A DNA stretch of 64,000 nt from Parahoeflea halophila (lineage in GTDB: Bacteria; Pseudomonadota; Alphaproteobacteria; Rhizobiales; Rhizobiaceae): the NCBI RefSeq assembly GCF_900220985.1, contig NZ_OCPC01000001.1, positions 1,156,836-1,220,835 on the forward strand, written 5' to 3'. Under the pieces are notes generated by a model that was not told where the DNA came from, did not search any database, and saw only the letters and a program-made list of their open reading frames with translations. A program made the translations under genes and the position numbers. Positions 1-64,000 of this stretch are shown here, in pieces (position 1 is the first letter of the stretch; each line of letters opens with the position of its first letter).

Positions 1-252
1 CCGCGATTCGTAGACATCACGGATACGGCCCAGCAGCGCCAGCCGCTCGGCAGCGCTCCATGCACTGAACCCCGGAAAGGCTGCCCTTGCCGCAGCAATC
101 GCCTTCTCCGCATCAGCTCGCAATCCAAGCGCCACTGTGGCGACGATCTGTTCGGTGGCCGGATTGATTACATCAATAAGTGAAGCACCCGCAGAAGGAT
201 CGACCCAGGCCCCGTTGATGTAGAAGCGCCCGATATTCTGCTCGATGGTCAT
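1..252 (-). CDS. aldehyde dehydrogenase family protein, N-terminal part (3' end outside window)
   Basis: The minus strand reads open from an ATG at 252 to the window edge, giving the first 84 residues. They start MTIEQNIGRFYINGAWV and continue with an INPATE motif and a WSAAERLALL stretch. This is the usual beginning of an NAD(P)-dependent aldehyde dehydrogenase: the N-terminal strand, then the first cofactor-domain helices. The catalytic Cys and Glu lie beyond the edge. It begins 10 bp after the stop of the MttB-family gene and so is probably the last visible gene of the methylated-amine operon. There it could oxidise an aldehyde made during N-demethylation or betaine breakdown. The substrate cannot be read from this fragment. 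Confidence 0.85.
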   Translation of the reverse strand, partial: MTIEQNIGRFYINGAWVDPSAGASLIDVINPATEQIVATVALGLRADAEKAIAAARAAFPGFSAWSAAERLALLGRIRDVYESR

Positions 253-262
253 GAATCAGTCC

Positions 263-1837
263 CTAGATATGGATATTGAACGCCGCCCGGATCGCTGCAT
301 CGACAGCCGGGTCGAGCTGCGGCGTGGTTGACTCGGCCAGGATCCGATTCTTGCGTGCTATCGCCTTTTGAACAAGGTCCGGCTTGCCGATTTCCGCCCA
401 TTCTTTCGGACTGGTCCGGTCTGCTACAGCCGGATAGACATATTCGGTCTGCATCACGCTGAGCGTTTGCGGATGGCCCAGATAGTGGCCGGGCCCTTCA
501 AGGCAGACCTCCCGCATCGCTTCGATGCTGACGCTGTCCTCAGTCACATCGATGCCGCGGACGCATCTGAGCACCTGCCCCAGAAGATCGTCGCCGAGCA
601 CCAGAGATTCCATGCAGAAGCCCAACAGCGAAGCGTGCATGCCGACCGCTTCATAGACCATGTTGAGACCGCTCAGCCCGGCCATGGTATTGGAGATCGC
701 CTGTTCCCATCCCGCCTGCATGTCCGGCAGCTTGGAATCAGCAATCCCTGCGGCAGCCCCGCCCGGCAGACCGTAGAACCGATGCATCTGTGCACACCCC
801 GCTGACAGCAATGCCTGCTCGCCCGAGCCGCCCGACATGGCGCCGGTTCTCAGATCGGACACGAAAGGCCAGGTACCGAACACCGCCGGATGGCCGGGGG
901 CCATGGCGTTGACATAGACGACACCAGCCAGGCACTCGGCCACAGCCTGCACGATCGCGGTTGCCAGCGGCGCCGGCGCCGTGGCCCCCGCCTGCCCGGC
1001 AGACAGCAACAATACCGGCATTCCGGCACGGATACATTTTTCCATGGTGACGCAGCTTTCCTCAGCGAATTTCATCGGAGGGACCACGAAACAGTTGGAA
1101 TTGGAGACGAAGGGGCGGGCACGCCAGGCTTCCTCGCCACCGGCGATCATGTGCAGAAGATCCATGCAGCTCTCAACATGCGACGGATCGGAGAAACTTG
1201 TTCCCACATGCTTGGTTGTGCCGGCGCAGCAGGCATAGATCGTGTTGATGTCCATCTCGTAATTGTCGAGTACATCGCGGGCGACCATGGCGCGCTGGAA
1301 GAAATGTACATTGTCGAGCGCATGGGTGATGCGCGCCGCATCGTAGAGATCCTGCGCGGTGGATTCGCGGTAGTCCCTGCCCTCGACATCGACGACATGC
1401 ACCGCAGCACCGGCTGTGCCGAAATGAACCCGAGTACCCGACAAATCGAGATCATGCTTGGGATCTCGCCCGCGCAGAACGACAGTTTTGTTGGCGATTG
1501 CCAGCATGTCCTCGACCAGCGCGCGGGGAAACCGAATGCGGCCATCATCGCCCAGAACAGCCCCGGCACCTGTCAGGATTTCGACGCCGGACGCCGGCGC
1601 CTGTGACAGGCCGATGGTTTCGAGCGCGTCCAGTGCTGCTTCGTGAATGCGCAGCACATTGGCCTCAGACAAGGGCGCGTACTGCCCACCACTCATGCCT
1701 GCCCGGATCGGCCTCAGATTCTCCGCAAGTGGCGAGGTTCGGACCAGAACCCGGTTAGCTCGACCGCCCGAACGGCGACCCTTCTTTTCAAATACCGGAG
1801 ACTCGATGTCGGCACTGGGGTCAATTGCGATTTCCAT
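263..1837 (-). CDS. MttB-family (trimethylamine/quaternary amine) methyltransferase, non-pyrrolysine type
   Basis: The 524-residue protein matches the MttB superfamily over its whole length, for example GTAGAAVHVVDVEGRDY near residue 140 and the glycine-rich SDLRTGAMSGGSGEQ stretch near residue 330. Archaeal MttB contains pyrrolysine read from an in-frame UAG. This frame is continuous without one, so it belongs to the non-Pyl group, which includes glycine betaine methyltransferases. Such enzymes usually move a methyl group from a quaternary or tertiary amine to a corrinoid protein. No corrinoid partner is visible, but the operon continues past the window. The ATG lies 33 bp after the second FAD-GcvT gene. 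Neighbours suggest catabolism of a betaine-like compound. Family assignment is firm; the substrate is not known. Confidence 0.85.
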   Translation of the reverse strand: MEIAIDPSADIESPVFEKKGRRSGGRANRVLVRTSPLAENLRPIRAGMSGGQYAPLSEANVLRIHEAALDALETIGLSQAPASGVEILTGAGAVLGDDGRIRFPRALVEDMLAIANKTVVLRGRDPKHDLDLSGTRVHFGTAGAAVHVVDVEGRDYRESTAQDLYDAARITHALDNVHFFQRAMVARDVLDNYEMDINTIYACCAGTTKHVGTSFSDPSHVESCMDLLHMIAGGEEAWRARPFVSNSNCFVVPPMKFAEESCVTMEKCIRAGMPVLLLSAGQAGATAPAPLATAIVQAVAECLAGVVYVNAMAPGHPAVFGTWPFVSDLRTGAMSGGSGEQALLSAGCAQMHRFYGLPGGAAAGIADSKLPDMQAGWEQAISNTMAGLSGLNMVYEAVGMHASLLGFCMESLVLGDDLLGQVLRCVRGIDVTEDSVSIEAMREVCLEGPGHYLGHPQTLSVMQTEYVYPAVADRTSPKEWAEIGKPDLVQKAIARKNRILAESTTPQLDPAVDAAIRAAFNIHI

Positions 1838-1870
1838 GCTGGTCTCCGTTGAAAGGAAGCAGGTTTCAGA

Positions 1871-4318
1871 TCACATCCGGACTCGCAGCGAGCCGGGGTC
1901 GTAAAGAGGCTTGAGGGACGCAATCGCGGAATGGCGCACCCCGGCAATCTCGATTTCATAGGTTGAGGCGAGCACCTCTTCGGCGCTTTCCCCCTTGCTT
2001 GGCACGTAGCCGAGACCGATGGCGCCACCGAGGTGATGCCCGTAATTGCCCGAGGTGATGATCGAGACGATCTCGCCGTCGCGGACAACCACTTCGTTGT
2101 GGAACAGCAACGGTTCGGGGTCTTTCAGCTGAAACTGCACTAGTCGCCGCGAGAGTCCTTGCTCGCGTTTGGCAAGCACCGCTTCGCGGCCGATGAACTC
2201 GCCTTTGCCCGGCTTTACCGCGAAACCAAGGCCGGCCTCGAGAACATGGTCTTCATCGGTGATGTCATGGCCGAAATGCCGGAACCCCTTCTCGATGCGG
2301 CAGGAATCGAGCGTGTGCAGTCCGCATAATTTCAGCCCGTGATCCGCACCTGCCTGCATCAGCGTTTCGAATATATGCGCGGCCTGATCGGAGGTGATGT
2401 AAAGCTCCCAGCCGAGCTCGCCGACATAAGTAACCCGGTGGGCGCGGGCGAGCCCCATGCCGATCTCGATCTCCCGCGCCATCCCGAACGGGTGCGCATC
2501 GTTGGAGAAATCATTCGGGCTCACCGCCTGCAGCACATTGCGGGCGTTAGGTCCCATCAGGCAAAGCACCGATTCCGCCGCCGTGACGTCGGTGATGACG
2601 ACGAATTCATCACCCAGATGCCGCCGCAGCCAGGCCAGGTCGCGCTGCAGCGTGAAGCCCGGCACGATCAGCAGGAATGCCGTTTCCGACAGCCGCGTCA
2701 CGGTCAGATCGCTTTCGATGCCGCCACGTCGGTTGAGCATCTGGGTGTAGACAATCCGGCCCGGCTCGACATTCATCTCGTTGGCGCAGAGCTTCTGCAG
2801 GAACGGCAACGCGTCCCGGCCCTCGACCCGGATCTTGCCGAACGAGGTCATGTCGAACAATCCGGCGGCCTCGCGCACGGCCATGTGCTCGCGCTTCTGG
2901 TTGCCGAACCAGTTCTGGCGTTTCCAGGAATACTCGTATTCGCGCTTCTGGCCTTCATCGGCAAACCAGTTGGCCCGCTCCCACCCGGCCACTTCGCCAA
3001 ACACCGCACCATGGGCCTTGAGCTGCTCATGGATCGGCGACCGGCGAATGCCGCGTGCTGTTGCCTTCTGCCGGTAGGGGAAGTGATCGGCGTAAAGCAG
3101 GCCGAGCGTTTCGCTTACACGTTCGCGCAGATAATGCCGGTTTTTCTGGAACGGCTGCGCCCGGCGGATATCCACATCCCACAGATCGAATGGCGGCTCG
3201 CCGTCATTCATCCATTGCGCCAGCGCAAAGCCGGCGCCGCCCGAAGAGACGATGCCGATCGAGTTGTAGCCGGCGGCCACCCAGTAGCCTTTGATCTCCG
3301 GGGCTTCGCCGAGGTAATAGCTGTCATCCGGCGTAAAACTCTCCGGGCCGTTGAAGAAGGTGTGAATGCCGGCTGTGCCCAGCAGCGGCAACCGGTTGAC
3401 CGCCTGCTCGAGGATGGGCTCGAAATGATCGAAATCCTCCGGCAGTTGATCGAAACAGAAGTCTTCGGAAATCCCGTTCATGCCCCACGGCTTGGCGACC
3501 GGCTCGAAGGCGCCCAGCAGCATTTTGCCGGCGTCTTCCTTGTAATAGGCACACTCGTCGGGCACGCGCAGCACCGGCAGCCGCGGCAGATCCTTGATCG
3601 CCTCGGTGACGATATAGAAATGCTCGCAGGCATGCAGGGGCAGCGTCACGCCCGATTGCGCTGCGAGATCCCGGCCCCACATGCCGCCGCAATTGACCAC
3701 AAGATCCGCCGCGATCGATCCAGTCTCTTCGCCTCGCTGCCAGTCAACGCCGGTCACGCGGCCATCGGCGCTGGTTACCGCGGTGACCTTCACCCCTTCG
3801 ATGACCTGCGCCCCGTGCATGCGCGCGCCCTTGGCCAGCGCCATGGCGATGTTGGCCGGGTCGCATTGCCCGTCGAGCGGCAGATGCACCGCCGCCGTGA
3901 TGTCGGAGATGTTGAGATGCGGATACATCTTCAGCACCTCTTCTGGCCCAACCTCATGGACATCAACATCAAAGGCCCGGGCCAGCGAGGCTTGGCGGTA
4001 GATTTCTTCCTTGCGCGCCTCGGTCAGCGCCACCGTGATCGATCCGCATTGCCGCATGCCGGTGGCAACGCCGGTTTCTTCCTCGAGCTTGACGTAGAGA
4101 TCGGCCGAATACTTGGCCAGCCGCGTCATGTTGATCGAAGCCCGCAGCTGCCCGATCAGCCCGGCAGCGTGCCAGGTGGTGCCGCAAGTCAGCTGCTTGC
4201 GTTCCAAGAGCACGATGTCGCGCCAGCCGAGCTTGGCCAGATGGTAGGCCACCGAGCAGCCCGAGACACCGCCTCCGACAATGACGACGCGGGCGTTTTC
4301 CGGAACCGCCTGGCTCAT
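1871..4318 (-). CDS. FAD-dependent oxidoreductase-GcvT fusion, dimethylglycine/sarcosine dehydrogenase-like (copy 2)
   Basis: The 815-residue protein has an N-terminal DAO-type FAD domain with a GGGVSG dinucleotide motif at residues 15-20 and TTWHAAG at 47-53. In dimethylglycine and sarcosine dehydrogenases the His of this motif (here H50) carries covalent FAD. An FAO_M-type linker follows (about 380-435), then a GcvT aminomethyltransferase domain and its C-terminal barrel (about 440-800). Family members oxidatively demethylate N-methyl amino acids and pass the one-carbon unit to tetrahydrofolate bound by the GcvT part. Its ATG overlaps the stop of the upstream paralogue by 4 bp (ATGA), indicating coupled translation. 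Paired with the MttB gene, it probably handles successive N-demethylations; the exact substrate is open. Confidence 0.88.
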   Translation of the reverse strand: MSQAVPENARVVIVGGGVSGCSVAYHLAKLGWRDIVLLERKQLTCGTTWHAAGLIGQLRASINMTRLAKYSADLYVKLEEETGVATGMRQCGSITVALTEARKEEIYRQASLARAFDVDVHEVGPEEVLKMYPHLNISDITAAVHLPLDGQCDPANIAMALAKGARMHGAQVIEGVKVTAVTSADGRVTGVDWQRGEETGSIAADLVVNCGGMWGRDLAAQSGVTLPLHACEHFYIVTEAIKDLPRLPVLRVPDECAYYKEDAGKMLLGAFEPVAKPWGMNGISEDFCFDQLPEDFDHFEPILEQAVNRLPLLGTAGIHTFFNGPESFTPDDSYYLGEAPEIKGYWVAAGYNSIGIVSSGGAGFALAQWMNDGEPPFDLWDVDIRRAQPFQKNRHYLRERVSETLGLLYADHFPYRQKATARGIRRSPIHEQLKAHGAVFGEVAGWERANWFADEGQKREYEYSWKRQNWFGNQKREHMAVREAAGLFDMTSFGKIRVEGRDALPFLQKLCANEMNVEPGRIVYTQMLNRRGGIESDLTVTRLSETAFLLIVPGFTLQRDLAWLRRHLGDEFVVITDVTAAESVLCLMGPNARNVLQAVSPNDFSNDAHPFGMAREIEIGMGLARAHRVTYVGELGWELYITSDQAAHIFETLMQAGADHGLKLCGLHTLDSCRIEKGFRHFGHDITDEDHVLEAGLGFAVKPGKGEFIGREAVLAKREQGLSRRLVQFQLKDPEPLLFHNEVVVRDGEIVSIITSGNYGHHLGGAIGLGYVPSKGESAEEVLASTYEIEIAGVRHSAIASLKPLYDPGSLRVRM

Positions 4319-6762
4319 GCGCGCAATCTTTCGTTCGCCGGATCCCAGAGCGGTTCGTCGGCCTGCACGCTGGCGGGGTAGCGTTCACCGAATATCTCCA
4401 CGTCAAGCCTCGTCCCGGGTTCGCTCAGATCCGTGCGCAGCATGCCGAGCGCAATGGATTTGCCGATCCGGTGACCCCAGCCACCGGAGGTGGTTTCCCC
4501 GACGACCTCGCCATTGTGCCAGATCGTCGACATGTAAGGCGCGTCGCAGTCACTGGCCTCGACAGTCAGCGTCACGAAGCGCCGCTTGCTGCCCCGTTGT
4601 CTTTCGTTCTCGAGCGCCATCTTGCCGAGGAAACCCGGCTTGTCCCATTTGACAAAGCGGCCAAGGCCACCTTCGAGGATCGTGTAATCGGTCGAGAGAT
4701 CGCCCTTCCACGCCCGGTACCCTTTCTCCAGCCGCAGCGAGTTGAGCGCGAACATTCCAAAGGGTTTGAGGCCGAGCGGCGTACCCGCTTTCATCACCGC
4801 ATCGAAGATCTTCGGCGTGTCCTCGACCTTGGAATGGATTTCCCAGCCAAGCTCGCCGGCAAAGGACACCCGCACCAATTGGCACCAGATTCCGTCAATT
4901 TGTGCCGATTGATGCGTCAGCCATGGTTTGCTTAAATCTGCATCGGTGATGCCCGACAGGATCTCGCGCGATTTCGGGCCGGTCAGAATCTGGCAGGAAA
5001 ACACTTCGGTGACGTCTTCCACCACGATACCCGAACCTTCGGACAGATGCTTCATCAGCCATTCGAAATCATGCCATTGCGCCGTGGCGGCGGTGATCAG
5101 GAAGAAGACATCTTCGTCCAGTGCCATCAGCGACATCTCTGTGACAATCCGGCCTCTGGCATCGGCGAAATAGCCCAGACCGATCCGGCCCGGTCGCGGC
5201 GCCATGCCAGTGATCAGTGTGTTGAGCCAGTCCCGCGCACCCTGCCCTTGAACCTTGAACCGCGAGAACCCCGGAAGATCAAGAATGCCGGCGGCGTCAC
5301 GCACCGCCAGGCATTCCTCCCGCACCGCTTCGAACCAGGAACCCGCGCGCGCCCAGGTTTGGGTTGCCTCTTCGCTTGTGTCATCGCCAGGGCGTGCATA
5401 CCAGTTGGCCCGCTCCCAGCCGTTATAGGCGCCGAACTGGGCACCAAGGGCCGCGATCCGGTCATGCACCGGCGAGAGTTTCTTTTTGCGGCCGGCGGGC
5501 CAGGCGTGGTGCGGGAAATGCATGCCGTATTCATGACCATAGACTTCCATGCCCTTGGCGATCGCGTAATCCTGATCGCAGAAGCCGGTAAAACGCCGCG
5601 GGTCACACGCCCACATGTCCCATTCGGTCTCGCCTTCCATCACCCATTCGGCCAGCACCTTGCCCGCACCGCCGCCCTGACAGATTCCGAAGGTGAAGAC
5701 ACAGGCTTCAAACGCATTCGGCACACCCGGCATCGGCCCGATGAGCGGGTTGCCATCAGGCGTGTAGGGGATCGGACCATTGATGGTCCTGGTCAGCCCC
5801 GCGGTGCCCAGCAGCGGCACCCGCTCGACTGCATCGTTAATGTACCATTCGAGCCGCTCGAGATCATCCGGATAGAGTTGGAACGAGAAGTCCTCCGGCA
5901 TCGGATCGTCGGGCGTGATCCAGTGCGCCTTGCAGTTGCGCTCATAGGGACCGAGGTTGAAGCCGTTCTTTTCCTGCCGCAGATAGTAGGAGCTGTCGAC
6001 GTCACGCAGAAGCGGCAGTTTGCGCCTGTTCTCCTTGCTCCAGGCCTCGACCTCGGGCACCTCGTCAAACAGCATGTATTGATGGCTCATCACCATCATC
6101 GGCATGTCGCGGCCAAACATCTTGCCGACCTCGCGGGCGTAGTAGCCCGCCGCGTTGACAACATATTCGCAGCGGATCTCACCCTTCGGCGTCGAAATCA
6201 CCCATTCGTCGTTTTCGCGGCGAACGCCGGTCGCCGGACAGAAGCGGTAGATCTTCGCTCCTAGATCCCGCGCCCCCTTGGCCAGCGCCTGGGTCAGCTG
6301 TGCCGGATCAATGTCGCCGTCATGGGGGTCATAAAGCGCGCCCGTCAGGTCATGGGTCTCGACGAAGGGATAGCGCGACTTGATCTCGTCGGGCGCCAGG
6401 ATATCGAGATCCATGCCCTGGTAGCGGCCCATGCCGGCCACCCGCTGGAATTCCTGCAAGCGCTCCTTTGAATGCCCCAGCCGGATCGACCCGGTGACAT
6501 GATAATTCATCGGGTAATCAACCGCATCGGCCAACCCTCGATACAGCTCCGCCGAATAGCGCTGCATGTTCATGATCGCCCAGGACGACGAAAAGGTCGG
6601 CACATTGCCCGCCGCGTGCCAGGTGGACCCGGCCGTCAGTTCGTTCTTTTCCAGAAGCACGCCATCGGTCCAGCCGGCCTTGGCCAGATGATAGAGCGCC
6701 GAGACCCCGACCACGCCTCCACCGATGATGACTACCCGCGCATGCCCCGCAATCTCACTCAC
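4315..6762 (-). CDS. FAD-dependent oxidoreductase-GcvT fusion, dimethylglycine/sarcosine dehydrogenase-like (copy 1)
   Basis: This is the first gene of the operon and a diverged paralogue of the next one. It has a GGGVVG FAD motif (residues 14-19), STWHAAG with the probable flavin-linking H49, and C-terminal GcvT domains. An upstream in-frame codon at 6822 would extend it by 20 residues. I chose the GTG at 6762 because AGGAG lies 6 nt before it, because the protein then starts directly before the Rossmann strand, and because the length (815) then equals that of its paralogue. Two such enzymes in one operon suggest consecutive demethylation steps, such as dimethylglycine then sarcosine, or two related substrates. 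A LysR gene diverges upstream. Confidence 0.87.
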   Translation of the reverse strand: MSEIAGHARVVIIGGGVVGVSALYHLAKAGWTDGVLLEKNELTAGSTWHAAGNVPTFSSSWAIMNMQRYSAELYRGLADAVDYPMNYHVTGSIRLGHSKERLQEFQRVAGMGRYQGMDLDILAPDEIKSRYPFVETHDLTGALYDPHDGDIDPAQLTQALAKGARDLGAKIYRFCPATGVRRENDEWVISTPKGEIRCEYVVNAAGYYAREVGKMFGRDMPMMVMSHQYMLFDEVPEVEAWSKENRRKLPLLRDVDSSYYLRQEKNGFNLGPYERNCKAHWITPDDPMPEDFSFQLYPDDLERLEWYINDAVERVPLLGTAGLTRTINGPIPYTPDGNPLIGPMPGVPNAFEACVFTFGICQGGGAGKVLAEWVMEGETEWDMWACDPRRFTGFCDQDYAIAKGMEVYGHEYGMHFPHHAWPAGRKKKLSPVHDRIAALGAQFGAYNGWERANWYARPGDDTSEEATQTWARAGSWFEAVREECLAVRDAAGILDLPGFSRFKVQGQGARDWLNTLITGMAPRPGRIGLGYFADARGRIVTEMSLMALDEDVFFLITAATAQWHDFEWLMKHLSEGSGIVVEDVTEVFSCQILTGPKSREILSGITDADLSKPWLTHQSAQIDGIWCQLVRVSFAGELGWEIHSKVEDTPKIFDAVMKAGTPLGLKPFGMFALNSLRLEKGYRAWKGDLSTDYTILEGGLGRFVKWDKPGFLGKMALENERQRGSKRRFVTLTVEASDCDAPYMSTIWHNGEVVGETTSGGWGHRIGKSIALGMLRTDLSEPGTRLDVEIFGERYPASVQADEPLWDPANERLRA

Positions 6763-6842
6763 ACCAATCTCCTGAACATCAATGATCGGTGCGAGTATCA
6801 GACCGGCTCTGGAGATGCGCAATTGTGCCGAAACCGCTTTAT

Positions 6843-6861
6843 TAATCGGAGAATCCGATTA
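6843..6861. promoter_or_regulatory. perfect inverted repeat, probable LysR operator
   Basis: TAATCGGA-GAA-TCCGATTA is a perfect 8-3-8 palindrome in the 131-bp divergent region. It lies 33 bp upstream of the LysR start and 81 bp upstream of the first oxidoreductase start. It contains a T-N11-A core of the kind LysR regulators bind. Its place between regulator and target operon suggests it serves both; binding is inferred. Confidence 0.6.
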
Positions 6862-6893
6862 GGGTGCAAAGCAACAATTTGCGGGAGCGCCTC

Positions 6894-7745
6894 ATGCAAA
6901 TCGAGCACCTGGAAACCTTCCTCGATCTGATGGAGACGAAAAGCTTCAACCGGACAGCCGAGCGTCTGAACCTGACCCAGTCAACCGTGTCGGGGCGTAT
7001 CTCAGCGCTTGAAGCCTCGCTCGGGCGCAAGCTGTTTACCCGCAGCCGCGCCGGAACCGAACCGACCCATGCAGGCTACCGACTGCTGGATCACGCCCGC
7101 ACACTACGTCATCAATGGGCGCAAGCCCGGCGCTCGGTGCAGAACACCGGCAACTTCTCGGAATCGATGCGCATTGGGATGCAGCACGATCTCGCCTCCA
7201 GCCATATTGCCGACTGGGTTGCCGGTTTCCGCAAGGTGCTGCCCGACGCATCATTTTATATTGAACTCGATTTCTCCACCCAGATGAGCATCGACCTGCT
7301 GGCCGGCGAGATCGATCTGTCGATCATGTTTACGCCGAAAAACCTGCCCGATCTGCATCATGAACTCATCGGCGAGTTGGCCTACCGGATGATCAGTTCG
7401 AAAGTGCAGCGCATCGCCGACATAGAGCCGCAAAGCTACATCTTCACCCATTACTCGCCAGCCTTTGACAAGGTTCACCGTCAAGTGGTTGCAAAGCTCG
7501 CCGAGGCTCCCCTGTCGAGCGGACAGAACATTACCGTCTGCGGCCTGCTCTCGGAACTTGGCGGCACCGCCTACGTGCTTGAAGATTCAGCCGCAGAGAT
7601 GGTCGGCACCGGCCGGTTCCGTTACGTCGGAGACGCTCCGGCAATCCCCCAGTCGGTCTATGTCGCCATGCATCTGCGCAACCGTCATTCGCATGTCCAC
7701 CGCCGCCTGCTCGACAGCGTCCGCAAGCAACTGTCGGGGCGCTGA
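6894..7745 (+). CDS. LysR-family transcriptional regulator
   Basis: The 283-residue protein opens with a typical LysR winged helix-turn-helix: MQIEHLETFLDLMETKSF, then NRTAERLNLTQSTVSGRISALE through about residue 45. The rest is a periplasmic-binding-like effector domain. A GTG 30 bp upstream is in frame, but the ATG at 6894 has GGGAG about 6 nt before it and gives the standard LysR beginning. It diverges from the FAD-GcvT/MttB operon across a region carrying a perfect palindrome, so it is the likely regulator of that operon. The ligand is unknown; a methylated amine is a reasonable guess. Confidence 0.9.
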   Translation: MQIEHLETFLDLMETKSFNRTAERLNLTQSTVSGRISALEASLGRKLFTRSRAGTEPTHAGYRLLDHARTLRHQWAQARRSVQNTGNFSESMRIGMQHDLASSHIADWVAGFRKVLPDASFYIELDFSTQMSIDLLAGEIDLSIMFTPKNLPDLHHELIGELAYRMISSKVQRIADIEPQSYIFTHYSPAFDKVHRQVVAKLAEAPLSSGQNITVCGLLSELGGTAYVLEDSAAEMVGTGRFRYVGDAPAIPQSVYVAMHLRNRHSHVHRRLLDSVRKQLSGR

Positions 7746-7788
7746 CAGGCAAACGGCGCCAGCACTTTCGCACTGACGCCGCCTGCCC

Positions 7789-7812
7789 GATGGGCGCGTT
7801 TCCGCACCCATC
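7789..7812. terminator. possible bidirectional terminator hairpin
   Basis: GATGGG and CCCATC arms with inner GCG/CGC pairs and a TTTC loop form a stem with one mismatch, between the convergent LysR and symporter genes. There is no clear T-run, so function is uncertain. Confidence 0.3.
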
Positions 7813-7829
7813 CTGTTCTTGCAATCAAG

Positions 7830-9383
7830 CTAGTTCTTGAACTTCCGGATTTCTCCTGCCTGAAGCCGGGTGGCGTAGGAGTTCAGTTCCTTCTTCACCA
7901 GCCCCATGAGGAAGTAGAGGCAGAAGATGTTGACCACTGCCATCGCAAAGATCGCCGCATCGGAGAAGTCGATGACCGGCCCGAGGCTGGCTGCCGCACC
8001 GATGACGATGAAGATGCAGAAGATGATCTTGAAGGTAAGCTCGGCATTCTTGCCTTCGCCGAACAGATAGGTCCAGCTCTTCAGCCCGTAATAGGACCAC
8101 GAGATCATCGTCGAGAAGGCAAACAGCACCACTGCGATCGCCAGCACATAGGGGAACCAGCCGATGGCTGAGCCGAAGGCCGCAGACGTCAGGGCAACAC
8201 CGCTGACATCGTTCACGGTGGCAATCGCGGAGCCTGCTTCATTGAGCACATAGAGCCCAGTTGCGGGATCGATAATCAACTGCTGCGAAATCGTGATCAC
8301 CAGGGCAGTCATGGTGCAGATCACGACCGTATCGATGAGCGGCTCGAGCAGCGACACGAAGCCCTCGGTGATCGGTTCCTTGGTTCTCACCGCCGAGTGG
8401 GCAATCGCCGCGGAGCCGACGCCGGCTTCGTTTGAAAATGCGGCCCGCTTGAAGCCCTGGATCAATGCGCCGACAAAGCCGCCGGCAACGCCAAGCCCGG
8501 TGAAGGCGCCGGCGAAGATCTGGCCGAAGGCCCAGCCGATCTTGTCGTAGTTCACAAGCAGGATCACCAGCGCCGTGCCAACATAGAGAACGCCCATGAA
8601 CGGCACCACTTTCTCGGTCACATTGGCGATCGACTTGATGCCGCCGACGATCACCGCATAGACCACCCCGGCAAAGATGATGCCGGTGATCCAGCCCGGA
8701 TAGTCGCCGACGATGCCGGAGATCTGGGCATGTGCCTGATTGGCCTGGAACATATTGCCGCCGCCAAGCGCGCCGAGGATACAGAATATCGAAAACATGA
8801 TCGCCAGGAATTTGCCACCCGGCAGCCCCAGTTCCTTGAATCCCTTTGAGATGTAATACATCGGACCGCCCGAAACCGTGCCGTCCTCATACTCGTTGCG
8901 GTATTTCACCCCGAGTGTACATTCGGTGAATTTCGACGCCATGCCGAGCAGACCGGCAAGGATCATCCAGAATGTCGCGCCCGGCCCGCCAATGCCCACG
9001 GCAACGGCCACACCGGCAATGTTGCCGAGCCCCACTGTTCCCGAGAGCGCGGTTGCAAGTGCCTGGAAATGACTGACTTCACCGGCGTCCTCCGGGTCGG
9101 AATAGTCTCCCTTGACCAGGCCTATGGCATGGCCGAAGAAGCGGAACTGGACGAAGCCGAAATAGATCGTGAAGATGGAGGCCGCGATCACCAGCCACAT
9201 CACGATCCAGGGAAAGCTGGTCCCGGGAATGGGTGCGAAGATAAGGCTGACAAACGGGCCGGTGGTGGCCGCAAAGGCCTCGTTGACCCTCTGGTCGATG
9301 GTCATGGCTTCCTGCGCCGCTGCCATCGTGCCGAAACCAGTCGTCGCAATGGCCGACAGCATCAGTGTTTTGAGAAATCTCAT
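7830..9383 (-). CDS. alanine/glycine:cation symporter (AGCS family)
   Basis: The 517-residue, strongly hydrophobic protein starts with a signal-like segment (MRFLKTLMLSAIATTGF) and then shows about ten membrane spans. The motif ALSGTVGLGNIAGVA followed by GIGGPGATFWM near residues 115-145 is the signature of the sodium:alanine symporter family. Family members take up alanine or glycine with Na+ or H+. It follows the universal stress protein gene after an 11-bp gap, so the two are probably cotranscribed. An Lrp-type regulator lies upstream in the opposite direction. I looked for a glycine riboswitch before the operon and did not see one. Substrate choice between glycine and alanine cannot be decided here. 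Confidence 0.92.
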   Translation of the reverse strand: MRFLKTLMLSAIATTGFGTMAAAQEAMTIDQRVNEAFAATTGPFVSLIFAPIPGTSFPWIVMWLVIAASIFTIYFGFVQFRFFGHAIGLVKGDYSDPEDAGEVSHFQALATALSGTVGLGNIAGVAVAVGIGGPGATFWMILAGLLGMASKFTECTLGVKYRNEYEDGTVSGGPMYYISKGFKELGLPGGKFLAIMFSIFCILGALGGGNMFQANQAHAQISGIVGDYPGWITGIIFAGVVYAVIVGGIKSIANVTEKVVPFMGVLYVGTALVILLVNYDKIGWAFGQIFAGAFTGLGVAGGFVGALIQGFKRAAFSNEAGVGSAAIAHSAVRTKEPITEGFVSLLEPLIDTVVICTMTALVITISQQLIIDPATGLYVLNEAGSAIATVNDVSGVALTSAAFGSAIGWFPYVLAIAVVLFAFSTMISWSYYGLKSWTYLFGEGKNAELTFKIIFCIFIVIGAAASLGPVIDFSDAAIFAMAVVNIFCLYFLMGLVKKELNSYATRLQAGEIRKFKN

Positions 9384-9394
9384 GATAGTCCCCC

Positions 9395-9832
9395 TCAGTT
9401 GACGACAGTCACAGGCACGGATGCGTGCATGACAAGGTTTGAGGTCGCGCTGCCGAAGATGCGCTTGGCAAATCCGCCTTCGGAAGACCGGCTGACGATA
9501 ATCTGTTCAGCCTTCTCCTCTTCCGCTACGGCTATGAGGATCGATGCCACGTCGCCATGCCGGACCTTGCCCCTCGCCGTGATTCCGGAGGACTTCACCT
9601 TGGCCACCGCCGGATCGATGACCCGCTGCGTCGCCGTTGAAATCTCCTCTTCGCGGCGCTTGTGGCGCTGCGCGTTCTCTTCCGCCGTCTGGAATGAGTA
9701 AGGTGACCACTCCACCACGTAGACGATCATCAGTTCACAATCCCCGATGAGCTTGGCCAGACGCTCCGCGTAGGCCAGGGCCCGCTCGCCCGAACCGTGG
9801 CCATCCAGGCCAACAACCAGTCTTGTCGTCAT
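9395..9832 (-). CDS. universal stress protein (UspA family)
   Basis: The 145-residue single-domain protein begins with the beta-strand TTRLVVGLDGHGSGERALAY and ends with SRSSEGGFAKRIFGSATSNLV near residues 112-135. The latter resembles the G-x2-G-x9-G-S/T ATP-binding loop of ATP-type Usp domains. It is a cytoplasmic nucleotide-binding protein of unknown specific partner. It is the upstream member of a likely two-gene operon with the AGCS symporter. Pairing of a Usp with a membrane transporter is common and may reflect modulation of transport; that is inference. The ATG has a purine-rich AGGGGA before it. Confidence 0.88.
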   Translation of the reverse strand: MTTRLVVGLDGHGSGERALAYAERLAKLIGDCELMIVYVVEWSPYSFQTAEENAQRHKRREEEISTATQRVIDPAVAKVKSSGITARGKVRHGDVASILIAVAEEEKAEQIIVSRSSEGGFAKRIFGSATSNLVMHASVPVTVVN

Positions 9833-10045
9833 TTCAAGTCCCCTCTTATGGTTTTCAAAACATGCCCGCCGCCGGAAACAACCTTAAAAACCCAACACCA
9901 ACAAATTCCGGCACCGAAATTCGGATGCAGTCCGGGCAAATCCCGCATATCAACTTTAGTCCAAAAGACTAGCCGTTGGACCTCTAATTGGTATACATTC
10001 GAAACAATTTACCAGAAAGCAGGAAATACAAGGAAAAAGGACTGA

Positions 10046-10516
10046 ATGAGAAGGAATTTGGACGCAGTCGACAAGCGCATTCTTAACGAACTTCAGGCCC
10101 ATGGGCGCATGTCGATCGTTGACCTTGCCGAGCGGGTGCATCTTACCAAAACCCCCTGCTCCGAACGCGTCAAGCGGCTTGAGCGCGAAGGCGTGATCAC
10201 CGGCTACAGTGCAACCATAGATCCCGTCGAGGTCGACATGGGGCATGTCATGATTGTGCATGTAAATCTTTCCAAGACCAGCGACAGCTCGCTCGAGGAT
10301 TTCAACCGCGCCGTCAGGCGGATTCCGCAGGTGCAAAGCTGTTTGATGATCGCCGGACCCTTCGATTACATGCTGAAGGTACGCACGCGCGACATCACCG
10401 AGTTCCGCGAACTGCTCGGCGAGCGCATCAGCCAATTGCCTTCGGTCATGCAGACCCACTCCTTCGCAGTGATGGAACTGGTCAAGGAAACAGGCATGAT
10501 CGAACTGCGCAGCTGA
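10046..10516 (+). CDS. Lrp/AsnC-family transcriptional regulator
   Basis: The 156-residue protein has an N-terminal helix-turn-helix (LDAVDKRILNELQAHGRMSI, then LAERVHLTKTPCSERVKRLE to about residue 48). A RAM/AsnC ligand-binding domain follows, with MIVHVNLSK and AGPFDYMLKVRTRD. These proteins bind amino acids and form octamers that bend DNA. The TKTPCSERVKRLE recognition helix resembles proline-utilisation (PutR-like) and branched-chain regulators, but no put gene is present. The ATG follows AAAAAGG by 5 nt. It diverges from the usp-symporter operon across 213 bp containing a short CCGAA-A-TTCGG repeat, so control of that amino-acid transporter is plausible. Confidence 0.88.
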   Translation: MRRNLDAVDKRILNELQAHGRMSIVDLAERVHLTKTPCSERVKRLEREGVITGYSATIDPVEVDMGHVMIVHVNLSKTSDSSLEDFNRAVRRIPQVQSCLMIAGPFDYMLKVRTRDITEFRELLGERISQLPSVMQTHSFAVMELVKETGMIELRS

Positions 10517-10577
10517 CGTACTGAAAAGCGATTTGCACGTATAACCTGTAGGGACTTGCCGGTCAGTCGGCTTATGT

Positions 10578-11759
10578 TCAGCGGTTTCCGGCGTGTGACA
10601 GACCGGCAATGACGCCGCGCAATTCGGCCAGGCCGCGCATGCGGCCGATCAACGGGTAGCCGGGATGGGTTTTGCGGCCGGCATCGTCGAGCAGATCATG
10701 ACCATGGTCAGGCCGAAACGGAATTTCCCAGTCTGCCATCCCGGCCTGCCCGCGCCGTGCCTCTTCTGCGAGCAGCTCCGCCACGAGGTCCACCATGTCG
10801 GTATCGCCGGTCAGGTGAGCGGCTTCCTCGAAAGATCCGTCCGTGTCCTTCCTGACATTGCGCAGATGGGCGAAGTGGATCCTGTCGGCAAACCGGCGCG
10901 CAATCGCCGGAACGTCGTTGCCTGGATTGGCGCCGAGTGATCCGGCACAGAGTGTCAGGCCGTTCGCCCGGCTGTCGACCGCATCCAGCAGCCAGGCGAT
11001 GTCTTCGGCATTGGAGACAATCCGCGGCAGGCCGAGAATATCGCGCGGCGGGTCATCCGGGTGGATGCAGAAGCGCATGCCGAGCTCTTCGGCCACCGGA
11101 ACAACCTCTTCGAGAAAGCGTCGCAGATGCCGCCGCAACGCCGCCCTGTCGATTCCTTCATAGAGCTTTAGCGCGGCTTTCAGCCCGTCCGCGTCATAGC
11201 GGTCATAGGCTCCCGGCAAGCCGGCCATTACCGCGCGCATCAGATCTGCCCGGTCATTCTCCGAGGATGCCCGGAACCAGCTTTCGGCCTCTGCGATGAC
11301 CTCCGGAATATAGTCTTCCCGCGCCTCGCCGCGACCCACCATGAACAGTTCCAGTGCCGCCATCTTCGGTGCGGAAAACCGCAGGCAGGTGCCGCCGCGC
11401 GCTACCGGTGCTGCCAGATCCGTCCGGGTCCAGTCGAGCAGCGGCATGAAGTTGTAGCAAATCGTATGCAGCCCCTCGGCTGCGAGGTTGGCCATTGACT
11501 GCCGGTAGTTTGCAAACAGCGCGCTCAGGTCCCCCTCGTTGCGCTTGATCCGTTCATGGATCGGCAGGCTTTCGACCACCACCCAGTCGAAGCCGGCGGC
11601 TGTAATTTCGGCTTTCCGCGCCGCGATCGCCTCCCGGCTCCAGACCTCGCCATAGGGCACCTCATGCAGGGCCGTGACGATGCCGGAGGCCCCGGTCTGG
11701 GCGACTTCCCCAAGTGAAATCTTGTCGAGCGGTCCGTACCAGCGCCAGCTTTCCCTCAC
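10578..11759 (-). CDS. uxuA: D-mannonate dehydratase
   Basis: UxuA removes water from D-mannonate to give 2-keto-3-deoxygluconate, using a divalent metal in a TIM barrel. The 393-residue length equals that of the enterobacterial enzyme. Recognised stretches are the start MRESWRWYGPLDKISL, FCIHPDDPP near residue 232, CAGSLGANPGNDVP near 275 and HLRNVRKDTDGSFEE near 300, which carry the metal and active-site residues. It is the last gene of the long uronate operon, and its ATG overlaps the uxuB stop by 4 bp. It converges with the Lrp gene downstream. Confidence 0.95.
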   Translation of the reverse strand: MRESWRWYGPLDKISLGEVAQTGASGIVTALHEVPYGEVWSREAIAARKAEITAAGFDWVVVESLPIHERIKRNEGDLSALFANYRQSMANLAAEGLHTICYNFMPLLDWTRTDLAAPVARGGTCLRFSAPKMAALELFMVGRGEAREDYIPEVIAEAESWFRASSENDRADLMRAVMAGLPGAYDRYDADGLKAALKLYEGIDRAALRRHLRRFLEEVVPVAEELGMRFCIHPDDPPRDILGLPRIVSNAEDIAWLLDAVDSRANGLTLCAGSLGANPGNDVPAIARRFADRIHFAHLRNVRKDTDGSFEEAAHLTGDTDMVDLVAELLAEEARRGQAGMADWEIPFRPDHGHDLLDDAGRKTHPGYPLIGRMRGLAELRGVIAGLSHAGNR

Positions 11760-13222
11760 AGCATATCCTCGATTGCGTTGCGCGACCCGCGTGCTGCGAT
11801 ACGCGCGTAGGCTTCAGTGACCGGCTCGGCCAATTGAGCCGAGAGGCGCGCGCTGAAAACCTCGCGCACCCCAAGCAGCGCGGCAACCTTTTGCTCCGCC
11901 GTCCCGGCTGCATCGGACAGGTCCCGCAACCTGGTCGCCAGAGGATCCTTGACCTCGATCGGCTGTCCCTTCTCATCGACACCACCGACATAGCGCATCC
12001 AGCCGGCAACAGCGTGCATCAGTCCCGGACACGCGCGCTCGGCCGCAAGATTGTCGGCGATCGTCGCCAGGATCCGCTGCGGCAGCTTCTGGCTGCCATC
12101 CATGGCGATCTGCCAGGTCCTGTGGCGGATGGAAGGATTGGTATAGCGGGTAAACAGCGCATCCGCATAGGCCTCAAGGTCAACACCCTCTGGTGGCGTG
12201 AAGGACGGTATGATCTCGTCCCGCCACAGCTGCTTCACATAGTCTGCGAAAACCGGATCGGTCACGGTTTCCGCAATCGTCTCATGGCCGGCGAGATAAC
12301 CCAGATAGGCAAGCGACGAGTGCGTGCCGTTGAGCATCCTCAGCTTCATGTTCTCGTAGGGCGTGACATTGGCCACCATCTCTGCACCGGCGGCAGCAAG
12401 ATCCGGCCGCGCATCGGGGCCATAGTCGGGAACGAAATCATCCTCCACCACCCATTGCCGGAACGGTTCGCACAGAACCGGCGCGTCATCCCGGTAGCCG
12501 GTCTTCTGCGCCAGCCGGTCGATATCTTCAGGCTTTGTCGCCGGAGTAATCCGGTCGACCATCGTAGAGGGGAACCGGCCCTCATCCGCTATCCAGCCGG
12601 CAAGTGCCGGGTCGAATTTCCGCGCAAGATCCAGCGCTGCCCGCCGAACCAGCTTGCCGTTCTCGGGAAGATTGTCACAGGTGAGCACGGTAAACGGCGG
12701 GTGCCCTGCATTCCGGCGCCGCTCAAGCGCACGGACCAGAAAACCCGGCGCCGATCTGGGCAATGCGGCCTCCAGATCATGAACAATGTCGGGGTGATCG
12801 AAGTTCAGCGCGCCCGTCGCCGGGTCATGACAATAGCCTTTTTCGGTCACCGTCAGGGTGACGATCCGGATCCCCGGATCGGACATGACACTGAGCACGG
12901 CTTCCGGATCCTCCGGTGCGACAAGCACGTCTTGAATGATTTCGACCCTGCGGGAGCTTTCGCCACCATCAGGGTCTTGCGTCACCACCGTGTAGGCGAA
13001 ATCCTGCGGCGCAAGCCGGTCTCGCGTTCCCGGGCTCTGCAGGCTGACGCCGATGATCCCCCAGTCGCCCCCGGAAATCCGGACGGCGTCTTCCACATAA
13101 ATCGCCCCAAAGGCCCGGAAGAAAGCCCCGAGACCGAGATGCACGATCCCGGCGGCCGGTTTCACCAGCCCCGACCGTTCAAGCTTTTGCGCATCAGCGT
13201 GCAAGCCAGCCTCCATCGACAT
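11756..13222 (-). CDS. uxuB: D-fructuronate reductase (mannonate oxidoreductase), mannitol dehydrogenase family
   Basis: The 488-residue protein has the N-terminal Rossmann motif of long-chain mannitol dehydrogenases (VHLGLGAFFRAF near residues 27-38) and the catalytic KLRMLNGTHSSLAYLG stretch near 295-310. Placed directly before uxuA and after uronate genes, it most likely reduces D-fructuronate to D-mannonate with NADH. The ATG at 13222 overlaps the end of kduD by 29 bp. A TTG at 13204 with GGAGG 5 nt upstream is an alternative start that would shorten the protein by six residues. No tagaturonate reductase or altronate dehydratase is seen, which favours the glucuronate branch. Confidence 0.9.
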   Translation of the reverse strand: MSMEAGLHADAQKLERSGLVKPAAGIVHLGLGAFFRAFGAIYVEDAVRISGGDWGIIGVSLQSPGTRDRLAPQDFAYTVVTQDPDGGESSRRVEIIQDVLVAPEDPEAVLSVMSDPGIRIVTLTVTEKGYCHDPATGALNFDHPDIVHDLEAALPRSAPGFLVRALERRRNAGHPPFTVLTCDNLPENGKLVRRAALDLARKFDPALAGWIADEGRFPSTMVDRITPATKPEDIDRLAQKTGYRDDAPVLCEPFRQWVVEDDFVPDYGPDARPDLAAAGAEMVANVTPYENMKLRMLNGTHSSLAYLGYLAGHETIAETVTDPVFADYVKQLWRDEIIPSFTPPEGVDLEAYADALFTRYTNPSIRHRTWQIAMDGSQKLPQRILATIADNLAAERACPGLMHAVAGWMRYVGGVDEKGQPIEVKDPLATRLRDLSDAAGTAEQKVAALLGVREVFSARLSAQLAEPVTEAYARIAARGSRNAIEDML

Positions 13223-13922
13223 TTAGGATTGCGCCATGGATGTATTTTGCGGCCGGTGAGGCCAGGAACACCGCCGTCTCGCCGATATCATCCGGTTCGC
13301 CCCAGCGCCCGGCGGGAATCCGCTCTAGGATCGCCTTGTTGCGGGCCTCGTCCCTGATCAGGTCCGCGGTGTTGTTGGTGGCAATATAGCCCGGCGCGAT
13401 CGCATTGACGTTGATGCCCTTTGCCGCCCATTCGTTGGCCAGCAGCTTGGTGATGCCGGCCACGCCGTGCTTGGACGCCGTGTAGGAAGGCACCCGGATT
13501 CCGCCCTGCAGTGACAACAGCGAGGCGATGTTTACGATGGAGCCGGTACCGCCGCGATCAAGGATCGCCCGCCCGAAAGCCTGACAGGTAAAAAAAACTG
13601 CTTTCAGGTTCACATCCAGCACATCGTCCCAGTCGCTCTCGGTGAAATCGACGGCATCGTTGCGCCGGATGATACCGGCATTGTTGACCAGGATGTCGAT
13701 AGGATCATCTGCAAAGACGTCACGCGCGGCCATCGGATCGGCAAGATCAAGGATGAGTTCGCGCGCGCCAGCAATCTGGCCGACGGTCTCGGCGCAGGAT
13801 TGCCGCCCCGCGCAGACAACGTTTGCGCCCGCCCGGCCCATGGCCAGGGCGATCGCCTGTCCGATGCCGGTATTGGCGCCGGTCACCAGCGCGGTCTTGC
13901 CAGCAAGCGAGAATGGGCTCAC
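13194..13922 (-). CDS. kduD: 2-deoxy-D-gluconate 3-dehydrogenase / 2,5-diketo-3-deoxygluconate reductase (SDR)
   Basis: The 242-residue short-chain dehydrogenase has TGxxxGIG at residues 14-21, NNAG at 80-83, Ser134 and the Y147-x3-K151 catalytic pair. It ends GGWLAR, as KduD proteins commonly do. KduD reduces 2,5-diketo-3-deoxygluconate to 2-keto-3-deoxygluconate. The reading frame runs upstream into kduI. The start used is the GTG at 13922, because it overlaps the kduI TGA by 4 bp and places the protein start just before the Rossmann strand. The product feeds KdgK together with that of UxuA. Confidence 0.9.
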   Translation of the reverse strand: MSPFSLAGKTALVTGANTGIGQAIALAMGRAGANVVCAGRQSCAETVGQIAGARELILDLADPMAARDVFADDPIDILVNNAGIIRRNDAVDFTESDWDDVLDVNLKAVFFTCQAFGRAILDRGGTGSIVNIASLLSLQGGIRVPSYTASKHGVAGITKLLANEWAAKGINVNAIAPGYIATNNTADLIRDEARNKAILERIPAGRWGEPDDIGETAVFLASPAAKYIHGAILNVDGGWLAR

Positions 13923-14743
13923 CGCAGATCTCCCATCGCCACCATGTCCATGTCGGTGAAATCGACATTGTCGCCGGCCATCGCCCAGCAGAAGGTATAG
14001 GCGCCCGTGCCCGCGCCGCAATGGATCGACCACGGCGGCGAGATCACCGCTTCCTCGTTGGCCATCACGATGTGGCGGGTTTCATCCGGCTGTCCCATGA
14101 TGTGGAAGACCCGCTGCTCCCGTCCGAGCTCGAAATAGAGATAGGCTTCCATCCGCCGGTCGTGCAAATGCGCCGGCATCGTGTTCCACACAGAGCCCGG
14201 CGCAAACTGCGTGTAGCCCATCAGCAACTGGCAGCTTTCGGCGACTTCCGGGTGCAGGAACTGCAGGATGACGCGCTCGTTCGACGTCTCGGCGGAGCCC
14301 ATCTCCACCCGCCGCGCATCCTCGATGCGGATCAGCTTGCTGGGACAGCTCCGGTGGGCGGGGGCCGACAGAATGTAAAATCTGCCGGGTCCGGAAAACG
14401 TCACCGGCCCCGATCCCATTCCGAGATAGAGCACGTCGCCCTTGTTGACGGTGTAATCGGTGCCGCCGGCAGACACCATGCCGCTGTCGCCGATGTTGAG
14501 AATTCCCATCTCGCGCCGGTCGAGGATCGAGGGAGTGCCGCATTCCTTGACATGATCGAGTGTCAGCTTGCCCGCGCCAGGCACCGCTCCGCCCAGGATC
14601 AACCGGTCGTAATGGGTGTAGACAAGCCGGATCTCACGATCGGCGAAAATCCCGCTGGCGTGAAAATGCGAACGCAGTCCCGCGGTGTCGAGCCCCTTGG
14701 CGGTGGCCGGGTCTATGGCGTGCCGGGTTTCAACGGTCAGCAT
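13919..14743 (-). CDS. kduI: 5-dehydro-4-deoxy-D-glucuronate isomerase
   Basis: KduI converts 5-keto-4-deoxyuronate to 2,5-diketo-3-deoxygluconate. The 274-residue bicupin shows the zinc site of the family: H192 and H194 in PAHLHDRRMEAYLYF, E199 in the same stretch, and H241 in SIHCGAGT. The length matches the enterobacterial enzyme (about 278). It sits between kdgF and kduD in reaction order and overlaps kduD by 4 bp. Confidence 0.95.
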   Translation of the reverse strand: MLTVETRHAIDPATAKGLDTAGLRSHFHASGIFADREIRLVYTHYDRLILGGAVPGAGKLTLDHVKECGTPSILDRREMGILNIGDSGMVSAGGTDYTVNKGDVLYLGMGSGPVTFSGPGRFYILSAPAHRSCPSKLIRIEDARRVEMGSAETSNERVILQFLHPEVAESCQLLMGYTQFAPGSVWNTMPAHLHDRRMEAYLYFELGREQRVFHIMGQPDETRHIVMANEEAVISPPWSIHCGAGTGAYTFCWAMAGDNVDFTDMDMVAMGDLR

Positions 14744-14756
14744 GAAAAGTCTCCCT

Positions 14757-15083
14757 TCAAGGGTTGGACATCAGAAAATCATCGCGCCGGGGCGCAAACG
14801 TATCGATCAGGATTCCAGGCTCAAGGCACTTGCAGCCGTGCACAGCATTGGAGGGAATGACGAAACTTTCGCCCGGCGAAACCTCGAAACTTTTGCCGTC
14901 AACAGAGAACACGAAGTGTCCGGATTCGACATAGGTCGACTGAACATGCGGGTGCTTGTGCAACTTGCCTTCCGCACCCTCGGCCTGGAACCGGAAGGCC
15001 ACGACCATCAGGTCCGGACTGTCGCTCAGCACCTGCCGCGTAACGCCGGGATCGGCCTGGACCTCGGGAAAATGCTTGATCAT
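14757..15083 (-). CDS. kdgF: KdgF-like cupin, unsaturated uronate ring-opening
   Basis: The 108-residue single cupin has LHKHPHVQSTYVESG (metal ligands probably H44 and H46) and a second motif ending in H82 of PSNAVHG. KdgF proteins speed conversion of 4,5-unsaturated galacturonate or mannuronate to the linear keto sugar used by KduI. Its place immediately before kduI supports that role. The frame is open much further upstream, over dctM. I used the ATG at 15083, which starts a typical cupin and leaves a 7-bp gap to dctM. Another cupin function is possible but less likely in this context. Confidence 0.85.
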   Translation of the reverse strand: MIKHFPEVQADPGVTRQVLSDSPDLMVVAFRFQAEGAEGKLHKHPHVQSTYVESGHFVFSVDGKSFEVSPGESFVIPSNAVHGCKCLEPGILIDTFAPRRDDFLMSNP

Positions 15084-15090
15084 GGACACC

Positions 15091-16377
15091 TCAGCGGAAC
15101 AGGGATGGCAGCCAGAGTGACAGCGACGGGATGTAGGTGACGAGCAGCAGCGTGAAGACCGCCGCCCCGTAGAACGGCCAGATCGTCCGGATCGCGTCCC
15201 AGACCGAAATCCGGCCCACTGCGCACCCGACGAACAGAACCGTACCCACCGGCGGCGTGCACAGCCCGATCCCGAGATTAAGCACCAGGATGACCCCGAA
15301 ATGGACAGGGTCGACACCGAAAGCGGTTGCAACCGGCAGGAAGATCGGCGTCGTGATCACGATCAGCGGCGACATGTCCATGAAGGTGCCGAGCATCAGC
15401 AGGACAAGGTTGATCATCAGCAGGATAATGATCGGGTTGTTGGAGACAGCCTTCATCAGCTCGACCAGCTCGGCCGGAATTCGAAGGAAGGCGAGCAGCC
15501 AGCCGAAGGATGCTGCACATCCGATCACCAGAAGCACCATCGCGGTGGTGCGAACGGCAGCCTTTGTCGCTTCGACGAAGCTGGCCCAATTCATGGTGCG
15601 GTAGGCGAGTGTGGTGACAAGCAGCGCATAGACCGCAGCGATGCAGGAACTCTCGGACGCCGTGAAGATGCCGGACCGCACACCGCCGAAGATGATGACA
15701 ATCAGTAGAATGCCGGGAATGGCATTGAAGAAGATCGCCCCCAGCATCGCCCAGCCGGGAAAGGATTCGGTCGGATATCCTGCCTTGCGCGCAACGAACC
15801 AGGCGGTGACCATCAAGGACGCCGCAAGCAGAAGGCCGGGGATGATACCGGCTGTGAACAGATCCGCGATCGACAGGCGGCCACCGGCCGAAATCGAGTA
15901 GATGATCATGTTGTGCGACGGCGGCAGCATAAGTGCGATGATCGAGGAGACCACTGTCACGTTGACGCCGTACTCGACGCTGTAGCCCTTTTCCCGCATC
16001 TGCGGAATCATCAGGCCGCCGATTGCAGTCGCGTCGGCGGCAGCCGAGCCGGAGATGCCGCCGAACAGGACGGATGCGGTGATGTTGACCTGGCCCAGGC
16101 CGCCGCGCATGTGTCCGACCATGGCCCCGGCAAGTGCCACAAGCCGCCGCGCGATGTCTCCGCGCACCATGAGCTCGCCGGCAAAAATGAAAAACGGGAT
16201 CGCCATCAGCGCAAACACCGACACCCCGGAATTCAACTGCTGGAACACGACCACCGGCGGCAGGCCGATATAGAGAACCGTCGCGAATGACGCCACGCCC
16301 AGGCAGAAGGCCACCGGAGTGCCGATCAGAAGCAGGAACACGAATGTTCCGAAGAGAACCCAGACTTCCATTGTCAA
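15091..16377 (-). CDS. dctM: TRAP transporter large permease (DctM)
   Basis: The 428-residue protein has about 12 hydrophobic spans and the DctM family features GTPVAFCLGVASFATVLYIG near the start, GGISGSAAADATAIGGLMIPQM near residue 110, and LCTPPVGTVLFVG near 380. It is the membrane engine of a Na+-driven TRAP system. Its ATG overlaps dctQ by 4 bp. The position inside the uronate operon indicates that the system imports a uronic acid. Confidence 0.95.
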   Translation of the reverse strand: MTMEVWVLFGTFVFLLLIGTPVAFCLGVASFATVLYIGLPPVVVFQQLNSGVSVFALMAIPFFIFAGELMVRGDIARRLVALAGAMVGHMRGGLGQVNITASVLFGGISGSAAADATAIGGLMIPQMREKGYSVEYGVNVTVVSSIIALMLPPSHNMIIYSISAGGRLSIADLFTAGIIPGLLLAASLMVTAWFVARKAGYPTESFPGWAMLGAIFFNAIPGILLIVIIFGGVRSGIFTASESSCIAAVYALLVTTLAYRTMNWASFVEATKAAVRTTAMVLLVIGCAASFGWLLAFLRIPAELVELMKAVSNNPIIILLMINLVLLMLGTFMDMSPLIVITTPIFLPVATAFGVDPVHFGVILVLNLGIGLCTPPVGTVLFVGCAVGRISVWDAIRTIWPFYGAAVFTLLLVTYIPSLSLWLPSLFR

Positions 16378-16886
16378 TCTTCCAAGGGGTCGGTTTCGCC
16401 AAAACGGGCGGTGGGCAGTCCGGCTGCCCTGCGAGCCAGCCGTTCCAGCGAGAAGAGGATGACCAGCACGCCGCCGCCGACGATCGGCAGGAAGTCGTAG
16501 GCACCGGAGATCCCCAGCGAAGGCAGTTTCACGTCCCAGGCCGACAGCGCCAGCTGGGAGCCGAACCAGAGCATCCCGGCCCCGAAGCCCACCACCACCA
16601 GGTCGGAGATGCTGTAAAGCCAGAGTTTTGCCTTTTTCGGCAGGAAATAGAGCAGCACGTCGAAGCTCAGGTGATAGCCTTCGCGGATGCCCACTGCGGC
16701 GCCCAGAAAGATGAACCAGCCCATCAGGATGACGGCCGCCGGTTCGCTCCAGACCAGTGAATCGTTGAAGATGTAGCGGGCGACGACCTGTGCAGTGATG
16801 AAGACGGTCATCAGGATCAGCCCCGCGGCCGCCAGCCAGAGCGCAAGGCGCGCAACGTGGCGCAAGGCCCGCGCGACGGATGTCAT
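16374..16886 (-). CDS. dctQ: TRAP transporter small permease (DctQ)
   Basis: The 170-residue protein has four membrane spans, with the family stretch EPAAVILMGWFIFLGAAVGIREGYHLSFD near residues 50-80. It pairs with DctM in the inner membrane. A TTG at 16916 would add 10 residues, but the ATG at 16886 has CAGGA at good spacing and is preferred. It lies 71 bp after dctP, and a strong hairpin sits in that gap. Confidence 0.93.
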   Translation of the reverse strand: MTSVARALRHVARLALWLAAAGLILMTVFITAQVVARYIFNDSLVWSEPAAVILMGWFIFLGAAVGIREGYHLSFDVLLYFLPKKAKLWLYSISDLVVVGFGAGMLWFGSQLALSAWDVKLPSLGISGAYDFLPIVGGGVLVILFSLERLARRAAGLPTARFGETDPLED

Positions 16887-16918
16887 AATGTCCTGCACCT
16901 TACCCCCCGGAAGCAAAG

Positions 16919-16945
16919 GACCATGGCGGACACTCCGCCATGGTC
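16919..16945 (-). terminator. intercistronic hairpin between dctP and dctQ (attenuator or mRNA stabiliser)
   Basis: Twelve-base arms (GACCATGGCGGA and its complement) with a CAC loop pair perfectly, 12 bp after the dctP stop. The downstream strand reads CTTTG, without a strong T-run. Hairpins here often protect the binding-protein message so that dctP is made in excess over the permease; full termination is unlikely because dctQM must be read. Confidence 0.6.
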
Positions 16946-16957
16946 TTCAAGTCGAAA

Positions 16958-17938
16958 TCAGTCGGTCGCGCGGATGCGGGCAACCAGATCCTTCAGCTTG
17001 TCGGAGGTGACGTGCTTTTCATAGACGCTGTCCATTGCCGCCATGAACGGCTCCTTGTCGATCTCGGTGACGACTTCGACACCCGCTGCCCGCACCTTTT
17101 CCTCGGAAGCCTTCTCACGTGCCGCCCACATCTCGCGCATAAACGGCACGGAGTCCCTGGCGGCTTGGCGGACTGCGGCCTGGTCTTCGGCCGAAAGCTT
17201 GTCCCAGGATGCTTTCGACATGACCAGCACTTCCGGCACGATCAGGTGTTCGTCGAGCGTGTAATGGCCCGCGACCTCGTAATGGCCCGAAGATTCAAAC
17301 GACGGCCAGTTGTTTTCCGCACCGTCGATGACGCCGGTCTGGATGGCGGAGTAGACTTCGCCATAGGGCAACGGTGTCGCGTTGGCGCCAAGCGCCGACA
17401 TCATGTCGACGAAGATGTCGGACTGCATGACGCGGATCTTCATGCCCTCAAGGTCTTCGATCGACTTGATCGGCTTGACCTTGTTGTAGAAGCTGCGCGA
17501 GCCGCCGTCATAAAATGCCAGGCCGACATAGCCATGCGGCTCGAATGCTTTGAGGATTTCCTCGCCGATCGGCCCATCCATGACCCGGTGCATGTGGTCA
17601 ACGCCCTTGAAGACGTAAGGCAGCGAGACGACCTTGGTCTCCTCGACGAGATTGTTGAACGGACCCATCGAGACACGGTTGAGATCGATCACGCCGAACT
17701 TCGTTTGCTCGATCGTATCCTTTTCCTGGCCGAGCTGGGCGGAGTGGAACACCTCGATGCAGAGACGGCCATCGGTGCGCTCTTCCAGAAGCTTGCCCAT
17801 GTGCTTGACGGCTTCAACCGTCGGATAGCCATCGGGATGGGTGTCGGATGATTTGAGTGTGGTCTCACAGGCTGCGGCGGTCACCGCCATGGCTGCGGTT
17901 GCCAGCAGCACGCCGGTCAGGGTTTTCATCAGTTTCAT
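16958..17938 (-). CDS. dctP: TRAP transporter substrate-binding protein (DctP), probable uronate binder
   Basis: The 326-residue protein has a Sec signal peptide ([23 protein letters not shown], mature start near residue 24). The DctP fold includes GMKIRVMQ near residue 166, whose Arg binds the ligand carboxylate in this family, and [12 protein letters not shown] near 210. I chose the ATG at 17938 over the one at 17944 because GGAGGA then lies about 8 nt away instead of 2. It is periplasmic and delivers the sugar acid to DctQM. Uronates bound by TRAP systems carry a carboxylate, consistent with the operon. Confidence 0.93.
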
Positions 17939-17964
17939 GGTCATTCTCCTCCCAGAAATGGCTC

Positions 17965-19365
17965 TCAGAGCCGGTAAGCTTGCTTGGCAAGCCGATAAGC
18001 AAGGTCATTGGCGACCTCATAGGCATCTCCCTCCGAAAGCCGCCCAGTGGCGACCAGCGTGGCGAGAAATCCGCAATCCACGCGCCGCGCCACGTCGTGG
18101 CGCGCCGGGATTGAACAGAAAGCGCGGGTATCGTCATTGAAGCCGACGGTGTTGTAGAAGCCGGCGGTTTCCGTCGTCATCTCCCGGAAGCGGCGCATGC
18201 CTTCAGGGCTGTCGTAGAACCACCAGGCCGGCCCCAGCTTCAGCGCCGGATAGGCACCCGCCAGCGGCGCCAACTCACGCCCATAGCTTGTTTCGTCGAG
18301 CGTGAAGACGATGATCGTGAGGTCCTTTTCGAGACCGACCGCATCCAGCAGCGGCTTCAGCGCGCGGACATAATCGGTGCGGGTCGGGATATCGAACCCC
18401 TTGTCGCGTCCGAATGCCGACATGATCGGGCCGGAATGATTGCGGTAGCTGCCCGGATGGATCTGCAGCACGAGGCCGTCCTCGAGACTCATGCGCGCCA
18501 TTTCCGTGAGCATGTGACCGCGGAAGGCATCGGCCTCACCGGCGGTACAGCTCCCCTTGAGCGCCTTGGCAAACAGCGCCGCCGCATCGGAAGCCGAAAG
18601 GTTCTCTGTGCGCGCTGTCGGGTGGCCGTGATCGGACGAGGTCGCCCCAAACTCCTTGAAATAGGCCCGGCGGATACGATGGGCTTGTAGATAGCCCTCC
18701 CAGGTCGAGCAATCTTCGCCGGTCATGTGCCCCAGCTGCTCTACATTTTTCGCAAAACCATCGAATTCGGGATCAACGACGGCATCGGGCCGGTAGGCTG
18801 TCACCACCTTGCCTTGCCAGCCACTGTCACGGATCATCCTGTGCCAGCCGAGATCGTCGAGCGGGCTCTCGGTCGTGGCGATCGCCTCGATATTGAACCG
18901 CTCGAACAGAGCCCGCGGCAGGAATTCCGGCTTGGTCAGGCACTCGGCGATGTGATCATAGCTCTGGTCAGCGGTTGCAGCGGACACCGGCGTTGTCATG
19001 CCGAACACGTCCTCGAAAGCATGATCGAGCCAGAGCCGTGACGGCGTCCCGCGAAACAGATGATAGTTCTCGGCAAACAGCCGCCAGATCTTGCGGCCGT
19101 CAGTTTCTGTCGGCCCGCCGTCCACCCGGGGCACGCCGAGGCTCTCGAGACTGACGCCCTGCGAGAACAGCATCCGGAAAACATAATGGTCGGGCGTGAT
19201 GAACAATTGCGCTGGATCGGTGAACGGCTGGTTTTCCGCATACCAGCGCGGGTCGGTGTGGCCGTGGGGGGAGATGATCGGCTTATCAGCAACTGTCTGG
19301 TATAGTTCCCGCGCGATTCCGCGCGTCTGCGGATCTACCGGAAACAACCTGTCGGGGATCAACAT
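17965..19365 (-). CDS. uxaC: glucuronate isomerase (uronate isomerase)
   Basis: UxaC isomerises D-glucuronate to D-fructuronate (and D-galacturonate to D-tagaturonate). The 466-residue protein is of the usual length (about 470). It has [18 protein letters not shown] near residue 32, a metal-binding HxH characteristic of this amidohydrolase-superfamily enzyme, plus [12 protein letters not shown] near 435. An in-frame TTG further upstream exists, but the ATG at 19365 gives the family start [12 protein letters not shown]. It is the first gene of the operon, divergent from gntR-kdgK. Confidence 0.95.
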
Positions 19366-19414
19366 TGTCACCCTAACCCTCCACAATCAGCCCGCTTTTA
19401 CGGGGCCTTCCCAA

Positions 19415-19442
19415 CATGCTAGCAGTGTAATATTCTAGTATG
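19415..19442. promoter_or_regulatory. imperfect inverted repeat, candidate GntR operator
   Basis: CATGCTAG-N12-CTAGTATG has arms matching in 7 of 8 positions and surrounds an AT-rich core (TAATATT). It lies 26 bp upstream of the gntR ATG and 50 bp upstream of the uxaC ATG, between the two transcription units. Binding by the adjacent GntR protein is inferred from position. Confidence 0.4.
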
Positions 19443-19467
19443 CACATCAAGTCAACGGAGTGAGCGC

Positions 19468-20172
19468 ATGTCCGTACCGTCGCCCTTGAGGGCCCTGGAA
19501 CCTTTGAACCGTCCCTCCGTGGCTGACACAGTTTTCGACACCCTGCACAACCAGATCCTGCTGCTTCAGCTCCCGCCCGGAACCAAGATGTCGGAGGTCG
19601 AGGTGGCCAAGGCTTTCGGCGTCTCGCGGCAGCCGGTCAGGGACGCTTTCTACCGCCTGTCCAAGCTCGGCTTCCTGTCGATCCGGCCTCAGCGGGCGAC
19701 ACTGGTGTCGCAGATTTCAACAACCGGCGTTCTCCAGGCCCAGTTCGTGCGAAACGCGCTTGAGGCCGAAACCGTCCGCACCGCCTCTCGCGTACTGACA
19801 ACGGAAGACTTCGATGCCCTGGAGGATCTCATCGAGCAGCAGCGCAAGGCGGTGAAGGACAAGGAACGAGTCATGTTTCACGGACTCGACGACCAGTTTC
19901 ACAAGGAAATTTGCGAACGCGCAGGTCTCGACTTTGCCTGGGACATCATCCGCGAATACAAGGCACATATGGACCGGGTGCGGTTCCTTTCACTTTCCTA
20001 TGCCTCTCAGGACGCCTTCAACGACCACGTCGAGGTCATGGCCGCGATGCGGGCACGAGACGAGGAACGCGCCATGCATCACATGCGGATCCACCTTTCG
20101 CGGATCAAGGAACAGATTGTCCGGATCCGGGCAGATCACAGCCGCTACTTCGACAACGAGACCGAGACATGA
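19468..20172 (+). CDS. GntR-family regulator, FadR/FCD subfamily, probable uronate regulator
   Basis: The 234-residue protein has a GntR winged helix (LQLPPGTKMSEVEVAKAFGV then SRQPVRDAFYRLSKLGFL, residues 33-70). A C-terminal all-helical FCD domain follows (about 85-215) with the usual acidic and histidine metal or ligand residues (DDQFHKEI, NDHVEVMAAM, HHMRIH). Related proteins (UxuR/ExuR, KdgR) repress uronate genes and release DNA on binding sugar acids. It is cotranscribed with kdgK (4-bp overlap) and diverges from the uronate operon, so local control is likely. Confidence 0.9.
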   Translation: MSVPSPLRALEPLNRPSVADTVFDTLHNQILLLQLPPGTKMSEVEVAKAFGVSRQPVRDAFYRLSKLGFLSIRPQRATLVSQISTTGVLQAQFVRNALEAETVRTASRVLTTEDFDALEDLIEQQRKAVKDKERVMFHGLDDQFHKEICERAGLDFAWDIIREYKAHMDRVRFLSLSYASQDAFNDHVEVMAAMRARDEERAMHHMRIHLSRIKEQIVRIRADHSRYFDNETET

Positions 20173-21065
20173 CACAGAGATTTCTTTCGATCGGCGAATG
20201 CATGGTCGAAATGGCGCCCACTGCAAAGGGCGATTACCAGCTCGGCTATGCCGGCGATACGTTCAACACGGCCTGGTATGCGCGCCAGCTTTTCAACCCG
20301 GACTGGGATATCGCCTATTTCACCGCCGTCGGCGAGGACGTGATATCCGGCCAGATGGTGAGCTTCATCGCCGATACAGGCATCAACACGGGCTTCATCC
20401 AGCATCTGAAGGGATGCACCGTCGGGCTGTACCTGATCCAGCTCGAAAACGGCGAGCGCAGTTTTGCCTACTGGCGATCGGATTCCGCCGCACGGCGTCT
20501 GGCCAATGACCCGGCCCGGCTGGATGCCGCCCTCAGCTCGGCAGACGTGGTCTATTTCTCCGGCATCACGCTTGCAATACTGGCACCTGGGCACCGGTCA
20601 GTGCTGGTGGATGCCATTGCCACAGCACGGCAAAGTGGCGCCACAGTGGTATTCGATCCCAATCTGCGACCCCGCCTGTGGGACAGCCAGGACACGATGC
20701 GGCAGACCATCATGACGGCAGCAGCCCATAGCGACATCGTCCTGCCTTCATTTGACGATGAAGCGACCTTCTTCGGTGACCAAACACCAGACGACACCGC
20801 ACGGCGCTATGCCGGCGCCGGTGTCGGCACCGTGGTCGTCAAGAACGCCGGGGATGAAGCCGTGTGTCTTGCCAAGGGAGAGATCAGCCGCTTTTCCCCG
20901 GCCCGGGTCGATCCCGTTGTCGACACCACAGCCGCAGGCGACAGCTTCAACGCAGGTTTTCTTGCCAGCTATCTCGAAACCGCGGATTTGAACGCCGCAA
21001 TGGCCGCCGGCGCCACCCTGGCAGCCCGCGTGATTTCCGAACGCGGCGCCTTGATAAGACTGTAA
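20169..21065 (+). CDS. kdgK: 2-keto-3-deoxygluconate kinase (PfkB family)
   Basis: KdgK phosphorylates 2-keto-3-deoxygluconate to KDPG, joining the glucuronate and unsaturated-uronate branches. The 298-residue ribokinase-fold protein has the GDTFNTAWYARQL sugar-binding stretch at residues 29-41 and the DTTAAGDSF signature at 252-260 with catalytic D258. The ATG at 20169 overlaps the gntR stop (ATGA); the longer upstream frame overlaps gntR and is not used. The KDPG aldolase needed for the next step is not in the window. Confidence 0.93.
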   Translation: MTQRFLSIGECMVEMAPTAKGDYQLGYAGDTFNTAWYARQLFNPDWDIAYFTAVGEDVISGQMVSFIADTGINTGFIQHLKGCTVGLYLIQLENGERSFAYWRSDSAARRLANDPARLDAALSSADVVYFSGITLAILAPGHRSVLVDAIATARQSGATVVFDPNLRPRLWDSQDTMRQTIMTAAAHSDIVLPSFDDEATFFGDQTPDDTARRYAGAGVGTVVVKNAGDEAVCLAKGEISRFSPARVDPVVDTTAAGDSFNAGFLASYLETADLNAAMAAGATLAARVISERGALIRL

Positions 21066-21387
21066 CGCCCAGGCTCTCAGGCCGCAGTTCACATGTGCCT
21101 GCTGGAAATTCTTGCGAAGCCACCGGCTATCGTCCGCCCCACTCCGGCTGCCACCGCCTCGCCATTCCTGCGCTCGATCGTCTGGACCGGCTGTCAGTGC
21201 TTGCCGGCCGTCGCCACACACCTGCCGGTTTCGCCAAAGAGCCATGCGATCTGGGTTCCACCCGATCTACCGCATCCCGTCAGGTATAAGCCCAAGCTTT
21301 CGTCACGCAGAATGCAACCCCGGGCGCTCCACGCGCCGGTCGGCCCGCGACGCGCGAGACCTAACCACCTGCAATATTGGAAAAATT
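21066..21387. other. gene-free stretch between kdgK and tRNA-Met
   Basis: I see no credible gene here. An open frame across it runs into the tRNA and gives the well-known spurious tail EGLEPPTRGL. A small GGCGC-TCCAC-GCGCC hairpin lies at 21323-21337. Confidence 0.6.
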
Positions 21388-21464
21388 TGGTAGCGGGAGA
21401 GGGACTTGAACCCCCGACACGCGGATTATGATTCCGCTGCTCTAACCAGCTGAGCTACCCCGCC
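21388..21464 (-). tRNA. tRNA-Met (anticodon CAT)
   Basis: Read on the minus strand this 77-nt sequence folds as a tRNA. The acceptor stem starts GGCGGGG, the D arm is GCTCAGCTGGTTAGAGC, the anticodon stem GCGGA/TCCGC has loop ATCATAA (anticodon at 21428-21430), and the T loop is TTCAAGT. A discriminator A and an encoded CCA follow. It does not have the CGCGGGG-type start of the initiator. It is most like the elongator tRNA-Met of rhizobia; a tRNA-Ile2 whose CAT is modified is less likely. Confidence 0.93.
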
Positions 21465-21853
21465 GCCAGCCGCCGATTGTTATCGGGCCGGACGGGCGGC
21501 ATATAGGATGCGGGTTGCTCTGCTGTCAAGCGTGGTTTGGGCTTTTCTTTCCGCTTCACCCGCTTCCGTTGGACAAGCACGCCGCGAGCTACGGCCGGGC
21601 CATGTTGCAGGGCCTGGCAGCGGCTCCAGGGCACCGGCTTTCTCCGCAGGGCATCCGGCATCGTATTCCGGATCGATGGCCCACATTTGCGGCGCGGGCT
21701 GCATCATGGCCAGATTGGTTAGGGTATGCAAGGACGCCATGCCGCACCCCGGGTCCGGATCTGACGGGCGCCCTGCCTTGCCTTGTCTGGCCAACGGGTC
21801 TAATCCCCTCGGTCAAAGAACACGACAAGAATGACACAGGACCTGCGCCTCTC
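21465..21853. other. gene-free stretch between tRNA-Met and the Gfo/Idh/MocA gene
   Basis: No convincing coding sequence, integrase remnant or repeat of the tRNA end was seen. It should hold the tRNA promoter (minus strand) and the promoter of the oxidoreductase (plus strand). Open frames here lack family resemblance. Confidence 0.5.
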
Positions 21854-22819
21854 ATGACATCTGCCCCCTCCCCGAAGATCGCCGTTGTCGGATGCGGCTA
21901 TTGGGGTAACAATCACGCCCGCACCTTTTCCGAGCTCGGTGCGCTCCATGCCGTCTCGGACCGGCATCCGGACCGCGCCGAGGCGCTTGCTGCTCAACAC
22001 GGCGGCCGCGCCATGGCCTATGAGGATGTCCTTGCCGACCCGGAGATCGACGGCGTGGTTCTGGCCTTGCCGCCGCAATATCATGCCGATCAGGCCATTG
22101 CAGCGCTTGAGGCCGGCAAGCATGTGCTGGTGGAAAAGCCGATCGCGCTTTCGGTTGCCGATGCACGGCGGGTGGACGAGGCCGCACAGAGATCCGGGCT
22201 CGTCGCCATGACCGGCCATGTGCTGCGCTTCCACCCGGCTTTCGAGGCGCTCGAGGCGATGGTCGCGGCCGGTGATCTTGGTTCGGTTCGCTACATCCAC
22301 TCGCACCGCGTTGGACTGGGAAAGTTCCACGCCGAAAACGATGCCCTTTGGGACATCGCGCCGCATGATTTGTCGCTCATCCTGGCGCTCACCGGGGAAA
22401 AGCCGTTCAGCGTGCGCGGTGTCGGCTCGGCCATGCTCAACCGGCTCTCGGATTTCGCCCATCTGCACCTGCAGTTCAGTTCCGGTGTGCGCAGCCACGT
22501 CTTCGCGTCCCGGCTCAACCCCTATCGCGAGCGCCGCCTGACCGTTATCGGCTCAAAGGCCATGGCGGTGTTCGACGACGTCGCGGACTGGAACCAGAAG
22601 CTCGCAGTCTACCACCACAAGCTCTGGGAGGACGAGAATGGCTGGCAGTCCGAGATGGTCGATCCCAGCTATGTCGAGCTTCCCGACGGCATGCCGCTGA
22701 CGCGCGAGTGCAGCCATTTCCTCGATTGCATCCGCAGCGGCACGGCACCACGGACCCCGGTATCCGATGGCCTGGCGGTGATCGAGATCCTGTCGGAAGG
22801 CACCGTCCGGCACGACTGA
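21854..22819 (+). CDS. Gfo/Idh/MocA-family NAD(P)-dependent oxidoreductase
   Basis: The 321-residue protein has the Rossmann motif AVVGCGYWGNN (GxGxxG at residues 13-18) and the family EKP signature at 94-96 (VLVEKPIAL). WDIAPHDLSLIL near residue 175 supplies the conserved catalytic His region. The GCGYWG-N start and HDLS segment resemble UDP-N-acetylglucosamine(uronate) 3-dehydrogenases such as WlbA/WbpB, which act in surface polysaccharide synthesis. No polysaccharide genes are adjacent, so the substrate stays open. The start at 21854 is the last ATG before the Rossmann strand. It converges with mnmA. Confidence 0.85.
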   Translation: MTSAPSPKIAVVGCGYWGNNHARTFSELGALHAVSDRHPDRAEALAAQHGGRAMAYEDVLADPEIDGVVLALPPQYHADQAIAALEAGKHVLVEKPIALSVADARRVDEAAQRSGLVAMTGHVLRFHPAFEALEAMVAAGDLGSVRYIHSHRVGLGKFHAENDALWDIAPHDLSLILALTGEKPFSVRGVGSAMLNRLSDFAHLHLQFSSGVRSHVFASRLNPYRERRLTVIGSKAMAVFDDVADWNQKLAVYHHKLWEDENGWQSEMVDPSYVELPDGMPLTRECSHFLDCIRSGTAPRTPVSDGLAVIEILSEGTVRHD

Positions 22820-22858
22820 GCCGTCGCGGGACCGTATCGAGGCGTTGAAGCTTTCGGG

Positions 22859-24067
22859 TCAGGCCGCAGGCTGCAACAGATCGGACAGCATCGCCTCGGC
22901 AGCAGCGGACCGCTCGGAACGGTCGATGAACCCGCCGCCGAACACGCGTGCCTCGTCGCCCGGTGCGGAATAGAGCACGCAGGCCTGCCCCGGCGCCACG
23001 CCGGCTTCGCCTTCGACCAGCTCGACGGAGACTTCGCCATCTGCCGCAACACGGATGATGGCCGGTTTTGGCGGCTTGGTCGAACGCACCTTGGCAAAGC
23101 AGGCGAGCCCATCCGGGCCGATATCGGCAAGCGCCGTGTCTCCAAGCCAGTTCATGTCCCGCAGAATCACCCGCCGCGTATCCAGCGCCTCGCGCGGACC
23201 GACGATGACCCGCCGCGAGCGGGCATCCAGATGCACCACATAAAGCGGATCGCCGGTGGCCACGCCAAGTCCCTTGCGCTGGCCGATGGTGTAGTGGACG
23301 ATGCCCGGATGCTGGCCCAGCACAGTGCCGTCTATATGGACGATGTCACCGGCCAGAGCCGCGTTCGGCTTCAGCTTGGTGATCACGTTGGCGTACTTGC
23401 CCTGCGGCACGAAGCAGATGTCCTGGCTGTCGGCCTTGTCGGCAACGATCAGCCCCATTTCCTCTGCCAGTTCGCGCGTCCGGCTCTTGGGCAGCTCACC
23501 GAGCGGAAACCGGACATAGTCAAGCTGCTCCTGGGTCGTGGCGAACAGGAAATAGCTCTGGTCCCGATCCGAATCGATCGGCCGGTAAAGTGCCCTTCGC
23601 CCTGGATCATCCGGCGACGGGTTGGCGCGGGAACGAATATAGTGTCCGGTCGCCATGGCATCGGCGCCCAGATCCCGTGCAGTTGCCAGCAGATCGGCAA
23701 ATTTTACCGTCTGATTGCAGGCAACACACGGGATCGGCGTTTCCCCGGCAACATAGCTTTCCATGAAAGGGTTGATCACCGCATCGCGAAACCGCTTCTC
23801 GTAGTCGAGCACGTAATGCGGAATCCCAAGTGTTTCGCAAACCCTGCGCGCATCGTCGATGTCCTGGCCGGCGCAGCAGGAGCCGGCCCGGTGTACCGCG
23901 GCACCATGATCGTAAAGCTGAAGCGTCACGCCCAGCACATCATAGCCCTCGCGCGCGAGAAGACCCGCAACGACCGAGCTGTCAACGCCGCCGGACATGG
24001 CGACCACCACCCGCGTATCACGCGGGTCCTTGTCAAAATCGAGACTGTTCACTGTATTCCCCGGCAT
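22859..24067 (-). CDS. mnmA: tRNA-specific 2-thiouridylase MnmA
   Basis: MnmA puts sulfur on U34 of tRNA-Lys, -Glu and -Gln. The 402-residue protein has the PP-loop SGGVDS at residues 25-30. It carries the catalytic cysteines in PCVACN (C117 by comparison with the E. coli enzyme) and DSQDICFVP (C218), and a C-terminal OB-like domain. It starts with an ATG at 24067 with a roughly 18-residue N-terminal extension, usual in rhizobia. It diverges from sciP. Confidence 0.96.
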
Positions 24068-24232
24068 TCAACAGCGTTCAAGGCGCTGATCAAGCGGTTG
24101 CAAATATGTCCTTCCGGACCGCGTCTTTATAGGGCCTGCGGCGCTCTCCAACAAGATGTCTGAGTGGTACCGGCCCAAATCGCCGCAGCCCGCCCGAATT
24201 GTGCCAAAAATTACCAAACCCTTTCCAGCCCC

Positions 24233-24247
24233 TTAGCCAATTTTTAA
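24233..24247. promoter_or_regulatory. CtrA-box-like sequence upstream of sciP (one mismatch)
   Basis: TTAG-CCAATTT-TTAA differs at one position from the TTAA-N7-TTAA CtrA consensus and ends 52 bp before the sciP ATG, a sensible promoter distance. The same region serves mnmA in the other direction. Confidence 0.45.
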
Positions 24248-24299
24248 ACCCCCGCCTGTAGTCTCTGCTCGATAGGTCTTGAGTATGTAAGAGAGTCCA

Positions 24300-24575
24300 A
24301 TGACCGAAATGGTACGACCCCGCGTCAAATACGTCATCGGCCCCGATGGGAGCCCGTTGACAATTGCCGATCTGCCCCCCGCCAACACCCGCCGCTGGGT
24401 GATCAGGCGCAAGGCTGAAGTGGTGGCCGCAGTTCGCGGTGGCCTTCTCAGCCTCGAGGAGGCGTGCGAGCGCTACACGCTGACAGTTGAGGAATTCCTC
24501 TCCTGGCAGTCTTCAATCAGCGATCATGGACTTGCCGGCCTGCGTACGACGCGCATCCAGCAGTACCGGCACTGA
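24300..24575 (+). CDS. sciP: SciP, small CtrA inhibitory protein (DUF1153)
   Basis: The 91-residue protein is almost wholly the DUF1153 domain: VIGPDGSPLTIADLPP (residues 12-27), RRWVIRRKAEVVAAVRGGLL, then EEACERYTLTVEEFLSWQ and HGLAGLRTTRIQQYR. The domain is a helix-turn-helix-like fold. In Caulobacter SciP binds CtrA at promoters and blocks its activation of target genes. Here it lies about 2.3 kb from ctrA, so the activator and its antagonist are linked. A near-consensus CtrA box lies upstream. A second in-frame ATG at codon 4 is a possible alternative start. Confidence 0.95.
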   Translation: MTEMVRPRVKYVIGPDGSPLTIADLPPANTRRWVIRRKAEVVAAVRGGLLSLEEACERYTLTVEEFLSWQSSISDHGLAGLRTTRIQQYRH

Positions 24576-24753
24576 CCCCCGCTGGCATGAGCCGGAAGCG
24601 GTTCATGTCAGACGTTTCGACACATCAGTTTACAATCACGATCAGCCGGACCGGTATCGCCCGATACTGTGCAGCTACACTGCCGCGCCTATCGCGATTC
24701 TGCCCGCAGACGCCCCGCACCTGGTGGATGTCCGCCTGAGAGGGGTCGCCTGT

Positions 24754-25212
24754 TTATGGTTTGGGCGCATGGCCGGACTGACCGTTCAGTCCATGCGCCA
24801 GCGCAGCGGTCAACGCCGAGCCAGCATAGAACCAGAGCCCGGGCTGTGAAAACGCTTGCGCGACCCCACCGGTCTTCGCCGCCACGATCACCAGGGCGAC
24901 GAGAACCACATCCATGAGGGACCAGCGGCTCAAATGCGGAAGCAGCCGCATCACAAGCCCGGTTTCACGCGCCAGCCCAAGCGCTTCAGCCGAAATCGCC
25001 ATCAGTTTGACCACCGGGAACAGCACCGAGACCAGTCCCACCACGACGGCCAGCGCCGGATCGCCGCCGCTCCACAATGTTGCGATGATCTCCAGCAGCG
25101 ACGGCGACGTATCAAATATATACAGCGTTTCAAATCGCATCAGCGGCAGAACGATCCCAAGTCCGAAGAACAGCGGCCCCAGAACCAGCGCCAGTGCCAG
25201 CATCAAACGCAT
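24754..25212 (-). CDS. PqiA-domain (paraquat-inducible protein A) membrane protein
   Basis: The 152-residue protein has about four membrane spans and resembles one PqiA unit: VLPLMRFETLYIFDTSPSLLE near residue 23, GLVSVLFPVVKLMAIS near 60, and LPHLSRWSLMDVVLVALVI near 92. PqiA-type proteins are inner-membrane partners of MCE lipid-transport systems in enterobacteria. No MCE gene is adjacent, so this is a stand-alone short version of unknown role. The ATG at 25212 has CAGGAG 7 nt upstream, better than the longer frame. Confidence 0.75.
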   Translation of the reverse strand: MRLMLALALVLGPLFFGLGIVLPLMRFETLYIFDTSPSLLEIIATLWSGGDPALAVVVGLVSVLFPVVKLMAISAEALGLARETGLVMRLLPHLSRWSLMDVVLVALVIVAAKTGGVAQAFSQPGLWFYAGSALTAALAHGLNGQSGHAPKP

Positions 25213-25399
25213 CGCAATACTCCTGCCTCGGTGGCTGTCTGCCTGCTCCCGCACCCGGCGCGAAGACCGGGCGAAGCTGCACCGTTTTGATCCGGAGCCA
25301 CCAAATCCGTTTCCGTCAAACCCGGCAATCCGCTAAATTTGCACAACCGCACCGATGTCCATATCCGAGTGCGGCCGGGATTGGCAAACAGGAGCGGCC

Positions 25400-25678
25400 A
25401 TGCAGATTACCGAGCAGGATGGAGCGACCGGTGGTCGCTATGTTGCAAGTCTCGACGGCTTCGAGGCGGAAATGACCTATTCACGCGCCTCGCCTCAGCT
25501 CGTCATCATCGACCACACCGGCGTGCCCGACGCTCTGCGCGGCAAGGGGGTCGGCCAGGCGCTCGCGCTGCATGCAGTTGCCGCCGCCCGCGCCGGCGGA
25601 TGGAAAATCATACCGCTCTGCCCGTTCTTCAAGGCCCAGGCGCAGCGCCATGCAGACTGGAGCGATGTCGTGACCTGA
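25400..25678 (+). CDS. small GNAT-fold N-acetyltransferase
   Basis: The 92-residue protein belongs to the compact GNAT group: IDHTGVPDALRGKGVGQALA near residues 35-54 is the acetyl-CoA pyrophosphate loop, and WKIIPLCPFFKAQ near 70 is the closing motif of this subgroup. Substrates of the group are poorly known. AGGAG lies 5 nt before the ATG at 25400. It converges with fliJ. Confidence 0.85.
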   Translation: MQITEQDGATGGRYVASLDGFEAEMTYSRASPQLVIIDHTGVPDALRGKGVGQALALHAVAAARAGGWKIIPLCPFFKAQAQRHADWSDVVT

Positions 25679-25767
25679 TGGCCGCTGCCGCTGAAAGACG
25701 GACATCCAGCACAGGCGGCGAAATCGACACAGTCATTGGGATAATTCACGAAGGAACAAAAGCTGAC

Positions 25768-25790
25768 GGCGCGGGGCAACCACCCGCGCC
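25768..25790 (-). terminator. terminator hairpin downstream of fliJ
   Basis: GGCGCGGG and CCCGCGCC arms form a perfect 8-bp stem with a 7-nt loop between convergent GNAT and fliJ genes. The minus strand continues GTCAGCTTTTG, giving a short T-run for fliJ. Confidence 0.5.
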
Positions 25791-25833
25791 TGGCCCCAAG
25801 GCCATTTCGATATCTCCCCAGCCTGACGTTAGC

Positions 25834-26190
25834 TCAGACTGCGCGGTTTGTTCGATGGCCGGCGTCCCGCACTTCAAGTGCGGCTGCCTTGTCATACTCG
25901 GCCTGCGCTTCCTCGAGCGCCAGTTCGGCCGCATCAAGCTGCACTTTCAACTCCTTGATCGAAGTTTGCAGATTGTCAGACCGCTGGCGCGCAGCCTTGG
26001 CGAAGGTGGGATAGGCAAAATGGGAGGGGTCGGTGTTACCGGCCTTTTTCTCCTCGGCAGTGATCTGATACTCCAGCTCCGCTGCCATCTTCTCCATTTC
26101 CGCCATCATCAGCTGGATCTGTCCGAGCTGACGGGTTTTCTCGTTGACCTGAAACTGTTTCAGGCGAACATGGCTTTCACGCGACTTCAT
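25834..26190 (-). CDS. fliJ: FliJ-like flagellar export chaperone
   Basis: The 118-residue protein is nearly all helical and charged, with heptad-like stretches (VRLKQFQVNEKTRQLGQIQL, then MMAEMEKMAAELEYQI, and a second coil near residues 75-108). This matches the two-helix coiled coil of FliJ, the flagellar type III export protein that links the FliI ATPase to the gate. Alphaproteobacterial fliJ often lies next to ctrA, which supports the call over a generic coiled coil. The ATG at 26190 is preceded by GGGAG. It diverges from ctrA; no other flagellar gene is in the window. Confidence 0.75.
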   Translation of the reverse strand: MKSRESHVRLKQFQVNEKTRQLGQIQLMMAEMEKMAAELEYQITAEEKKAGNTDPSHFAYPTFAKAARQRSDNLQTSIKELKVQLDAAELALEEAQAEYDKAAALEVRDAGHRTNRAV

Positions 26191-26302
26191 ACGCAATACT
26201 CCCGTGATGCGAGACCCCGGTTAATGAAATTCGTTACACTGGCAACCCTGCCAGTCCCGTTTTGCGATTCATGACCGCGACGTTAACTTTTGGCACATCG
26301 TG

Positions 26303-26317
26303 GTAACCATTCGTTTA
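26303..26317. promoter_or_regulatory. degenerate CtrA-like box in ctrA promoter region
   Basis: GTAA-CCATTCG-TTTA keeps the TAACCAT core and the 11-bp spacing of CtrA half-sites but has two mismatches. Autoregulation of ctrA is known in Caulobacter; here it is only suggested. Confidence 0.35.
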
Positions 26318-26394
26318 CGGGCATCGTTAATACTACCCCTCATGGTTTAAGGCGGGGTAAACGGAAAACATGATTTTTTCTGTCCGTCTTTCCG

Positions 26395-26423
26395 GAGTCC
26401 TTTGAATCACTTGGCGTCGATTC
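26395..26423. promoter_or_regulatory. cluster of three GANTC (CcrM) methylation sites upstream of ctrA
   Basis: GAGTC (26395-26399), GAATC (26404-26408) and GATTC (26419-26423) fall within 29 bp; a fourth, GATTC, is at 26266-26270. GANTC is the target of the cell-cycle methyltransferase CcrM, and ctrA transcription in Caulobacter responds to its hemimethylation. Confidence 0.7.
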
Positions 26424-26441
26424 TTGATGTGAAACATCAAG
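26423..26441. promoter_or_regulatory. perfect 8-3-8 inverted repeat in ctrA promoter region
   Basis: CTTGATGT-GAA-ACATCAAG is a perfect palindrome that shares its first base with the last GANTC site. It looks like an operator for a dimeric regulator, which I cannot name. Confidence 0.5.
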
Positions 26442-26628
26442 ATAGTCAGGCGATTTTTTTGGAACAATTTCAAGAGTATGCCAGTGATAATTAACATTCG
26501 GATAGTGGTTGCATAACCTGATCAGAATTTGTTAACCATTTCGTGGCAGCCTCCAAATCAGGCAACGACTGGATCCGTATCGCGTAAGTGGATCTCAAAA
26601 CCTTGCGGCGGCGGAAAAGGGGATAAAT

Positions 26629-27330
26629 ATGCGGGTACTACTGATCGAGGACGACAGCGCGACAGCTCAGAGCATCGAATTGATGCTGAAGTCTGAAAGC
26701 TTCAACGTGTACACCACGGACCTGGGCGAGGAGGGCGTCGATCTCGGCAAACTCTACGACTACGACATAATATTGCTGGATCTCAACCTGCCGGACATGT
26801 CCGGTTATGAGGTTCTTCGAACGCTCAGGCTTTCCAAAGTCAAGACACCAATCCTGATTCTGTCCGGTATGGCTGGAATCGAAGACAAGGTACGCGGTCT
26901 CGGATTTGGCGCTGACGACTACATGACCAAGCCGTTCCACAAGGACGAACTGGTCGCACGCATTCATGCGATCGTACGCCGGTCCAAGGGTCATGCCCAA
27001 TCGGTCATCACCACCGGCGACCTGGTCGTCAACCTCGATGCCAAGACTGTCGAAGTCGGCTCGCAGCGGGTTCATCTGACTGGCAAGGAATACCAGATGC
27101 TGGAGCTGCTGTCGCTCCGCAAGGGGACGACCCTGACCAAGGAAATGTTCCTCAACCATCTTTACGGCGGCATGGACGAACCGGAACTGAAGATCATTGA
27201 CGTCTTCATCTGCAAGCTTCGCAAGAAACTCGCGACATCGGCCGGCGGAAAGAATTATATCGAGACTGTTTGGGGCCGCGGTTATGTGCTGCGCGAGCCG
27301 GACGAAAACGAGATCCTCGAAAGCGCTTGA
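26629..27330 (+). CDS. ctrA: cell-cycle response regulator CtrA
   Basis: CtrA is the OmpR-type master regulator of division, motility and envelope genes in alphaproteobacteria. The 233-residue protein has a receiver with acidic EDD (residues 8-10), phospho-acceptor D51 and K101. Its winged-helix domain includes [20 protein letters not shown], then [20 protein letters not shown] and LRKKL, all nearly invariant in CtrA. The C-terminus (EILESA) resembles the ClpXP degradation tag seen in the family. chpT, its phosphotransferase, and sciP, its inhibitor, are close by. Confidence 0.98.
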
Positions 27331-27368
27331 TTTTGCAAGCCCGCTGTCAGGCAGGCAACTCCTGATAC

Positions 27369-27396
27369 AAAGAACCCGCCTTGCGGCGGGTTCTTT
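27369..27396. terminator. bidirectional rho-independent terminator after ctrA
   Basis: A perfect 12-bp stem (AAAGAACCCGCC and complement) with a TTGC loop ends in TTCTTT on the plus strand and the equivalent on the minus strand. It lies between the convergent ctrA and receiver genes. Confidence 0.85.
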
Positions 27397-27468
27397 GCTG
27401 TCTGCAGGCTCGATGTCGCTGCCGATCACGAAGCTTTGCCAATATCAGGCTGATCTTGCGGGGAAGGC

Positions 27469-27831
27469 TCAGGCCGCCGCCGCGTAGGGCGCGAAGGCTT
27501 CGGTCAGGCTGCCGCGATCAAACGGCTTGAGCAGGAAGTCATCCGCCCCTGCCCGCTTGCCCGCCATCATCTGTTTGAATTCTTTCTCGATCATCAGATA
27601 GTAGATGCGCACATCCTTGCCACCCTCCATCTGGCGGATGGATGAAATCAGGTCCAGTGCCCCGGTCATTCCCGCATCTACACAAATTATGTCAGGTAGC
27701 TCCGCATCGCACATGATCATCGCTTCGCCGGAGTTGGAGGCCTCGATGACGAGGTAATCCAGCCCGGTCATGATGCGCTTGGCAACCTTGCAGATTACGG
27801 CGGAATCATCGGCGATCATAAAGCGGCGCAT
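27469..27831 (-). CDS. single-domain response regulator, atypical receiver next to chpT
   Basis: The 120-residue protein is a lone receiver domain: MRRFMIADDSAVICKVAKRI (acidic D8, D9), D52 in ICVDAGMTG and K102 in DDFLLKPFD. The residue after strand 4, normally Thr/Ser, lies in RIYYLMIEKE and is Met or Ile here, so phosphorylation-linked switching may be altered. It has no output domain. The ATG at 27831 has AAGGAG 7 nt upstream. It follows chpT on the same strand (137-bp gap) and could exchange phosphate with ChpT, as CpdR does, but it is not clearly CpdR or DivK. Confidence 0.8.
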   Translation of the reverse strand: MRRFMIADDSAVICKVAKRIMTGLDYLVIEASNSGEAMIMCDAELPDIICVDAGMTGALDLISSIRQMEGGKDVRIYYLMIEKEFKQMMAGKRAGADDFLLKPFDRGSLTEAFAPYAAAA

Positions 27832-27968
27832 GGCGCTTCTCCTTTGGCTACTTCCTGACGCACCCTGATGCGAATGCGCCATCGATATGAGGAAGACTAG
27901 CCCAAGGGAGCGAAGATTTGGTAATCAGACAGGCTTAACGGAGCGTTGCAGCCTGTAGCCATTGCGTA

Positions 27969-28619
27969 TCACGCCGCAGGCTTGGGCTCTGCGGTGAAAA
28001 CCACTTCCTCTGCATTGGCGGAGCAGCTCAGGACAAGCCCGGCTTCCTCGGCCAGAAGCACGGTGTAATAGGGCTGGATCGAGTGCGCATCGATCGCCTC
28101 GTCAACATCGCCGGAATAGATCTCGAGAAACTTCGGTGGCACTCGCACCATGCGCCCCTTGCTGACAAGGCGGAACCTTGGCTCGGTTTCGGGCGTTTCG
28201 ATCGTCACATCTATTTCGCCACCGCGCGGAATAGCACCATAGGCGACGAGGAACAGGTTGAGCAGCAACTTCACTCGGTTCTTGGGAATGATGGCGCGCG
28301 GCCCATTCCATGTCACTTCGGTCTTCTTGTCCGCCGAGACATAATCGAGAACCGCCTTCTCGGCCTCTCCGGTGTCAATCGACGCCCCGACCGAACCCGA
28401 GGCGCCGAAGGCGAGCCTGGCGAATTTGAGCCGCACCGAGGCATTGAGCGCACTGGTCCGGATCAGATCCATCGCATCGGCATCCGCACCGCCCTCGTCC
28501 AGCAATTCGAGGCCATTGTTGATCGCACCCACGGGCGAAATGATGTCGTGGCAAACACGGCTGCACAGCAGTGCAGCCAGGTCAGGACCCGCCAGGGTCA
28601 AATTATGGTTCTTCGACAT
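27969..28619 (-). CDS. chpT: histidine phosphotransferase ChpT
   Basis: ChpT passes phosphate from the hybrid kinase CckA to CtrA and CpdR. The 216-residue protein starts MSKNHNLTLAGPDLAALLCS and has the phospho-acceptor H24 in RVCHDIISPVGAINNGLELL. A degenerate, non-ATP-binding kinase-like C-terminal domain follows. The ATG at 28619 follows GGGAG by 7 nt; the frame extends further upstream but without resemblance. It is divergent from eipA and lies 0.6 kb from the end of ctrA. Confidence 0.95.
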   Translation of the reverse strand: MSKNHNLTLAGPDLAALLCSRVCHDIISPVGAINNGLELLDEGGADADAMDLIRTSALNASVRLKFARLAFGASGSVGASIDTGEAEKAVLDYVSADKKTEVTWNGPRAIIPKNRVKLLLNLFLVAYGAIPRGGEIDVTIETPETEPRFRLVSKGRMVRVPPKFLEIYSGDVDEAIDAHSIQPYYTVLLAEEAGLVLSCSANAEEVVFTAEPKPAA

Positions 28620-28773
28620 CAGAAATCTCCCTTTTGTGCCCGCACGTCGAATCGGCTGGGCAGCAAAATCGCACCAGGTGCCCTTAATCGCAAGCGCTGC
28701 CGGCCAGATGCCCCCAATGGACCAACCGCCAACAGTCACCAAAAAGATATCACCCTAAAGACACCACATTTGG

Positions 28774-28788
28774 TAAACCGCTTATTAA
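28774..28788. promoter_or_regulatory. CtrA-box-like sequence upstream of eipA (one mismatch)
   Basis: TAAA-CCGCTTA-TTAA has one mismatch to TTAA-N7-TTAA and ends 67 bp before the eipA ATG. In Brucella abortus eipA is reported to be under direct CtrA control, which supports the site. The region is shared with chpT. Confidence 0.5.
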
Positions 28789-28855
28789 GATCGAAGCGCC
28801 ACAATGTGATCAATCTTTCCTGCGGTATCTACCGTCTATCAACGGAGTGGACCCG

Positions 28856-29443
28856 ATGATCACGTCCCGCTTTTGCCTTCGTGCATTTGCCACTTTCTGC
28901 CTTTCTGTGCTGTTTATGGCAGCCGCGTCCCTGGGCGCGAACGCACAGACCTCGAGTTCTTCGCATTATGACATGCAGGAGATTGTCGACGCCGGGCACG
29001 GTTTCTTTGGCTCGACCTCCGGTGGTCTCGCCAAGCTTGTCGAGAAGGCTTTCCAATCCTACGGACTGCCCAATGGATATGTCCTGGGCCAGGAAGCCTC
29101 CGGCGCCCTGATCGGCGGCCTGACATATGGTGAGGGTGAGCTGTTCACCAAGAATGCCGGCCAGCACGAAGTCTTCTGGCAGGGCCCCTCCCTGGGTTGG
29201 GATTACGGCGGCAACGGCAACAGGACCATGATGCTGGTCTACAACCTGCCAAGCGTCGAAGGTGTCTACGGCCGTTTCGGCGGCGTCTCCGGCTCTGCTT
29301 TTGCCGTCGCCGGTCTCGGCATGACGGTGCTCAAGCGACAGGGTGTCCTGGTGGTACCGATCCGCACTGGCGTCGGCGCACGCCTTGGCATCAATGTCGG
29401 CTATCTCAAGATGACGCCGGCCCCGACTTGGAACCCGTTCTAG
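28856..29443 (+). CDS. eipA: EipA-like periplasmic envelope-integrity protein (DUF1134)
   Basis: The 195-residue protein has a signal peptide (MITSRFCLRAFATFCLSVLF then MAAASLGANAQ). A single DUF1134 domain follows, with GHGFFGSTSGGLAKLVEKAF near residues 47-66, EVFWQGPSLGWDYGGNGN, and PIRTGVGARLGINVGYLK near the end. DUF1134 proteins are small periplasmic beta-barrel-like folds; Brucella EipA supports envelope stress resistance. A GTG at 28847 is in frame, but CGGAG is better spaced to the ATG at 28856. It is monocistronic with a terminator behind it. Confidence 0.9.
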   Translation: MITSRFCLRAFATFCLSVLFMAAASLGANAQTSSSSHYDMQEIVDAGHGFFGSTSGGLAKLVEKAFQSYGLPNGYVLGQEASGALIGGLTYGEGELFTKNAGQHEVFWQGPSLGWDYGGNGNRTMMLVYNLPSVEGVYGRFGGVSGSAFAVAGLGMTVLKRQGVLVVPIRTGVGARLGINVGYLKMTPAPTWNPF

Positions 29444-29470
29444 GCTGGAGGGCACACCCCGACTGTCAAC

Positions 29471-29496
29471 GGCGGCCCGGAGCGGCCGCCTTTTTT
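29471..29496 (+). terminator. rho-independent terminator after eipA
   Basis: GGCGGCC-CGGAGC-GGCCGCC hairpin followed by TTTTTT, 28 bp after the eipA stop. Confidence 0.9.
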
Positions 29497-29638
29497 ATTG
29501 CGCTAGTGCTGATAAATCTACTTGCCGTCCCTCGCATTTACCGCTTCTAGCTTGCTGATCCGGCCCGGTCATGCTTAATGCTTCCCATGTTTCAGCCGGG
29601 CACATCATGGGCCCTGAACGCAACCATGTGGATGTGTA

Positions 29639-30988
29639 GTGATCGAGTTTGTCCTGCTATTTGCGCTGGGTTTTCTGGCCGCTGTCCTCGTGGCGTTGAT
29701 CGTGGCCCCGATCATTCAGCGTCGCGTGATGCGGTTGACCGAACGCAGAATCCGCGCCAGCGTGCCCCTTTCTGCCGCTGAAATCCGCGCCGAGAAGGAT
29801 CTTGCCAAGGCTTCCTTCGCCGCGGAAAACGCGCGTTTGTCAGTCGACCTGAAAAACAACCGCGAGAAGCTCACCGAAAGCGTGGCCCGAGGGACACGGC
29901 TTAGCAACGAGCTGGTCGCCCTTCGTGCCGAAAAGATCAACTCAGAGAAGCTTCTCGAGGAGCGCGAAGCCGAAGTTCGCGACCTCCACTCCCAGGTCAA
30001 TGACCGCGACGCCAAGATCACCACCCTGACCGGCAACTTCAGCGACGCCGCGCGGCTGGCTGAAGCCCGCAAACACGAGATCGCGGTTCGCGACGACCAG
30101 ATCAACCGCCTCGGTACCGAGATCGAGGAACTGCGCATAGATCTGGTCACGCTCGACACCGAAGCGGAGAACTTCAAGTCCCAGATCCGCGAGCTGCGCA
30201 CAGAGCGTACTGCCTTGCGCGACACACTGAAGGATACCGAAACCACCAATCGGGACCTGGAGAACAGGCTCAAGAGCGCCGAAGAACGGTTGGCTCAAAC
30301 CGAGGAAAAGCTGTCGAAATCCATCATCGCACTGACCGACCGCGAAAACGCGCTGGACCGGCGGATGGCCGAAGTTGACCGTTTCAAGAAGAAAAACCGC
30401 GAACTTTCTGACCAACTCCGCGCCGCCAAGGCCGCGGCCAGGGAGGCCGCCAATCTGGCCCGCAAGGCTGCGGTCCACGGCCGTGACACCGCTTCACAAC
30501 AGAATGTCGCTGAGCCCGCCTCCGAAGATGACCCAATGGAGGTCCCATCCGAGGCCCAGGCCGACCTCCCCGGCGGAAGCTCCGAGGCTCCGGCTGAGAC
30601 GGCTGCAGAGGCCGATGACAGCAAGCCGGCCGTCAAGGCCCGCCCTGAGCAGGCTGCCAGCAAGGCAGGCAAACAGGAAGCTCGGGCCGCGCCCGAAACC
30701 CTGGAGGAGCTGGAAGATCTGTCTGAAGACGAGAAAATCGACCGTCTCCGCGCCCGTCAGGCGGCCCTTATCGAAAGATTGCTGAAGGCCGACAAGAGTA
30801 GCAACGACGCTGCCTTGCGCCGTGAAATCGCCGTGGTTGCTGCCATGATGGTGGAACTGACTGCCAGCCGTGACGGCAGTTCTTCGCCGGTGTTCAGGAT
30901 TCTCAAGGGCCGCGAAGCCCTGGCGCAACCCGGCAGCACCGAGCCAAGCCTGGCTGCCCGCGCCCGCGACATGCTCGCCAATCACTGA
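29639..30988 (+). CDS. membrane-anchored coiled-coil protein, function unknown
   Basis: The 449-residue protein has one N-terminal membrane span (IEFVLLFALGFLAAVLVALI, residues 2-21). A long charged coiled coil follows (about 30-285, rich in EELR, KLEE and RD heptads). Next come a low-complexity Ala/Pro/Glu linker (about 290-350) and a conserved-looking C-terminal part (LSEDEKIDRLRARQAALIER and AALRREIAVVAAMMVELTAS). Such anchored coiled coils in rhizobia are annotated as hypothetical. A role in envelope or cell-pole organisation would be guesswork. The start is a GTG. Confidence 0.8.
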   Translation: MIEFVLLFALGFLAAVLVALIVAPIIQRRVMRLTERRIRASVPLSAAEIRAEKDLAKASFAAENARLSVDLKNNREKLTESVARGTRLSNELVALRAEKINSEKLLEEREAEVRDLHSQVNDRDAKITTLTGNFSDAARLAEARKHEIAVRDDQINRLGTEIEELRIDLVTLDTEAENFKSQIRELRTERTALRDTLKDTETTNRDLENRLKSAEERLAQTEEKLSKSIIALTDRENALDRRMAEVDRFKKKNRELSDQLRAAKAAAREAANLARKAAVHGRDTASQQNVAEPASEDDPMEVPSEAQADLPGGSSEAPAETAAEADDSKPAVKARPEQAASKAGKQEARAAPETLEELEDLSEDEKIDRLRARQAALIERLLKADKSSNDAALRREIAVVAAMMVELTASRDGSSSPVFRILKGREALAQPGSTEPSLAARARDMLANH

Positions 30989-31024
30989 TGCCTCACACTC
31001 AGACTGATCGGCCGGCAACCGCCA

Positions 31025-31867
31025 TCAAATCGCCCGCCCCATGCGTGCCGCTGCGTGCCACAGCGCAATCCCGCTTGCGGTTGCAACATTCAGGCTGTCC
31101 ATGCCCGGAGCCTGTTCGATCTTCAACGTCTTGATGCGCTCGATGATCTCGGCCGGGAGCCCCTCGCCTTCGGTGCCCGCAAGCAGCGCCAGACGCTTGC
31201 CCGGTACGTAGCTGCTCAACGGCTCTGTTCCGCGCGGAGACAGGCCGGCAACCTCGAAGCCATGCGCCGACAGGCTCGCTATGAGCTCACCGATCCCGCC
31301 TGCCCGGCAGAATGGAACCCTCAAGGCAGCTCCGACCGAAACCCGGATCGCCTTGCGGTAGAGCGGATCGCAACAGGTCTCGTCGAGCACAACGCCATCG
31401 GCGCCGAACACCCCGGCATTGCGGAAAATTCCGCCGAGATTGTCGTGGTTGGAAATGCCGCAGGCCGCCACCAGAAGCGCCTGCTCCGGCAAATGCGACA
31501 AAAAATCGGTAAACGAGGTGGCCGGCACGTGCCGGCCGACCGCCAGGATACCCCGGTGCATGGCAAAACCGACCGCAGCGTCCAGAACCACGCGTCCGGC
31601 GACATAGATCGGACAGCCGGGATCGACCCGGTCCAGCAGATTGCCCAGACCATCGATCCGGTTCTCAAGTATCAGTGCCTTTTCAATTCTGAAACGCCGG
31701 GAGCCGGCTTCCGCGTCAAGCAGCGCCTGCAGCACGACCTTGCCCTCGGCGATGAACAGGTCACCCCGCCCCGCGAGGTCCCGGTCCCGCATCGCAGTGA
31801 ATTCGGCAATGCGCGGGTCCGAGGGATCTTCAATCCTGATCAGCCGCGCCTGCCCGCTCCGCTCCAT
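31025..31867 (-). CDS. TrmH/SpoU-family RNA 2'-O-methyltransferase
   Basis: The 280-residue protein has an N-terminal substrate-binding region (FIAEGKVVLQALLDAE near residues 38-53). A SPOUT domain follows, with motif 1 ISNHDNLGGIFRNAGVFGAD near 138-157, motif 2 LALLAGTEGEGLPAE near 230, and motif 3 MDSLNVATASGIALWHAA near 256. These make the SAM-binding knot. The modified nucleotide cannot be told from sequence. Its ATG is 2 bp after the stop of the upstream small membrane-protein gene, so the two form an operon. Confidence 0.9.
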   Translation of the reverse strand: MERSGQARLIRIEDPSDPRIAEFTAMRDRDLAGRGDLFIAEGKVVLQALLDAEAGSRRFRIEKALILENRIDGLGNLLDRVDPGCPIYVAGRVVLDAAVGFAMHRGILAVGRHVPATSFTDFLSHLPEQALLVAACGISNHDNLGGIFRNAGVFGADGVVLDETCCDPLYRKAIRVSVGAALRVPFCRAGGIGELIASLSAHGFEVAGLSPRGTEPLSSYVPGKRLALLAGTEGEGLPAEIIERIKTLKIEQAPGMDSLNVATASGIALWHAAARMGRAI

Positions 31868-31869
31868 GA

Positions 31870-32256
31870 TCAGCGATTGATCACGACGATATCGCTGACG
31901 ATGCGGCCCACCGAGATGTCGTGCACGATCAGCCGCATGGAACCATCAGACGCGCGCCCGTAAAAGCCGATCCGATTGCCATCAAGCGTCACGTCTTCAA
32001 CGCTGAATCCCGCCGGTAGCGCGGCGACGCCTTCGATCGGTGCATCGGACGGCACGCTGGCAGAGGAAGCAGCCACCTGCGCCTCACTGTCATCCGCGCT
32101 CGTGAATTTATAGACAATCGCGCCCAGCACGGTCATAAGACCGATGAACATGATGCCGATCGACACGGCCAGCAGCCGTACCATCTTGCGCCGGACTTTT
32201 TCCATTTCAGGATCAAGCGGCTTTTCATCAAGATCGTCGTCATTGATTTTCGACAT
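31870..32256 (-). CDS. small single-pass membrane protein, uncharacterised
   Basis: The 128-residue protein begins MSKINDDDLDEKPLDPEMEK, has one membrane span (LLAVSIGIMFIGLMTVLGAI, about residues 29-48) and a C-terminal domain of about 70 residues (GFSVEDVTLDGNRIGFYGRA, MRLIVHDISVGRIVSDIVV). The ATG at 32256 is used. It is divergent from rluD with only 29 bp between starts, so their promoters must overlap the genes. A conserved rhizobial protein of unknown function. Confidence 0.75.
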   Translation of the reverse strand: MSKINDDDLDEKPLDPEMEKVRRKMVRLLAVSIGIMFIGLMTVLGAIVYKFTSADDSEAQVAASSASVPSDAPIEGVAALPAGFSVEDVTLDGNRIGFYGRASDGSMRLIVHDISVGRIVSDIVVINR

Positions 32257-32285
32257 ATGTATTCCTTGCCGGGCGGACCCTGATA

Positions 32286-33353
32286 GTGAAGAACGCGACA
32301 CCGTTTAACGAAGCCGAGACCGATAGGGAAGCCCAAGACGGCCATGAAGATCAGTCAGGGCCGCAAACCCTTGTTGCCGGCGAAGACGCCGACGGCCGCC
32401 TCGACGCCTGGCTGGCCGCACAACTGGAGCCCGACCTGTCACGCAGCCGCATCAAAGCGCTGGTCGAGGCAGGGGCTGTCACCGTCAACGGCAAGGTGAC
32501 GAAACAGGCCAAGCACAAGATCCATCCCGGCGACCGGGTGGAACTGCAAATGCCCGCACCGGAAGATCCCGACCCGGTAGGCGAAGATATCCCGCTCGAG
32601 ATCCTTTACGAGGACGACGACCTCATCGTCATCAACAAGCAGGCAGGCCTTGTTGTGCATCCAGGGGCCGGGAACTGGACCGGCACGCTGGTCAACGCCC
32701 TGATCCACCATTGCGGTGCCAGTCTGTCGGGCATCGGCGGTGTACGTCGCCCCGGCATCGTCCACCGGCTCGACCGCGACACCACCGGGGTAATGGTGGT
32801 GGCCAAGAACGACATCGCCCATCGCCACCTGGCCGAACAATTCGCCGATCACGGCCTCACCGGTCCGCTCGAACGCGCTTACCAGGCCATTGTCTGGGGC
32901 AAGCCGCAGGGGCTCAGGGGCACCATCGACGCCAGTCTCGGCCGCGCCCGCGACCGCATTCGCCGTGCCGTGCGTACCGATCACGGCGACGATGTTCGCC
33001 ACGCGGTGACCCATTACCTGGTGTGCGAACGCTATGACGAGAAACCCGACGGCACCTGTGCTGCCAGTCTCGTCGAATGCCGGCTTGAAACCGGACGCAC
33101 TCACCAGATCAGGGTGCACATGGCCCATATCGGCCATCCGCTGATCGGCGACCTCGATTATGGCGGCGCCTACCGAACCAAAGCCAACCGTCTGCCCGAT
33201 GAGATCCGTGCGGTCGTCAGTGATTTTCCCCGCCAGGCGCTGCATGCCTTCCTGCTGGTCTTCGAACACCCCACAAGTGGCGAAACCTTGCGCTTCGAGG
33301 CGGCTCTGCCTGCCGACATGGAAACCATGCGCGCGGCACTGGCAACCCTTTGA
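32286..33353 (+). CDS. rluD: 23S rRNA pseudouridine synthase, RluA/RluD family
   Basis: The 355-residue protein has an S4 RNA-binding domain (RLDAWLAAQLEPDLSRSRIK, residues 38-57, through about 95). The RluA-type catalytic domain carries PGIVHRLDRDTTGVMVVAKN with catalytic D163 and LETGRTHQIRVHMAHIGHP. RluD makes pseudouridines 1911, 1915 and 1917 in helix 69 of 23S rRNA; the S4 domain fits RluD or RluC rather than RluA. The start is a GTG at 32286. rpoH follows on the same strand. Confidence 0.9.
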   Translation: MKNATPFNEAETDREAQDGHEDQSGPQTLVAGEDADGRLDAWLAAQLEPDLSRSRIKALVEAGAVTVNGKVTKQAKHKIHPGDRVELQMPAPEDPDPVGEDIPLEILYEDDDLIVINKQAGLVVHPGAGNWTGTLVNALIHHCGASLSGIGGVRRPGIVHRLDRDTTGVMVVAKNDIAHRHLAEQFADHGLTGPLERAYQAIVWGKPQGLRGTIDASLGRARDRIRRAVRTDHGDDVRHAVTHYLVCERYDEKPDGTCAASLVECRLETGRTHQIRVHMAHIGHPLIGDLDYGGAYRTKANRLPDEIRAVVSDFPRQALHAFLLVFEHPTSGETLRFEAALPADMETMRAALATL

Positions 33354-33517
33354 AACCGGGCCGGCCGGCCACTTCACGCGACCGTGATGGCGGCTACACC
33401 TTGATCCCGGCTTTCGCCACAATTAAGTGCGAACTAGGATAACTCGGATGCGATGTTCGGTCCGAGCCTGCCAGCTTGCCGTAAGGAAGCCGGAATTCGG
33501 GATAAGGGGGTGCTGTT

Positions 33518-34420
33518 ATGGCCCAAGTTAAATTGCCGTCCATTTCTTCCGGCGAGAACGGTCTCAACCGTTATCTCGCCGAAATCCGCAGGTTCCCCAT
33601 GCTGGAACCGCAGGAAGAATACATGCTTGCCAAGCGTTTCCTCGAACACGAGGACACCAAGGCTGCCCATAAGCTCGTCACCAGCCATCTGCGTCTGGTC
33701 GCCAAGATTGCCATGGGCTATCGCGGTTACGGCCTGCCGATCGGTGAAGTCATTTCCGAAGGCAATGTCGGCCTGATGCAGGCGGTCAAGAAATTCGACC
33801 CCGAGCGCGGTTTCCGCTTGGCCACTTACGCCATGTGGTGGATCAAGGCGTCGATTCAGGAATACATTCTGCGCTCCTGGTCGCTGGTCAAGATGGGCAC
33901 CACCGCAAACCAGAAGCGGCTGTTCTTCAATCTGCGCAAGGTAAAGAGCCGCATCCAGGCCGTCGAAGAAGGCGATCTGCGCCCCGACCAGGTGGCCGAG
34001 ATCGCCACCAAGCTCAACGTCACGGAAGAGGAAGTCGTCTCGATGAACCGCCGGCTTGCCGGCGACGCATCGCTGAATGCGCCGATCCGCGCCAGTGAAG
34101 GTGAATCCGGCCAGTGGCAGGATTGGCTCGTCGACGAATCCGAAACCCCGGAAGACATGCTGGTCGAGCAGGATCAACTGGATAGCCGCCGCGCCATGCT
34201 CAAGAGCGCGCTCGACGTGCTCAACGAACGCGAAAAGCGCATCTTCGAGGCCCGCCGCCTGCGCGACGACCCGATCACGCTGGAGGATCTCTCCACCGAG
34301 TTCGATATCTCCCGCGAGCGCGTCCGCCAGATCGAGGTCCGGGCCTTTGAAAAGGTTCAGGATGCTGTGCAGAAGGCCGCCTCCGCCCGCGACAAGGCAT
34401 TGGTGACGGTCGAAGAGTAA
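33518..34420 (+). CDS. rpoH: RNA polymerase sigma-32 factor (heat shock)
   Basis: The 300-residue sigma factor has region 2 (GEVISEGNVGLMQAVKKFDP and LATYAMWWIKASIQEYILRS). The RpoH box at residues 132-141 (QKRLFFNLRK) marks sigma-32 proteins. Region 4 is LEDLSTEFDISRERVRQIEV. RpoH directs heat-shock gene transcription; rhizobia often have two copies and this looks like the RpoH1 type. It ends at a strong terminator. ftsH in the same window encodes the protease that degrades sigma-32 in E. coli. Confidence 0.96.
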   Translation: MAQVKLPSISSGENGLNRYLAEIRRFPMLEPQEEYMLAKRFLEHEDTKAAHKLVTSHLRLVAKIAMGYRGYGLPIGEVISEGNVGLMQAVKKFDPERGFRLATYAMWWIKASIQEYILRSWSLVKMGTTANQKRLFFNLRKVKSRIQAVEEGDLRPDQVAEIATKLNVTEEEVVSMNRRLAGDASLNAPIRASEGESGQWQDWLVDESETPEDMLVEQDQLDSRRAMLKSALDVLNEREKRIFEARRLRDDPITLEDLSTEFDISRERVRQIEVRAFEKVQDAVQKAASARDKALVTVEE

Positions 34421-34441
34421 CCCTGAAACCTAAGATACATG

Positions 34442-34479
34442 AAAAAGCCCCGGAAGCGGAGACGCTTTCGGGGCTTTTT
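34442..34479. terminator. bidirectional rho-independent terminator between rpoH and the Pro/Glu-rich protein
   Basis: A 17-bp stem beginning AAAAAGCCCCG with a GAGA loop and one G-T pair ends in TTTTT on both strands, between convergent genes. Confidence 0.92.
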
Positions 34480-34548
34480 CGCGTGCGGGATCATGGGGTG
34501 GCCTCTCTCCCCTTAGCGAAAAGATTGCCGCGGGGGATGGAGCCCTAC

Positions 34549-36384
34549 CTACCCGCCGGCCCGGCCCCAGGCGTCCAGGGCCTGGTTGAACACCTCGGTG
34601 CCGCTGGCGCCTTTCTCCAGCGTGATCAAGGCCTGGCGCCCGTTGGAATAGACCAGCGGAATGTCGATCCAGTTGCGCTGGCGCATCAGGTCGATATTGG
34701 CCGTTCGGGCCTCGTCCAGATCATTGAGCGCCACCATGTAGAAATCCTGGGTGATCTTGGCAGGCACCGCGATCAGCGGCGAGCCCTCGTCGGCCTCCGT
34801 CTGCTTGAAGGCAATGCGCTGCAGCTGGTCGATAGAGCCGCCGTCGAAATCCGGCGGCACCGCGAAGACGATCTCGACGAGATGGCTGGCCGGCAGCGAC
34901 GGATCAGTATTCCGCTTGATCGTGAGCAGCGCCGAGAGGCCGGTATCGGGATTGTTGATCTCGCCGCGGATGACCTGCTCGTCCGGTCCGTCGCCCGATT
35001 GCTCGCTGACCAGGGTCCAGACCACTGTGCCCGGTTTGACTTCGAGCGACTGCTGGCCGAGGCGCTCCTCGTAGAGGATCATCTTCTGCGCCACGCCAAG
35101 CGGCTGCTCGGCAGGTGCTGCGGCGTCTTCGGGCTGAACCTCCGTATCGCCCGTGGCAGTTTCCGCCCCTGCTGCGTCAGCCGGGGCGGCATCGGTGAGT
35201 TCCGCCACCGAGCGGCCCTCGATAGTGCCATCTACGGCTGGGCCCGGTGCGGGACCTGGATCGGTCTCGGTGCCGTCCGGATTGAGACGCTGGGTGAATT
35301 TACCGCCGTCATCCGCTGTCTCCGGAACGGCCAGCGCGGTTTCAACCGGCTCGGGTTCAGCAGTCTCCGGGGCGGTCTCAGGTGCGGTGTCCGTAGCTGT
35401 ATCAATGACCGCCGGCTCCGTGTCTTCGCTTGTGATCGGCGTGTCGACGGGCGAAGCGGAGAACATTGCGGTCAACGTGTCCTTGTAGCTCCAGCCCAGA
35501 ACCGCGACCAGCCCGACAAAAACAAGAATGATCAACAGTGCCATCAGGCCGCCCTTGCCGCCTTTCGAGGGGGTCGCGCGGCGCATAGGCCTGGCTGCCG
35601 CGGGCTCACGCGGCGCCGTGTCGAGACCGAAAATCTCGTCATGCGCTTCGCCAACCGGGTCGTCTGACCGGGATCCTGCTGCGGGGCGGTCCAGTATATC
35701 ATCGATGCTCGCAGCAGCAGGAATCGCACCGGCCGGCTTTTCCGTTGTGCGGAGCTTGTCCTCATCGTAGTGCGCCGGCCCGACAAACGGCTCCGGCTCG
35801 TCATACTCCACCGGCTCCGTATAGGGCTCGGGTTCTTCGTAAGTCTCCGGCTCCAGGTGGGATTCGGGCTTCGCATAGGGATCGTGCTCGAAACGGGGGT
35901 CGGATGTAAACGCGTGCTCCGGCTCCGCCGCGTGGTCGGGTTCCGGGTAAACCGCCGGCTCGACCAGGCCCGCCGGGACGGGCGCGGGGGCGGCAACGGG
36001 CCACGGCTCAGGCTCCGGCGCCGACACCACCTCCGGTTTAGCTTCCGGCTCTGGTTCGGGTTCCGGCTCGGGCTCAGGCTCTGGCTCCGGCTCGGCAAGC
36101 ACCGGGCTCTTCTCCACCATGGATTCGAGTTCCGCCATCAGGGCGTCGGTCTCGTCCTCGTCGGCAGGCAGGGCTTCGGCGTGTTCAAGCTCGACCTCAT
36201 CGATCGCAGCGCCGAGCTTGTTGAGCTGGCGCTGGATCACCTCGTCCGAGGGCGGCGGATTGATCGCCTCGAGCTGGCGGCGGATGGCGGCGCGCGCCTT
36301 GTCATAGACCTTGGCCCGGTTCTCCGGAGTGTTCTCCGAAAGGTTGTCGACCGCCTTCCGGATGACTGCTACAAAATCCGCCAT
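34549..36384 (-). CDS. Pro/Glu-rich single-pass membrane protein, function unknown
   Basis: The 611-residue protein has three parts. A helical N-terminal part (about 1-92) is followed by a Pro/Glu-rich cytoplasmic region (about 93-265) with a strict Glu-Pro alternation at residues 98-112. One membrane span follows (LMALLIILVFVGLVAVLGW, about 278-296). The outer segment starts with an acidic Thr/Ala/Pro linker and ends in a conserved-looking domain of about 170 residues (QKMILYEERLGQQSLEVKPG, HLVEIVFAVPPDFDGGSIDQ, LMRQRNWIDIPLVYSNGRQA). The layout is TonB/TolA-like in shape, but I see no homology to them. It lies between rpoH and purA. Function unknown. Confidence 0.8.
   Translation of the reverse strand: MADFVAVIRKAVDNLSENTPENRAKVYDKARAAIRRQLEAINPPPSDEVIQRQLNKLGAAIDEVELEHAEALPADEDETDALMAELESMVEKSPVLAEPEPEPEPEPEPEPEPEAKPEVVSAPEPEPWPVAAPAPVPAGLVEPAVYPEPDHAAEPEHAFTSDPRFEHDPYAKPESHLEPETYEEPEPYTEPVEYDEPEPFVGPAHYDEDKLRTTEKPAGAIPAAASIDDILDRPAAGSRSDDPVGEAHDEIFGLDTAPREPAAARPMRRATPSKGGKGGLMALLIILVFVGLVAVLGWSYKDTLTAMFSASPVDTPITSEDTEPAVIDTATDTAPETAPETAEPEPVETALAVPETADDGGKFTQRLNPDGTETDPGPAPGPAVDGTIEGRSVAELTDAAPADAAGAETATGDTEVQPEDAAAPAEQPLGVAQKMILYEERLGQQSLEVKPGTVVWTLVSEQSGDGPDEQVIRGEINNPDTGLSALLTIKRNTDPSLPASHLVEIVFAVPPDFDGGSIDQLQRIAFKQTEADEGSPLIAVPAKITQDFYMVALNDLDEARTANIDLMRQRNWIDIPLVYSNGRQALITLEKGASGTEVFNQALDAWGRAGG
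36049..36093. repeat. 6-bp period repeat coding alternating Glu-Pro
   Basis: Units of the form GGYTCN (GGCTCC, GGCTCA, GGTTCG and similar) repeat about 7 times within the gene, coding residues 98-112. Third-position variation shows it is not a recent slippage product throughout. Confidence 0.75.
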
Positions 36385-36438
36385 GATCTACCCTGGTTTG
36401 GTGCCTCGAAGCGTTGCAAATCACGCTTTGGCGCTAAC

Positions 36439-37737
36439 CTAGTCTTCAAACGGGTCTGTCACAAGTATGGTGTCATCCCGCTCGGGGCTTGTGGACAACA
36501 GCGCAACCGGTGCGCCGATCAGTTCCTCGATCCGCCGCACATACTTGATCGCCTGTGCCGGCAGGTCGGCCCAGCTGCGCGCGCCCACGGTCGTTCCCGT
36601 CCAGCCCTCGATGGATTCGTAGACCGGCTTGACGCGGGCCTGCGCGCCCTGGCTGGCTGGCAAATGGTCCATCCGGGTGCCGTCAAGATCGTAGCCGACA
36701 CAGATCTTGAGCTCCTCCAGCCCGTCGAGCACGTCGAGCTTGGTCAGCGCGATGCCGGTGATGCCGTTGACGGCGACCGACTGGCGCACCAGCGCGGCAT
36801 CGAACCAGCCGCAACGCCGCTTGCGCCCGGTCACCGTGCCGAATTCATGGCCGCGCTCGCCCAGGAACTGGCCGGTGTCATCGTTGAGCTCGGTCGGGAA
36901 CGGTCCCTCGCCGACGCGCGTGGTATAGGCCTTGGTGATCCCGAGCACATAGCTCAGCGACCCCGGCCCCATGCCCGAACCCGCTGCCGCCTGGCCCGAG
37001 ATCGTGTTCGAGGACGTCACGAACGGATAGGTGCCGTGGTCGACATCGAGCAGCGTGCCCTGCGCGCCTTCGAACAGGATCCGCTCGCCGGCCCGGCGTT
37101 TCTTGTCGAGAAGCAGCCACACGGTTTCGCGGAACGGCAGGATGCGGTCGGCCACCGAGGTGAGTTCCTCGAGGATGGTCTCGACCGAGAACTCCGGCTG
37201 ACCCAGCCCGCGGCGTAAAGCGTTGTGGTGGGTCAGCAGCCGGTCGACCTTGGCCGGCAGCGTATCGAGATTGGCCAGATCCATCACACGGATCGCGCGG
37301 CGGCCGACCTTGTCCTCGTAGGCCGGCCCGATGCCGCGCCGCGTGGTGCCGATCTTGGTGCCGGAATTCGACGCCGCGTCCTCGCGCAGCGCGTCGAGCT
37401 CGCGGTGCAGCGACAGGATCAGCGTGGCGTTGTCGGCGATGCGAAGATTGTCGCCATTGACGACGACGCCCTGCTTGGCCAGCCGGTCGATCTCGCTGAC
37501 CAGCGCATGCGGATCGATGACCACGCCATTGCCGATGACGGCGAGCTTGCCCGGACGGACGACGCCCGAGGGCAAGAGCGACAGCTTGTAGCTGACGCCG
37601 TCGATGACCAGCGTATGGCCGGCATTGTGACCGCCCTGGAAGCGCACGACGACATCGGCGCGCTCCGACAGCCAGTCGACAATCTTGCCCTTACCCTCGT
37701 CACCCCATTGCGACCCGACGACAACTACGTTGGCCAT
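36439..37737 (-). CDS. purA: adenylosuccinate synthetase
   Basis: PurA joins IMP and aspartate using GTP in AMP synthesis. The 432-residue protein begins [25 protein letters not shown], with the GTP-binding GDEGKGK loop and catalytic Asp/His (D14-type in WGDEGKG, and H in GGHNAGHT). It also has [14 protein letters not shown] and the C-terminal guanine-binding TSPERDD. The ATG at 37737 follows AAGGGG; an in-frame extension upstream lacks resemblance. A hairpin lies 19 bp upstream of the start. Confidence 0.97.
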
Positions 37738-38063
37738 GACAACCCCTTGCAAAGCGGCCCCTGACAGGGGCCCGGAAAACAAAACCCGCGCATGCATACA
37801 GACTTGGGTCATCAAAATCGACCCTCGGGCGGGGCAATCCGGCGTTTTTACGCGACAATTTCACGCCTGACCGGCAATCAACCCGGGTCAGCGCGGCAAC
37901 CGGCAGCGAAATTCCGGCAACCGCTGTGCCAGCCCTGGCGCACTCCCTGCACGGATGACTTTCAGAAATTGCCTGTGGCCCGGCGAAATCCCTGTGATAG
38001 ACAGTGTGACGGCTGCCCCCCGCCACGTCCACCCGAACCGCCACAAAGCCCGAAAGCCTCGCC
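37738..38063. other. purA leader and EamA upstream region
   Basis: No gene is seen. The minus strand carries the purA leader with a hairpin; the rest is GC-rich and without clear motifs. The plus strand must hold the EamA promoter. One long open frame that enters the EamA gene in the wrong frame is a shadow. Confidence 0.5.
37756..37772 (-). promoter_or_regulatory. hairpin just upstream of purA ribosome-binding site
   Basis: GGCCCC-TGACA-GGGGCC forms a stem 19 bp before the ATG and close to the AAGGGG site. It could affect ribosome access or stop upstream transcription. Confidence 0.35.
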
Positions 38064-38942
38064 TTGATCATCCGCGCCTACCTGTTTCTGGTCATCACCG
38101 CCCTGTCCTGGGGCGACAATGCCGTGGCGGGCAAGATGGCCGTCGGCCACATTTCGCCGATGCTGCTGACTTCGCTGCGCTGGGCCATCGCCCTGACCAT
38201 CCTCATCAGCTTCACCCTGCCACAGCTGCGCCGCGACAGGGAAGTGATCCGCGCCAACCTGCCGCTGCTGATGGCCTATGGAGCGATCGGCTTCACCTTC
38301 TTCAACAATCTGCTCTACTCGGCGCTGCAATACACAACCGCGATCAATGTCGCCATCGAGCAGGCGGGCATGCCGATGGTGATCTTTCTGGCCAATTTCA
38401 TCCTGTTCCGCATCAAGGTGACGTCGGCGCAGATCGTGGGCTTTCTGCTCACGTTGTCAGGCGTGGCGATCACCGCCTCGGGCGGCAGCCTCGACCGGCT
38501 GATCGGGCTCGAGCTCAACCGCGGCGACGCGCTGATGCTGCTCGCAGTCCTCTGCTATGGCGGCTACACCGTGGCGCTGCGCTACAAGCCGCAGCTGCAC
38601 TGGCAATCGATGATCACCGTGATGGCAGCCTCCGCCTTCCTTACTTCGCTGCCCTTTTCAGCCTTCGAGGTGGCGCGCGAGACCGTGATCTGGCCCGACA
38701 CCACCGGCTGGCTGGTCGCTGCCTTCACCGCCATCTTCCCCGCGCTCGTCGCGCAGGTGCTGTTCATCAAGGGCAACGAGATCATCGGCTCCAACCGCGC
38801 CGGCATCTTCATCAACCTGGTCCCGATCTTCGGCACCCTGCTCAGCGTGATGATTTTGGGCGAGATGCTGCATCTCTATCATGTCGTGGCGCTCGGCTTG
38901 GTGCTGGGCGGGATATGGCTGTCGGAGCGGGGGAAGGGATAG
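38064..38942 (+). CDS. EamA/DMT-superfamily permease
   Basis: The 292-residue protein has about ten membrane spans in two EamA repeats (first about 5-135: LFLVITALSWGDNAVAGKMA, VAIEQAGMPMVIFLANFILF; second about 150-285: LLAVLCYGGYTVALRYKP, GSNRAGIFINLVPIFGTLLS). EamA proteins export metabolites such as amino acids; substrate unknown. No ATG is at the start. A TTG at 38064 fits best because a stop lies in frame at 38007. It ends just before the AT-rich islet. Confidence 0.85.
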   Translation: MIIRAYLFLVITALSWGDNAVAGKMAVGHISPMLLTSLRWAIALTILISFTLPQLRRDREVIRANLPLLMAYGAIGFTFFNNLLYSALQYTTAINVAIEQAGMPMVIFLANFILFRIKVTSAQIVGFLLTLSGVAITASGGSLDRLIGLELNRGDALMLLAVLCYGGYTVALRYKPQLHWQSMITVMAASAFLTSLPFSAFEVARETVIWPDTTGWLVAAFTAIFPALVAQVLFIKGNEIIGSNRAGIFINLVPIFGTLLSVMILGEMLHLYHVVALGLVLGGIWLSERGKG

Positions 38943-38986
38943 GTATTTAGTATATATAAATTGAGCTCAAAACGAACCGACAAATC

Positions 38987-39898
38987 TCAGAGTGCACGAT
39001 ATAATACATTTACCGACAGAAGGTAAAATGTCTGAACAGTAGGAATTGATAGAATTATTAACCCAAAAATATAAAATATAAGTGTCAGCATTCGAGCCGA
39101 AAAACGACTATACTCATCAGTTTGATATTTTATATATGCAATATCTCTCGAAAAATTAGGAGCCTGCCCGTAAAATGGTACTGTATAGACCCAGTTTATC
39201 CTTACCTCATTAGCCATGGCTATCCCATATTTTGTAAAATCATAATATCCTGCACCATTCATAACTTCCATAAAATCGGGTATGTCTTCATACTCCACCT
39301 CAGCGCTGCCATCAGGCGTCGCACCTACTTCAGCGCTTTCATCGCTCTCTGCAATATCAGCCGATTCGGCGGCATTGTATAACTCCTCAAGGAGACCGTT
39401 CATTTCTCCAATCAAAGTATCTGGATATGAATAGTTTGCTCGATAATCCTCTCTATCAAAATCATATTCGTGCGCTTTTGCAAATGCCTGCACTACATAT
39501 CTCAGATGTGATTTTGCAAGATTTTTCGAATCTCCAATTGGTGTCGATGAAACGTATTCAAGCTGGTTAGGTTGCGTTTGAATATCGCTTGGACACGCAA
39601 GGGAGAATATTATCGAACCAAAACCAAGAGAGCATAAGCCAAAATATGTAAAATATAATGTATTAAGAGAAAATTGATTTCCATTTAATTGACCAATATC
39701 TTCCAGAAAATATGGCGCTAATGAAAATATTTTGGATGTATTATCATTGAAAATAAGAACGACGCCTAGCAATGGAATTATTGCAGTCAACCGCATTGGC
39801 GCCGAACGCCCAACCCTTGAGAGAGTTGACCAAGTGATCACCTCAGAGAATTTCGTAATTTGATTTCGCCAAAACCAACCTCGAAACAAATTTTCCAC
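38987..39898 (-). CDS. uncharacterised membrane protein of the AT-rich islet
   Basis: The 303-residue protein has two spans near the N-terminus (LTAIIPLLGVVLIF, about 37-50; LYFTYFGLCSLGFGSIIFSL, about 81-100). A soluble, acidic middle (about 105-260, with ESADIAESDESAEVG) and one long C-terminal hydrophobic stretch (MLTLIFYIFGLIILSIPTVQ, about 270-290) follow. I do not recognise the family. The best start is a GTG at 39898 with AAAGG adjacent; the same frame is open about 20 codons further upstream without a normal start, so the N-terminus is uncertain. It diverges from the HEPN-like gene and may be its partner. Confidence 0.65.
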   Translation of the reverse strand: MENLFRGWFWRNQITKFSEVITWSTLSRVGRSAPMRLTAIIPLLGVVLIFNDNTSKIFSLAPYFLEDIGQLNGNQFSLNTLYFTYFGLCSLGFGSIIFSLACPSDIQTQPNQLEYVSSTPIGDSKNLAKSHLRYVVQAFAKAHEYDFDREDYRANYSYPDTLIGEMNGLLEELYNAAESADIAESDESAEVGATPDGSAEVEYEDIPDFMEVMNGAGYYDFTKYGIAMANEVRINWVYTVPFYGQAPNFSRDIAYIKYQTDEYSRFSARMLTLIFYIFGLIILSIPTVQTFYLLSVNVLYRAL

Positions 39899-39988
39899 CT
39901 TTGAAAGGGCGTATAAAATTTTCCAAAGTAATGTACGATATCTCCGATTTTCCCAATTGTCTGCCTAGGATCCTCGAAATGTATGACC

Positions 39989-40011
39989 AACATCTCTAGC
40001 TTTGAGATGTT
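39989..40011. promoter_or_regulatory. inverted repeat between the two islet genes
   Basis: AACATCTC-N7-GAGATGTT is a perfect 8-bp inverted repeat, 50 bp before the plus-strand ATG and 90 bp before the minus-strand start. It may be an operator for shared control. Confidence 0.45.
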
Positions 40012-40061
40012 TGTTGTGAACAATCCCGATACAGGATGACCTGTGTGCGGAGGAATTAATA

Positions 40062-41006
40062 ATGCGGCGTACTTCCTATCAACAGATAATTGAACAGCGC
40101 CTGCGTCGGGGTGATCACCATCGCCTCGGGATGGAACTTGTTTCTCAAATCACTGCACTTCGTGCAGATGCCGTTTCGGTTTCAACCCTAAGGTCATCAT
40201 TCTTTGAATTCATTCCTATTCGGTATGTGACTACGTTAGAGGTGTTTATTCGCGGAATCGTCTCAGAGTTAGTAGATAGTAGTGAGGCTTATTTTGAGCG
40301 AGGCGAAAAGCTAACAAAAGGCGCCAAAGTTGACCTCACCTTCGCAGCGCACGTGGATCGGCATGAACTCACCTTAGGTGATTTTGTTGCGCATTCAATT
40401 TCTTTGAATAGCATCGAAGCAGTTCTAAACGTGCTCGAAACTCTGGTTGTCGATTTTTCCGAAAAGCTTAAGCTAGCACACCCAAGATGGCTAGAGGAAC
40501 GGGAACGCTGGCCACTCCCTCCGATTATCAAAAACTATAACAATGTGATAGGCTCGCTCTCTAAGCTCTATAGTGTCCGCCACATTTTGACACATGAACT
40601 TCCATCATTGCCCGTCTTCGATCCGTCCGAAATTGATAGTCTTACTGAGGCTGTACTATGTTTTATTGAGGCAACAGACTGGGTGGTTGTCGAGTCACTG
40701 CATGGTGCCATTCCGAAGACGCAAATATCGATGAACATTGGGGCCAGAGATGTTCTGATTGAAGAAGAGACAAAGCTTGCGGAAGCGCTAATTGAAGTCA
40801 CAGCTTTGGAGGGCATCGACAAGGAGAACTTGCGTGCGCTGCAAGCTCGTTGGACGGAATGGGCTGATGCACAGACGAATCTCGTAGCCTCGCAATTTCA
40901 TGGAGGCTCAATGTATGCAATGATTTGGGCTTCCGAAAAAGCTGAGTTGACACGGGAGCGTACTGCCCAGCTAGTGCGCTTGAAAAGCGAATGGATGGAC
41001 GCTTGA
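40062..41006 (+). CDS. HEPN-like / LprI-like (DUF1311) two-domain protein, function unknown
   Basis: The 314-residue protein has no signal peptide. The N-terminal two thirds is helical (FEFIPIRYVTTLEVFIRGIV, residues 48-67, and following helices) and contains R173-HILT-H178. That R-x4-H fits the HEPN ribonuclease motif, in a VRHILTHELP setting typical of HEPN helices. Residues about 258-311 (ARWTEWADAQTNLVASQFHG, GS, then LTRERTAQLVRLKSEW) resemble the LprI/DUF1311 pattern but lack its cysteines. GGAGGA lies 7 nt before the ATG. HEPN proteins often act as toxins or defence nucleases; LprI domains are usually periplasmic. Joining both in a cytoplasmic protein is unusual. Domain calls rest on motif reading only. 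Confidence 0.7.
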   Translation: MRRTSYQQIIEQRLRRGDHHRLGMELVSQITALRADAVSVSTLRSSFFEFIPIRYVTTLEVFIRGIVSELVDSSEAYFERGEKLTKGAKVDLTFAAHVDRHELTLGDFVAHSISLNSIEAVLNVLETLVVDFSEKLKLAHPRWLEERERWPLPPIIKNYNNVIGSLSKLYSVRHILTHELPSLPVFDPSEIDSLTEAVLCFIEATDWVVVESLHGAIPKTQISMNIGARDVLIEEETKLAEALIEVTALEGIDKENLRALQARWTEWADAQTNLVASQFHGGSMYAMIWASEKAELTRERTAQLVRLKSEWMDA

Positions 41007-41109
41007 AATTACGCTTACGGTTTTGTTTCTACAGAACCATGGCTAACCGCCCCCCAATGCCCTCAGGCTCCGGGAGGCGGCGCATCGTTCAGGCACCGGT
41101 GCTCAACCC

Positions 41110-42705
41110 TCAGTCCACGTTGAACACCAGCGGCTTGGCCTGTTTGATGGCCTCGTGCGAGGTGAGCTTTGTAAGCACGTTCTGGCTGACCAGATCGTCG
41201 ACGTAGAGCAGCGCGATGGCGTCGCCGCTTTGCTTGTCGCGGCCGAGCTGGAAGTTGGCGATGTTGACGCCGGCATCGCCCAGCGTCGAGCCCATGAAGC
41301 CGATCATGCCCGGCACGTCGGTGTTGGCGATGTAGATCATGTGCTGGCCGACTTCGGCATCCATGTTGATGCCCTTGATCTGGATGAAGCGCGGCTTGCC
41401 GTCGGAGAACACGGTGCCCGCGACCGAGCGGGTCTGCCGCTCGGTGGTCACCGACAGCTTGATGTAGCCGTCATAGACGCCCGACTTGTCGCGCTTGACC
41501 TCGGACAGGATGATGCCCTTTTCCTTGATCATGATCGGCGCCGAAACCATGTTGACGTCGGCCACCTGGTTGCGGATCAGGCCGGCCAGCAGCGCGGATG
41601 TCAGCGCCTTGGTGTTCATGCCCGCGGTCACCCCGTCATAGAGGATCTCGATCTCCTTGATCGGGCTTTCGGTGACCTGGCCGGCAAAGGAGCCGAGCAC
41701 GTCGGCCAGCCGGATGAAGGGTTTGAGGATCGGCGCTTCTTCCGCCGTGATCGAGGGCATGTTGATGGCGTTTGAGACCGCGCCCTTGATCAGGTAATCC
41801 GACATCTGCTCGGCCACCTGCAGCGCCACGTTTTCCTGCGCTTCGGTGGTCGAGGCGCCCAGGTGCGGGGTGCAGACGACGTTCTCGAGGCCGAACAGCG
41901 GGCTCTCGGTGGCGGGTTCGGTCTCGAACACGTCGAAGCCGGCGCCGGCGACATGGCCCGACTTGATGGCTTCCGCAAGGGCTGCCTCGTCGACCAGGCC
42001 GCCACGGGCGCAGTTGATGATGCGGACACCCTTCTTGGTCTTGGCCAGCGCCTCGGCGTTCAAAATCCCGCGGGTCTTGTCGGTCATCGGCACATGCAGG
42101 GTGATGAAATCGGCGCGCGCCAGGAGCTCGTCGAGCTCGAGTTTGGTCACGCCCATTTCCTCGGCCCGCTCCTTGGACAGGAACGGATCATAGGCGGCCA
42201 CATGCATGCCGAGCCCGATCGCCTTCTTGCAGACGATGCCGCCGATATTGCCGGCACCGATGACGCCGAGCGTCTTGCCGGTGATCTCGACGCCCATGAA
42301 CTTCGATTTCTCCCACTTGCCGGCCTGGGTCGAGGCGTCGGCTGCGGGCAGTTGACGGGCGACGGCGAACATCAGCGCGATCGCGTGTTCGGCGGTGGTG
42401 ATCGAGTTGCCGAAGGGCGTGTTCATGACGATGATGCCGCGGCGCGAGGCGGCCGGAATGTCGACATTGTCGACGCCGATGCCGGCGCGGCCGATCACCT
42501 TGAGATTGTCGGCAGCCGCAATCAGCTTCTCGGTCGCCTTGGTGGCCGAGCGGATCGCCAGGCCGTCATACTGGCCGATGATTTCGAGCAGCTTTTCCTT
42601 GTCCTTGCCGAGCTTCGGCATGAAATCCACTTCAACGCCGCGATCGCGGAAGATCTGGACGGCGGTTTCCGACAGGGCGTCGGATACGAGTACGCGAGGT
42701 GCCAT
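41110..42705 (-). CDS. serA: D-3-phosphoglycerate dehydrogenase
   Basis: SerA oxidises 3-phosphoglycerate, the first step of serine synthesis. The 531-residue protein is the long form. It has a substrate domain, an NAD domain with GAGNIG at residues 150-155, catalytic R234 (NCARGGLVDE), E263 and H281 (TPHLGAS), an intervening domain, and a C-terminal ACT domain (about 455-531, HMIYIANTDVPGMIGFMG) for regulation. The ATG at 42705 has GGAGG 5 nt upstream. It follows serC by 86 bp on the same strand. Confidence 0.97.
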   Translation of the reverse strand: MAPRVLVSDALSETAVQIFRDRGVEVDFMPKLGKDKEKLLEIIGQYDGLAIRSATKATEKLIAAADNLKVIGRAGIGVDNVDIPAASRRGIIVMNTPFGNSITTAEHAIALMFAVARQLPAADASTQAGKWEKSKFMGVEITGKTLGVIGAGNIGGIVCKKAIGLGMHVAAYDPFLSKERAEEMGVTKLELDELLARADFITLHVPMTDKTRGILNAEALAKTKKGVRIINCARGGLVDEAALAEAIKSGHVAGAGFDVFETEPATESPLFGLENVVCTPHLGASTTEAQENVALQVAEQMSDYLIKGAVSNAINMPSITAEEAPILKPFIRLADVLGSFAGQVTESPIKEIEILYDGVTAGMNTKALTSALLAGLIRNQVADVNMVSAPIMIKEKGIILSEVKRDKSGVYDGYIKLSVTTERQTRSVAGTVFSDGKPRFIQIKGINMDAEVGQHMIYIANTDVPGMIGFMGSTLGDAGVNIANFQLGRDKQSGDAIALLYVDDLVSQNVLTKLTSHEAIKQAKPLVFNVD

Positions 42706-42791
42706 GATGGCCTCCATTGCTTAGGTCAGATTATGGGGAATGGGCATGTGGGCCGCACCGGAGGGGATCCGGTGCAGCCATCGGCCTGGTC

Positions 42792-43967
<1,176 letters not shown>

Positions 43968-43980
43968 AATGCTACCCTTC

Positions 43981-44036
43981 CAGATAGTGGCCCCTCGTTG
44001 GGGAGGGGTGGCCCACTGACGGGGTTAATCCCGCGG
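43981..44036 (-). ncRNA. structured serC leader, candidate serC RNA motif
   Basis: Two hairpins lie 13 to 66 bp before the serC ATG. One (43987-44016) has GTGG/CCAC and CCCCTC/GAGGGG pairs, and one (44020-44033) has CGGGG/CCCG around TTAAT. A conserved serC leader motif was described from alphaproteobacterial serC-serA operons. Place and overall form fit, but I cannot confirm a covariance-model match. Confidence 0.5.
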
Positions 44037-44075
44037 CCATCCGAAGTCAAGCGGCATCATGCGCTGCACCATGTG

Positions 44076-44100
44076 AAAAAGGGCGGAGATGATCCGCCCT
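44076..44100 (-). terminator. rho-independent terminator of the first omp gene
   Basis: AGGGCGGA-GATGA-TCCGCCCT hairpin, preceded on the plus strand by AAAAA (a T-run on the minus strand), 26 bp after the omp stop. Confidence 0.85.
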
Positions 44101-44125
44101 CTTGCAACCCTTCGGTCGGCCGCGC

Positions 44126-44971
44126 CTACCAGAGATTATAGCGGAGGCCGACGCGGATTTCGTGCTTTTCGAAACCGTTGTCACGCACCTGGAAACCGGT
44201 TGCGCCTGCGGCCACGTTGGTGGAATCGAAGCCCGCCTGGTTGCCCGACTTGATCTTCGAGTACTTGTAACCGAGGTCCAGCTTGAGATCCTTGCTCAGG
44301 TCGTAGGACAGGCCGCCCATCAGCGCGTAGGTGAAGCGCCAGCTCTCGGTTCCCGGGCGGTCCCTGTCGGTCGCAGGAGTGGCGCCGCAGAGATTTCCGG
44401 CAGCCGATATGCAGGTCTGGTCATTGCGGTAGGACTTCCATCCCACCCTCGTGACACCGGCGCCGGCACCGACATAAGGCGTGAACCCGACGAAGGTGCC
44501 AAGGTCGACATAGGCATTGGCCATGAAGCCGTATTGCTCATAGGACTGGCCGTCCGCGCTGGCGCACTGGCCCGTCGTGAGCCCGGCGCAGGCGGCTGTC
44601 GAGCTGGTGGTGCCGGCAAACCGGCCCCTGGCGTAATCGAAGCTCAGGTCGCCGCGCAGATAGTCGGTGAAGTTGTAGCCTACGCCCAGGGATCCCGACC
44701 AATCGCCGTTCAGCGTGGAACTGTCGAATGGGGTGGTGGTATAGGTTGCCGGCGGCCCGGCGCTGAAGACCGAATAATTGGTGGCAGCACCGCTGGTCCT
44801 GGTCGAATAGCCAAGATCGCCGCGCAGATACCATCCGGACCCGATCTCGACAGGCTGGGTTACCGGTAGCTCCTTGGCGTAGATGATTTCATCAAGATCC
44901 GCTGCCTGGGCCGGCGCGGCAATTCCCATCAATGCAGCAATGCTGGACGCCACTGCAATTCGCATAGACAT
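44126..44971 (-). CDS. Omp25/Omp31-family outer-membrane beta-barrel protein (copy 1)
   Basis: The 281-residue protein has a signal peptide (MSMRIAVASSIAALMGIAAP, cleavage after AQA). The mature part has alternating beta strands: GSGWYLRGDLGYST near residue 47, WSGSLGVGYNFTDYLRGDLS, GFTPYVGAGAGVTRVGW, FTYALMGGLSYDLSKDLKLD, ending IRVGLRYNLW with the terminal aromatic of barrel proteins. The family gives major surface proteins of Brucella and rhizobia. The ATG at 44971 starts the signal peptide. It has the same length (281) as the neighbouring paralogue and a perfect CtrA box 85 bp upstream. Confidence 0.9.
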   Translation of the reverse strand: MSMRIAVASSIAALMGIAAPAQAADLDEIIYAKELPVTQPVEIGSGWYLRGDLGYSTRTSGAATNYSVFSAGPPATYTTTPFDSSTLNGDWSGSLGVGYNFTDYLRGDLSFDYARGRFAGTTSSTAACAGLTTGQCASADGQSYEQYGFMANAYVDLGTFVGFTPYVGAGAGVTRVGWKSYRNDQTCISAAGNLCGATPATDRDRPGTESWRFTYALMGGLSYDLSKDLKLDLGYKYSKIKSGNQAGFDSTNVAAGATGFQVRDNGFEKHEIRVGLRYNLW

Positions 44972-45055
44972 GACCGAGTTCCCTTCGATAGATCCGGTCT
45001 GCCTTCGCCCGATGGCGCATGCAGGCCGCGTGAAGGTCACTATGAACAGGGCTGG

Positions 45056-45070
45056 TTAAGTCGCGGTTAA
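45056..45070. promoter_or_regulatory. perfect CtrA box upstream of omp copy 1
   Basis: TTAA-GTCGCGG-TTAA matches TTAA-N7-TTAA exactly, 85 bp before the start codon. A further TTAACC half-site follows at 45080. Confidence 0.75.
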
Positions 45071-45137
45071 TCATGTTCGTTAACCGTGTTTTTTATCACT
45101 TCATTGGCAGTTTCATGGGCTTCGCACGTCGCGGCAC

Positions 45138-45170
45138 AAAAAAAACCGCCCGGCTGTTCAGCCGGACGGT
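45138..45170 (-). terminator. rho-independent terminator of the second omp gene
   Basis: ACCG-C-CCGGCTG-TT-CAGCCGG-A-CGGT forms a long hairpin; the plus strand has eight A residues at 45138-45145, giving a T-run on the minus strand, 36 bp after the omp stop. Confidence 0.92.
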
Positions 45171-45205
45171 CAAGGTCTTGCTCAATGCTGAGAGAGCGGC
45201 GGAAT

Positions 45206-46051
45206 TTATTTGTAGACCACCGGCATGATCGGAGCCGGCTCGACATAGACTTCCTGTTCACAGCCGCCAAAGCCGTAGCGCAGACCACCGCGAACCTCGT
45301 GCGAGGTGATCGCCTTGTGCTGGCCCTGGTAGCCATTGCTGGTCAGGCTCTTGAACATGTTGCCACCGGAGATGTGGCGGTAGCGATAGCCGACATCGGC
45401 CTTGACCGCGCAGGTAACGTCAATCGAGGCACCGGCCATCAGCGCGTAGGTGAAGCGCCATCCGGCTGCGCCGCCATGGTTGAATGATGGATCGCACAGT
45501 GTCGGGGTAGCCGTCGAGCACGAGGTGTTGTTGAGGTCATCCCACTTGACGCGGGTGCCACCGAGGCCACCACCGGCGTAGAAGGTGAAACGGCCCTTCT
45601 TGTAGAGATCGACATAGGCGTTTGCCAGCAGGCTCAGACCTGAGACCGAGGTGATGTCGGTAGAGGTACAGGCGGTTGCCACACCACAGCTGCCGATGGT
45701 CGAGCCGCGGAAATTTGCCTTGGCGAAATAGTCAAGCGTCACGTCGGTCCGGAGCTTCTCGTTGATCTGGTAACCGACACCACCGCCAATGCTGTAGGAG
45801 TTGCGCAGCGAGGCTGTTGCAAAGGGTGCGTAGGTGCCCAGGCCGCCCTGGAAGAACTCGGCGCCCTTCATCTTGTTCCAGGAATAACCGACGTCACCGC
45901 GAAGATACCAGCCGCCCGCGGCTGAAACTGTCTGAACCGGGGCTTCGTAAACCGGAGCTTCAACATAGGGGGCCGGCAGCGCATCGGCAGCAATTGCTGC
46001 ACCTGCACCGGCAAGCAGCATGGCCGTACCGGCCAGGAATATCTTTTTCAT
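45206..46051 (-). CDS. Omp25/Omp31-family outer-membrane beta-barrel protein (copy 2)
   Basis: The 281-residue protein has a signal peptide (MKKIFLAGTAMLLAGAGAAIA, cleavage before ADALPAPY). A short Pro-rich linker precedes the barrel strands (AAGGWYLRGDVGYSWNKMKG, IGGGVGYQINEKLRTDVTLD, FTFYAGGGLGGTRVKW, FTYALMAGASIDVTCAVKAD, HEVRGGLRYGFGG). It is a paralogue of copy 1, with shared WYLRGD and RFTYALM stretches. It carries a C-terminal tail after the barrel (CEQEVYVEPAPIMPVVYK), so it lacks the aromatic end of copy 1. GGAG lies 6 nt before the ATG at 46051. A perfect CtrA box is 88 bp upstream. Confidence 0.9.
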   Translation of the reverse strand: MKKIFLAGTAMLLAGAGAAIAADALPAPYVEAPVYEAPVQTVSAAGGWYLRGDVGYSWNKMKGAEFFQGGLGTYAPFATASLRNSYSIGGGVGYQINEKLRTDVTLDYFAKANFRGSTIGSCGVATACTSTDITSVSGLSLLANAYVDLYKKGRFTFYAGGGLGGTRVKWDDLNNTSCSTATPTLCDPSFNHGGAAGWRFTYALMAGASIDVTCAVKADVGYRYRHISGGNMFKSLTSNGYQGQHKAITSHEVRGGLRYGFGGCEQEVYVEPAPIMPVVYK

Positions 46052-46138
46052 GACAGACTCCATCGTCGAGACGTGCGCTGTCGCCGGCTATGGTGACAAC
46101 ACGGTTATTGGTTCGAGATGGATAATGGAGCACAAACG

Positions 46139-46153
46139 TTAAAGCGCACTTAA
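46139..46153. promoter_or_regulatory. perfect CtrA box upstream of omp copy 2
   Basis: TTAA-AGCGCAC-TTAA matches TTAA-N7-TTAA exactly, 88 bp before the start codon. In Brucella, Omp25 is reported as a direct CtrA target. Confidence 0.75.
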
Positions 46154-46385
46154 CCACGCCTCTTTACCAAGACTTGCGAAAATTCGAAGCAAATCGGTTG
46201 CGCAATACTGTCAGGCAGCGAAATCATCGCGTGCCGAATGGCAGTCAGGCAAGTACAGCCGACCGCAACGCGGACAGGTCCTTGGGAACGGCAGGCCTTA
46301 GGATGGCCATCAACAATGTGCATTGAAGCCTGTTGCCGGAGCAACAGCCAAAGTACCGAGGAACGGCAAGGGCAGGAGCCGGTTG

Positions 46386-46411
46386 GCCCGGGCAGTATTT
46401 GCCGCCCGGGC
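46386..46411 (-). terminator. possible glmM terminator hairpin
   Basis: Two GCCCGGGC arms separated by 10 nt lie 15 bp after the glmM stop; no T-run follows, so it may be only a 3' stabilising stem. Confidence 0.35.
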
Positions 46412-46425
46412 TCATTCTACCGGAA

Positions 46426-47778
46426 TCAGGCGGCGTTGCGTACGCCCGAAATCACATTGATGAGCTGGTCGACAACAGACTCGATCTGATCCCGGTCGTC
46501 GCCTTCGGCCATCACACGGATGAGCGGCTCGGTACCCGACGGCCGGATGACCAGGCGTGCCGAGCTTCCCAGCGTCGATTCCGCATCCGCAATTGCTGTC
46601 TTTACCAGCGCATCGTTGAGCGGATTGCCGCCCGAGTGTCTGACATTCTTGAGGATCTGCGGCACTGGCTCGAACCGCCGGCAGACTTCCGATACAGGCC
46701 GTCCCATCCGCTGCACGCACGCCATGACCTGCAGTGCCGCAACAAGTCCGTCACCGGTGGTGGCGAAATCCGACAGCACGATGTGTCCGGACTGCTCGCC
46801 GCCGACATTGAAGTCATGCTTGCGCATGTGCTCGACCACATAGCGGTCACCCACCTTCGTTCGCTCCAGCGTCAAGCCATTGCCTTCGAGGAAGCGCTCA
46901 AGGCCCAGATTGGACATCACCGTCGCCACGATGCCATTTCCGCGCAATAAGCCGTCGGCGGCCCAGGATTCCGCGATCAGCGCCATCAGCTGGTCACCAT
47001 CGATGACGGCCCCTGTTTCATCGACGATCAGCACCCGGTCGGCATCTCCATCCAGTGCAACGCCGATATCGGCGCGCACTTCATGCACCTTGCGCGCCAG
47101 GGCGACGGGATGGGTCGAACCGCAATTGAGATTGATATTGGTTCCGTTCGGCTCCTCGCCGATGGCGATCACATCCGCGCCAAGTTCCCACAGCGCGGCA
47201 GGCGCCACCTTGTAACCCGCACCGTTGGCGCAATCGATGACGACGCGCATGCCTGCAAGCGTGATATCCCTGGGCAGCGTCCGCTTGGCGAACTCGATGT
47301 AGCGGTCATGTACACCATCCACGCGCTTCGCCCGCCCGATCGCATCCGGACGCGCCAGCTGCAGGTGGATGTCCTCGTCCATCAACGCCTCGATGCGGTG
47401 CTCGAGCTCGTCGGAAAGCTTGAAGCCGTCAGGGCCGAAGAGTTTGATGCCGTTGTCCTGATAGGGATTGTGGGACGCCGAAATCATCACGCCGATGTCG
47501 GCACGCAGCGACCGGGTCAGCATCGCCACCGCCGGTGTCGGTATCGGGCCAAGCAGAAAGACGTCAAGGCCCGCAGCAGTAAAGCCCGCCACCAGAGCGT
47601 TTTCGATCATGTAGCCCGAGAGCCGTGTATCCTTGCCAATCACCACCCGATGCCGGTGATCGCCGCGGCGGAACAGATTTCCTACCGCGATACCGACGCG
47701 CATCGCCAGATCGGGCGTCATAGGCGCCTTGTTGGCCTGCCCACGAATACCGTCCGTGCCAAAATACCGCCTGCTCAT
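46426..47778 (-). CDS. glmM: phosphoglucosamine mutase
   Basis: GlmM converts glucosamine-6-phosphate to glucosamine-1-phosphate for cell-wall and LPS precursors. The 450-residue protein has the start [14 protein letters not shown], catalytic S102 in [16 protein letters not shown], the Mg2+ loop [11 protein letters not shown], and the phosphate-binding [15 protein letters not shown]. It lies 167 bp after ftsH on the same strand with a terminator between; glmM follows ftsH in many alphaproteobacteria. Confidence 0.97.
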
Positions 47779-47877
47779 AGAAGCCCCCAGAAGTGCAGAT
47801 CTTTATCTTTGAGCCTGATTGATCCAACACATCAGCGCCAGAATACAATCAGATTTTGTTACAAATCGTTGCAATAC

Positions 47878-47906
47878 ACACAAAACAGCCGCCAGTCGGC
47901 GGCTGT
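47878..47906 (-). terminator. rho-independent terminator after ftsH
   Basis: ACAGCCGCC-AGTC-GGCGGCTGT is a perfect 9-bp stem; the minus strand continues TTTTG. It lies 40 bp after the ftsH stop and separates ftsH from glmM. Confidence 0.85.
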
Positions 47907-47945
47907 CTACAGTATTTTGGTCAGTATGGTTTACAACGCCGCGGC

Positions 47946-49889
<1,944 letters not shown>

Positions 49890-49987
49890 ACTCTTCCTCG
49901 GGGATCAGGGCCTGCAGCCACCGGCGCATAACCGTATTTCGTAAACTCAGTCTCTAACATAGGAGCCCTGTGTGGCATTGCCAAGGC

Positions 49988-51370
49988 TCAGACCGGCGTT
50001 TGTGATTGCACTTTCATCGCAGTTAACGCCGGAATACGGTGTAATTTGGTCCAGGGGCACTCCGGAAACGACCCGCGTCCTGCCAGCCGTGCCAGAGCCT
50101 GGGCGATAGGCAGTTGATCAACCGGCAAAATACGGGAGCTGCGCCCCAGCAGGGGGCGGCAGGTAAATCCTCCAATTACGCCGTCATTTCTATGGACCCG
50201 AGTAGAGTTTTCTCGCTTATCTCGGGTGAAACAAGGCAGAACGCCCGTCTCCTCACCTCCAGAAACATGTAGCGAAGAGGTCTTCGAGCGGTTGCAGATC
50301 TCGAACCGTCTGTCCCAGACGCCGCATGCGCCGGGAGCCATCATCAGCTCTGCGACATCCCGGCGCTCCCGTTCCACCGTGAGAAAGGAGCCCCGGTGGC
50401 GAACAAGCGTTCTCCCCAGGCTTACGACGGAGCCGCTCTTACTGCCGGGGATCGATGACAGGAAATCCCTAAGCGCTGCTTTGCCGCGCCTGTCAAGCGG
50501 ACGCGAAGCCCCGCCCTGCCAATCAATCAAGGCCTCCAGTGCCGCTGTCACCACTCCCGCGGAGGCGGTGGTATCGAATCGCATCCTGACCGGAGCATCC
50601 CCCTTCACACTGCAGGCTGAATCGAGCAGCGCAGCTGCTTCACTGGCAAGTCGAAATCGCCGCATGGCGATCTCCGCCGAATCCTGACCTTCTTGTTCCG
50701 GGGTGTTGTTCTCAAGCTCCCGCCGCACCCGGACCCGTTCAAAGCGCGTGTCGGCATTCGAAGGATCCTCGATCCAGCCCACAACGCGCTGACTGCGAAG
50801 GAACTCCCGGATGGTTTCGCGGGAGACCTCCAACAACGGGCGCAGAACCCACATCCGCTCCTCAAACAGCGTTGCAGCGGGAATACCGGCGAGCCCCGGC
50901 GCTGCATCTGAAAAGCTACGTGCCCGGCGCATTGCCAGGGTCTCAAGCTGATCGTTATGCGTGTGTGCGGTCACCATCGCTGCAAGGCCCAGCCGGGTCG
51001 AGGCCCGCGCCAGCAGACGGTAGCGCGCCGCGCGCGCCGCTGCCTGCAGACCTGTTGCCGGCTGACCGCTCTGCCACGTCAGCGTTTCGTGCCGTATCCC
51101 GAGCCGCTTGCATTGAGCCTTCACCCAGCGCGCTTCATCGGCCGATGCGGGACGCAAACCGTGATCGACCGTAAGTGCGACCAGCTTGTGCGGCGGCAAG
51201 ATGGCAGCGAGCCCGTAGAGCAGGCCGAGCGAATCCGAGCCTCCCGAGACCGCGATACCCAGCGGACGGCGGTCGCAGAGATTTGAGTGGAAATCAGTAA
51301 GACATTCCAGAAGGGGCTGCGGCTCTTGCGTCAAAACGCCGGAAACATCGAGCTCCACAGGGCGCAGCAA
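49988..51370 (-). CDS. tilS: tRNA(Ile)-lysidine synthase
   Basis: TilS puts lysine on C34 of tRNA-Ile(CAU) so that it reads AUA. The 460-residue protein has the PP-loop SGGSDS (42-47), VTAHTHNDQLETLAMRR near residue 133 and EDPSNADTRFERVRVRREL near 205. The start is uncertain: a TTG at 51370 just after the cpoB stop opens the frame, a GTG at 51358 is also possible, and neither has a good ribosome site. It may be translated by coupling to cpoB. Confidence 0.9.
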   Translation of the reverse strand: MLRPVELDVSGVLTQEPQPLLECLTDFHSNLCDRRPLGIAVSGGSDSLGLLYGLAAILPPHKLVALTVDHGLRPASADEARWVKAQCKRLGIRHETLTWQSGQPATGLQAAARAARYRLLARASTRLGLAAMVTAHTHNDQLETLAMRRARSFSDAAPGLAGIPAATLFEERMWVLRPLLEVSRETIREFLRSQRVVGWIEDPSNADTRFERVRVRRELENNTPEQEGQDSAEIAMRRFRLASEAAALLDSACSVKGDAPVRMRFDTTASAGVVTAALEALIDWQGGASRPLDRRGKAALRDFLSSIPGSKSGSVVSLGRTLVRHRGSFLTVERERRDVAELMMAPGACGVWDRRFEICNRSKTSSLHVSGGEETGVLPCFTRDKRENSTRVHRNDGVIGGFTCRPLLGRSSRILPVDQLPIAQALARLAGRGSFPECPWTKLHRIPALTAMKVQSQTPV

Positions 51371-51374
51371 CTGG

Positions 51375-52277
51375 TCAGCAGCTTGTGCGCTGCTGTTCTT
51401 CGCTCACCTTGGCGCGGACTGCGGCCGAGGCGCCAGGGTAACGGATCAGGACTTCGCGCAAGGTCGCGCAGGCGGTTTCGCGGTTGTCGAGCTTGGCCAG
51501 CGACATGCCGAGTTTGAGCAGCGTGTCAGCGCCCTTGTCGGCCTGCGGATACTGCTTGTGGGCATCGAGAAAGGTCTTTGCCGCTTCCTGGTACCTGCCT
51601 TGTGAATACTGTGCTTCGCCCAGCCAGAACATCGCGTCCGACGCCCGCGGGTCTTCCGGGTTATTGGCGACATAATCCTGGAACACCTGCTCGGCCAGGG
51701 CATAGTCGCCCGCCAGCATGTGGTTGTAGCCAACCTGATACAGATCGTCCGGCGAGGACAGGGCAGCAATGTCGTCGCTGCCATCCATCGGCTCGATGAT
51801 GCCGCCGATGAGATCGCCCTTTTCATCGAACGTGATCGTGCCGAGATCGCTTGCAGGCGCGCCCGTTCCCTGCCCGGCCTGAGTGGTTGATGCCGTGGTC
51901 GACGATTCGATCCCCGGCTGGGTGACCGACGAGCCTGCGTCGCCACGCTGATTGCCGGTTTTCTCGAGCTCCTGGAAGCGGAACTCGTTGTCCTGCTGCA
52001 TCTGGCGCATCTGTTCCTGCATTTGCAGCAGCTGGAAACCGAGCTCCTCGATGCGGCCATTGAGCCCGCGAACCTGTTCCTCGAGCTGCCCGATGCGGAA
52101 CACCGGATCTCCGGTCTGCGCCAGGATCACGGGAGCACGGCTTGTCTCAGGGGTTTCAATGCTCGCGGGCGGCACCAGCGAACCCTGCGAAAACCCGGAA
52201 AGCAGCGGTGCCGCACTGGCAGGAATTACAATCATGCTGATCGCCGCCGCAGCGAATAGTCTGGAAATACTTTTCAT
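51375..52277 (-). CDS. cpoB: Tol-Pal coordinator CpoB (YbgF)
   Basis: The 300-residue periplasmic protein has a signal peptide (MKSISRLFAAAAISMIVIPA, cleavage after ASA). A coiled coil follows (about 60-107, FRIGQLEEQVRGLNGRIEEL with Gln/Met-rich repeats), then a Ser/Thr/Gly linker and a C-terminal TPR domain (about 177-295, YNHMLAGDYALAEQVFQDYV, AMFWLGEAQYSQGRYQEAAK). CpoB links Tol-Pal with peptidoglycan synthesis at the septum. The ATG at 52277 begins the signal peptide. A hairpin separates it from pal. Confidence 0.93.
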   Translation of the reverse strand: MKSISRLFAAAAISMIVIPASAAPLLSGFSQGSLVPPASIETPETSRAPVILAQTGDPVFRIGQLEEQVRGLNGRIEELGFQLLQMQEQMRQMQQDNEFRFQELEKTGNQRGDAGSSVTQPGIESSTTASTTQAGQGTGAPASDLGTITFDEKGDLIGGIIEPMDGSDDIAALSSPDDLYQVGYNHMLAGDYALAEQVFQDYVANNPEDPRASDAMFWLGEAQYSQGRYQEAAKTFLDAHKQYPQADKGADTLLKLGMSLAKLDNRETACATLREVLIRYPGASAAVRAKVSEEQQRTSC

Positions 52278-52390
52278 CGGCCTGACCTCATTACACGGGC
52301 ACTCGCCCTGACATCTGGATAACGCATGGCGGGACATCAAATCAACGCACAAACCGGCCAAACTATGGTCAAACGGACCCGCCTAACAAA

Positions 52391-52414
52391 GATGGCGGCC
52401 CGAAGACCGCCATC
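52391..52414 (-). terminator. hairpin between pal and cpoB (partial terminator)
   Basis: GATGGCGG and CCGCCATC arms around an 8-nt loop; the minus strand continues TTTGTT. It lies 25 bp after the pal stop and could reduce read-through into cpoB. Confidence 0.55.
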
Positions 52415-52439
52415 CAACGTTTCAAGACTACATCTGCCT

Positions 52440-52946
52440 TTAGCTGCCTGCACCGCCAAGCACGGTGACCGCGCGCCGGTTCTGCGACCAGCAGGAAATA
52501 TCGTCACAGACTGCAACCGGACGCTCCTTGCCGAACGAGATGGTCCGGATACGGTTGGCTGCGACACCACGAGTGGCAAGATAGTCCCGGGTCGCTGCCG
52601 CGCGGCGCGCACCCAGTGCAAGGTTGTACTCGCGTGTACCGCGTTCGTCGGCATGACCTTCGATCGTGATCTGGTAGTTAGGATACTGGTTCAGCCACTG
52701 TGCCTGGCGATCCAGCGTTGCAGCTGCATCGGCCCGCACGACCGACGAGTCGGTGTCGAAGAAGATCCGGTCGCCGACATTGACGGTGAAATCCTGCTGG
52801 CTGCCCGGTGCAGCATTTCCGGCGAGACCAAGATCAGCGGCATTGTTTGGCAGGTTGTTCTTCTTCGAGGCGCAGCCTGTCAGCACGAGCGCTGTGAAAA
52901 GCGCGATCATTGCCGGGTTGCGGGCAAATTCTTGCATGCGGCGCAT
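52440..52946 (-). CDS. pal: peptidoglycan-associated lipoprotein Pal
   Basis: The 168-residue lipoprotein has a lipobox LTGC with C25, an Asn-rich linker and an OmpA-like peptidoglycan-binding domain (FDTDSSVVRADAAATLDRQA, then ITIEGHADERGTREYNLALG and RRAAATRDYLATRGV). It anchors the outer membrane to the wall and docks TolB. The ATG at 52946 has AAGGAG 8 nt before it; longer in-frame extensions would bury the lipoprotein signal and are rejected. Confidence 0.97.
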   Translation of the reverse strand: MRRMQEFARNPAMIALFTALVLTGCASKKNNLPNNAADLGLAGNAAPGSQQDFTVNVGDRIFFDTDSSVVRADAAATLDRQAQWLNQYPNYQITIEGHADERGTREYNLALGARRAAATRDYLATRGVAANRIRTISFGKERPVAVCDDISCWSQNRRAVTVLGGAGS

Positions 52947-52982
52947 GGCCGGACTCCTTGGGATTGTTTGGTTGACCATTTG

Positions 52983-52998
52983 TAACCGCTCGCGGTTA
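52983..52998. promoter_or_regulatory. inverted repeat upstream of pal
   Basis: TAACCG-CTCG-CGGTTA is a perfect 6-bp inverted repeat 37 bp before the pal ATG, in the 165-bp tolB-pal gap. It could be a regulatory site or an mRNA hairpin; nothing decides between them. Confidence 0.3.
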
Positions 52999-53111
52999 AT
53001 CGGCATTGAAGAAAGACGGTTAATTTTGTCTGTTTTTCGAATTTCTGGGCGCGTTTGAACGCACAATGCGGCGCAAACACGGCAGAATTCTGCCTTTTTC
53101 AAGTTGGTCCG

Positions 53112-54428
53112 CTATTCAAGTAACGGCGACCATGCCGGGTCTGAGGCATAGGACGGCGTCGCCACCAGCTGTTCGTTATAGCCCGTCAGATCGATCGAAT
53201 AGATTTGCGGACCGCCCGAACCCGCCGGTTGACGGAAGAACATCAACACGCGGCCATTGGGCGCCCAGGTTGGGCCTTCGTTGTGGAATCCGGTGGTCAG
53301 GATGCGCTCGCCGGATCCGTCTGTCTTCATCACGCCGATCGAGAACTTGCCGCCCGACTGCTTGGTAAAAGCGATCAGGTCGCCACGCGGAGACCAGACC
53401 GGGGTCGAGTAGGATCCGTCCCCGAATGAGACACGGCGCTGGTTGGAGCCGTCTGCACCCATGATGTAGAGCTGTTGACGTCCGCCCCGGTCGCTTTCGA
53501 AAACGATCTGGCTGCCATCGGGCGAATAGGAGGGCGAGGTGTCGATGGCCGCGGTATTGGTCAGCCGCGTGGTCTGACGCGAGCGCAGATCCATCGTGTA
53601 GATATTGGCGTTGCCATCCTGCTGAAGACTCATGATCACCTTCTGGCCATCCGGCGAGAACCTGGGGGAAAAGGTCATGCCAGGGAAATTTCCAACCAGT
53701 TCGCGCTGTCCGGTTTCAAGCTGCAGCAGATAGACCCGCGGCTGGCCGCCCTCAAACGACATATAGGTGATTTCCTGGCGGCTGGGCGAAAACCGCGGCG
53801 TCAGCACGATATCGTTGGCATTGGTCAGCATGCGCATGTTGGCGCCATCCTGATCCATGATCGCCAATTGCTTCTTGCGGTCGGTCTTGGGTCCGCTTTC
53901 GGACACGAACACGACCCGGCTGTCGAAATAACCCTTCTCGCCCGTCAGTCGCTCATAGATCGAATCGGCGATGATATGCGCCACACGGCGCCAGTTTTCA
54001 GGCCGGGTGAAAAACTGCTCGCCCGACAACTGCTGATTGGCAAACGTGTCCCAGAGACGGAATTCCGCCCGCAGGCGGCCGTCGGCCTCGCGCGCCAGCC
54101 GCCCTGTCACCAGCGCCTGGGCATTGATGACCTGCCAGTCCTGGAACCGCGGCGCGGCGTCCGGGTTGGAGATCTTCTCGATGAACGCAGCCTTGTCAAT
54201 CGGCGCGAACAGGCCCGACCGCTTGAGATCGGCGGCAACCACCGCGGCAATCTGCGCACCCAGTTCATCATTGGAAATGAAATCGGTGATGGCGATCGGC
54301 AACGGCTCGACATTTGCCTTGTTGATATCGATCTCGACAACCGCCCGTGCCGGGCTGGATGCCAGCAGCATGACTGCGGCCATCATCGCCAGTGGCAGGA
54401 AAAGAGTACGTTTGATCATTTTCATCAT
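53112..54428 (-). CDS. tolB: Tol-Pal translocation protein TolB
   Basis: The 438-residue periplasmic protein has a signal peptide ([20 protein letters not shown], cleavage after ARA). The TolB N-terminal domain follows (about 30-170, [20 protein letters not shown], then [20 protein letters not shown]). A six-blade beta-propeller has PD40 repeats (for example [56 protein letters not shown]). It binds Pal and TolA. It starts 15 bp after the tolA stop. Confidence 0.97.
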
Positions 54429-54443
54429 GCAGCCTTTCAGCGC

Positions 54444-55511
54444 TTAGAACATCTGGCTCGGATCGAAATTGACGATCACGTCCGACCATGAATCATATTT
54501 CTCTTTCGGCAACTGGTAGGGCTGCGCCCTCAGCACAGCACGCCGCGCGCTGCCTGACAACGTGCTGCGCGTGCCCGCCGATCCACCTGAAGCCGTCACA
54601 TCCGGCTCGCCGATGATGTTGCCGGACGGATCGAGCCGCATCTTGACCGTTACCCGCACGTCTCCGCCATCTGCCATGCCTGGAATGATATTCCAGTATT
54701 TCTGGATCTGGCCACGCAAGGCATCCATCTCGCTCTGGCTGAGCGTGTTGCCGCGGGTGGTTTGGGCACCACCCAGCGAGGCAGTTTCGGTCGTGCGCCT
54801 GGCGCCACCACCCGCCGCATCCTGCTTGTTGAGCAATGCCGCCACCTGATCGGCGTTGAAATCGCTCTCCTTGGTCGAGGGTGTCTCCGTGGCTTCCGGC
54901 TCGGATACTGTTTTCTGCGGCTCGGGCCGTGTCTGTGGCACGGGTCCGGCACTCGGCAGGGACGCAAACTGCGGTTCTGCTGGTGCCGCCTCGGTGATGG
55001 CTTCAGCCACCGGATCTGGAGCAGGCTCGGCCGGTAGTGCGGCGACCTCAACCGGTGCCGGCTTCGGTTCTGCGGGCTTTTCCGCAGCGGGTTTGGGCGC
55101 TGGCTCCGGTTCTGGCTTCGGCTCGGCGACCTTGACCGGTTCAGGGGTCTCGGGGACCGGATCCGGCTTTGGCGCGGGCTTTTCCGCTGGTTTTGGCGGC
55201 GCCTCTGACACCACCTCCTTGGGGCTTGGCTTGGCTGCCTCGCTCGACTTCAGGTCGACCGAGTTGTCGCCGGCATTCTCAGCATCCGGCACGGGTTCCG
55301 GACGCGATGTTGGTGTCGGTGCTGCTTTCTCGGAAATAGGCGCTGTTTTCTCGCCCTGCTGGATCTGGGTGATTTCCTCGACCGGCACGATGCTGACCGG
55401 AAAGGATTCCACATCCTCGACCTCAAGCGTGCGCGGCGCAGTGAAGGACGACAGCGCCACCCCCAGCACCAGCGCATGCAAAACCGTTGATGTCGCTAGA
55501 CTTGCCCTCAT
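54444..55511 (-). CDS. tolA: Tol-Pal membrane linker TolA
   Basis: The 355-residue protein has an N-terminal membrane span (about 4-23, SLATSTVLHALVLGVALSSF) and a long Pro/Glu/Lys/Ala-rich middle (about 45-210). The C-terminal domain (about 255-355, LSQSEMDALRGQIQKYWNII, VRVTVKMRLDPSGNIIGEPD) resembles the TonB/TolA end that contacts TolB. The middle is Pro-rich instead of the Ala/Lys helix of E. coli TolA, a form common in rhizobia. It begins 10 bp after tolR. Confidence 0.92.
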   Translation of the reverse strand: MRASLATSTVLHALVLGVALSSFTAPRTLEVEDVESFPVSIVPVEEITQIQQGEKTAPISEKAAPTPTSRPEPVPDAENAGDNSVDLKSSEAAKPSPKEVVSEAPPKPAEKPAPKPDPVPETPEPVKVAEPKPEPEPAPKPAAEKPAEPKPAPVEVAALPAEPAPDPVAEAITEAAPAEPQFASLPSAGPVPQTRPEPQKTVSEPEATETPSTKESDFNADQVAALLNKQDAAGGGARRTTETASLGGAQTTRGNTLSQSEMDALRGQIQKYWNIIPGMADGGDVRVTVKMRLDPSGNIIGEPDVTASGGSAGTRSTLSGSARRAVLRAQPYQLPKEKYDSWSDVIVNFDPSQMF

Positions 55512-55521
55512 CAGCGCGCCG

Positions 55522-55974
55522 TCAGCTATCCTGTTCCTGAAGCGTCACCAGACCGAGATTCTTGAATCCGGCTGCCGAAATACGCGCCATCACCTTCATG
55601 ACGGTGCCATAATCGGCATTGGTGTCGCCACGCACATAGATCCGTTCATTGTAGCCGGTGGTCGAAATCGCCTCGAGCTTGGCCACCACTTCGTCGACCG
55701 CGATCTCGGTTTCCTGCAGGAACACCTGACCGGTCGAATTCACCGAAACTGTGATTGGCTGGGTCTCGGAATTGAGCGCCTTGGCCTCGGTTTCGGGCAG
55801 GTCGATTGGCACCCCAACCGTCAACAGCGGGGCCGCGACCATGAAGATGATCAGCAGCACCAGCATCACGTCGACGAAAGGCGTGACGTTGATCTCGCTC
55901 AAGAGCTGCTTGCGGCCACCGCGGCGTCCGCGGCGCGAGCCGCCGCCCCGGCCACCCTGTACGGACATGCCCAT
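55522..55974 (-). CDS. tolR: Tol-Pal proton-channel protein TolR (ExbD/TolR family)
   Basis: The 150-residue protein has a basic Gly/Arg-rich start and one membrane span near residues 30-52. The family stretch INVTPFVDVMLVLLIIFMVA contains the proton-carrying Asp (FVDVML). The periplasmic ExbD-type domain follows, with VYVRGDTN-like ERIYVRGDTNADYGTVMKVM. It works with TolQ to energise TolA. It lies 9 bp after tolQ. Confidence 0.95.
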   Translation of the reverse strand: MGMSVQGGRGGGSRRGRRGGRKQLLSEINVTPFVDVMLVLLIIFMVAAPLLTVGVPIDLPETEAKALNSETQPITVSVNSTGQVFLQETEIAVDEVVAKLEAISTTGYNERIYVRGDTNADYGTVMKVMARISAAGFKNLGLVTLQEQDS

Positions 55975-55983
55975 ACCGCCCTC

Positions 55984-56700
55984 CTATTCCGCTGCCTGAC
56001 GAGCATTCGAACGCTCGTCGATCTGGCGCGAGAGGATGCCGGAAAACTCGTCGGCGAAACCTTCCATCCGGGCCGACAGCTTGCCGGCATCGGAGGAGAA
56101 CTTGTTGTAGGCAATAACCGCTGGGATAGCCGCCAGAAGGCCGATGGCGGTGGCGAGCAGCGCTTCGGCAATACCGGGCGCCACCACTGCGAGATTGGTC
56201 GATTTCGACCCGGCGATCGCCTGGAACGAGGTCATGATACCGACCACGGTGCCGAACAGGCCGATGAACGGAGCAGCCGAGCCGATGGTCGCCAGCGAAC
56301 TCAAGCGTGCTTCCAGCCCGTCGGCTTCGCGCGCCAGGCTCACATCCATGGCCTTGTCGATTCGCATCTGCAGTCCGATCGGCGACTTGGCGCCGCGCTC
56401 GAAGGATTTCTTCCATTCACGCATCGCCGAGACAAAGATCGCGCTCATGCCGGAGGTCTTCCTGTCAGACAGTGTCCGGTACAATTCCTCAAGCGATTGT
56501 CCCGACCAGAACACCTGCTCGAACTGATCGAGCTGGCGCCGGAACTTGCCAAACGAAATCCATTTGTCGGCAACGATGGCCCAGGTCCAGATCGACGCGC
56601 CGACCAGGCCAAGCATCACGAGCTTGACGACAAAACCTGCCTCCATGAAAAGTGACCACAGAGTCACGTCGCTGGTTGCTGCAAGTCCAACCTGTTCCAT
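55984..56700 (-). CDS. tolQ: Tol-Pal proton-channel protein TolQ (MotA/TolQ/ExbB family)
   Basis: The 238-residue inner-membrane protein has three spans (about 18-40, 138-160 and 172-195). The family stretch ATIGSAAPFIGLFGTVVGIM is near residue 137, and ALLATAIGLLAAIPAVIAYN follows near 180. With TolR it forms the proton channel that powers outer-membrane constriction at division. It is the first gene of tolQRAB-pal-cpoB and has a 245-bp upstream region with a near-consensus CtrA box. Confidence 0.96.
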   Translation of the reverse strand: MEQVGLAATSDVTLWSLFMEAGFVVKLVMLGLVGASIWTWAIVADKWISFGKFRRQLDQFEQVFWSGQSLEELYRTLSDRKTSGMSAIFVSAMREWKKSFERGAKSPIGLQMRIDKAMDVSLAREADGLEARLSSLATIGSAAPFIGLFGTVVGIMTSFQAIAGSKSTNLAVVAPGIAEALLATAIGLLAAIPAVIAYNKFSSDAGKLSARMEGFADEFSGILSRQIDERSNARQAAE

Positions 56701-56887
56701 TCAATAAACCCTCGAATCCAAACGCCCGGCATTAGTACCGGGCGGCCAAGACGTCACTTTTGCCGGGAGACCAGAAGTGCGCGATTGCCGCCTTTTCACT
56801 TGCCTAGTCTTCTCACGGCCAATTTTGGTAAAAGGATGGCGCGAATACCCGCACAATCCTAATGGTTTCGGTAATAGTTCATTATGG

Positions 56888-56902
56888 TTAAGGCTTGGTT
56901 AG
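56888..56902. promoter_or_regulatory. CtrA-box-like sequence upstream of tolQ (one mismatch)
   Basis: TTAA-GGCTTGG-TTAG differs at one base from the CtrA consensus; a GANTC site (GATTC) follows at 56903-56907. It is 187 bp before the tolQ ATG, farther than the other boxes. Confidence 0.4.
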
Positions 56903-56945
56903 GATTCTTGGCCTCATCACCGCAGCTGCAGGCCCGTGCAACCGT

Positions 56946-57698
56946 TCAATCCGGATAAGTGAGAATGATCGGTCCATTACGGCTGGCGACAACCGTATGT
57001 TCGAACTGCACGGTTAGCGCGCGCGGGTGCGAGTAAAGCGTCCAGGTTCCCTCATCCGCGTCATCGGCAAAGGTTGCGCCAAACGACAGGAATGGTTCGA
57101 TTGTGAACACCTGCCCATCCTGCATCAGCCGCTTTTCGCGCCGGTCGGGCCAGGTCGCAATCTCCTCGGGCTCGTCGTGCAGCGACAACCCGATCCCGTG
57201 ACTGGCAAGGTTGCGGATCAACGTATAGCCGTTCTTCTTGGCAAACTTGCCCACCGACTCACCGATCGCTGCATAGCGGGCACCGCTTTTCACTTGCGCC
57301 AGACCCGCGTTCAGCGCCCGTTTGCCGTCACGCAGCAGGCGCGTGGTCTTCTGGGCAACCGGTGCAAGCCCGAACGACGCACCGGTGTCTCCAAAGTACC
57401 CATCCTTGAGCGCCGAAACATCAATGTTGATCAGGTCCCCGGCTGCGATGACCCGGTCCCCGGGAACGCCATGGGCAACTTCCTCGTTGATCGAGATGCA
57501 GGTCGCCCCGGGAAATTCGTAGCAGAATTCCGGCGCCGACTGCGCTCCGTTGGCCTCCAGGTGTTTCCTGCCGATTTCGTCAAGTTCACGGGTCGACATC
57601 CCCGGCTCCATGGCTTTCGCCATGACCTGTATCGTGTTGGCGCAAATCTTTCCGATATGCTTGAGCTTGTCCAGCTCGTCTTCCGTTGTGATCACCAT
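56946..57698 (-). CDS. map: methionine aminopeptidase, type I
   Basis: Map removes the initiator methionine from new proteins. The 250-residue protein has the metal ligands of the family: D in INIDVSALKDGYFGDTGASF (two Asp), H in NLASHGIGLSLHDEP, E in FTIEPFLSFG and E in VQFEHTVVAS. It lacks the N-terminal zinc-finger extension. It sits between ybgC and tolQ, where many relatives have no gene. Several rhizobia carry more than one map; whether this is the main copy is unknown. Confidence 0.95.
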   Translation of the reverse strand: MVITTEDELDKLKHIGKICANTIQVMAKAMEPGMSTRELDEIGRKHLEANGAQSAPEFCYEFPGATCISINEEVAHGVPGDRVIAAGDLINIDVSALKDGYFGDTGASFGLAPVAQKTTRLLRDGKRALNAGLAQVKSGARYAAIGESVGKFAKKNGYTLIRNLASHGIGLSLHDEPEEIATWPDRREKRLMQDGQVFTIEPFLSFGATFADDADEGTWTLYSHPRALTVQFEHTVVASRNGPIILTYPD

Positions 57699-57721
57699 GA
57701 CGGCAGTCCTTTATCCTCGCT

Positions 57722-58168
57722 TCAGTCAGCGCCGCGCGTAAAGCGCGCCCGCAATTCATCCGGCAATCGACGTGCCCGGCCCAGCCCGTTGACCACGGCC
57801 ACGGTGACCGCAGCAGTTGCCAGCACGTCGTCTCCGCGAAGAATGCTTTGCTGCAAAAGCATCCGCGCGCCTCGCACCTCGCCAGGTCTGGTAATGATGG
57901 TCAGCACATCATCCATCCGCGCTGGAGACTTGAACTCGATCTCCATCCGCCGCACCACAAAGGCGACCGCATCCGCAGGATCGCTTTGGGCATGCAGGGC
58001 GCCTTGTGAGACCCCCAAAAGCCGGATGTAATCCGTCCGGCCACGCTCGAAGAAATGCAGGTAGCGCGCGTGGTAGACGAAACCGGAGAAATCCGTGTCC
58101 TCGTAATACACCCGCTGGCTCAGCACATGGCCGCCATCCTGCAGATATCCTGAAAGTGATCGGTCCAT
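57722..58168 (-). CDS. ybgC: acyl-CoA thioesterase YbgC (Tol-Pal associated)
   Basis: The 148-residue hotdog-fold protein has VYYEDTDFSGFVYHARYLHF near residues 20-39, with the catalytic Asp of YbgC/4-hydroxybenzoyl-CoA thioesterases, and FERGRTDYIRLLG after it. YbgC hydrolyses acyl-CoA or acyl-ACP near the membrane and usually heads the tol operon. The ATG at 58168 has AGGTGAGG upstream and is preferred over an ATG 30 bp earlier. Here map lies between it and tolQ. Confidence 0.93.
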   Translation of the reverse strand: MDRSLSGYLQDGGHVLSQRVYYEDTDFSGFVYHARYLHFFERGRTDYIRLLGVSQGALHAQSDPADAVAFVVRRMEIEFKSPARMDDVLTIITRPGEVRGARMLLQQSILRGDDVLATAAVTVAVVNGLGRARRLPDELRARFTRGAD

Positions 58169-58295
58169 GCGCCTCACCTGCGTGACATTCCAGCTCATTT
58201 TTCCACAGCATCAACGTGGCATTTGAGACAATCGTGTTTCTGTCATAAAACCGAACTATCAGGATTAAAACCATGCAGGCACAGGAGAATCACGG

Positions 58296-59516
58296 ATGAA
58301 GATTGCAATCATGGGCGGCGACGGCTTTGTCGGCTGGCCTACATCGCTGCATCTGTCCAATGCCGGGCATGAAATCCACATCGTCGACAATCTGTCCCGC
58401 CGCTGGATCGACACCGAACTCGGAGTTCAGTCCCTGACCCCGATGGATTCGATCCAGGAGCGCACCCGTATCTGGCACGCCGAGACCGGCCGCAAGATCC
58501 ATTTTCATCTGATCGACATGGCACGGGACTATGACGTGCTGAAAAACTGGCTGGGCGAGGAGCGCCCGGACGCGATCGTGCATTTCGCCGAGCAGCGCGC
58601 AGCGCCCTATTCGATGAAGACCGACCGGCACAAGAATTACACCGTCAACAACAACGTCAACGCCACCCACAATCTGCTCAATGCCATGGTGGAGCTAGGG
58701 CTTGACGCGCATCTGGTGCATCTGGGCACCATGGGGGTTTACGGCTATTCGACGGTTGGAGCCGCCATCCCGGAAGGCTATCTGCCGGTCGGTATCGAGA
58801 CCATGTCAGGCGAAACGGCAAAGCAGGATATTCTCTATCCGGCCAATCCCGGCTCGATCTACCACATGACCAAGTGCCTCGATCAGCTGATCTTCCAGTT
58901 CTACGCCAAGAACGACAATCTGCGCATTACCGACCTGCACCAGGGCATCGTCTGGGGCACCCACACAGACCAGACACGGCGTCACGAGCAGCTGGTCAAC
59001 CGCTTCGATTATGACGGCGACTACGGCACCGTTCTGAACCGTTTCCTGATCCAGGCCGCGATCGGCTATCCGCTGACCGTCCACGGCACAGGTGGGCAGA
59101 CTCGCGCCTTCATTCACATCCAGGATTCGGTCCGCTGCATCGAGATCGCGCTCGAAAACCCGCCCGCCCGTGGCGCCAAGGTCGAGATCTTCAACCAGAT
59201 GACCGAGACCCACCGGGTGCGCGATCTTGCGAAGATAATCTCGGAGATGACCGGCGCCGAAATTGCCTGGCTGCCCAACCCGCGCAAGGAAGCGGCAGAG
59301 AATGATCTCGTCGTCCGCAACGAGAAATTTATTGGACTGGGGCTTGAGCCGACTACGCTGAAGGAAGGCCTCCTGGAAGAGGTTGTCGACGTGGCGAAGA
59401 AATACGCCTACCGCGTCGACCGCTCGCGCGTACCCGCAGTATCGGCCTGGACCAAGGACATCGCCACCTCGATCAACCGCGACCCGGAAGGCAAGGCGCT
59501 CAAATCCGTGTCATGA
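58296..59516 (+). CDS. sqdB: UDP-sulfoquinovose synthase
   Basis: SqdB makes UDP-sulfoquinovose from UDP-glucose and sulfite for the sulfolipid SQDG. The 406-residue SDR-type protein has GGDGFVGWP (residues 7-15), T145 in HLGTMGVYGYST, and Y189-x3-K193 in SIYHMTK, matching the catalytic Thr, Tyr and Lys of plant SQD1. It also has SMKTDRHKNYTVNNNVNATH. It heads a three-gene operon, each gene overlapping the next by 4 bp, and is divergent from ybgC. Confidence 0.97.
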   Translation: MKIAIMGGDGFVGWPTSLHLSNAGHEIHIVDNLSRRWIDTELGVQSLTPMDSIQERTRIWHAETGRKIHFHLIDMARDYDVLKNWLGEERPDAIVHFAEQRAAPYSMKTDRHKNYTVNNNVNATHNLLNAMVELGLDAHLVHLGTMGVYGYSTVGAAIPEGYLPVGIETMSGETAKQDILYPANPGSIYHMTKCLDQLIFQFYAKNDNLRITDLHQGIVWGTHTDQTRRHEQLVNRFDYDGDYGTVLNRFLIQAAIGYPLTVHGTGGQTRAFIHIQDSVRCIEIALENPPARGAKVEIFNQMTETHRVRDLAKIISEMTGAEIAWLPNPRKEAAENDLVVRNEKFIGLGLEPTTLKEGLLEEVVDVAKKYAYRVDRSRVPAVSAWTKDIATSINRDPEGKALKSVS

Positions 59517-60385
59517 GCACCCCGTCCCCCCTGCCCTCGGGTCTCAGCGCCAGCAGACCGGCAGCAAGCCATCGCGCCTATGTCACACTTGTCACCAATG
59601 CGGACTACGCAATGGGCGCGACGGCGCTGGCCCGGTCGATACTGCTCACGGGCACACAAGCCGATATCACGGTGCTGCACACAGGCGGTGTCGATGCTGC
59701 GGCGCTGGAGCCGCTGTCAGCGCTCGGCTGCCGGCTGATCCGGACCGAGTTGCTGGACACATCCGACGCTTTCAACGAGCGCCACGCCCGCGGCAAGCTG
59801 CACGCCAACGCGCCCTTCACCAAGGGCCGAAAACCGGCCTTCCATTCGCCGCTCGACAATTTCTGCAAGCTTCGACTCTGGCAGCTGACCGACTACGAGT
59901 CTTGCGTTTTCATCGACGCGGATGCACTGGTCCTGCGCAACATCGACAAGCTGTTCGACTATCCCGAATTCTCCGCTGCCCCGAATTTGTACGAGACCCT
60001 GAAGGATTTCCATCGCTTGAATTCCGGCGTGTTCGTGGCCCGGCCCTCGGTCACGACCTTCAGCACCATGCTCGGGGTACTGGACCAGCCGGACGCCTTC
60101 TGGCGGCGCACGGACCAGACCTTTCTGGAAACATTCTTCCCCGACTGGCATGGACTGCCGGTTTTCATGAACATGCTGCAATATGTCTGGTTCAACCTGC
60201 CCGATCTGTGGGAGTGGAATCAGATTGGCGTACTGCATTATCAATACGAAAAGCCCTGGGAGGAGGGCCACCCCCGGTCTGTGCAGCTCAAGCCGCTGAT
60301 CGACCTCTGGCATGCCTACCTTGATGGGAAATCGATCCCGGACATTTCATTACTGCCCAACCCGCCGGGATCAAAGGCAGGATGA
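59513..60385 (+). CDS. sqdD: glycosyltransferase family 8-like protein SqdD
   Basis: The 290-residue protein resembles glycogenin-type GT8 enzymes: TLVTNADYAMGATALARSIL near residue 25, the metal-binding DAD at 135-137 in CVFIDADALVLRNID, FNSGVF-like LNSGVFVARPS near 169, and VLHYQYEKPW near 240. In Rhodobacter sphaeroides SqdD lies in sqdBDC and is the proposed sulfoquinovosyl transferase. Position and fold agree here. It overlaps sqdB and sqdC by 4 bp each. Confidence 0.9.
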   Translation: MSTPSPLPSGLSASRPAASHRAYVTLVTNADYAMGATALARSILLTGTQADITVLHTGGVDAAALEPLSALGCRLIRTELLDTSDAFNERHARGKLHANAPFTKGRKPAFHSPLDNFCKLRLWQLTDYESCVFIDADALVLRNIDKLFDYPEFSAAPNLYETLKDFHRLNSGVFVARPSVTTFSTMLGVLDQPDAFWRRTDQTFLETFFPDWHGLPVFMNMLQYVWFNLPDLWEWNQIGVLHYQYEKPWEEGHPRSVQLKPLIDLWHAYLDGKSIPDISLLPNPPGSKAG

Positions 60386-61266
60386 AAGCCCTGGTCACCG
60401 GCGGCACCGGCCTTGTCGGGCGCTATATCGTCGAAACGCTGTTGGCTGCAGGTTACGAGGTGGTTGTCGCTGGACGGACGAAACCGGCGAAGGACCTGTT
60501 CTCCCAGCCTGTCGAGTTTCGTCCCGCACGGCTTGATCCAGACTGGAAACCGGGGGATTTGTTCGACGGGATCGACGCCTTCATTCATGCCGCCTTCGAA
60601 CACCTGCCGGGACGCTATCGTGGCGGCGAAGGCGATGATCCGGACGGCTTCCGGCGGTCCAATCTCGACGGCCCAGTCGGGCTTTTCAACGCAGCAAGAA
60701 ATGCCGGGTCCCACCGGGTGGTCTTTCTTTCAAGCCGCGCAGTCTATGACGGGGTCCCGCCCGGCACGCCCCTGACAGAAGATCTTCCACTGCAACCAAC
60801 CTCGCTTTACGGCGAGATCAAGCTTGCCGCCGAGCAGGCCCTGGCAGCGATGAACGCACCGCATTTCATTACATCAAGCCTGCGCCTGACCGGGGTCTAT
60901 GGCGAGTTGCGCCCGAACAAGTGGGACACGCTGTTTGCCGACTATCTGGCGGGACGCCCGGTGCCGGTGCGTGCAGGCTCTGAAGTCCATGGCCGCGATG
61001 CCGGCCAGGCCGTGCGGCTGATGTTGGTAGCCAATCCGGACCGGATCGGAGGCGAGGTCTTCAACGTCTCGGATCTGGTTGCCGATACCCGGGAAATCCT
61101 CGCTCCGCTGAGACGGGTCCTGCAAAACCCGCCGCACCTGCCACAGGCAGCCGACAAGACAGCGGTCGCCAGAATGGACACGCAAAAAATACGGGCACTA
61201 GGCTGGCAGCCGGGTGGCAAGCCCTTGTTGACGGAGACCATGGCGCGGCTTGTGGGCAACTTGTGA
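60382..61266 (+). CDS. sqdC: NAD-dependent epimerase/dehydratase family protein SqdC
   Basis: The 294-residue protein has the SDR-epimerase start MKALVTGGTGLVGRYIVE (GGTGLVG at 7-13), FLSSRAVYDG near 115 and Y143-x3-K147 in SLYGEIKLAAEQ. SqdC is the third sulfolipid gene in Rhodobacter, with a helper role of uncertain chemistry. The 4-bp overlap with sqdD supports the name. An unrelated sugar epimerase is the alternative. Confidence 0.8.
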   Translation: MKALVTGGTGLVGRYIVETLLAAGYEVVVAGRTKPAKDLFSQPVEFRPARLDPDWKPGDLFDGIDAFIHAAFEHLPGRYRGGEGDDPDGFRRSNLDGPVGLFNAARNAGSHRVVFLSSRAVYDGVPPGTPLTEDLPLQPTSLYGEIKLAAEQALAAMNAPHFITSSLRLTGVYGELRPNKWDTLFADYLAGRPVPVRAGSEVHGRDAGQAVRLMLVANPDRIGGEVFNVSDLVADTREILAPLRRVLQNPPHLPQAADKTAVARMDTQKIRALGWQPGGKPLLTETMARLVGNL

Positions 61267-61345
61267 ATAACGCGCTCATATCAGTGCCGGAGGTTGTTGG
61301 AAGCAGACAGGAACTCGAATAGGCTCTCCCGGGGAGGAGCTTGCC

Positions 61346-62620
61346 ATGTCCGTACCGCCGTCAGCGCTGACACACCAGCGGTCCATCTATCTTGCCGGTG
61401 TCTCGGGTGAGCGGCCCCGCGTTCCCTTCCATATCACCTCTCTCGAGCAAGAGGCAGAGAAACGGCTCTCGGCACAGGCCTATGCCTACATCGCAGGTGG
61501 CGCCGGTGCGGGACAAACCGTGGCTGCCAACCGTGCTGATTTCAACCGCTGGCGCATCCTGCCGCGCATGCTCAACGACGTGAGCGAGGTCGACCTTTCG
61601 ACCAGACTGATCGGCCTCGACCTGCCCGCGCCCCTTCTGCTTGCGCCGCTGGGGGTGATGGAACTGGCGCATCCTCAGAGCGATCTGGCAATCGGCCGGG
61701 CGGCGGCGAAACACGGCGTGCCGTTGATAATTTCCAACCAGGCGAGCCGTCCGATGGAAGAGGTGGCGAAAGCCATGGGCGACGCACCGCGCTGGTTCCA
61801 GCTCTACTGGTCACGCGAGGAGGAACTGGTCAAGAGTTTCGTGTCCCGCGCCGAAAACTGCGGCTGCAGCGCCATCGTGGTCACCCTCGACACCAAGATG
61901 CTGGGCTGGCGTGTCAATGATCTCGACCTCGCTTATCTGCCGTTCCTGCGCGGCAAGGGAATTGCGCAATACACCTCCGACCCGGTGTTCCAGCGGCTCG
62001 TTGATGAAATGCCCGAGGATCCGCAGGCACCTAAACCGAGGATAAACCTCAAGTCTCTCGCAACCCTCTGGCAGATGCTCAACGCCCACCCCGGAAGTCC
62101 GCTCGACAATCTGCGCTCCGGACGGGCGCAGAAAGCGGTCAAGCTTTTCACCGGCATTTACACAAACCCGACGCTCAACTGGGAGCACATTGCGCGGCTG
62201 CGCAGCTACACCCGGCTGCCGATCATCCTGAAAGGTATTTTGCACCCCGAGGAAGCCGTACGCGCCGTCGATGAGGGTGTGGACGGGCTGATCGTTTCAA
62301 ACCACGGCGGCAGGCAGGTGGACGGTGCGGTCTCGACAATCTCCGCCCTCCCGGCAATCTCCAGCGCGGTGAAGGGGCGCATCCCATTGATCCTTGATTC
62401 AGGGGTACGGAGCGGGGCGGACATGATCAAGGCGATGGCGCTTGGCGCCTCCGCAGTGGCTATCGGCCGGCCCTATGCTTACGGGCTGGCGCTGGCGGGC
62501 GAGGACGGTGTGAGTGAAGTGATCCGCGGCTTGCTTTCGGACTTTGAACTCAACCTGCGACTGGCCGGCGGGACCAGGCCTTCGGATATCGACGCAAGCT
62601 GGCTGGTGCGCGCGCCATGA
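61346..62620 (+). CDS. FMN-dependent alpha-hydroxy-acid dehydrogenase/oxidase (LldD/lactate 2-monooxygenase-like)
   Basis: The 424-residue TIM-barrel flavoprotein has AYAYIAGGAGAGQTVAANRA near residue 45, K296 in LPIILKGILHPEEA, the catalytic H320 and R323 in VSNHGGRQVDGA, and LDSGVRSGADMIKAMALGAS. The length and the insert at about 200-270 (ARINLKSLATLWQ-like) fit the lactate 2-monooxygenase-like branch. Substrate not known; L-lactate or another 2-hydroxy acid. GGGGAGGAG precedes the ATG. It lies 79 bp after sqdC and may be a separate unit. Confidence 0.88.
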   Translation: MSVPPSALTHQRSIYLAGVSGERPRVPFHITSLEQEAEKRLSAQAYAYIAGGAGAGQTVAANRADFNRWRILPRMLNDVSEVDLSTRLIGLDLPAPLLLAPLGVMELAHPQSDLAIGRAAAKHGVPLIISNQASRPMEEVAKAMGDAPRWFQLYWSREEELVKSFVSRAENCGCSAIVVTLDTKMLGWRVNDLDLAYLPFLRGKGIAQYTSDPVFQRLVDEMPEDPQAPKPRINLKSLATLWQMLNAHPGSPLDNLRSGRAQKAVKLFTGIYTNPTLNWEHIARLRSYTRLPIILKGILHPEEAVRAVDEGVDGLIVSNHGGRQVDGAVSTISALPAISSAVKGRIPLILDSGVRSGADMIKAMALGASAVAIGRPYAYGLALAGEDGVSEVIRGLLSDFELNLRLAGGTRPSDIDASWLVRAP

Positions 62621-62702
62621 GCAACCGAGCAGCCAAATTGCCGCGTCGCATCACAGGAAGCGGACCCGTACGAGCGAATGCAAGAACCTGTTCTCGGGTG
62701 AT

Positions 62703-63740
62703 TCAGTCTTCTTCAAACAGGCTGGCCTGTGTCGCAGCGAGATCCCTGGGCGGATTGAGCCCCATATGGTCCCAAGCCCGTGCGGTCAGCACCCGGCCGC
62801 GCGGTGTCCGCTGCAGAAAGCCCTGCTGGATCAGATAAGGTTCGATGATATCCTCGATGGCATCGCGCGGCTCCGAGAGGCCAGCGGCGATGGTCTCGAT
62901 CCCCACCGGTCCGCCGCCGAAATTCCGCACGATCATGTCGAGGTAACGCCGGTCGAGCTGATCGAGTCCGATGCTGTCGACCGACAGACGCGTCAGCGCC
63001 TCATCAGCGATTTTCCGGTCCACCGCCTCGGCCTTGGCGACTTCTGCGAAGTCCCGCACCCGCCGGAGCAGGCGCCCGGCAATACGCGGCGTGCCCCGGG
63101 CACGGCGGGCGATCTCCAGCGCCCCGTCATCGGTCATGCCGAGCCCCATGATCCGCGCCCCGCGCCGCACGATCAGTTCAAGCTCTTCAACAGTGTAAAA
63201 CTGGAGCCGCACCGGGATGCCGAAGCGGTCACGAAGCGGCGTTGTCAGCAACCCCAACCGTGTGGTGGCGGCGACCAGCGTGAACCGCGACAGGTCGATC
63301 TTCACCGAACGTGCCGCCGGTCCCTCGCCGATAATCAGGTCAAGCTGAAAATCCTCCATCGCCGGATAGAGGATCTCCTCGACCGCCGGGTTGAGCCGGT
63401 GGATTTCGTCGATGAACAGGACATCGCGGTCTTCGAGATTGGTCAAAAGCGCTGCCAGATCGCCGGCCTTGGCGATCACCGGGCCAGAGGTGGAGCGGAA
63501 ATTGACGCCCAGTTCCTTTGCCATGATCTGCGCCAGCGTGGTCTTGCCAAGCCCGGGAGGCCCGACGAACAACACATGATCGAGAGCCTCGGCCCTGCCC
63601 TTGGCCGCCTCGATGAACACTTTCAAATTTGCCCGCGCTTCCGCCTGGCCGGTGAACTCGTCCAGCGTCTGCGGCCGCAAGGACGTATCGATGTCCTCGC
63701 CGCGCTTGTCTGGGGAAATCAGACGATCTCCATCACTCAT
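62703..63740 (-). CDS. ruvB: Holliday junction branch migration helicase RuvB
   Basis: RuvB is the AAA+ motor that, with RuvA, moves Holliday junctions. The 345-residue protein has [12 protein letters not shown], Walker A GPPGLGKT (60-67), [20 protein letters not shown], the sensor and arginine-finger region [20 protein letters not shown], and a C-terminal winged helix ([20 protein letters not shown]). Its ATG overlaps the stop of the upstream PIN-domain gene by 4 bp; ruvA and ruvC are not in the window. Confidence 0.98.
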
Positions 63741-64000
63741 GCCAGGAGCTCCATGCCAGGAACAGAATTGGCGGCCTTGCGGTCAAACGTCATTGTCTTT
63801 TCACATCCATTGGCGCGGTTGATGTCGGCGATGATGACATCGGAAAAGCCGGGGTGTGATGACATAAACCATTGCCCCCAATTCTCCACACGCAAAGTTT
63901 CGGGAACCTTGATTTCCACCGTGTCGAGCAGTCCTGCCACCTGCTGCCGCGCCACCGGCGGATCCACCTTGTAGGCCTTTTCCAGCACCCACACGGTTTC
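63737..64000 (-). CDS. PIN-domain (VapC-like) protein, C-terminal part (5' end outside window)
   Basis: The last 87 residues are visible, reading [12 protein letters not shown] at the start, then [40 protein letters not shown] and [17 protein letters not shown]. This is the usual C-terminal half of a PIN-domain ribonuclease of VapC type: FSDVIIA gives a conserved Asp, and TFDRKA the final motif. The frame is open to the edge, so the start and the first acidic residue are outside. It overlaps ruvB by 4 bp and is likely cotranscribed. Whether an antitoxin precedes it cannot be seen. Confidence 0.85.

Follow-up and report, generated by a model that had tools for sequence, protein, structure and literature searches.

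The window analyzed here, a 64-kb stretch of the Parahoeflea halophila genome, contains a small AT-rich islet that appears to be accessory cargo inserted between two convergent core genes. We put at roughly 0.55 the probability that this islet consists of a Tha-like, single-gene abortive-infection HEPN RNase lying beside a separately acquired membrane-effector-like gene, in a spacer that tolerates insertions. The single-gene defense reading is favored because few residues in the N-terminal part of the protein are invariant and both HEPN motifs belong to them, some relatives of the gene have viral and restriction neighbors, some copies are split, the same junction holds defense cargo in congeners, and Tha provides a precedent. 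As proposed, the HEPN-LprI RNase would stay inactive as long as no infection signal has reached the LprI-like domain at its C terminus or the dimer; the activated protein is predicted to cut RNA through R173/H178, leading to cell arrest, and the membrane gene would be a separate acquisition and not an obligate partner. The sequences themselves show the insertion, the lack of full-length relatives in congeners, the variable junction, the motifs, and the gene neighborhoods; what is inferred is that the protein acts as an RNase, that phage provides the trigger, and that the LprI part does the sensing, together with any action of the membrane protein.

The insert spans 38943 to 41044 (2102 bp) and has a GC content of 0.425 compared to about 0.61 elsewhere in the 64-kb window. 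It is flanked on the left by a gene for an EamA-family transporter (38064 to 38942, plus strand; Pfam E value of 4.3e-37) and on the right by serA (41110 to 42717, minus strand; identified with Pfam and also present in congeners). Sliding 2-kb profiles bore out the sharp change of composition reported from the first reading: GC content drops immediately 3' of the EamA stop codon (38942) and recovers at ~41045, before serA, with a lowest 2-kb value of 0.426, whereas stretches beyond the islet have a mean of 0.611, a standard deviation of 0.022, and a minimum of 0.5355. Both islet genes are also far from their neighbors purA, EamA, serA, and serC in codon use, with GC3 values of 0.30 for the membrane gene and 0.46 for the HEPN gene compared to 0.83 to 0.89, and codon index values of 0.20 and 0.26 compared to 0.66 to 0.78, the latter range being flattered because these four genes are themselves the reference for the index. 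Only two genes are recognized in the islet, at 38987 to 39898 on the minus strand and 40062 to 41006 on the plus strand, and the remaining ORFs are short or overlap these two. Their divergent layout, 163 bp apart and with a perfect inverted repeat between them, was described correctly at the outset, as were the proteins under their labels of HEPN, LprI, and membrane protein.

Comparison of the EamA-serA junction in close relatives supports the proposal in the original prediction that the islet was gained by transfer: none of 17 congeners (of which the genomes of G007 and G008 are 77% and 75% complete) has a full-length relative of the membrane gene or the HEPN gene, and the junction differs in both length and cargo. 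EamA and serA are on a single contig in 13 congeners. The interval measures 54 bp in G017 and 1.6 kb in G003, nine congeners have 3.2 to 5.4 kb, and the longest intervals are those of G009 (11.1 kb, with ends set from BLAST matches) and G015 (49.6 kb). The two genes lie on separate contigs in G004 and G012, serA alone was properly found in G005, and neither was properly found in G008. Among 201 relatives' genomes, the HEPN-LprI query matched 12, namely, the window genome and 11 others from residue 178 onward only. The membrane query matched four, the window genome, G003, G112, and G117; the relative in the congener G003 (29% over residues 9 to 127, far from serA) is a distant family member, and the weak G112 match, which the profile did not recover, was left out of the counts. 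The EamA-serA space is a tolerated, variable hotspot for accessory cargo, and since the two genes are convergent, insertion between them breaks no promoter.

On the right side, a 65-bp serA terminator flank (41045 to 41109, minus strand) is retained beside the insert; it is common to nine congeners and forms a hairpin of -29.4 kcal/mol (z = -2.64). The position of the right insert edge varies by no more than a few bases between the window and nine congeners, three of which have it inside a displaced remnant; in seven other congeners, similarity has already ended by the serA stop codon or close to it. A fixed att site for site-specific integration was considered and rejected, since the shared right edge is the serA terminator, whose functional conservation explains the agreement. 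Displaced serA 3' fragments occur inside the hotspot in G013, G011, and G009, and two EamA 3' fragments occur in G009 as well. The fragments in G011 and G013 and the EamA fragments in G009 resemble the copies of other species more closely than they resemble the resident gene. These displaced pieces suggest that cargo may have been replaced repeatedly, one load stacked on another, by recombination in the flanking genes. Their positions are 5653 to 6583 and 9436 to 9660 in L086 (G009), 5086 to 5401 in L077 (G013), and 5061 to 5196 in L080 (G011).

Several congeners carry defense genes at this junction. Our cargo scan covered 54 longer ORFs from 14 congeners, some of them surely spurious, and omitted G015 (49.6 kb), G017 (empty), G008 (junction unreadable), and shorter ORFs; 20 of the 54 were scanned singly against PADLOC, and the pooled family tables hold the best 25 of 28, 25 of 41, and 25 of 30 families. 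PADLOC matches include ThsB of Thoeris at the G011 junction (E value of 2.1e-82), PD-Lambda-4_A in G005 (2.6e-82), an RdrB-like protein in G012 (5.9e-24), and an N-terminal HNH/SAVED_HNH match in G006 (1.7e-19). The pooled scan added DarG (1.9e-114) and DarT (5.9e-34), assigned to G013 by eye, and PDC-M50B (5.9e-54), whose congener was not assigned. Defense cargo that could be placed is strong in 4 of the 14 congeners and weaker in 2 of them, and the families listed also include non-defense cargo such as LysR, MFS, GST, FecCD, GGDEF, and similar. A mad3 (MADS-like) match in G016 was judged false, the protein being by eye an ABC importer ATPase adjoining a FecCD-like gene. We use the term defense hotspot as a description of this congener cargo and not as a statement of enrichment over a matched control locus. 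Two further cassettes were seen at these junctions. In G001 (L079, 1844 to 4398), a P-loop protein with a weak PDC-S01 match (E value of 1.7e-4) adjoins a protein with an RHGIVH motif, HEPN-like by eye only, and the two are perhaps an unrelated HEPN system; as a candidate relative of the window HEPN protein, the RHGIVH protein was discarded, showing no significant similarity. In G004 (L094, 1752 to 5012), a four-ORF cassette includes HARE-HTH, AIRS-like, and cytidylyltransferase-like families, which came from the pooled scan and were assigned by eye; two of the encoded proteins were run one by one against PADLOC, and neither had a match.

The plus-strand islet gene (40062 to 41006) encodes a protein of 314 aa that, according to its ORF, Pfam, hydropathy, and the nine-row alignment A3, combines HEPN motifs with a C-terminal LprI-like domain and has no strongly hydrophobic segment. 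The LprI-like domain (PF07007) covers residues 220 to 304 (40719 to 40973, plus strand), with a Pfam E value of 7.4e-10 and 39.6 bits against a cutoff of 22. Ahead of it lie E60-x3-R64 (40239 to 40253, plus strand), which fits the HEPN Ex3[KR] acidic motif and has the E in 9/9 and the R in 8/9 rows of A3, and R173-H-I-L-T-H178-E179 (40578 to 40598, plus strand), which fits the HEPN Rx4-6H RNase motif and has R173, H174, I175, H178, and E179 in 9/9 rows. Up to position 179, the only other invariant residues besides these and E60 are M1, R15, and G106. As outlined in PMC3710099, HEPN RNases have the signatures Ex3[KR] and Rx4-6H, the R of the latter being followed by N, D, or, commonly, H. Because both signatures are conserved in A3, the window protein is most likely a HEPN protein on the basis of its motifs. 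Counting against this assignment, the Pfam scan of the protein found LprI alone and no HEPN domain, and the HEPN models PF18735 and PF18737 had no match in the window genome (G000). A profile comparison (hhalign) with six of the nine matches to these two models was not significant (E value of 0.23), although the sole aligned block placed RHILTHE on R-N-x3-H.

The LprI part sets the protein apart from what is described for its namesakes. It shares a C-terminal LprI domain with LprI/DUF1311 proteins (PF07007) such as ScwA. According to the account of ScwA in PMC7933661, however, ScwA is periplasmic and LprI proteins have conserved cysteines, whereas by hydropathy the window protein has no leader or membrane span (no 19-residue stretch reaches a hydropathy of >=1.6), and its single cysteine, at residue 200, lies outside the LprI part, with none in residues 220 to 304. 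Lysozyme inhibition was rejected as its role, given the missing leader and LprI cysteines and the account in PMC7933661 of ScwA as having no lysozyme role.

Full-length relatives of the HEPN-LprI protein were found at 12 loci in 11 records, with a patchy distribution. The Paracoccus plasmid pBM152 has two copies, L023 (broken) and L132 (intact), in duplicated segments with many identical neighbors (BLAST), so that 11 loci are independent. The plasmid search matched seven records, four of them over >80% of the query; the whole-genome search gave full-length relatives in G481, G415, and G577 of 385 genomes; and the GTDB genome contig scan gave only one relative (L097), so co-occurrence counts remain small. 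Three of the 12 relatives are on IMG/VR viral contigs (L098, L099, and L100). No relative was found among 50,697 phage records, and viral scans confirmed nothing with the HEPN protein alone and returned only themselves with L100 and L098. Matches to the LprI part alone were excluded throughout; these were 11 of the 12 genomes matched among the relatives, G336, and 28 of 30 in another search, in which G000 and G481 alone reached the HEPN part.

The surroundings of these genes are mixed. By eye, the viral contigs carry a tyrosine integrase (L098), phage structural genes (L099), and phage genes with a resolvase-like gene (L100). Elsewhere there are nearby McrBC genes (L025; PF10117, Pfam E value of 1.1e-15), an annotated type I restriction-modification system with DUF4062 (L026), annotated RnlA/RnlB (L132), and a DUF6575-like gene below the cutoff (L097). 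Ordinary core genes, as judged by eye, surround L033 and L035, which counts against a defense role. In an all-against-all BLAST of neighbors within 4 kb at the 12 loci, a recombinase family was common to L024, L026, and L100, and two-component genes (L024 and L034) and LysR genes (L025 and L097) were incidental common neighbors; with the L023/L132 duplication set aside, no conserved adjacent antitoxin, as expected of HEPN-MNT or a similar toxin-antitoxin system, was found across the 12 loci among ORFs in that range. Frameshifts or stops interrupt the gene at three of the 12 loci (L023, L033, and L034), and these splits could be sequencing errors. At two loci (L024, 6868 to 8810, and L034, 2942 to 5332), the HEPN-LprI gene lies directly 3' of a trypsin-like protease gene, called from Trypsin_2 at an E value of 3e-4, below the Pfam cutoff, in L024 and by eye in L034. 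A recurrent trypsin-HEPN pair was rejected, since the two protease ORFs have no mutual BLAST match at 1e-3.

The closest precedent is Tha of Staphylococcus aureus prophages. In the description given in PMC11087260, Tha is a single-gene system of 301 aa with a C-terminal HEPN domain bearing R-x4-H and no discernible N-terminal domain, a nonspecific RNase that is switched on by phage tail proteins and has an overlapping antisense inhibitor gene, Ith. Compared by this description, the window protein resembles Tha in being encoded by a single gene, in its length of ~300 aa (314 versus 301), in its R-x4-H, and in the mobility of some of its relatives. The order of parts differs: the HEPN domain of Tha is C-terminal, whereas the window motifs lie at residues 60 to 64 and 173 to 178 with the LprI-like domain after them. 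The window HEPN gene contains two predicted antisense ORFs, one of 80 aa and one of 84 aa. DS-11 of DefensePredictor, as presented in PMC13092281, is a one-protein CBS-HEPN system with the same logic and another sensor. The HEPN superfamily RNases, as defined in the main text of Anantharaman et al. 2013 (PMC3710099), have Ex3[KR] and Rx4-6H in common with the window protein, which unlike those families has no match to a Pfam HEPN model; the words "DUF1311" and "lysozyme" are absent from that main text. A word search of open-license PMC papers did not find HEPN together with LprI or with DUF1311.

The minus-strand gene (38987 to 39898), read from its ORF, hydropathy, and relatives, starts with GTG, in a context that looks weaker by eye than the RBS-like GGAGGA (40049 to 40054, plus strand, read by eye) ahead of the ATG of the HEPN gene at 40062, and encodes a 303-aa membrane protein with N-terminal spans, one C-terminal span, and a soluble insert. 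Two spans are clear from hydropathy, and a third at residues ~80 to 103 is assigned from relatives. The protein has no match up to an E value of 0.1 in Pfam, NCBIfam, PADLOC, or PHROGs, and viral scans with it and with its longest relative confirmed nothing. Relatives occur at nine loci, on three plasmids and in G003, G117, G353, G914, G679, and G689, the last four coming from a search of 398 genomes with five matches, one of them the window genome itself. In an alignment (A5) of the window protein with eight of the nine relatives, L028 being omitted because it was read as two ORFs, identity to the window protein is 16 to 26%, and W23, P42, G45, G87, P103, G279, L283, and P286 are invariant.

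Two of these loci link the family to ABC-3C. In G003, the membrane gene adjoins genes for an AAA_23/SMC-like ATPase, MC5, and CTD9 (Pfam E values of 5.6e-9, 6.4e-34, and 4.3e-34, respectively), the ATPase being read as two overlapping ORFs, and G353 has the same order, with the three proteins 77%, 65%, and 82% identical to those of G003 (BLAST). These ABC-3C operons, each with a three-span membrane gene as an additional member, lie at 7925 to 11355 of L030 (G003) and 3363 to 7004 of L106 (G353); ABC-3C is grouped with Lamassu in PMC10586767. Since their CTD9 proteins are short (160 to 176 aa), the membrane protein is a candidate effector of the operons. On a Vibrio plasmid, the relative is the last gene of a codirected run near restriction-modification genes. 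The islet protein might itself, then, be a stand-alone or orphaned defense effector from ABC-3C (Lamassu-type) or similar multigene systems. The place of its relatives beside ABC-3C genes and at the end of the Vibrio run would fit this, and against it stand the 16 to 26% identity, a three-span topology assigned in part from relatives, the putative nature of any activity, and the remaining seven of nine loci, which have no neighbor in common with G003/G353 or one another within 4 kb (BLAST); we regard this origin as somewhat unlikely. The window islet itself has none of the ATPase, CTD, and MC genes that mark ABC-3C/Lamassu as outlined in PMC10586767. That the two islet genes are a single unit, a toxin with a membrane regulator or effector (HEPN-TM-like or toxin-antitoxin) controlled from the inverted repeat of the shared spacer, we consider improbable. 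The layout invites it: the divergent genes share a 163-bp intergenic region (39899 to 40061, from the ORF limits) with the inverted repeat AACATCTC-7-GAGATGTT at 39989 to 40011 (perfect 8-nt arms; 11 nt at 91%). On the plus-strand RNA, G-U pairs extend the repeat to 14 pairs (z = -4.97, for a stretch chosen for its repeat), so that, by repeat and folding, 39986 to 40014 could be an operator or, for the HEPN gene, a hairpin in the 5' leader. Both PMC11087260 and PMC12948488 name a HEPN-TM system, which is PICI encoded in the latter; compared by name alone, which implies a HEPN and a membrane part, it would resemble the islet, but the relatives examined do not keep the two window genes together. 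The original prediction had proposed that the pair may be one functional unit, and this was not supported by the count of side-by-side homologues: the membrane family occurs at 0/12 HEPN-LprI loci and HEPN-LprI at 0/9 membrane loci (profile search, E value up to 0.01), an outcome named beforehand as speaking against it, in flanks that are mostly <=8 kb and at two viral loci end at the gene, so that a few links could be missed. Because the families do not co-occur at these 12 and 9 loci, the single unit was not kept, and the differing GC3 (0.30 versus 0.46) also argues against it. At L108, the longest membrane relative (314 aa, with a window-like long insert) is followed by an ORF with RHRFAH, which would favor a unit, but an RHRFAH-type motif arises in 12.5% of shuffles of the encoded protein and this ORF has no Pfam match and no relative at the other loci.

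The two genes may instead be ordinary accessory genes without a defense role: a permissive spacer would by chance have retained a membrane protein gene and a gene for a HEPN-like RNase of the stress response. Metabolic genes are also found in the hotspot and neither islet protein is matched in PADLOC, as this would lead one to expect, but the patchy distribution, the viral-contig and restriction neighborhoods, the broken copies, and the AT-rich, recent gain speak against it, and we judge it unlikely. The defense-type character first suspected for the islet is supported by the HEPN motifs, the defense cargo at congener junctions, and the presence of a membrane relative in ABC-3C operons. A bolder form of the Tha-like single-gene reading, which we think quite unlikely, would make HEPN-LprI an undescribed single-gene abortive-infection family, in which a cytoplasmic LprI-type domain, a type known from cell wall biology, activates the HEPN RNase on sensing a late phage protein (e.g., a muralytic endolysin), and would make the three-span family a portable membrane effector that other systems share with ABC-3C/Lamassu operons.

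Since HEPN effectors as a group are familiar, HEPN-LprI is at most a new variant among them. It is nevertheless a candidate defense gene family that PADLOC misses, and the EamA-serA space offers a chromosomal hotspot in which unknown genes can be screened by location. A further lead is the membrane family that accompanies ABC-3C operons encoding a short CTD protein. Elsewhere in the window, a second, milder GC dip (0.50) at 26000 to 27331 lies upstream of a response regulator gene, the product of which we take to resemble CtrA, and is perhaps a promoter region.
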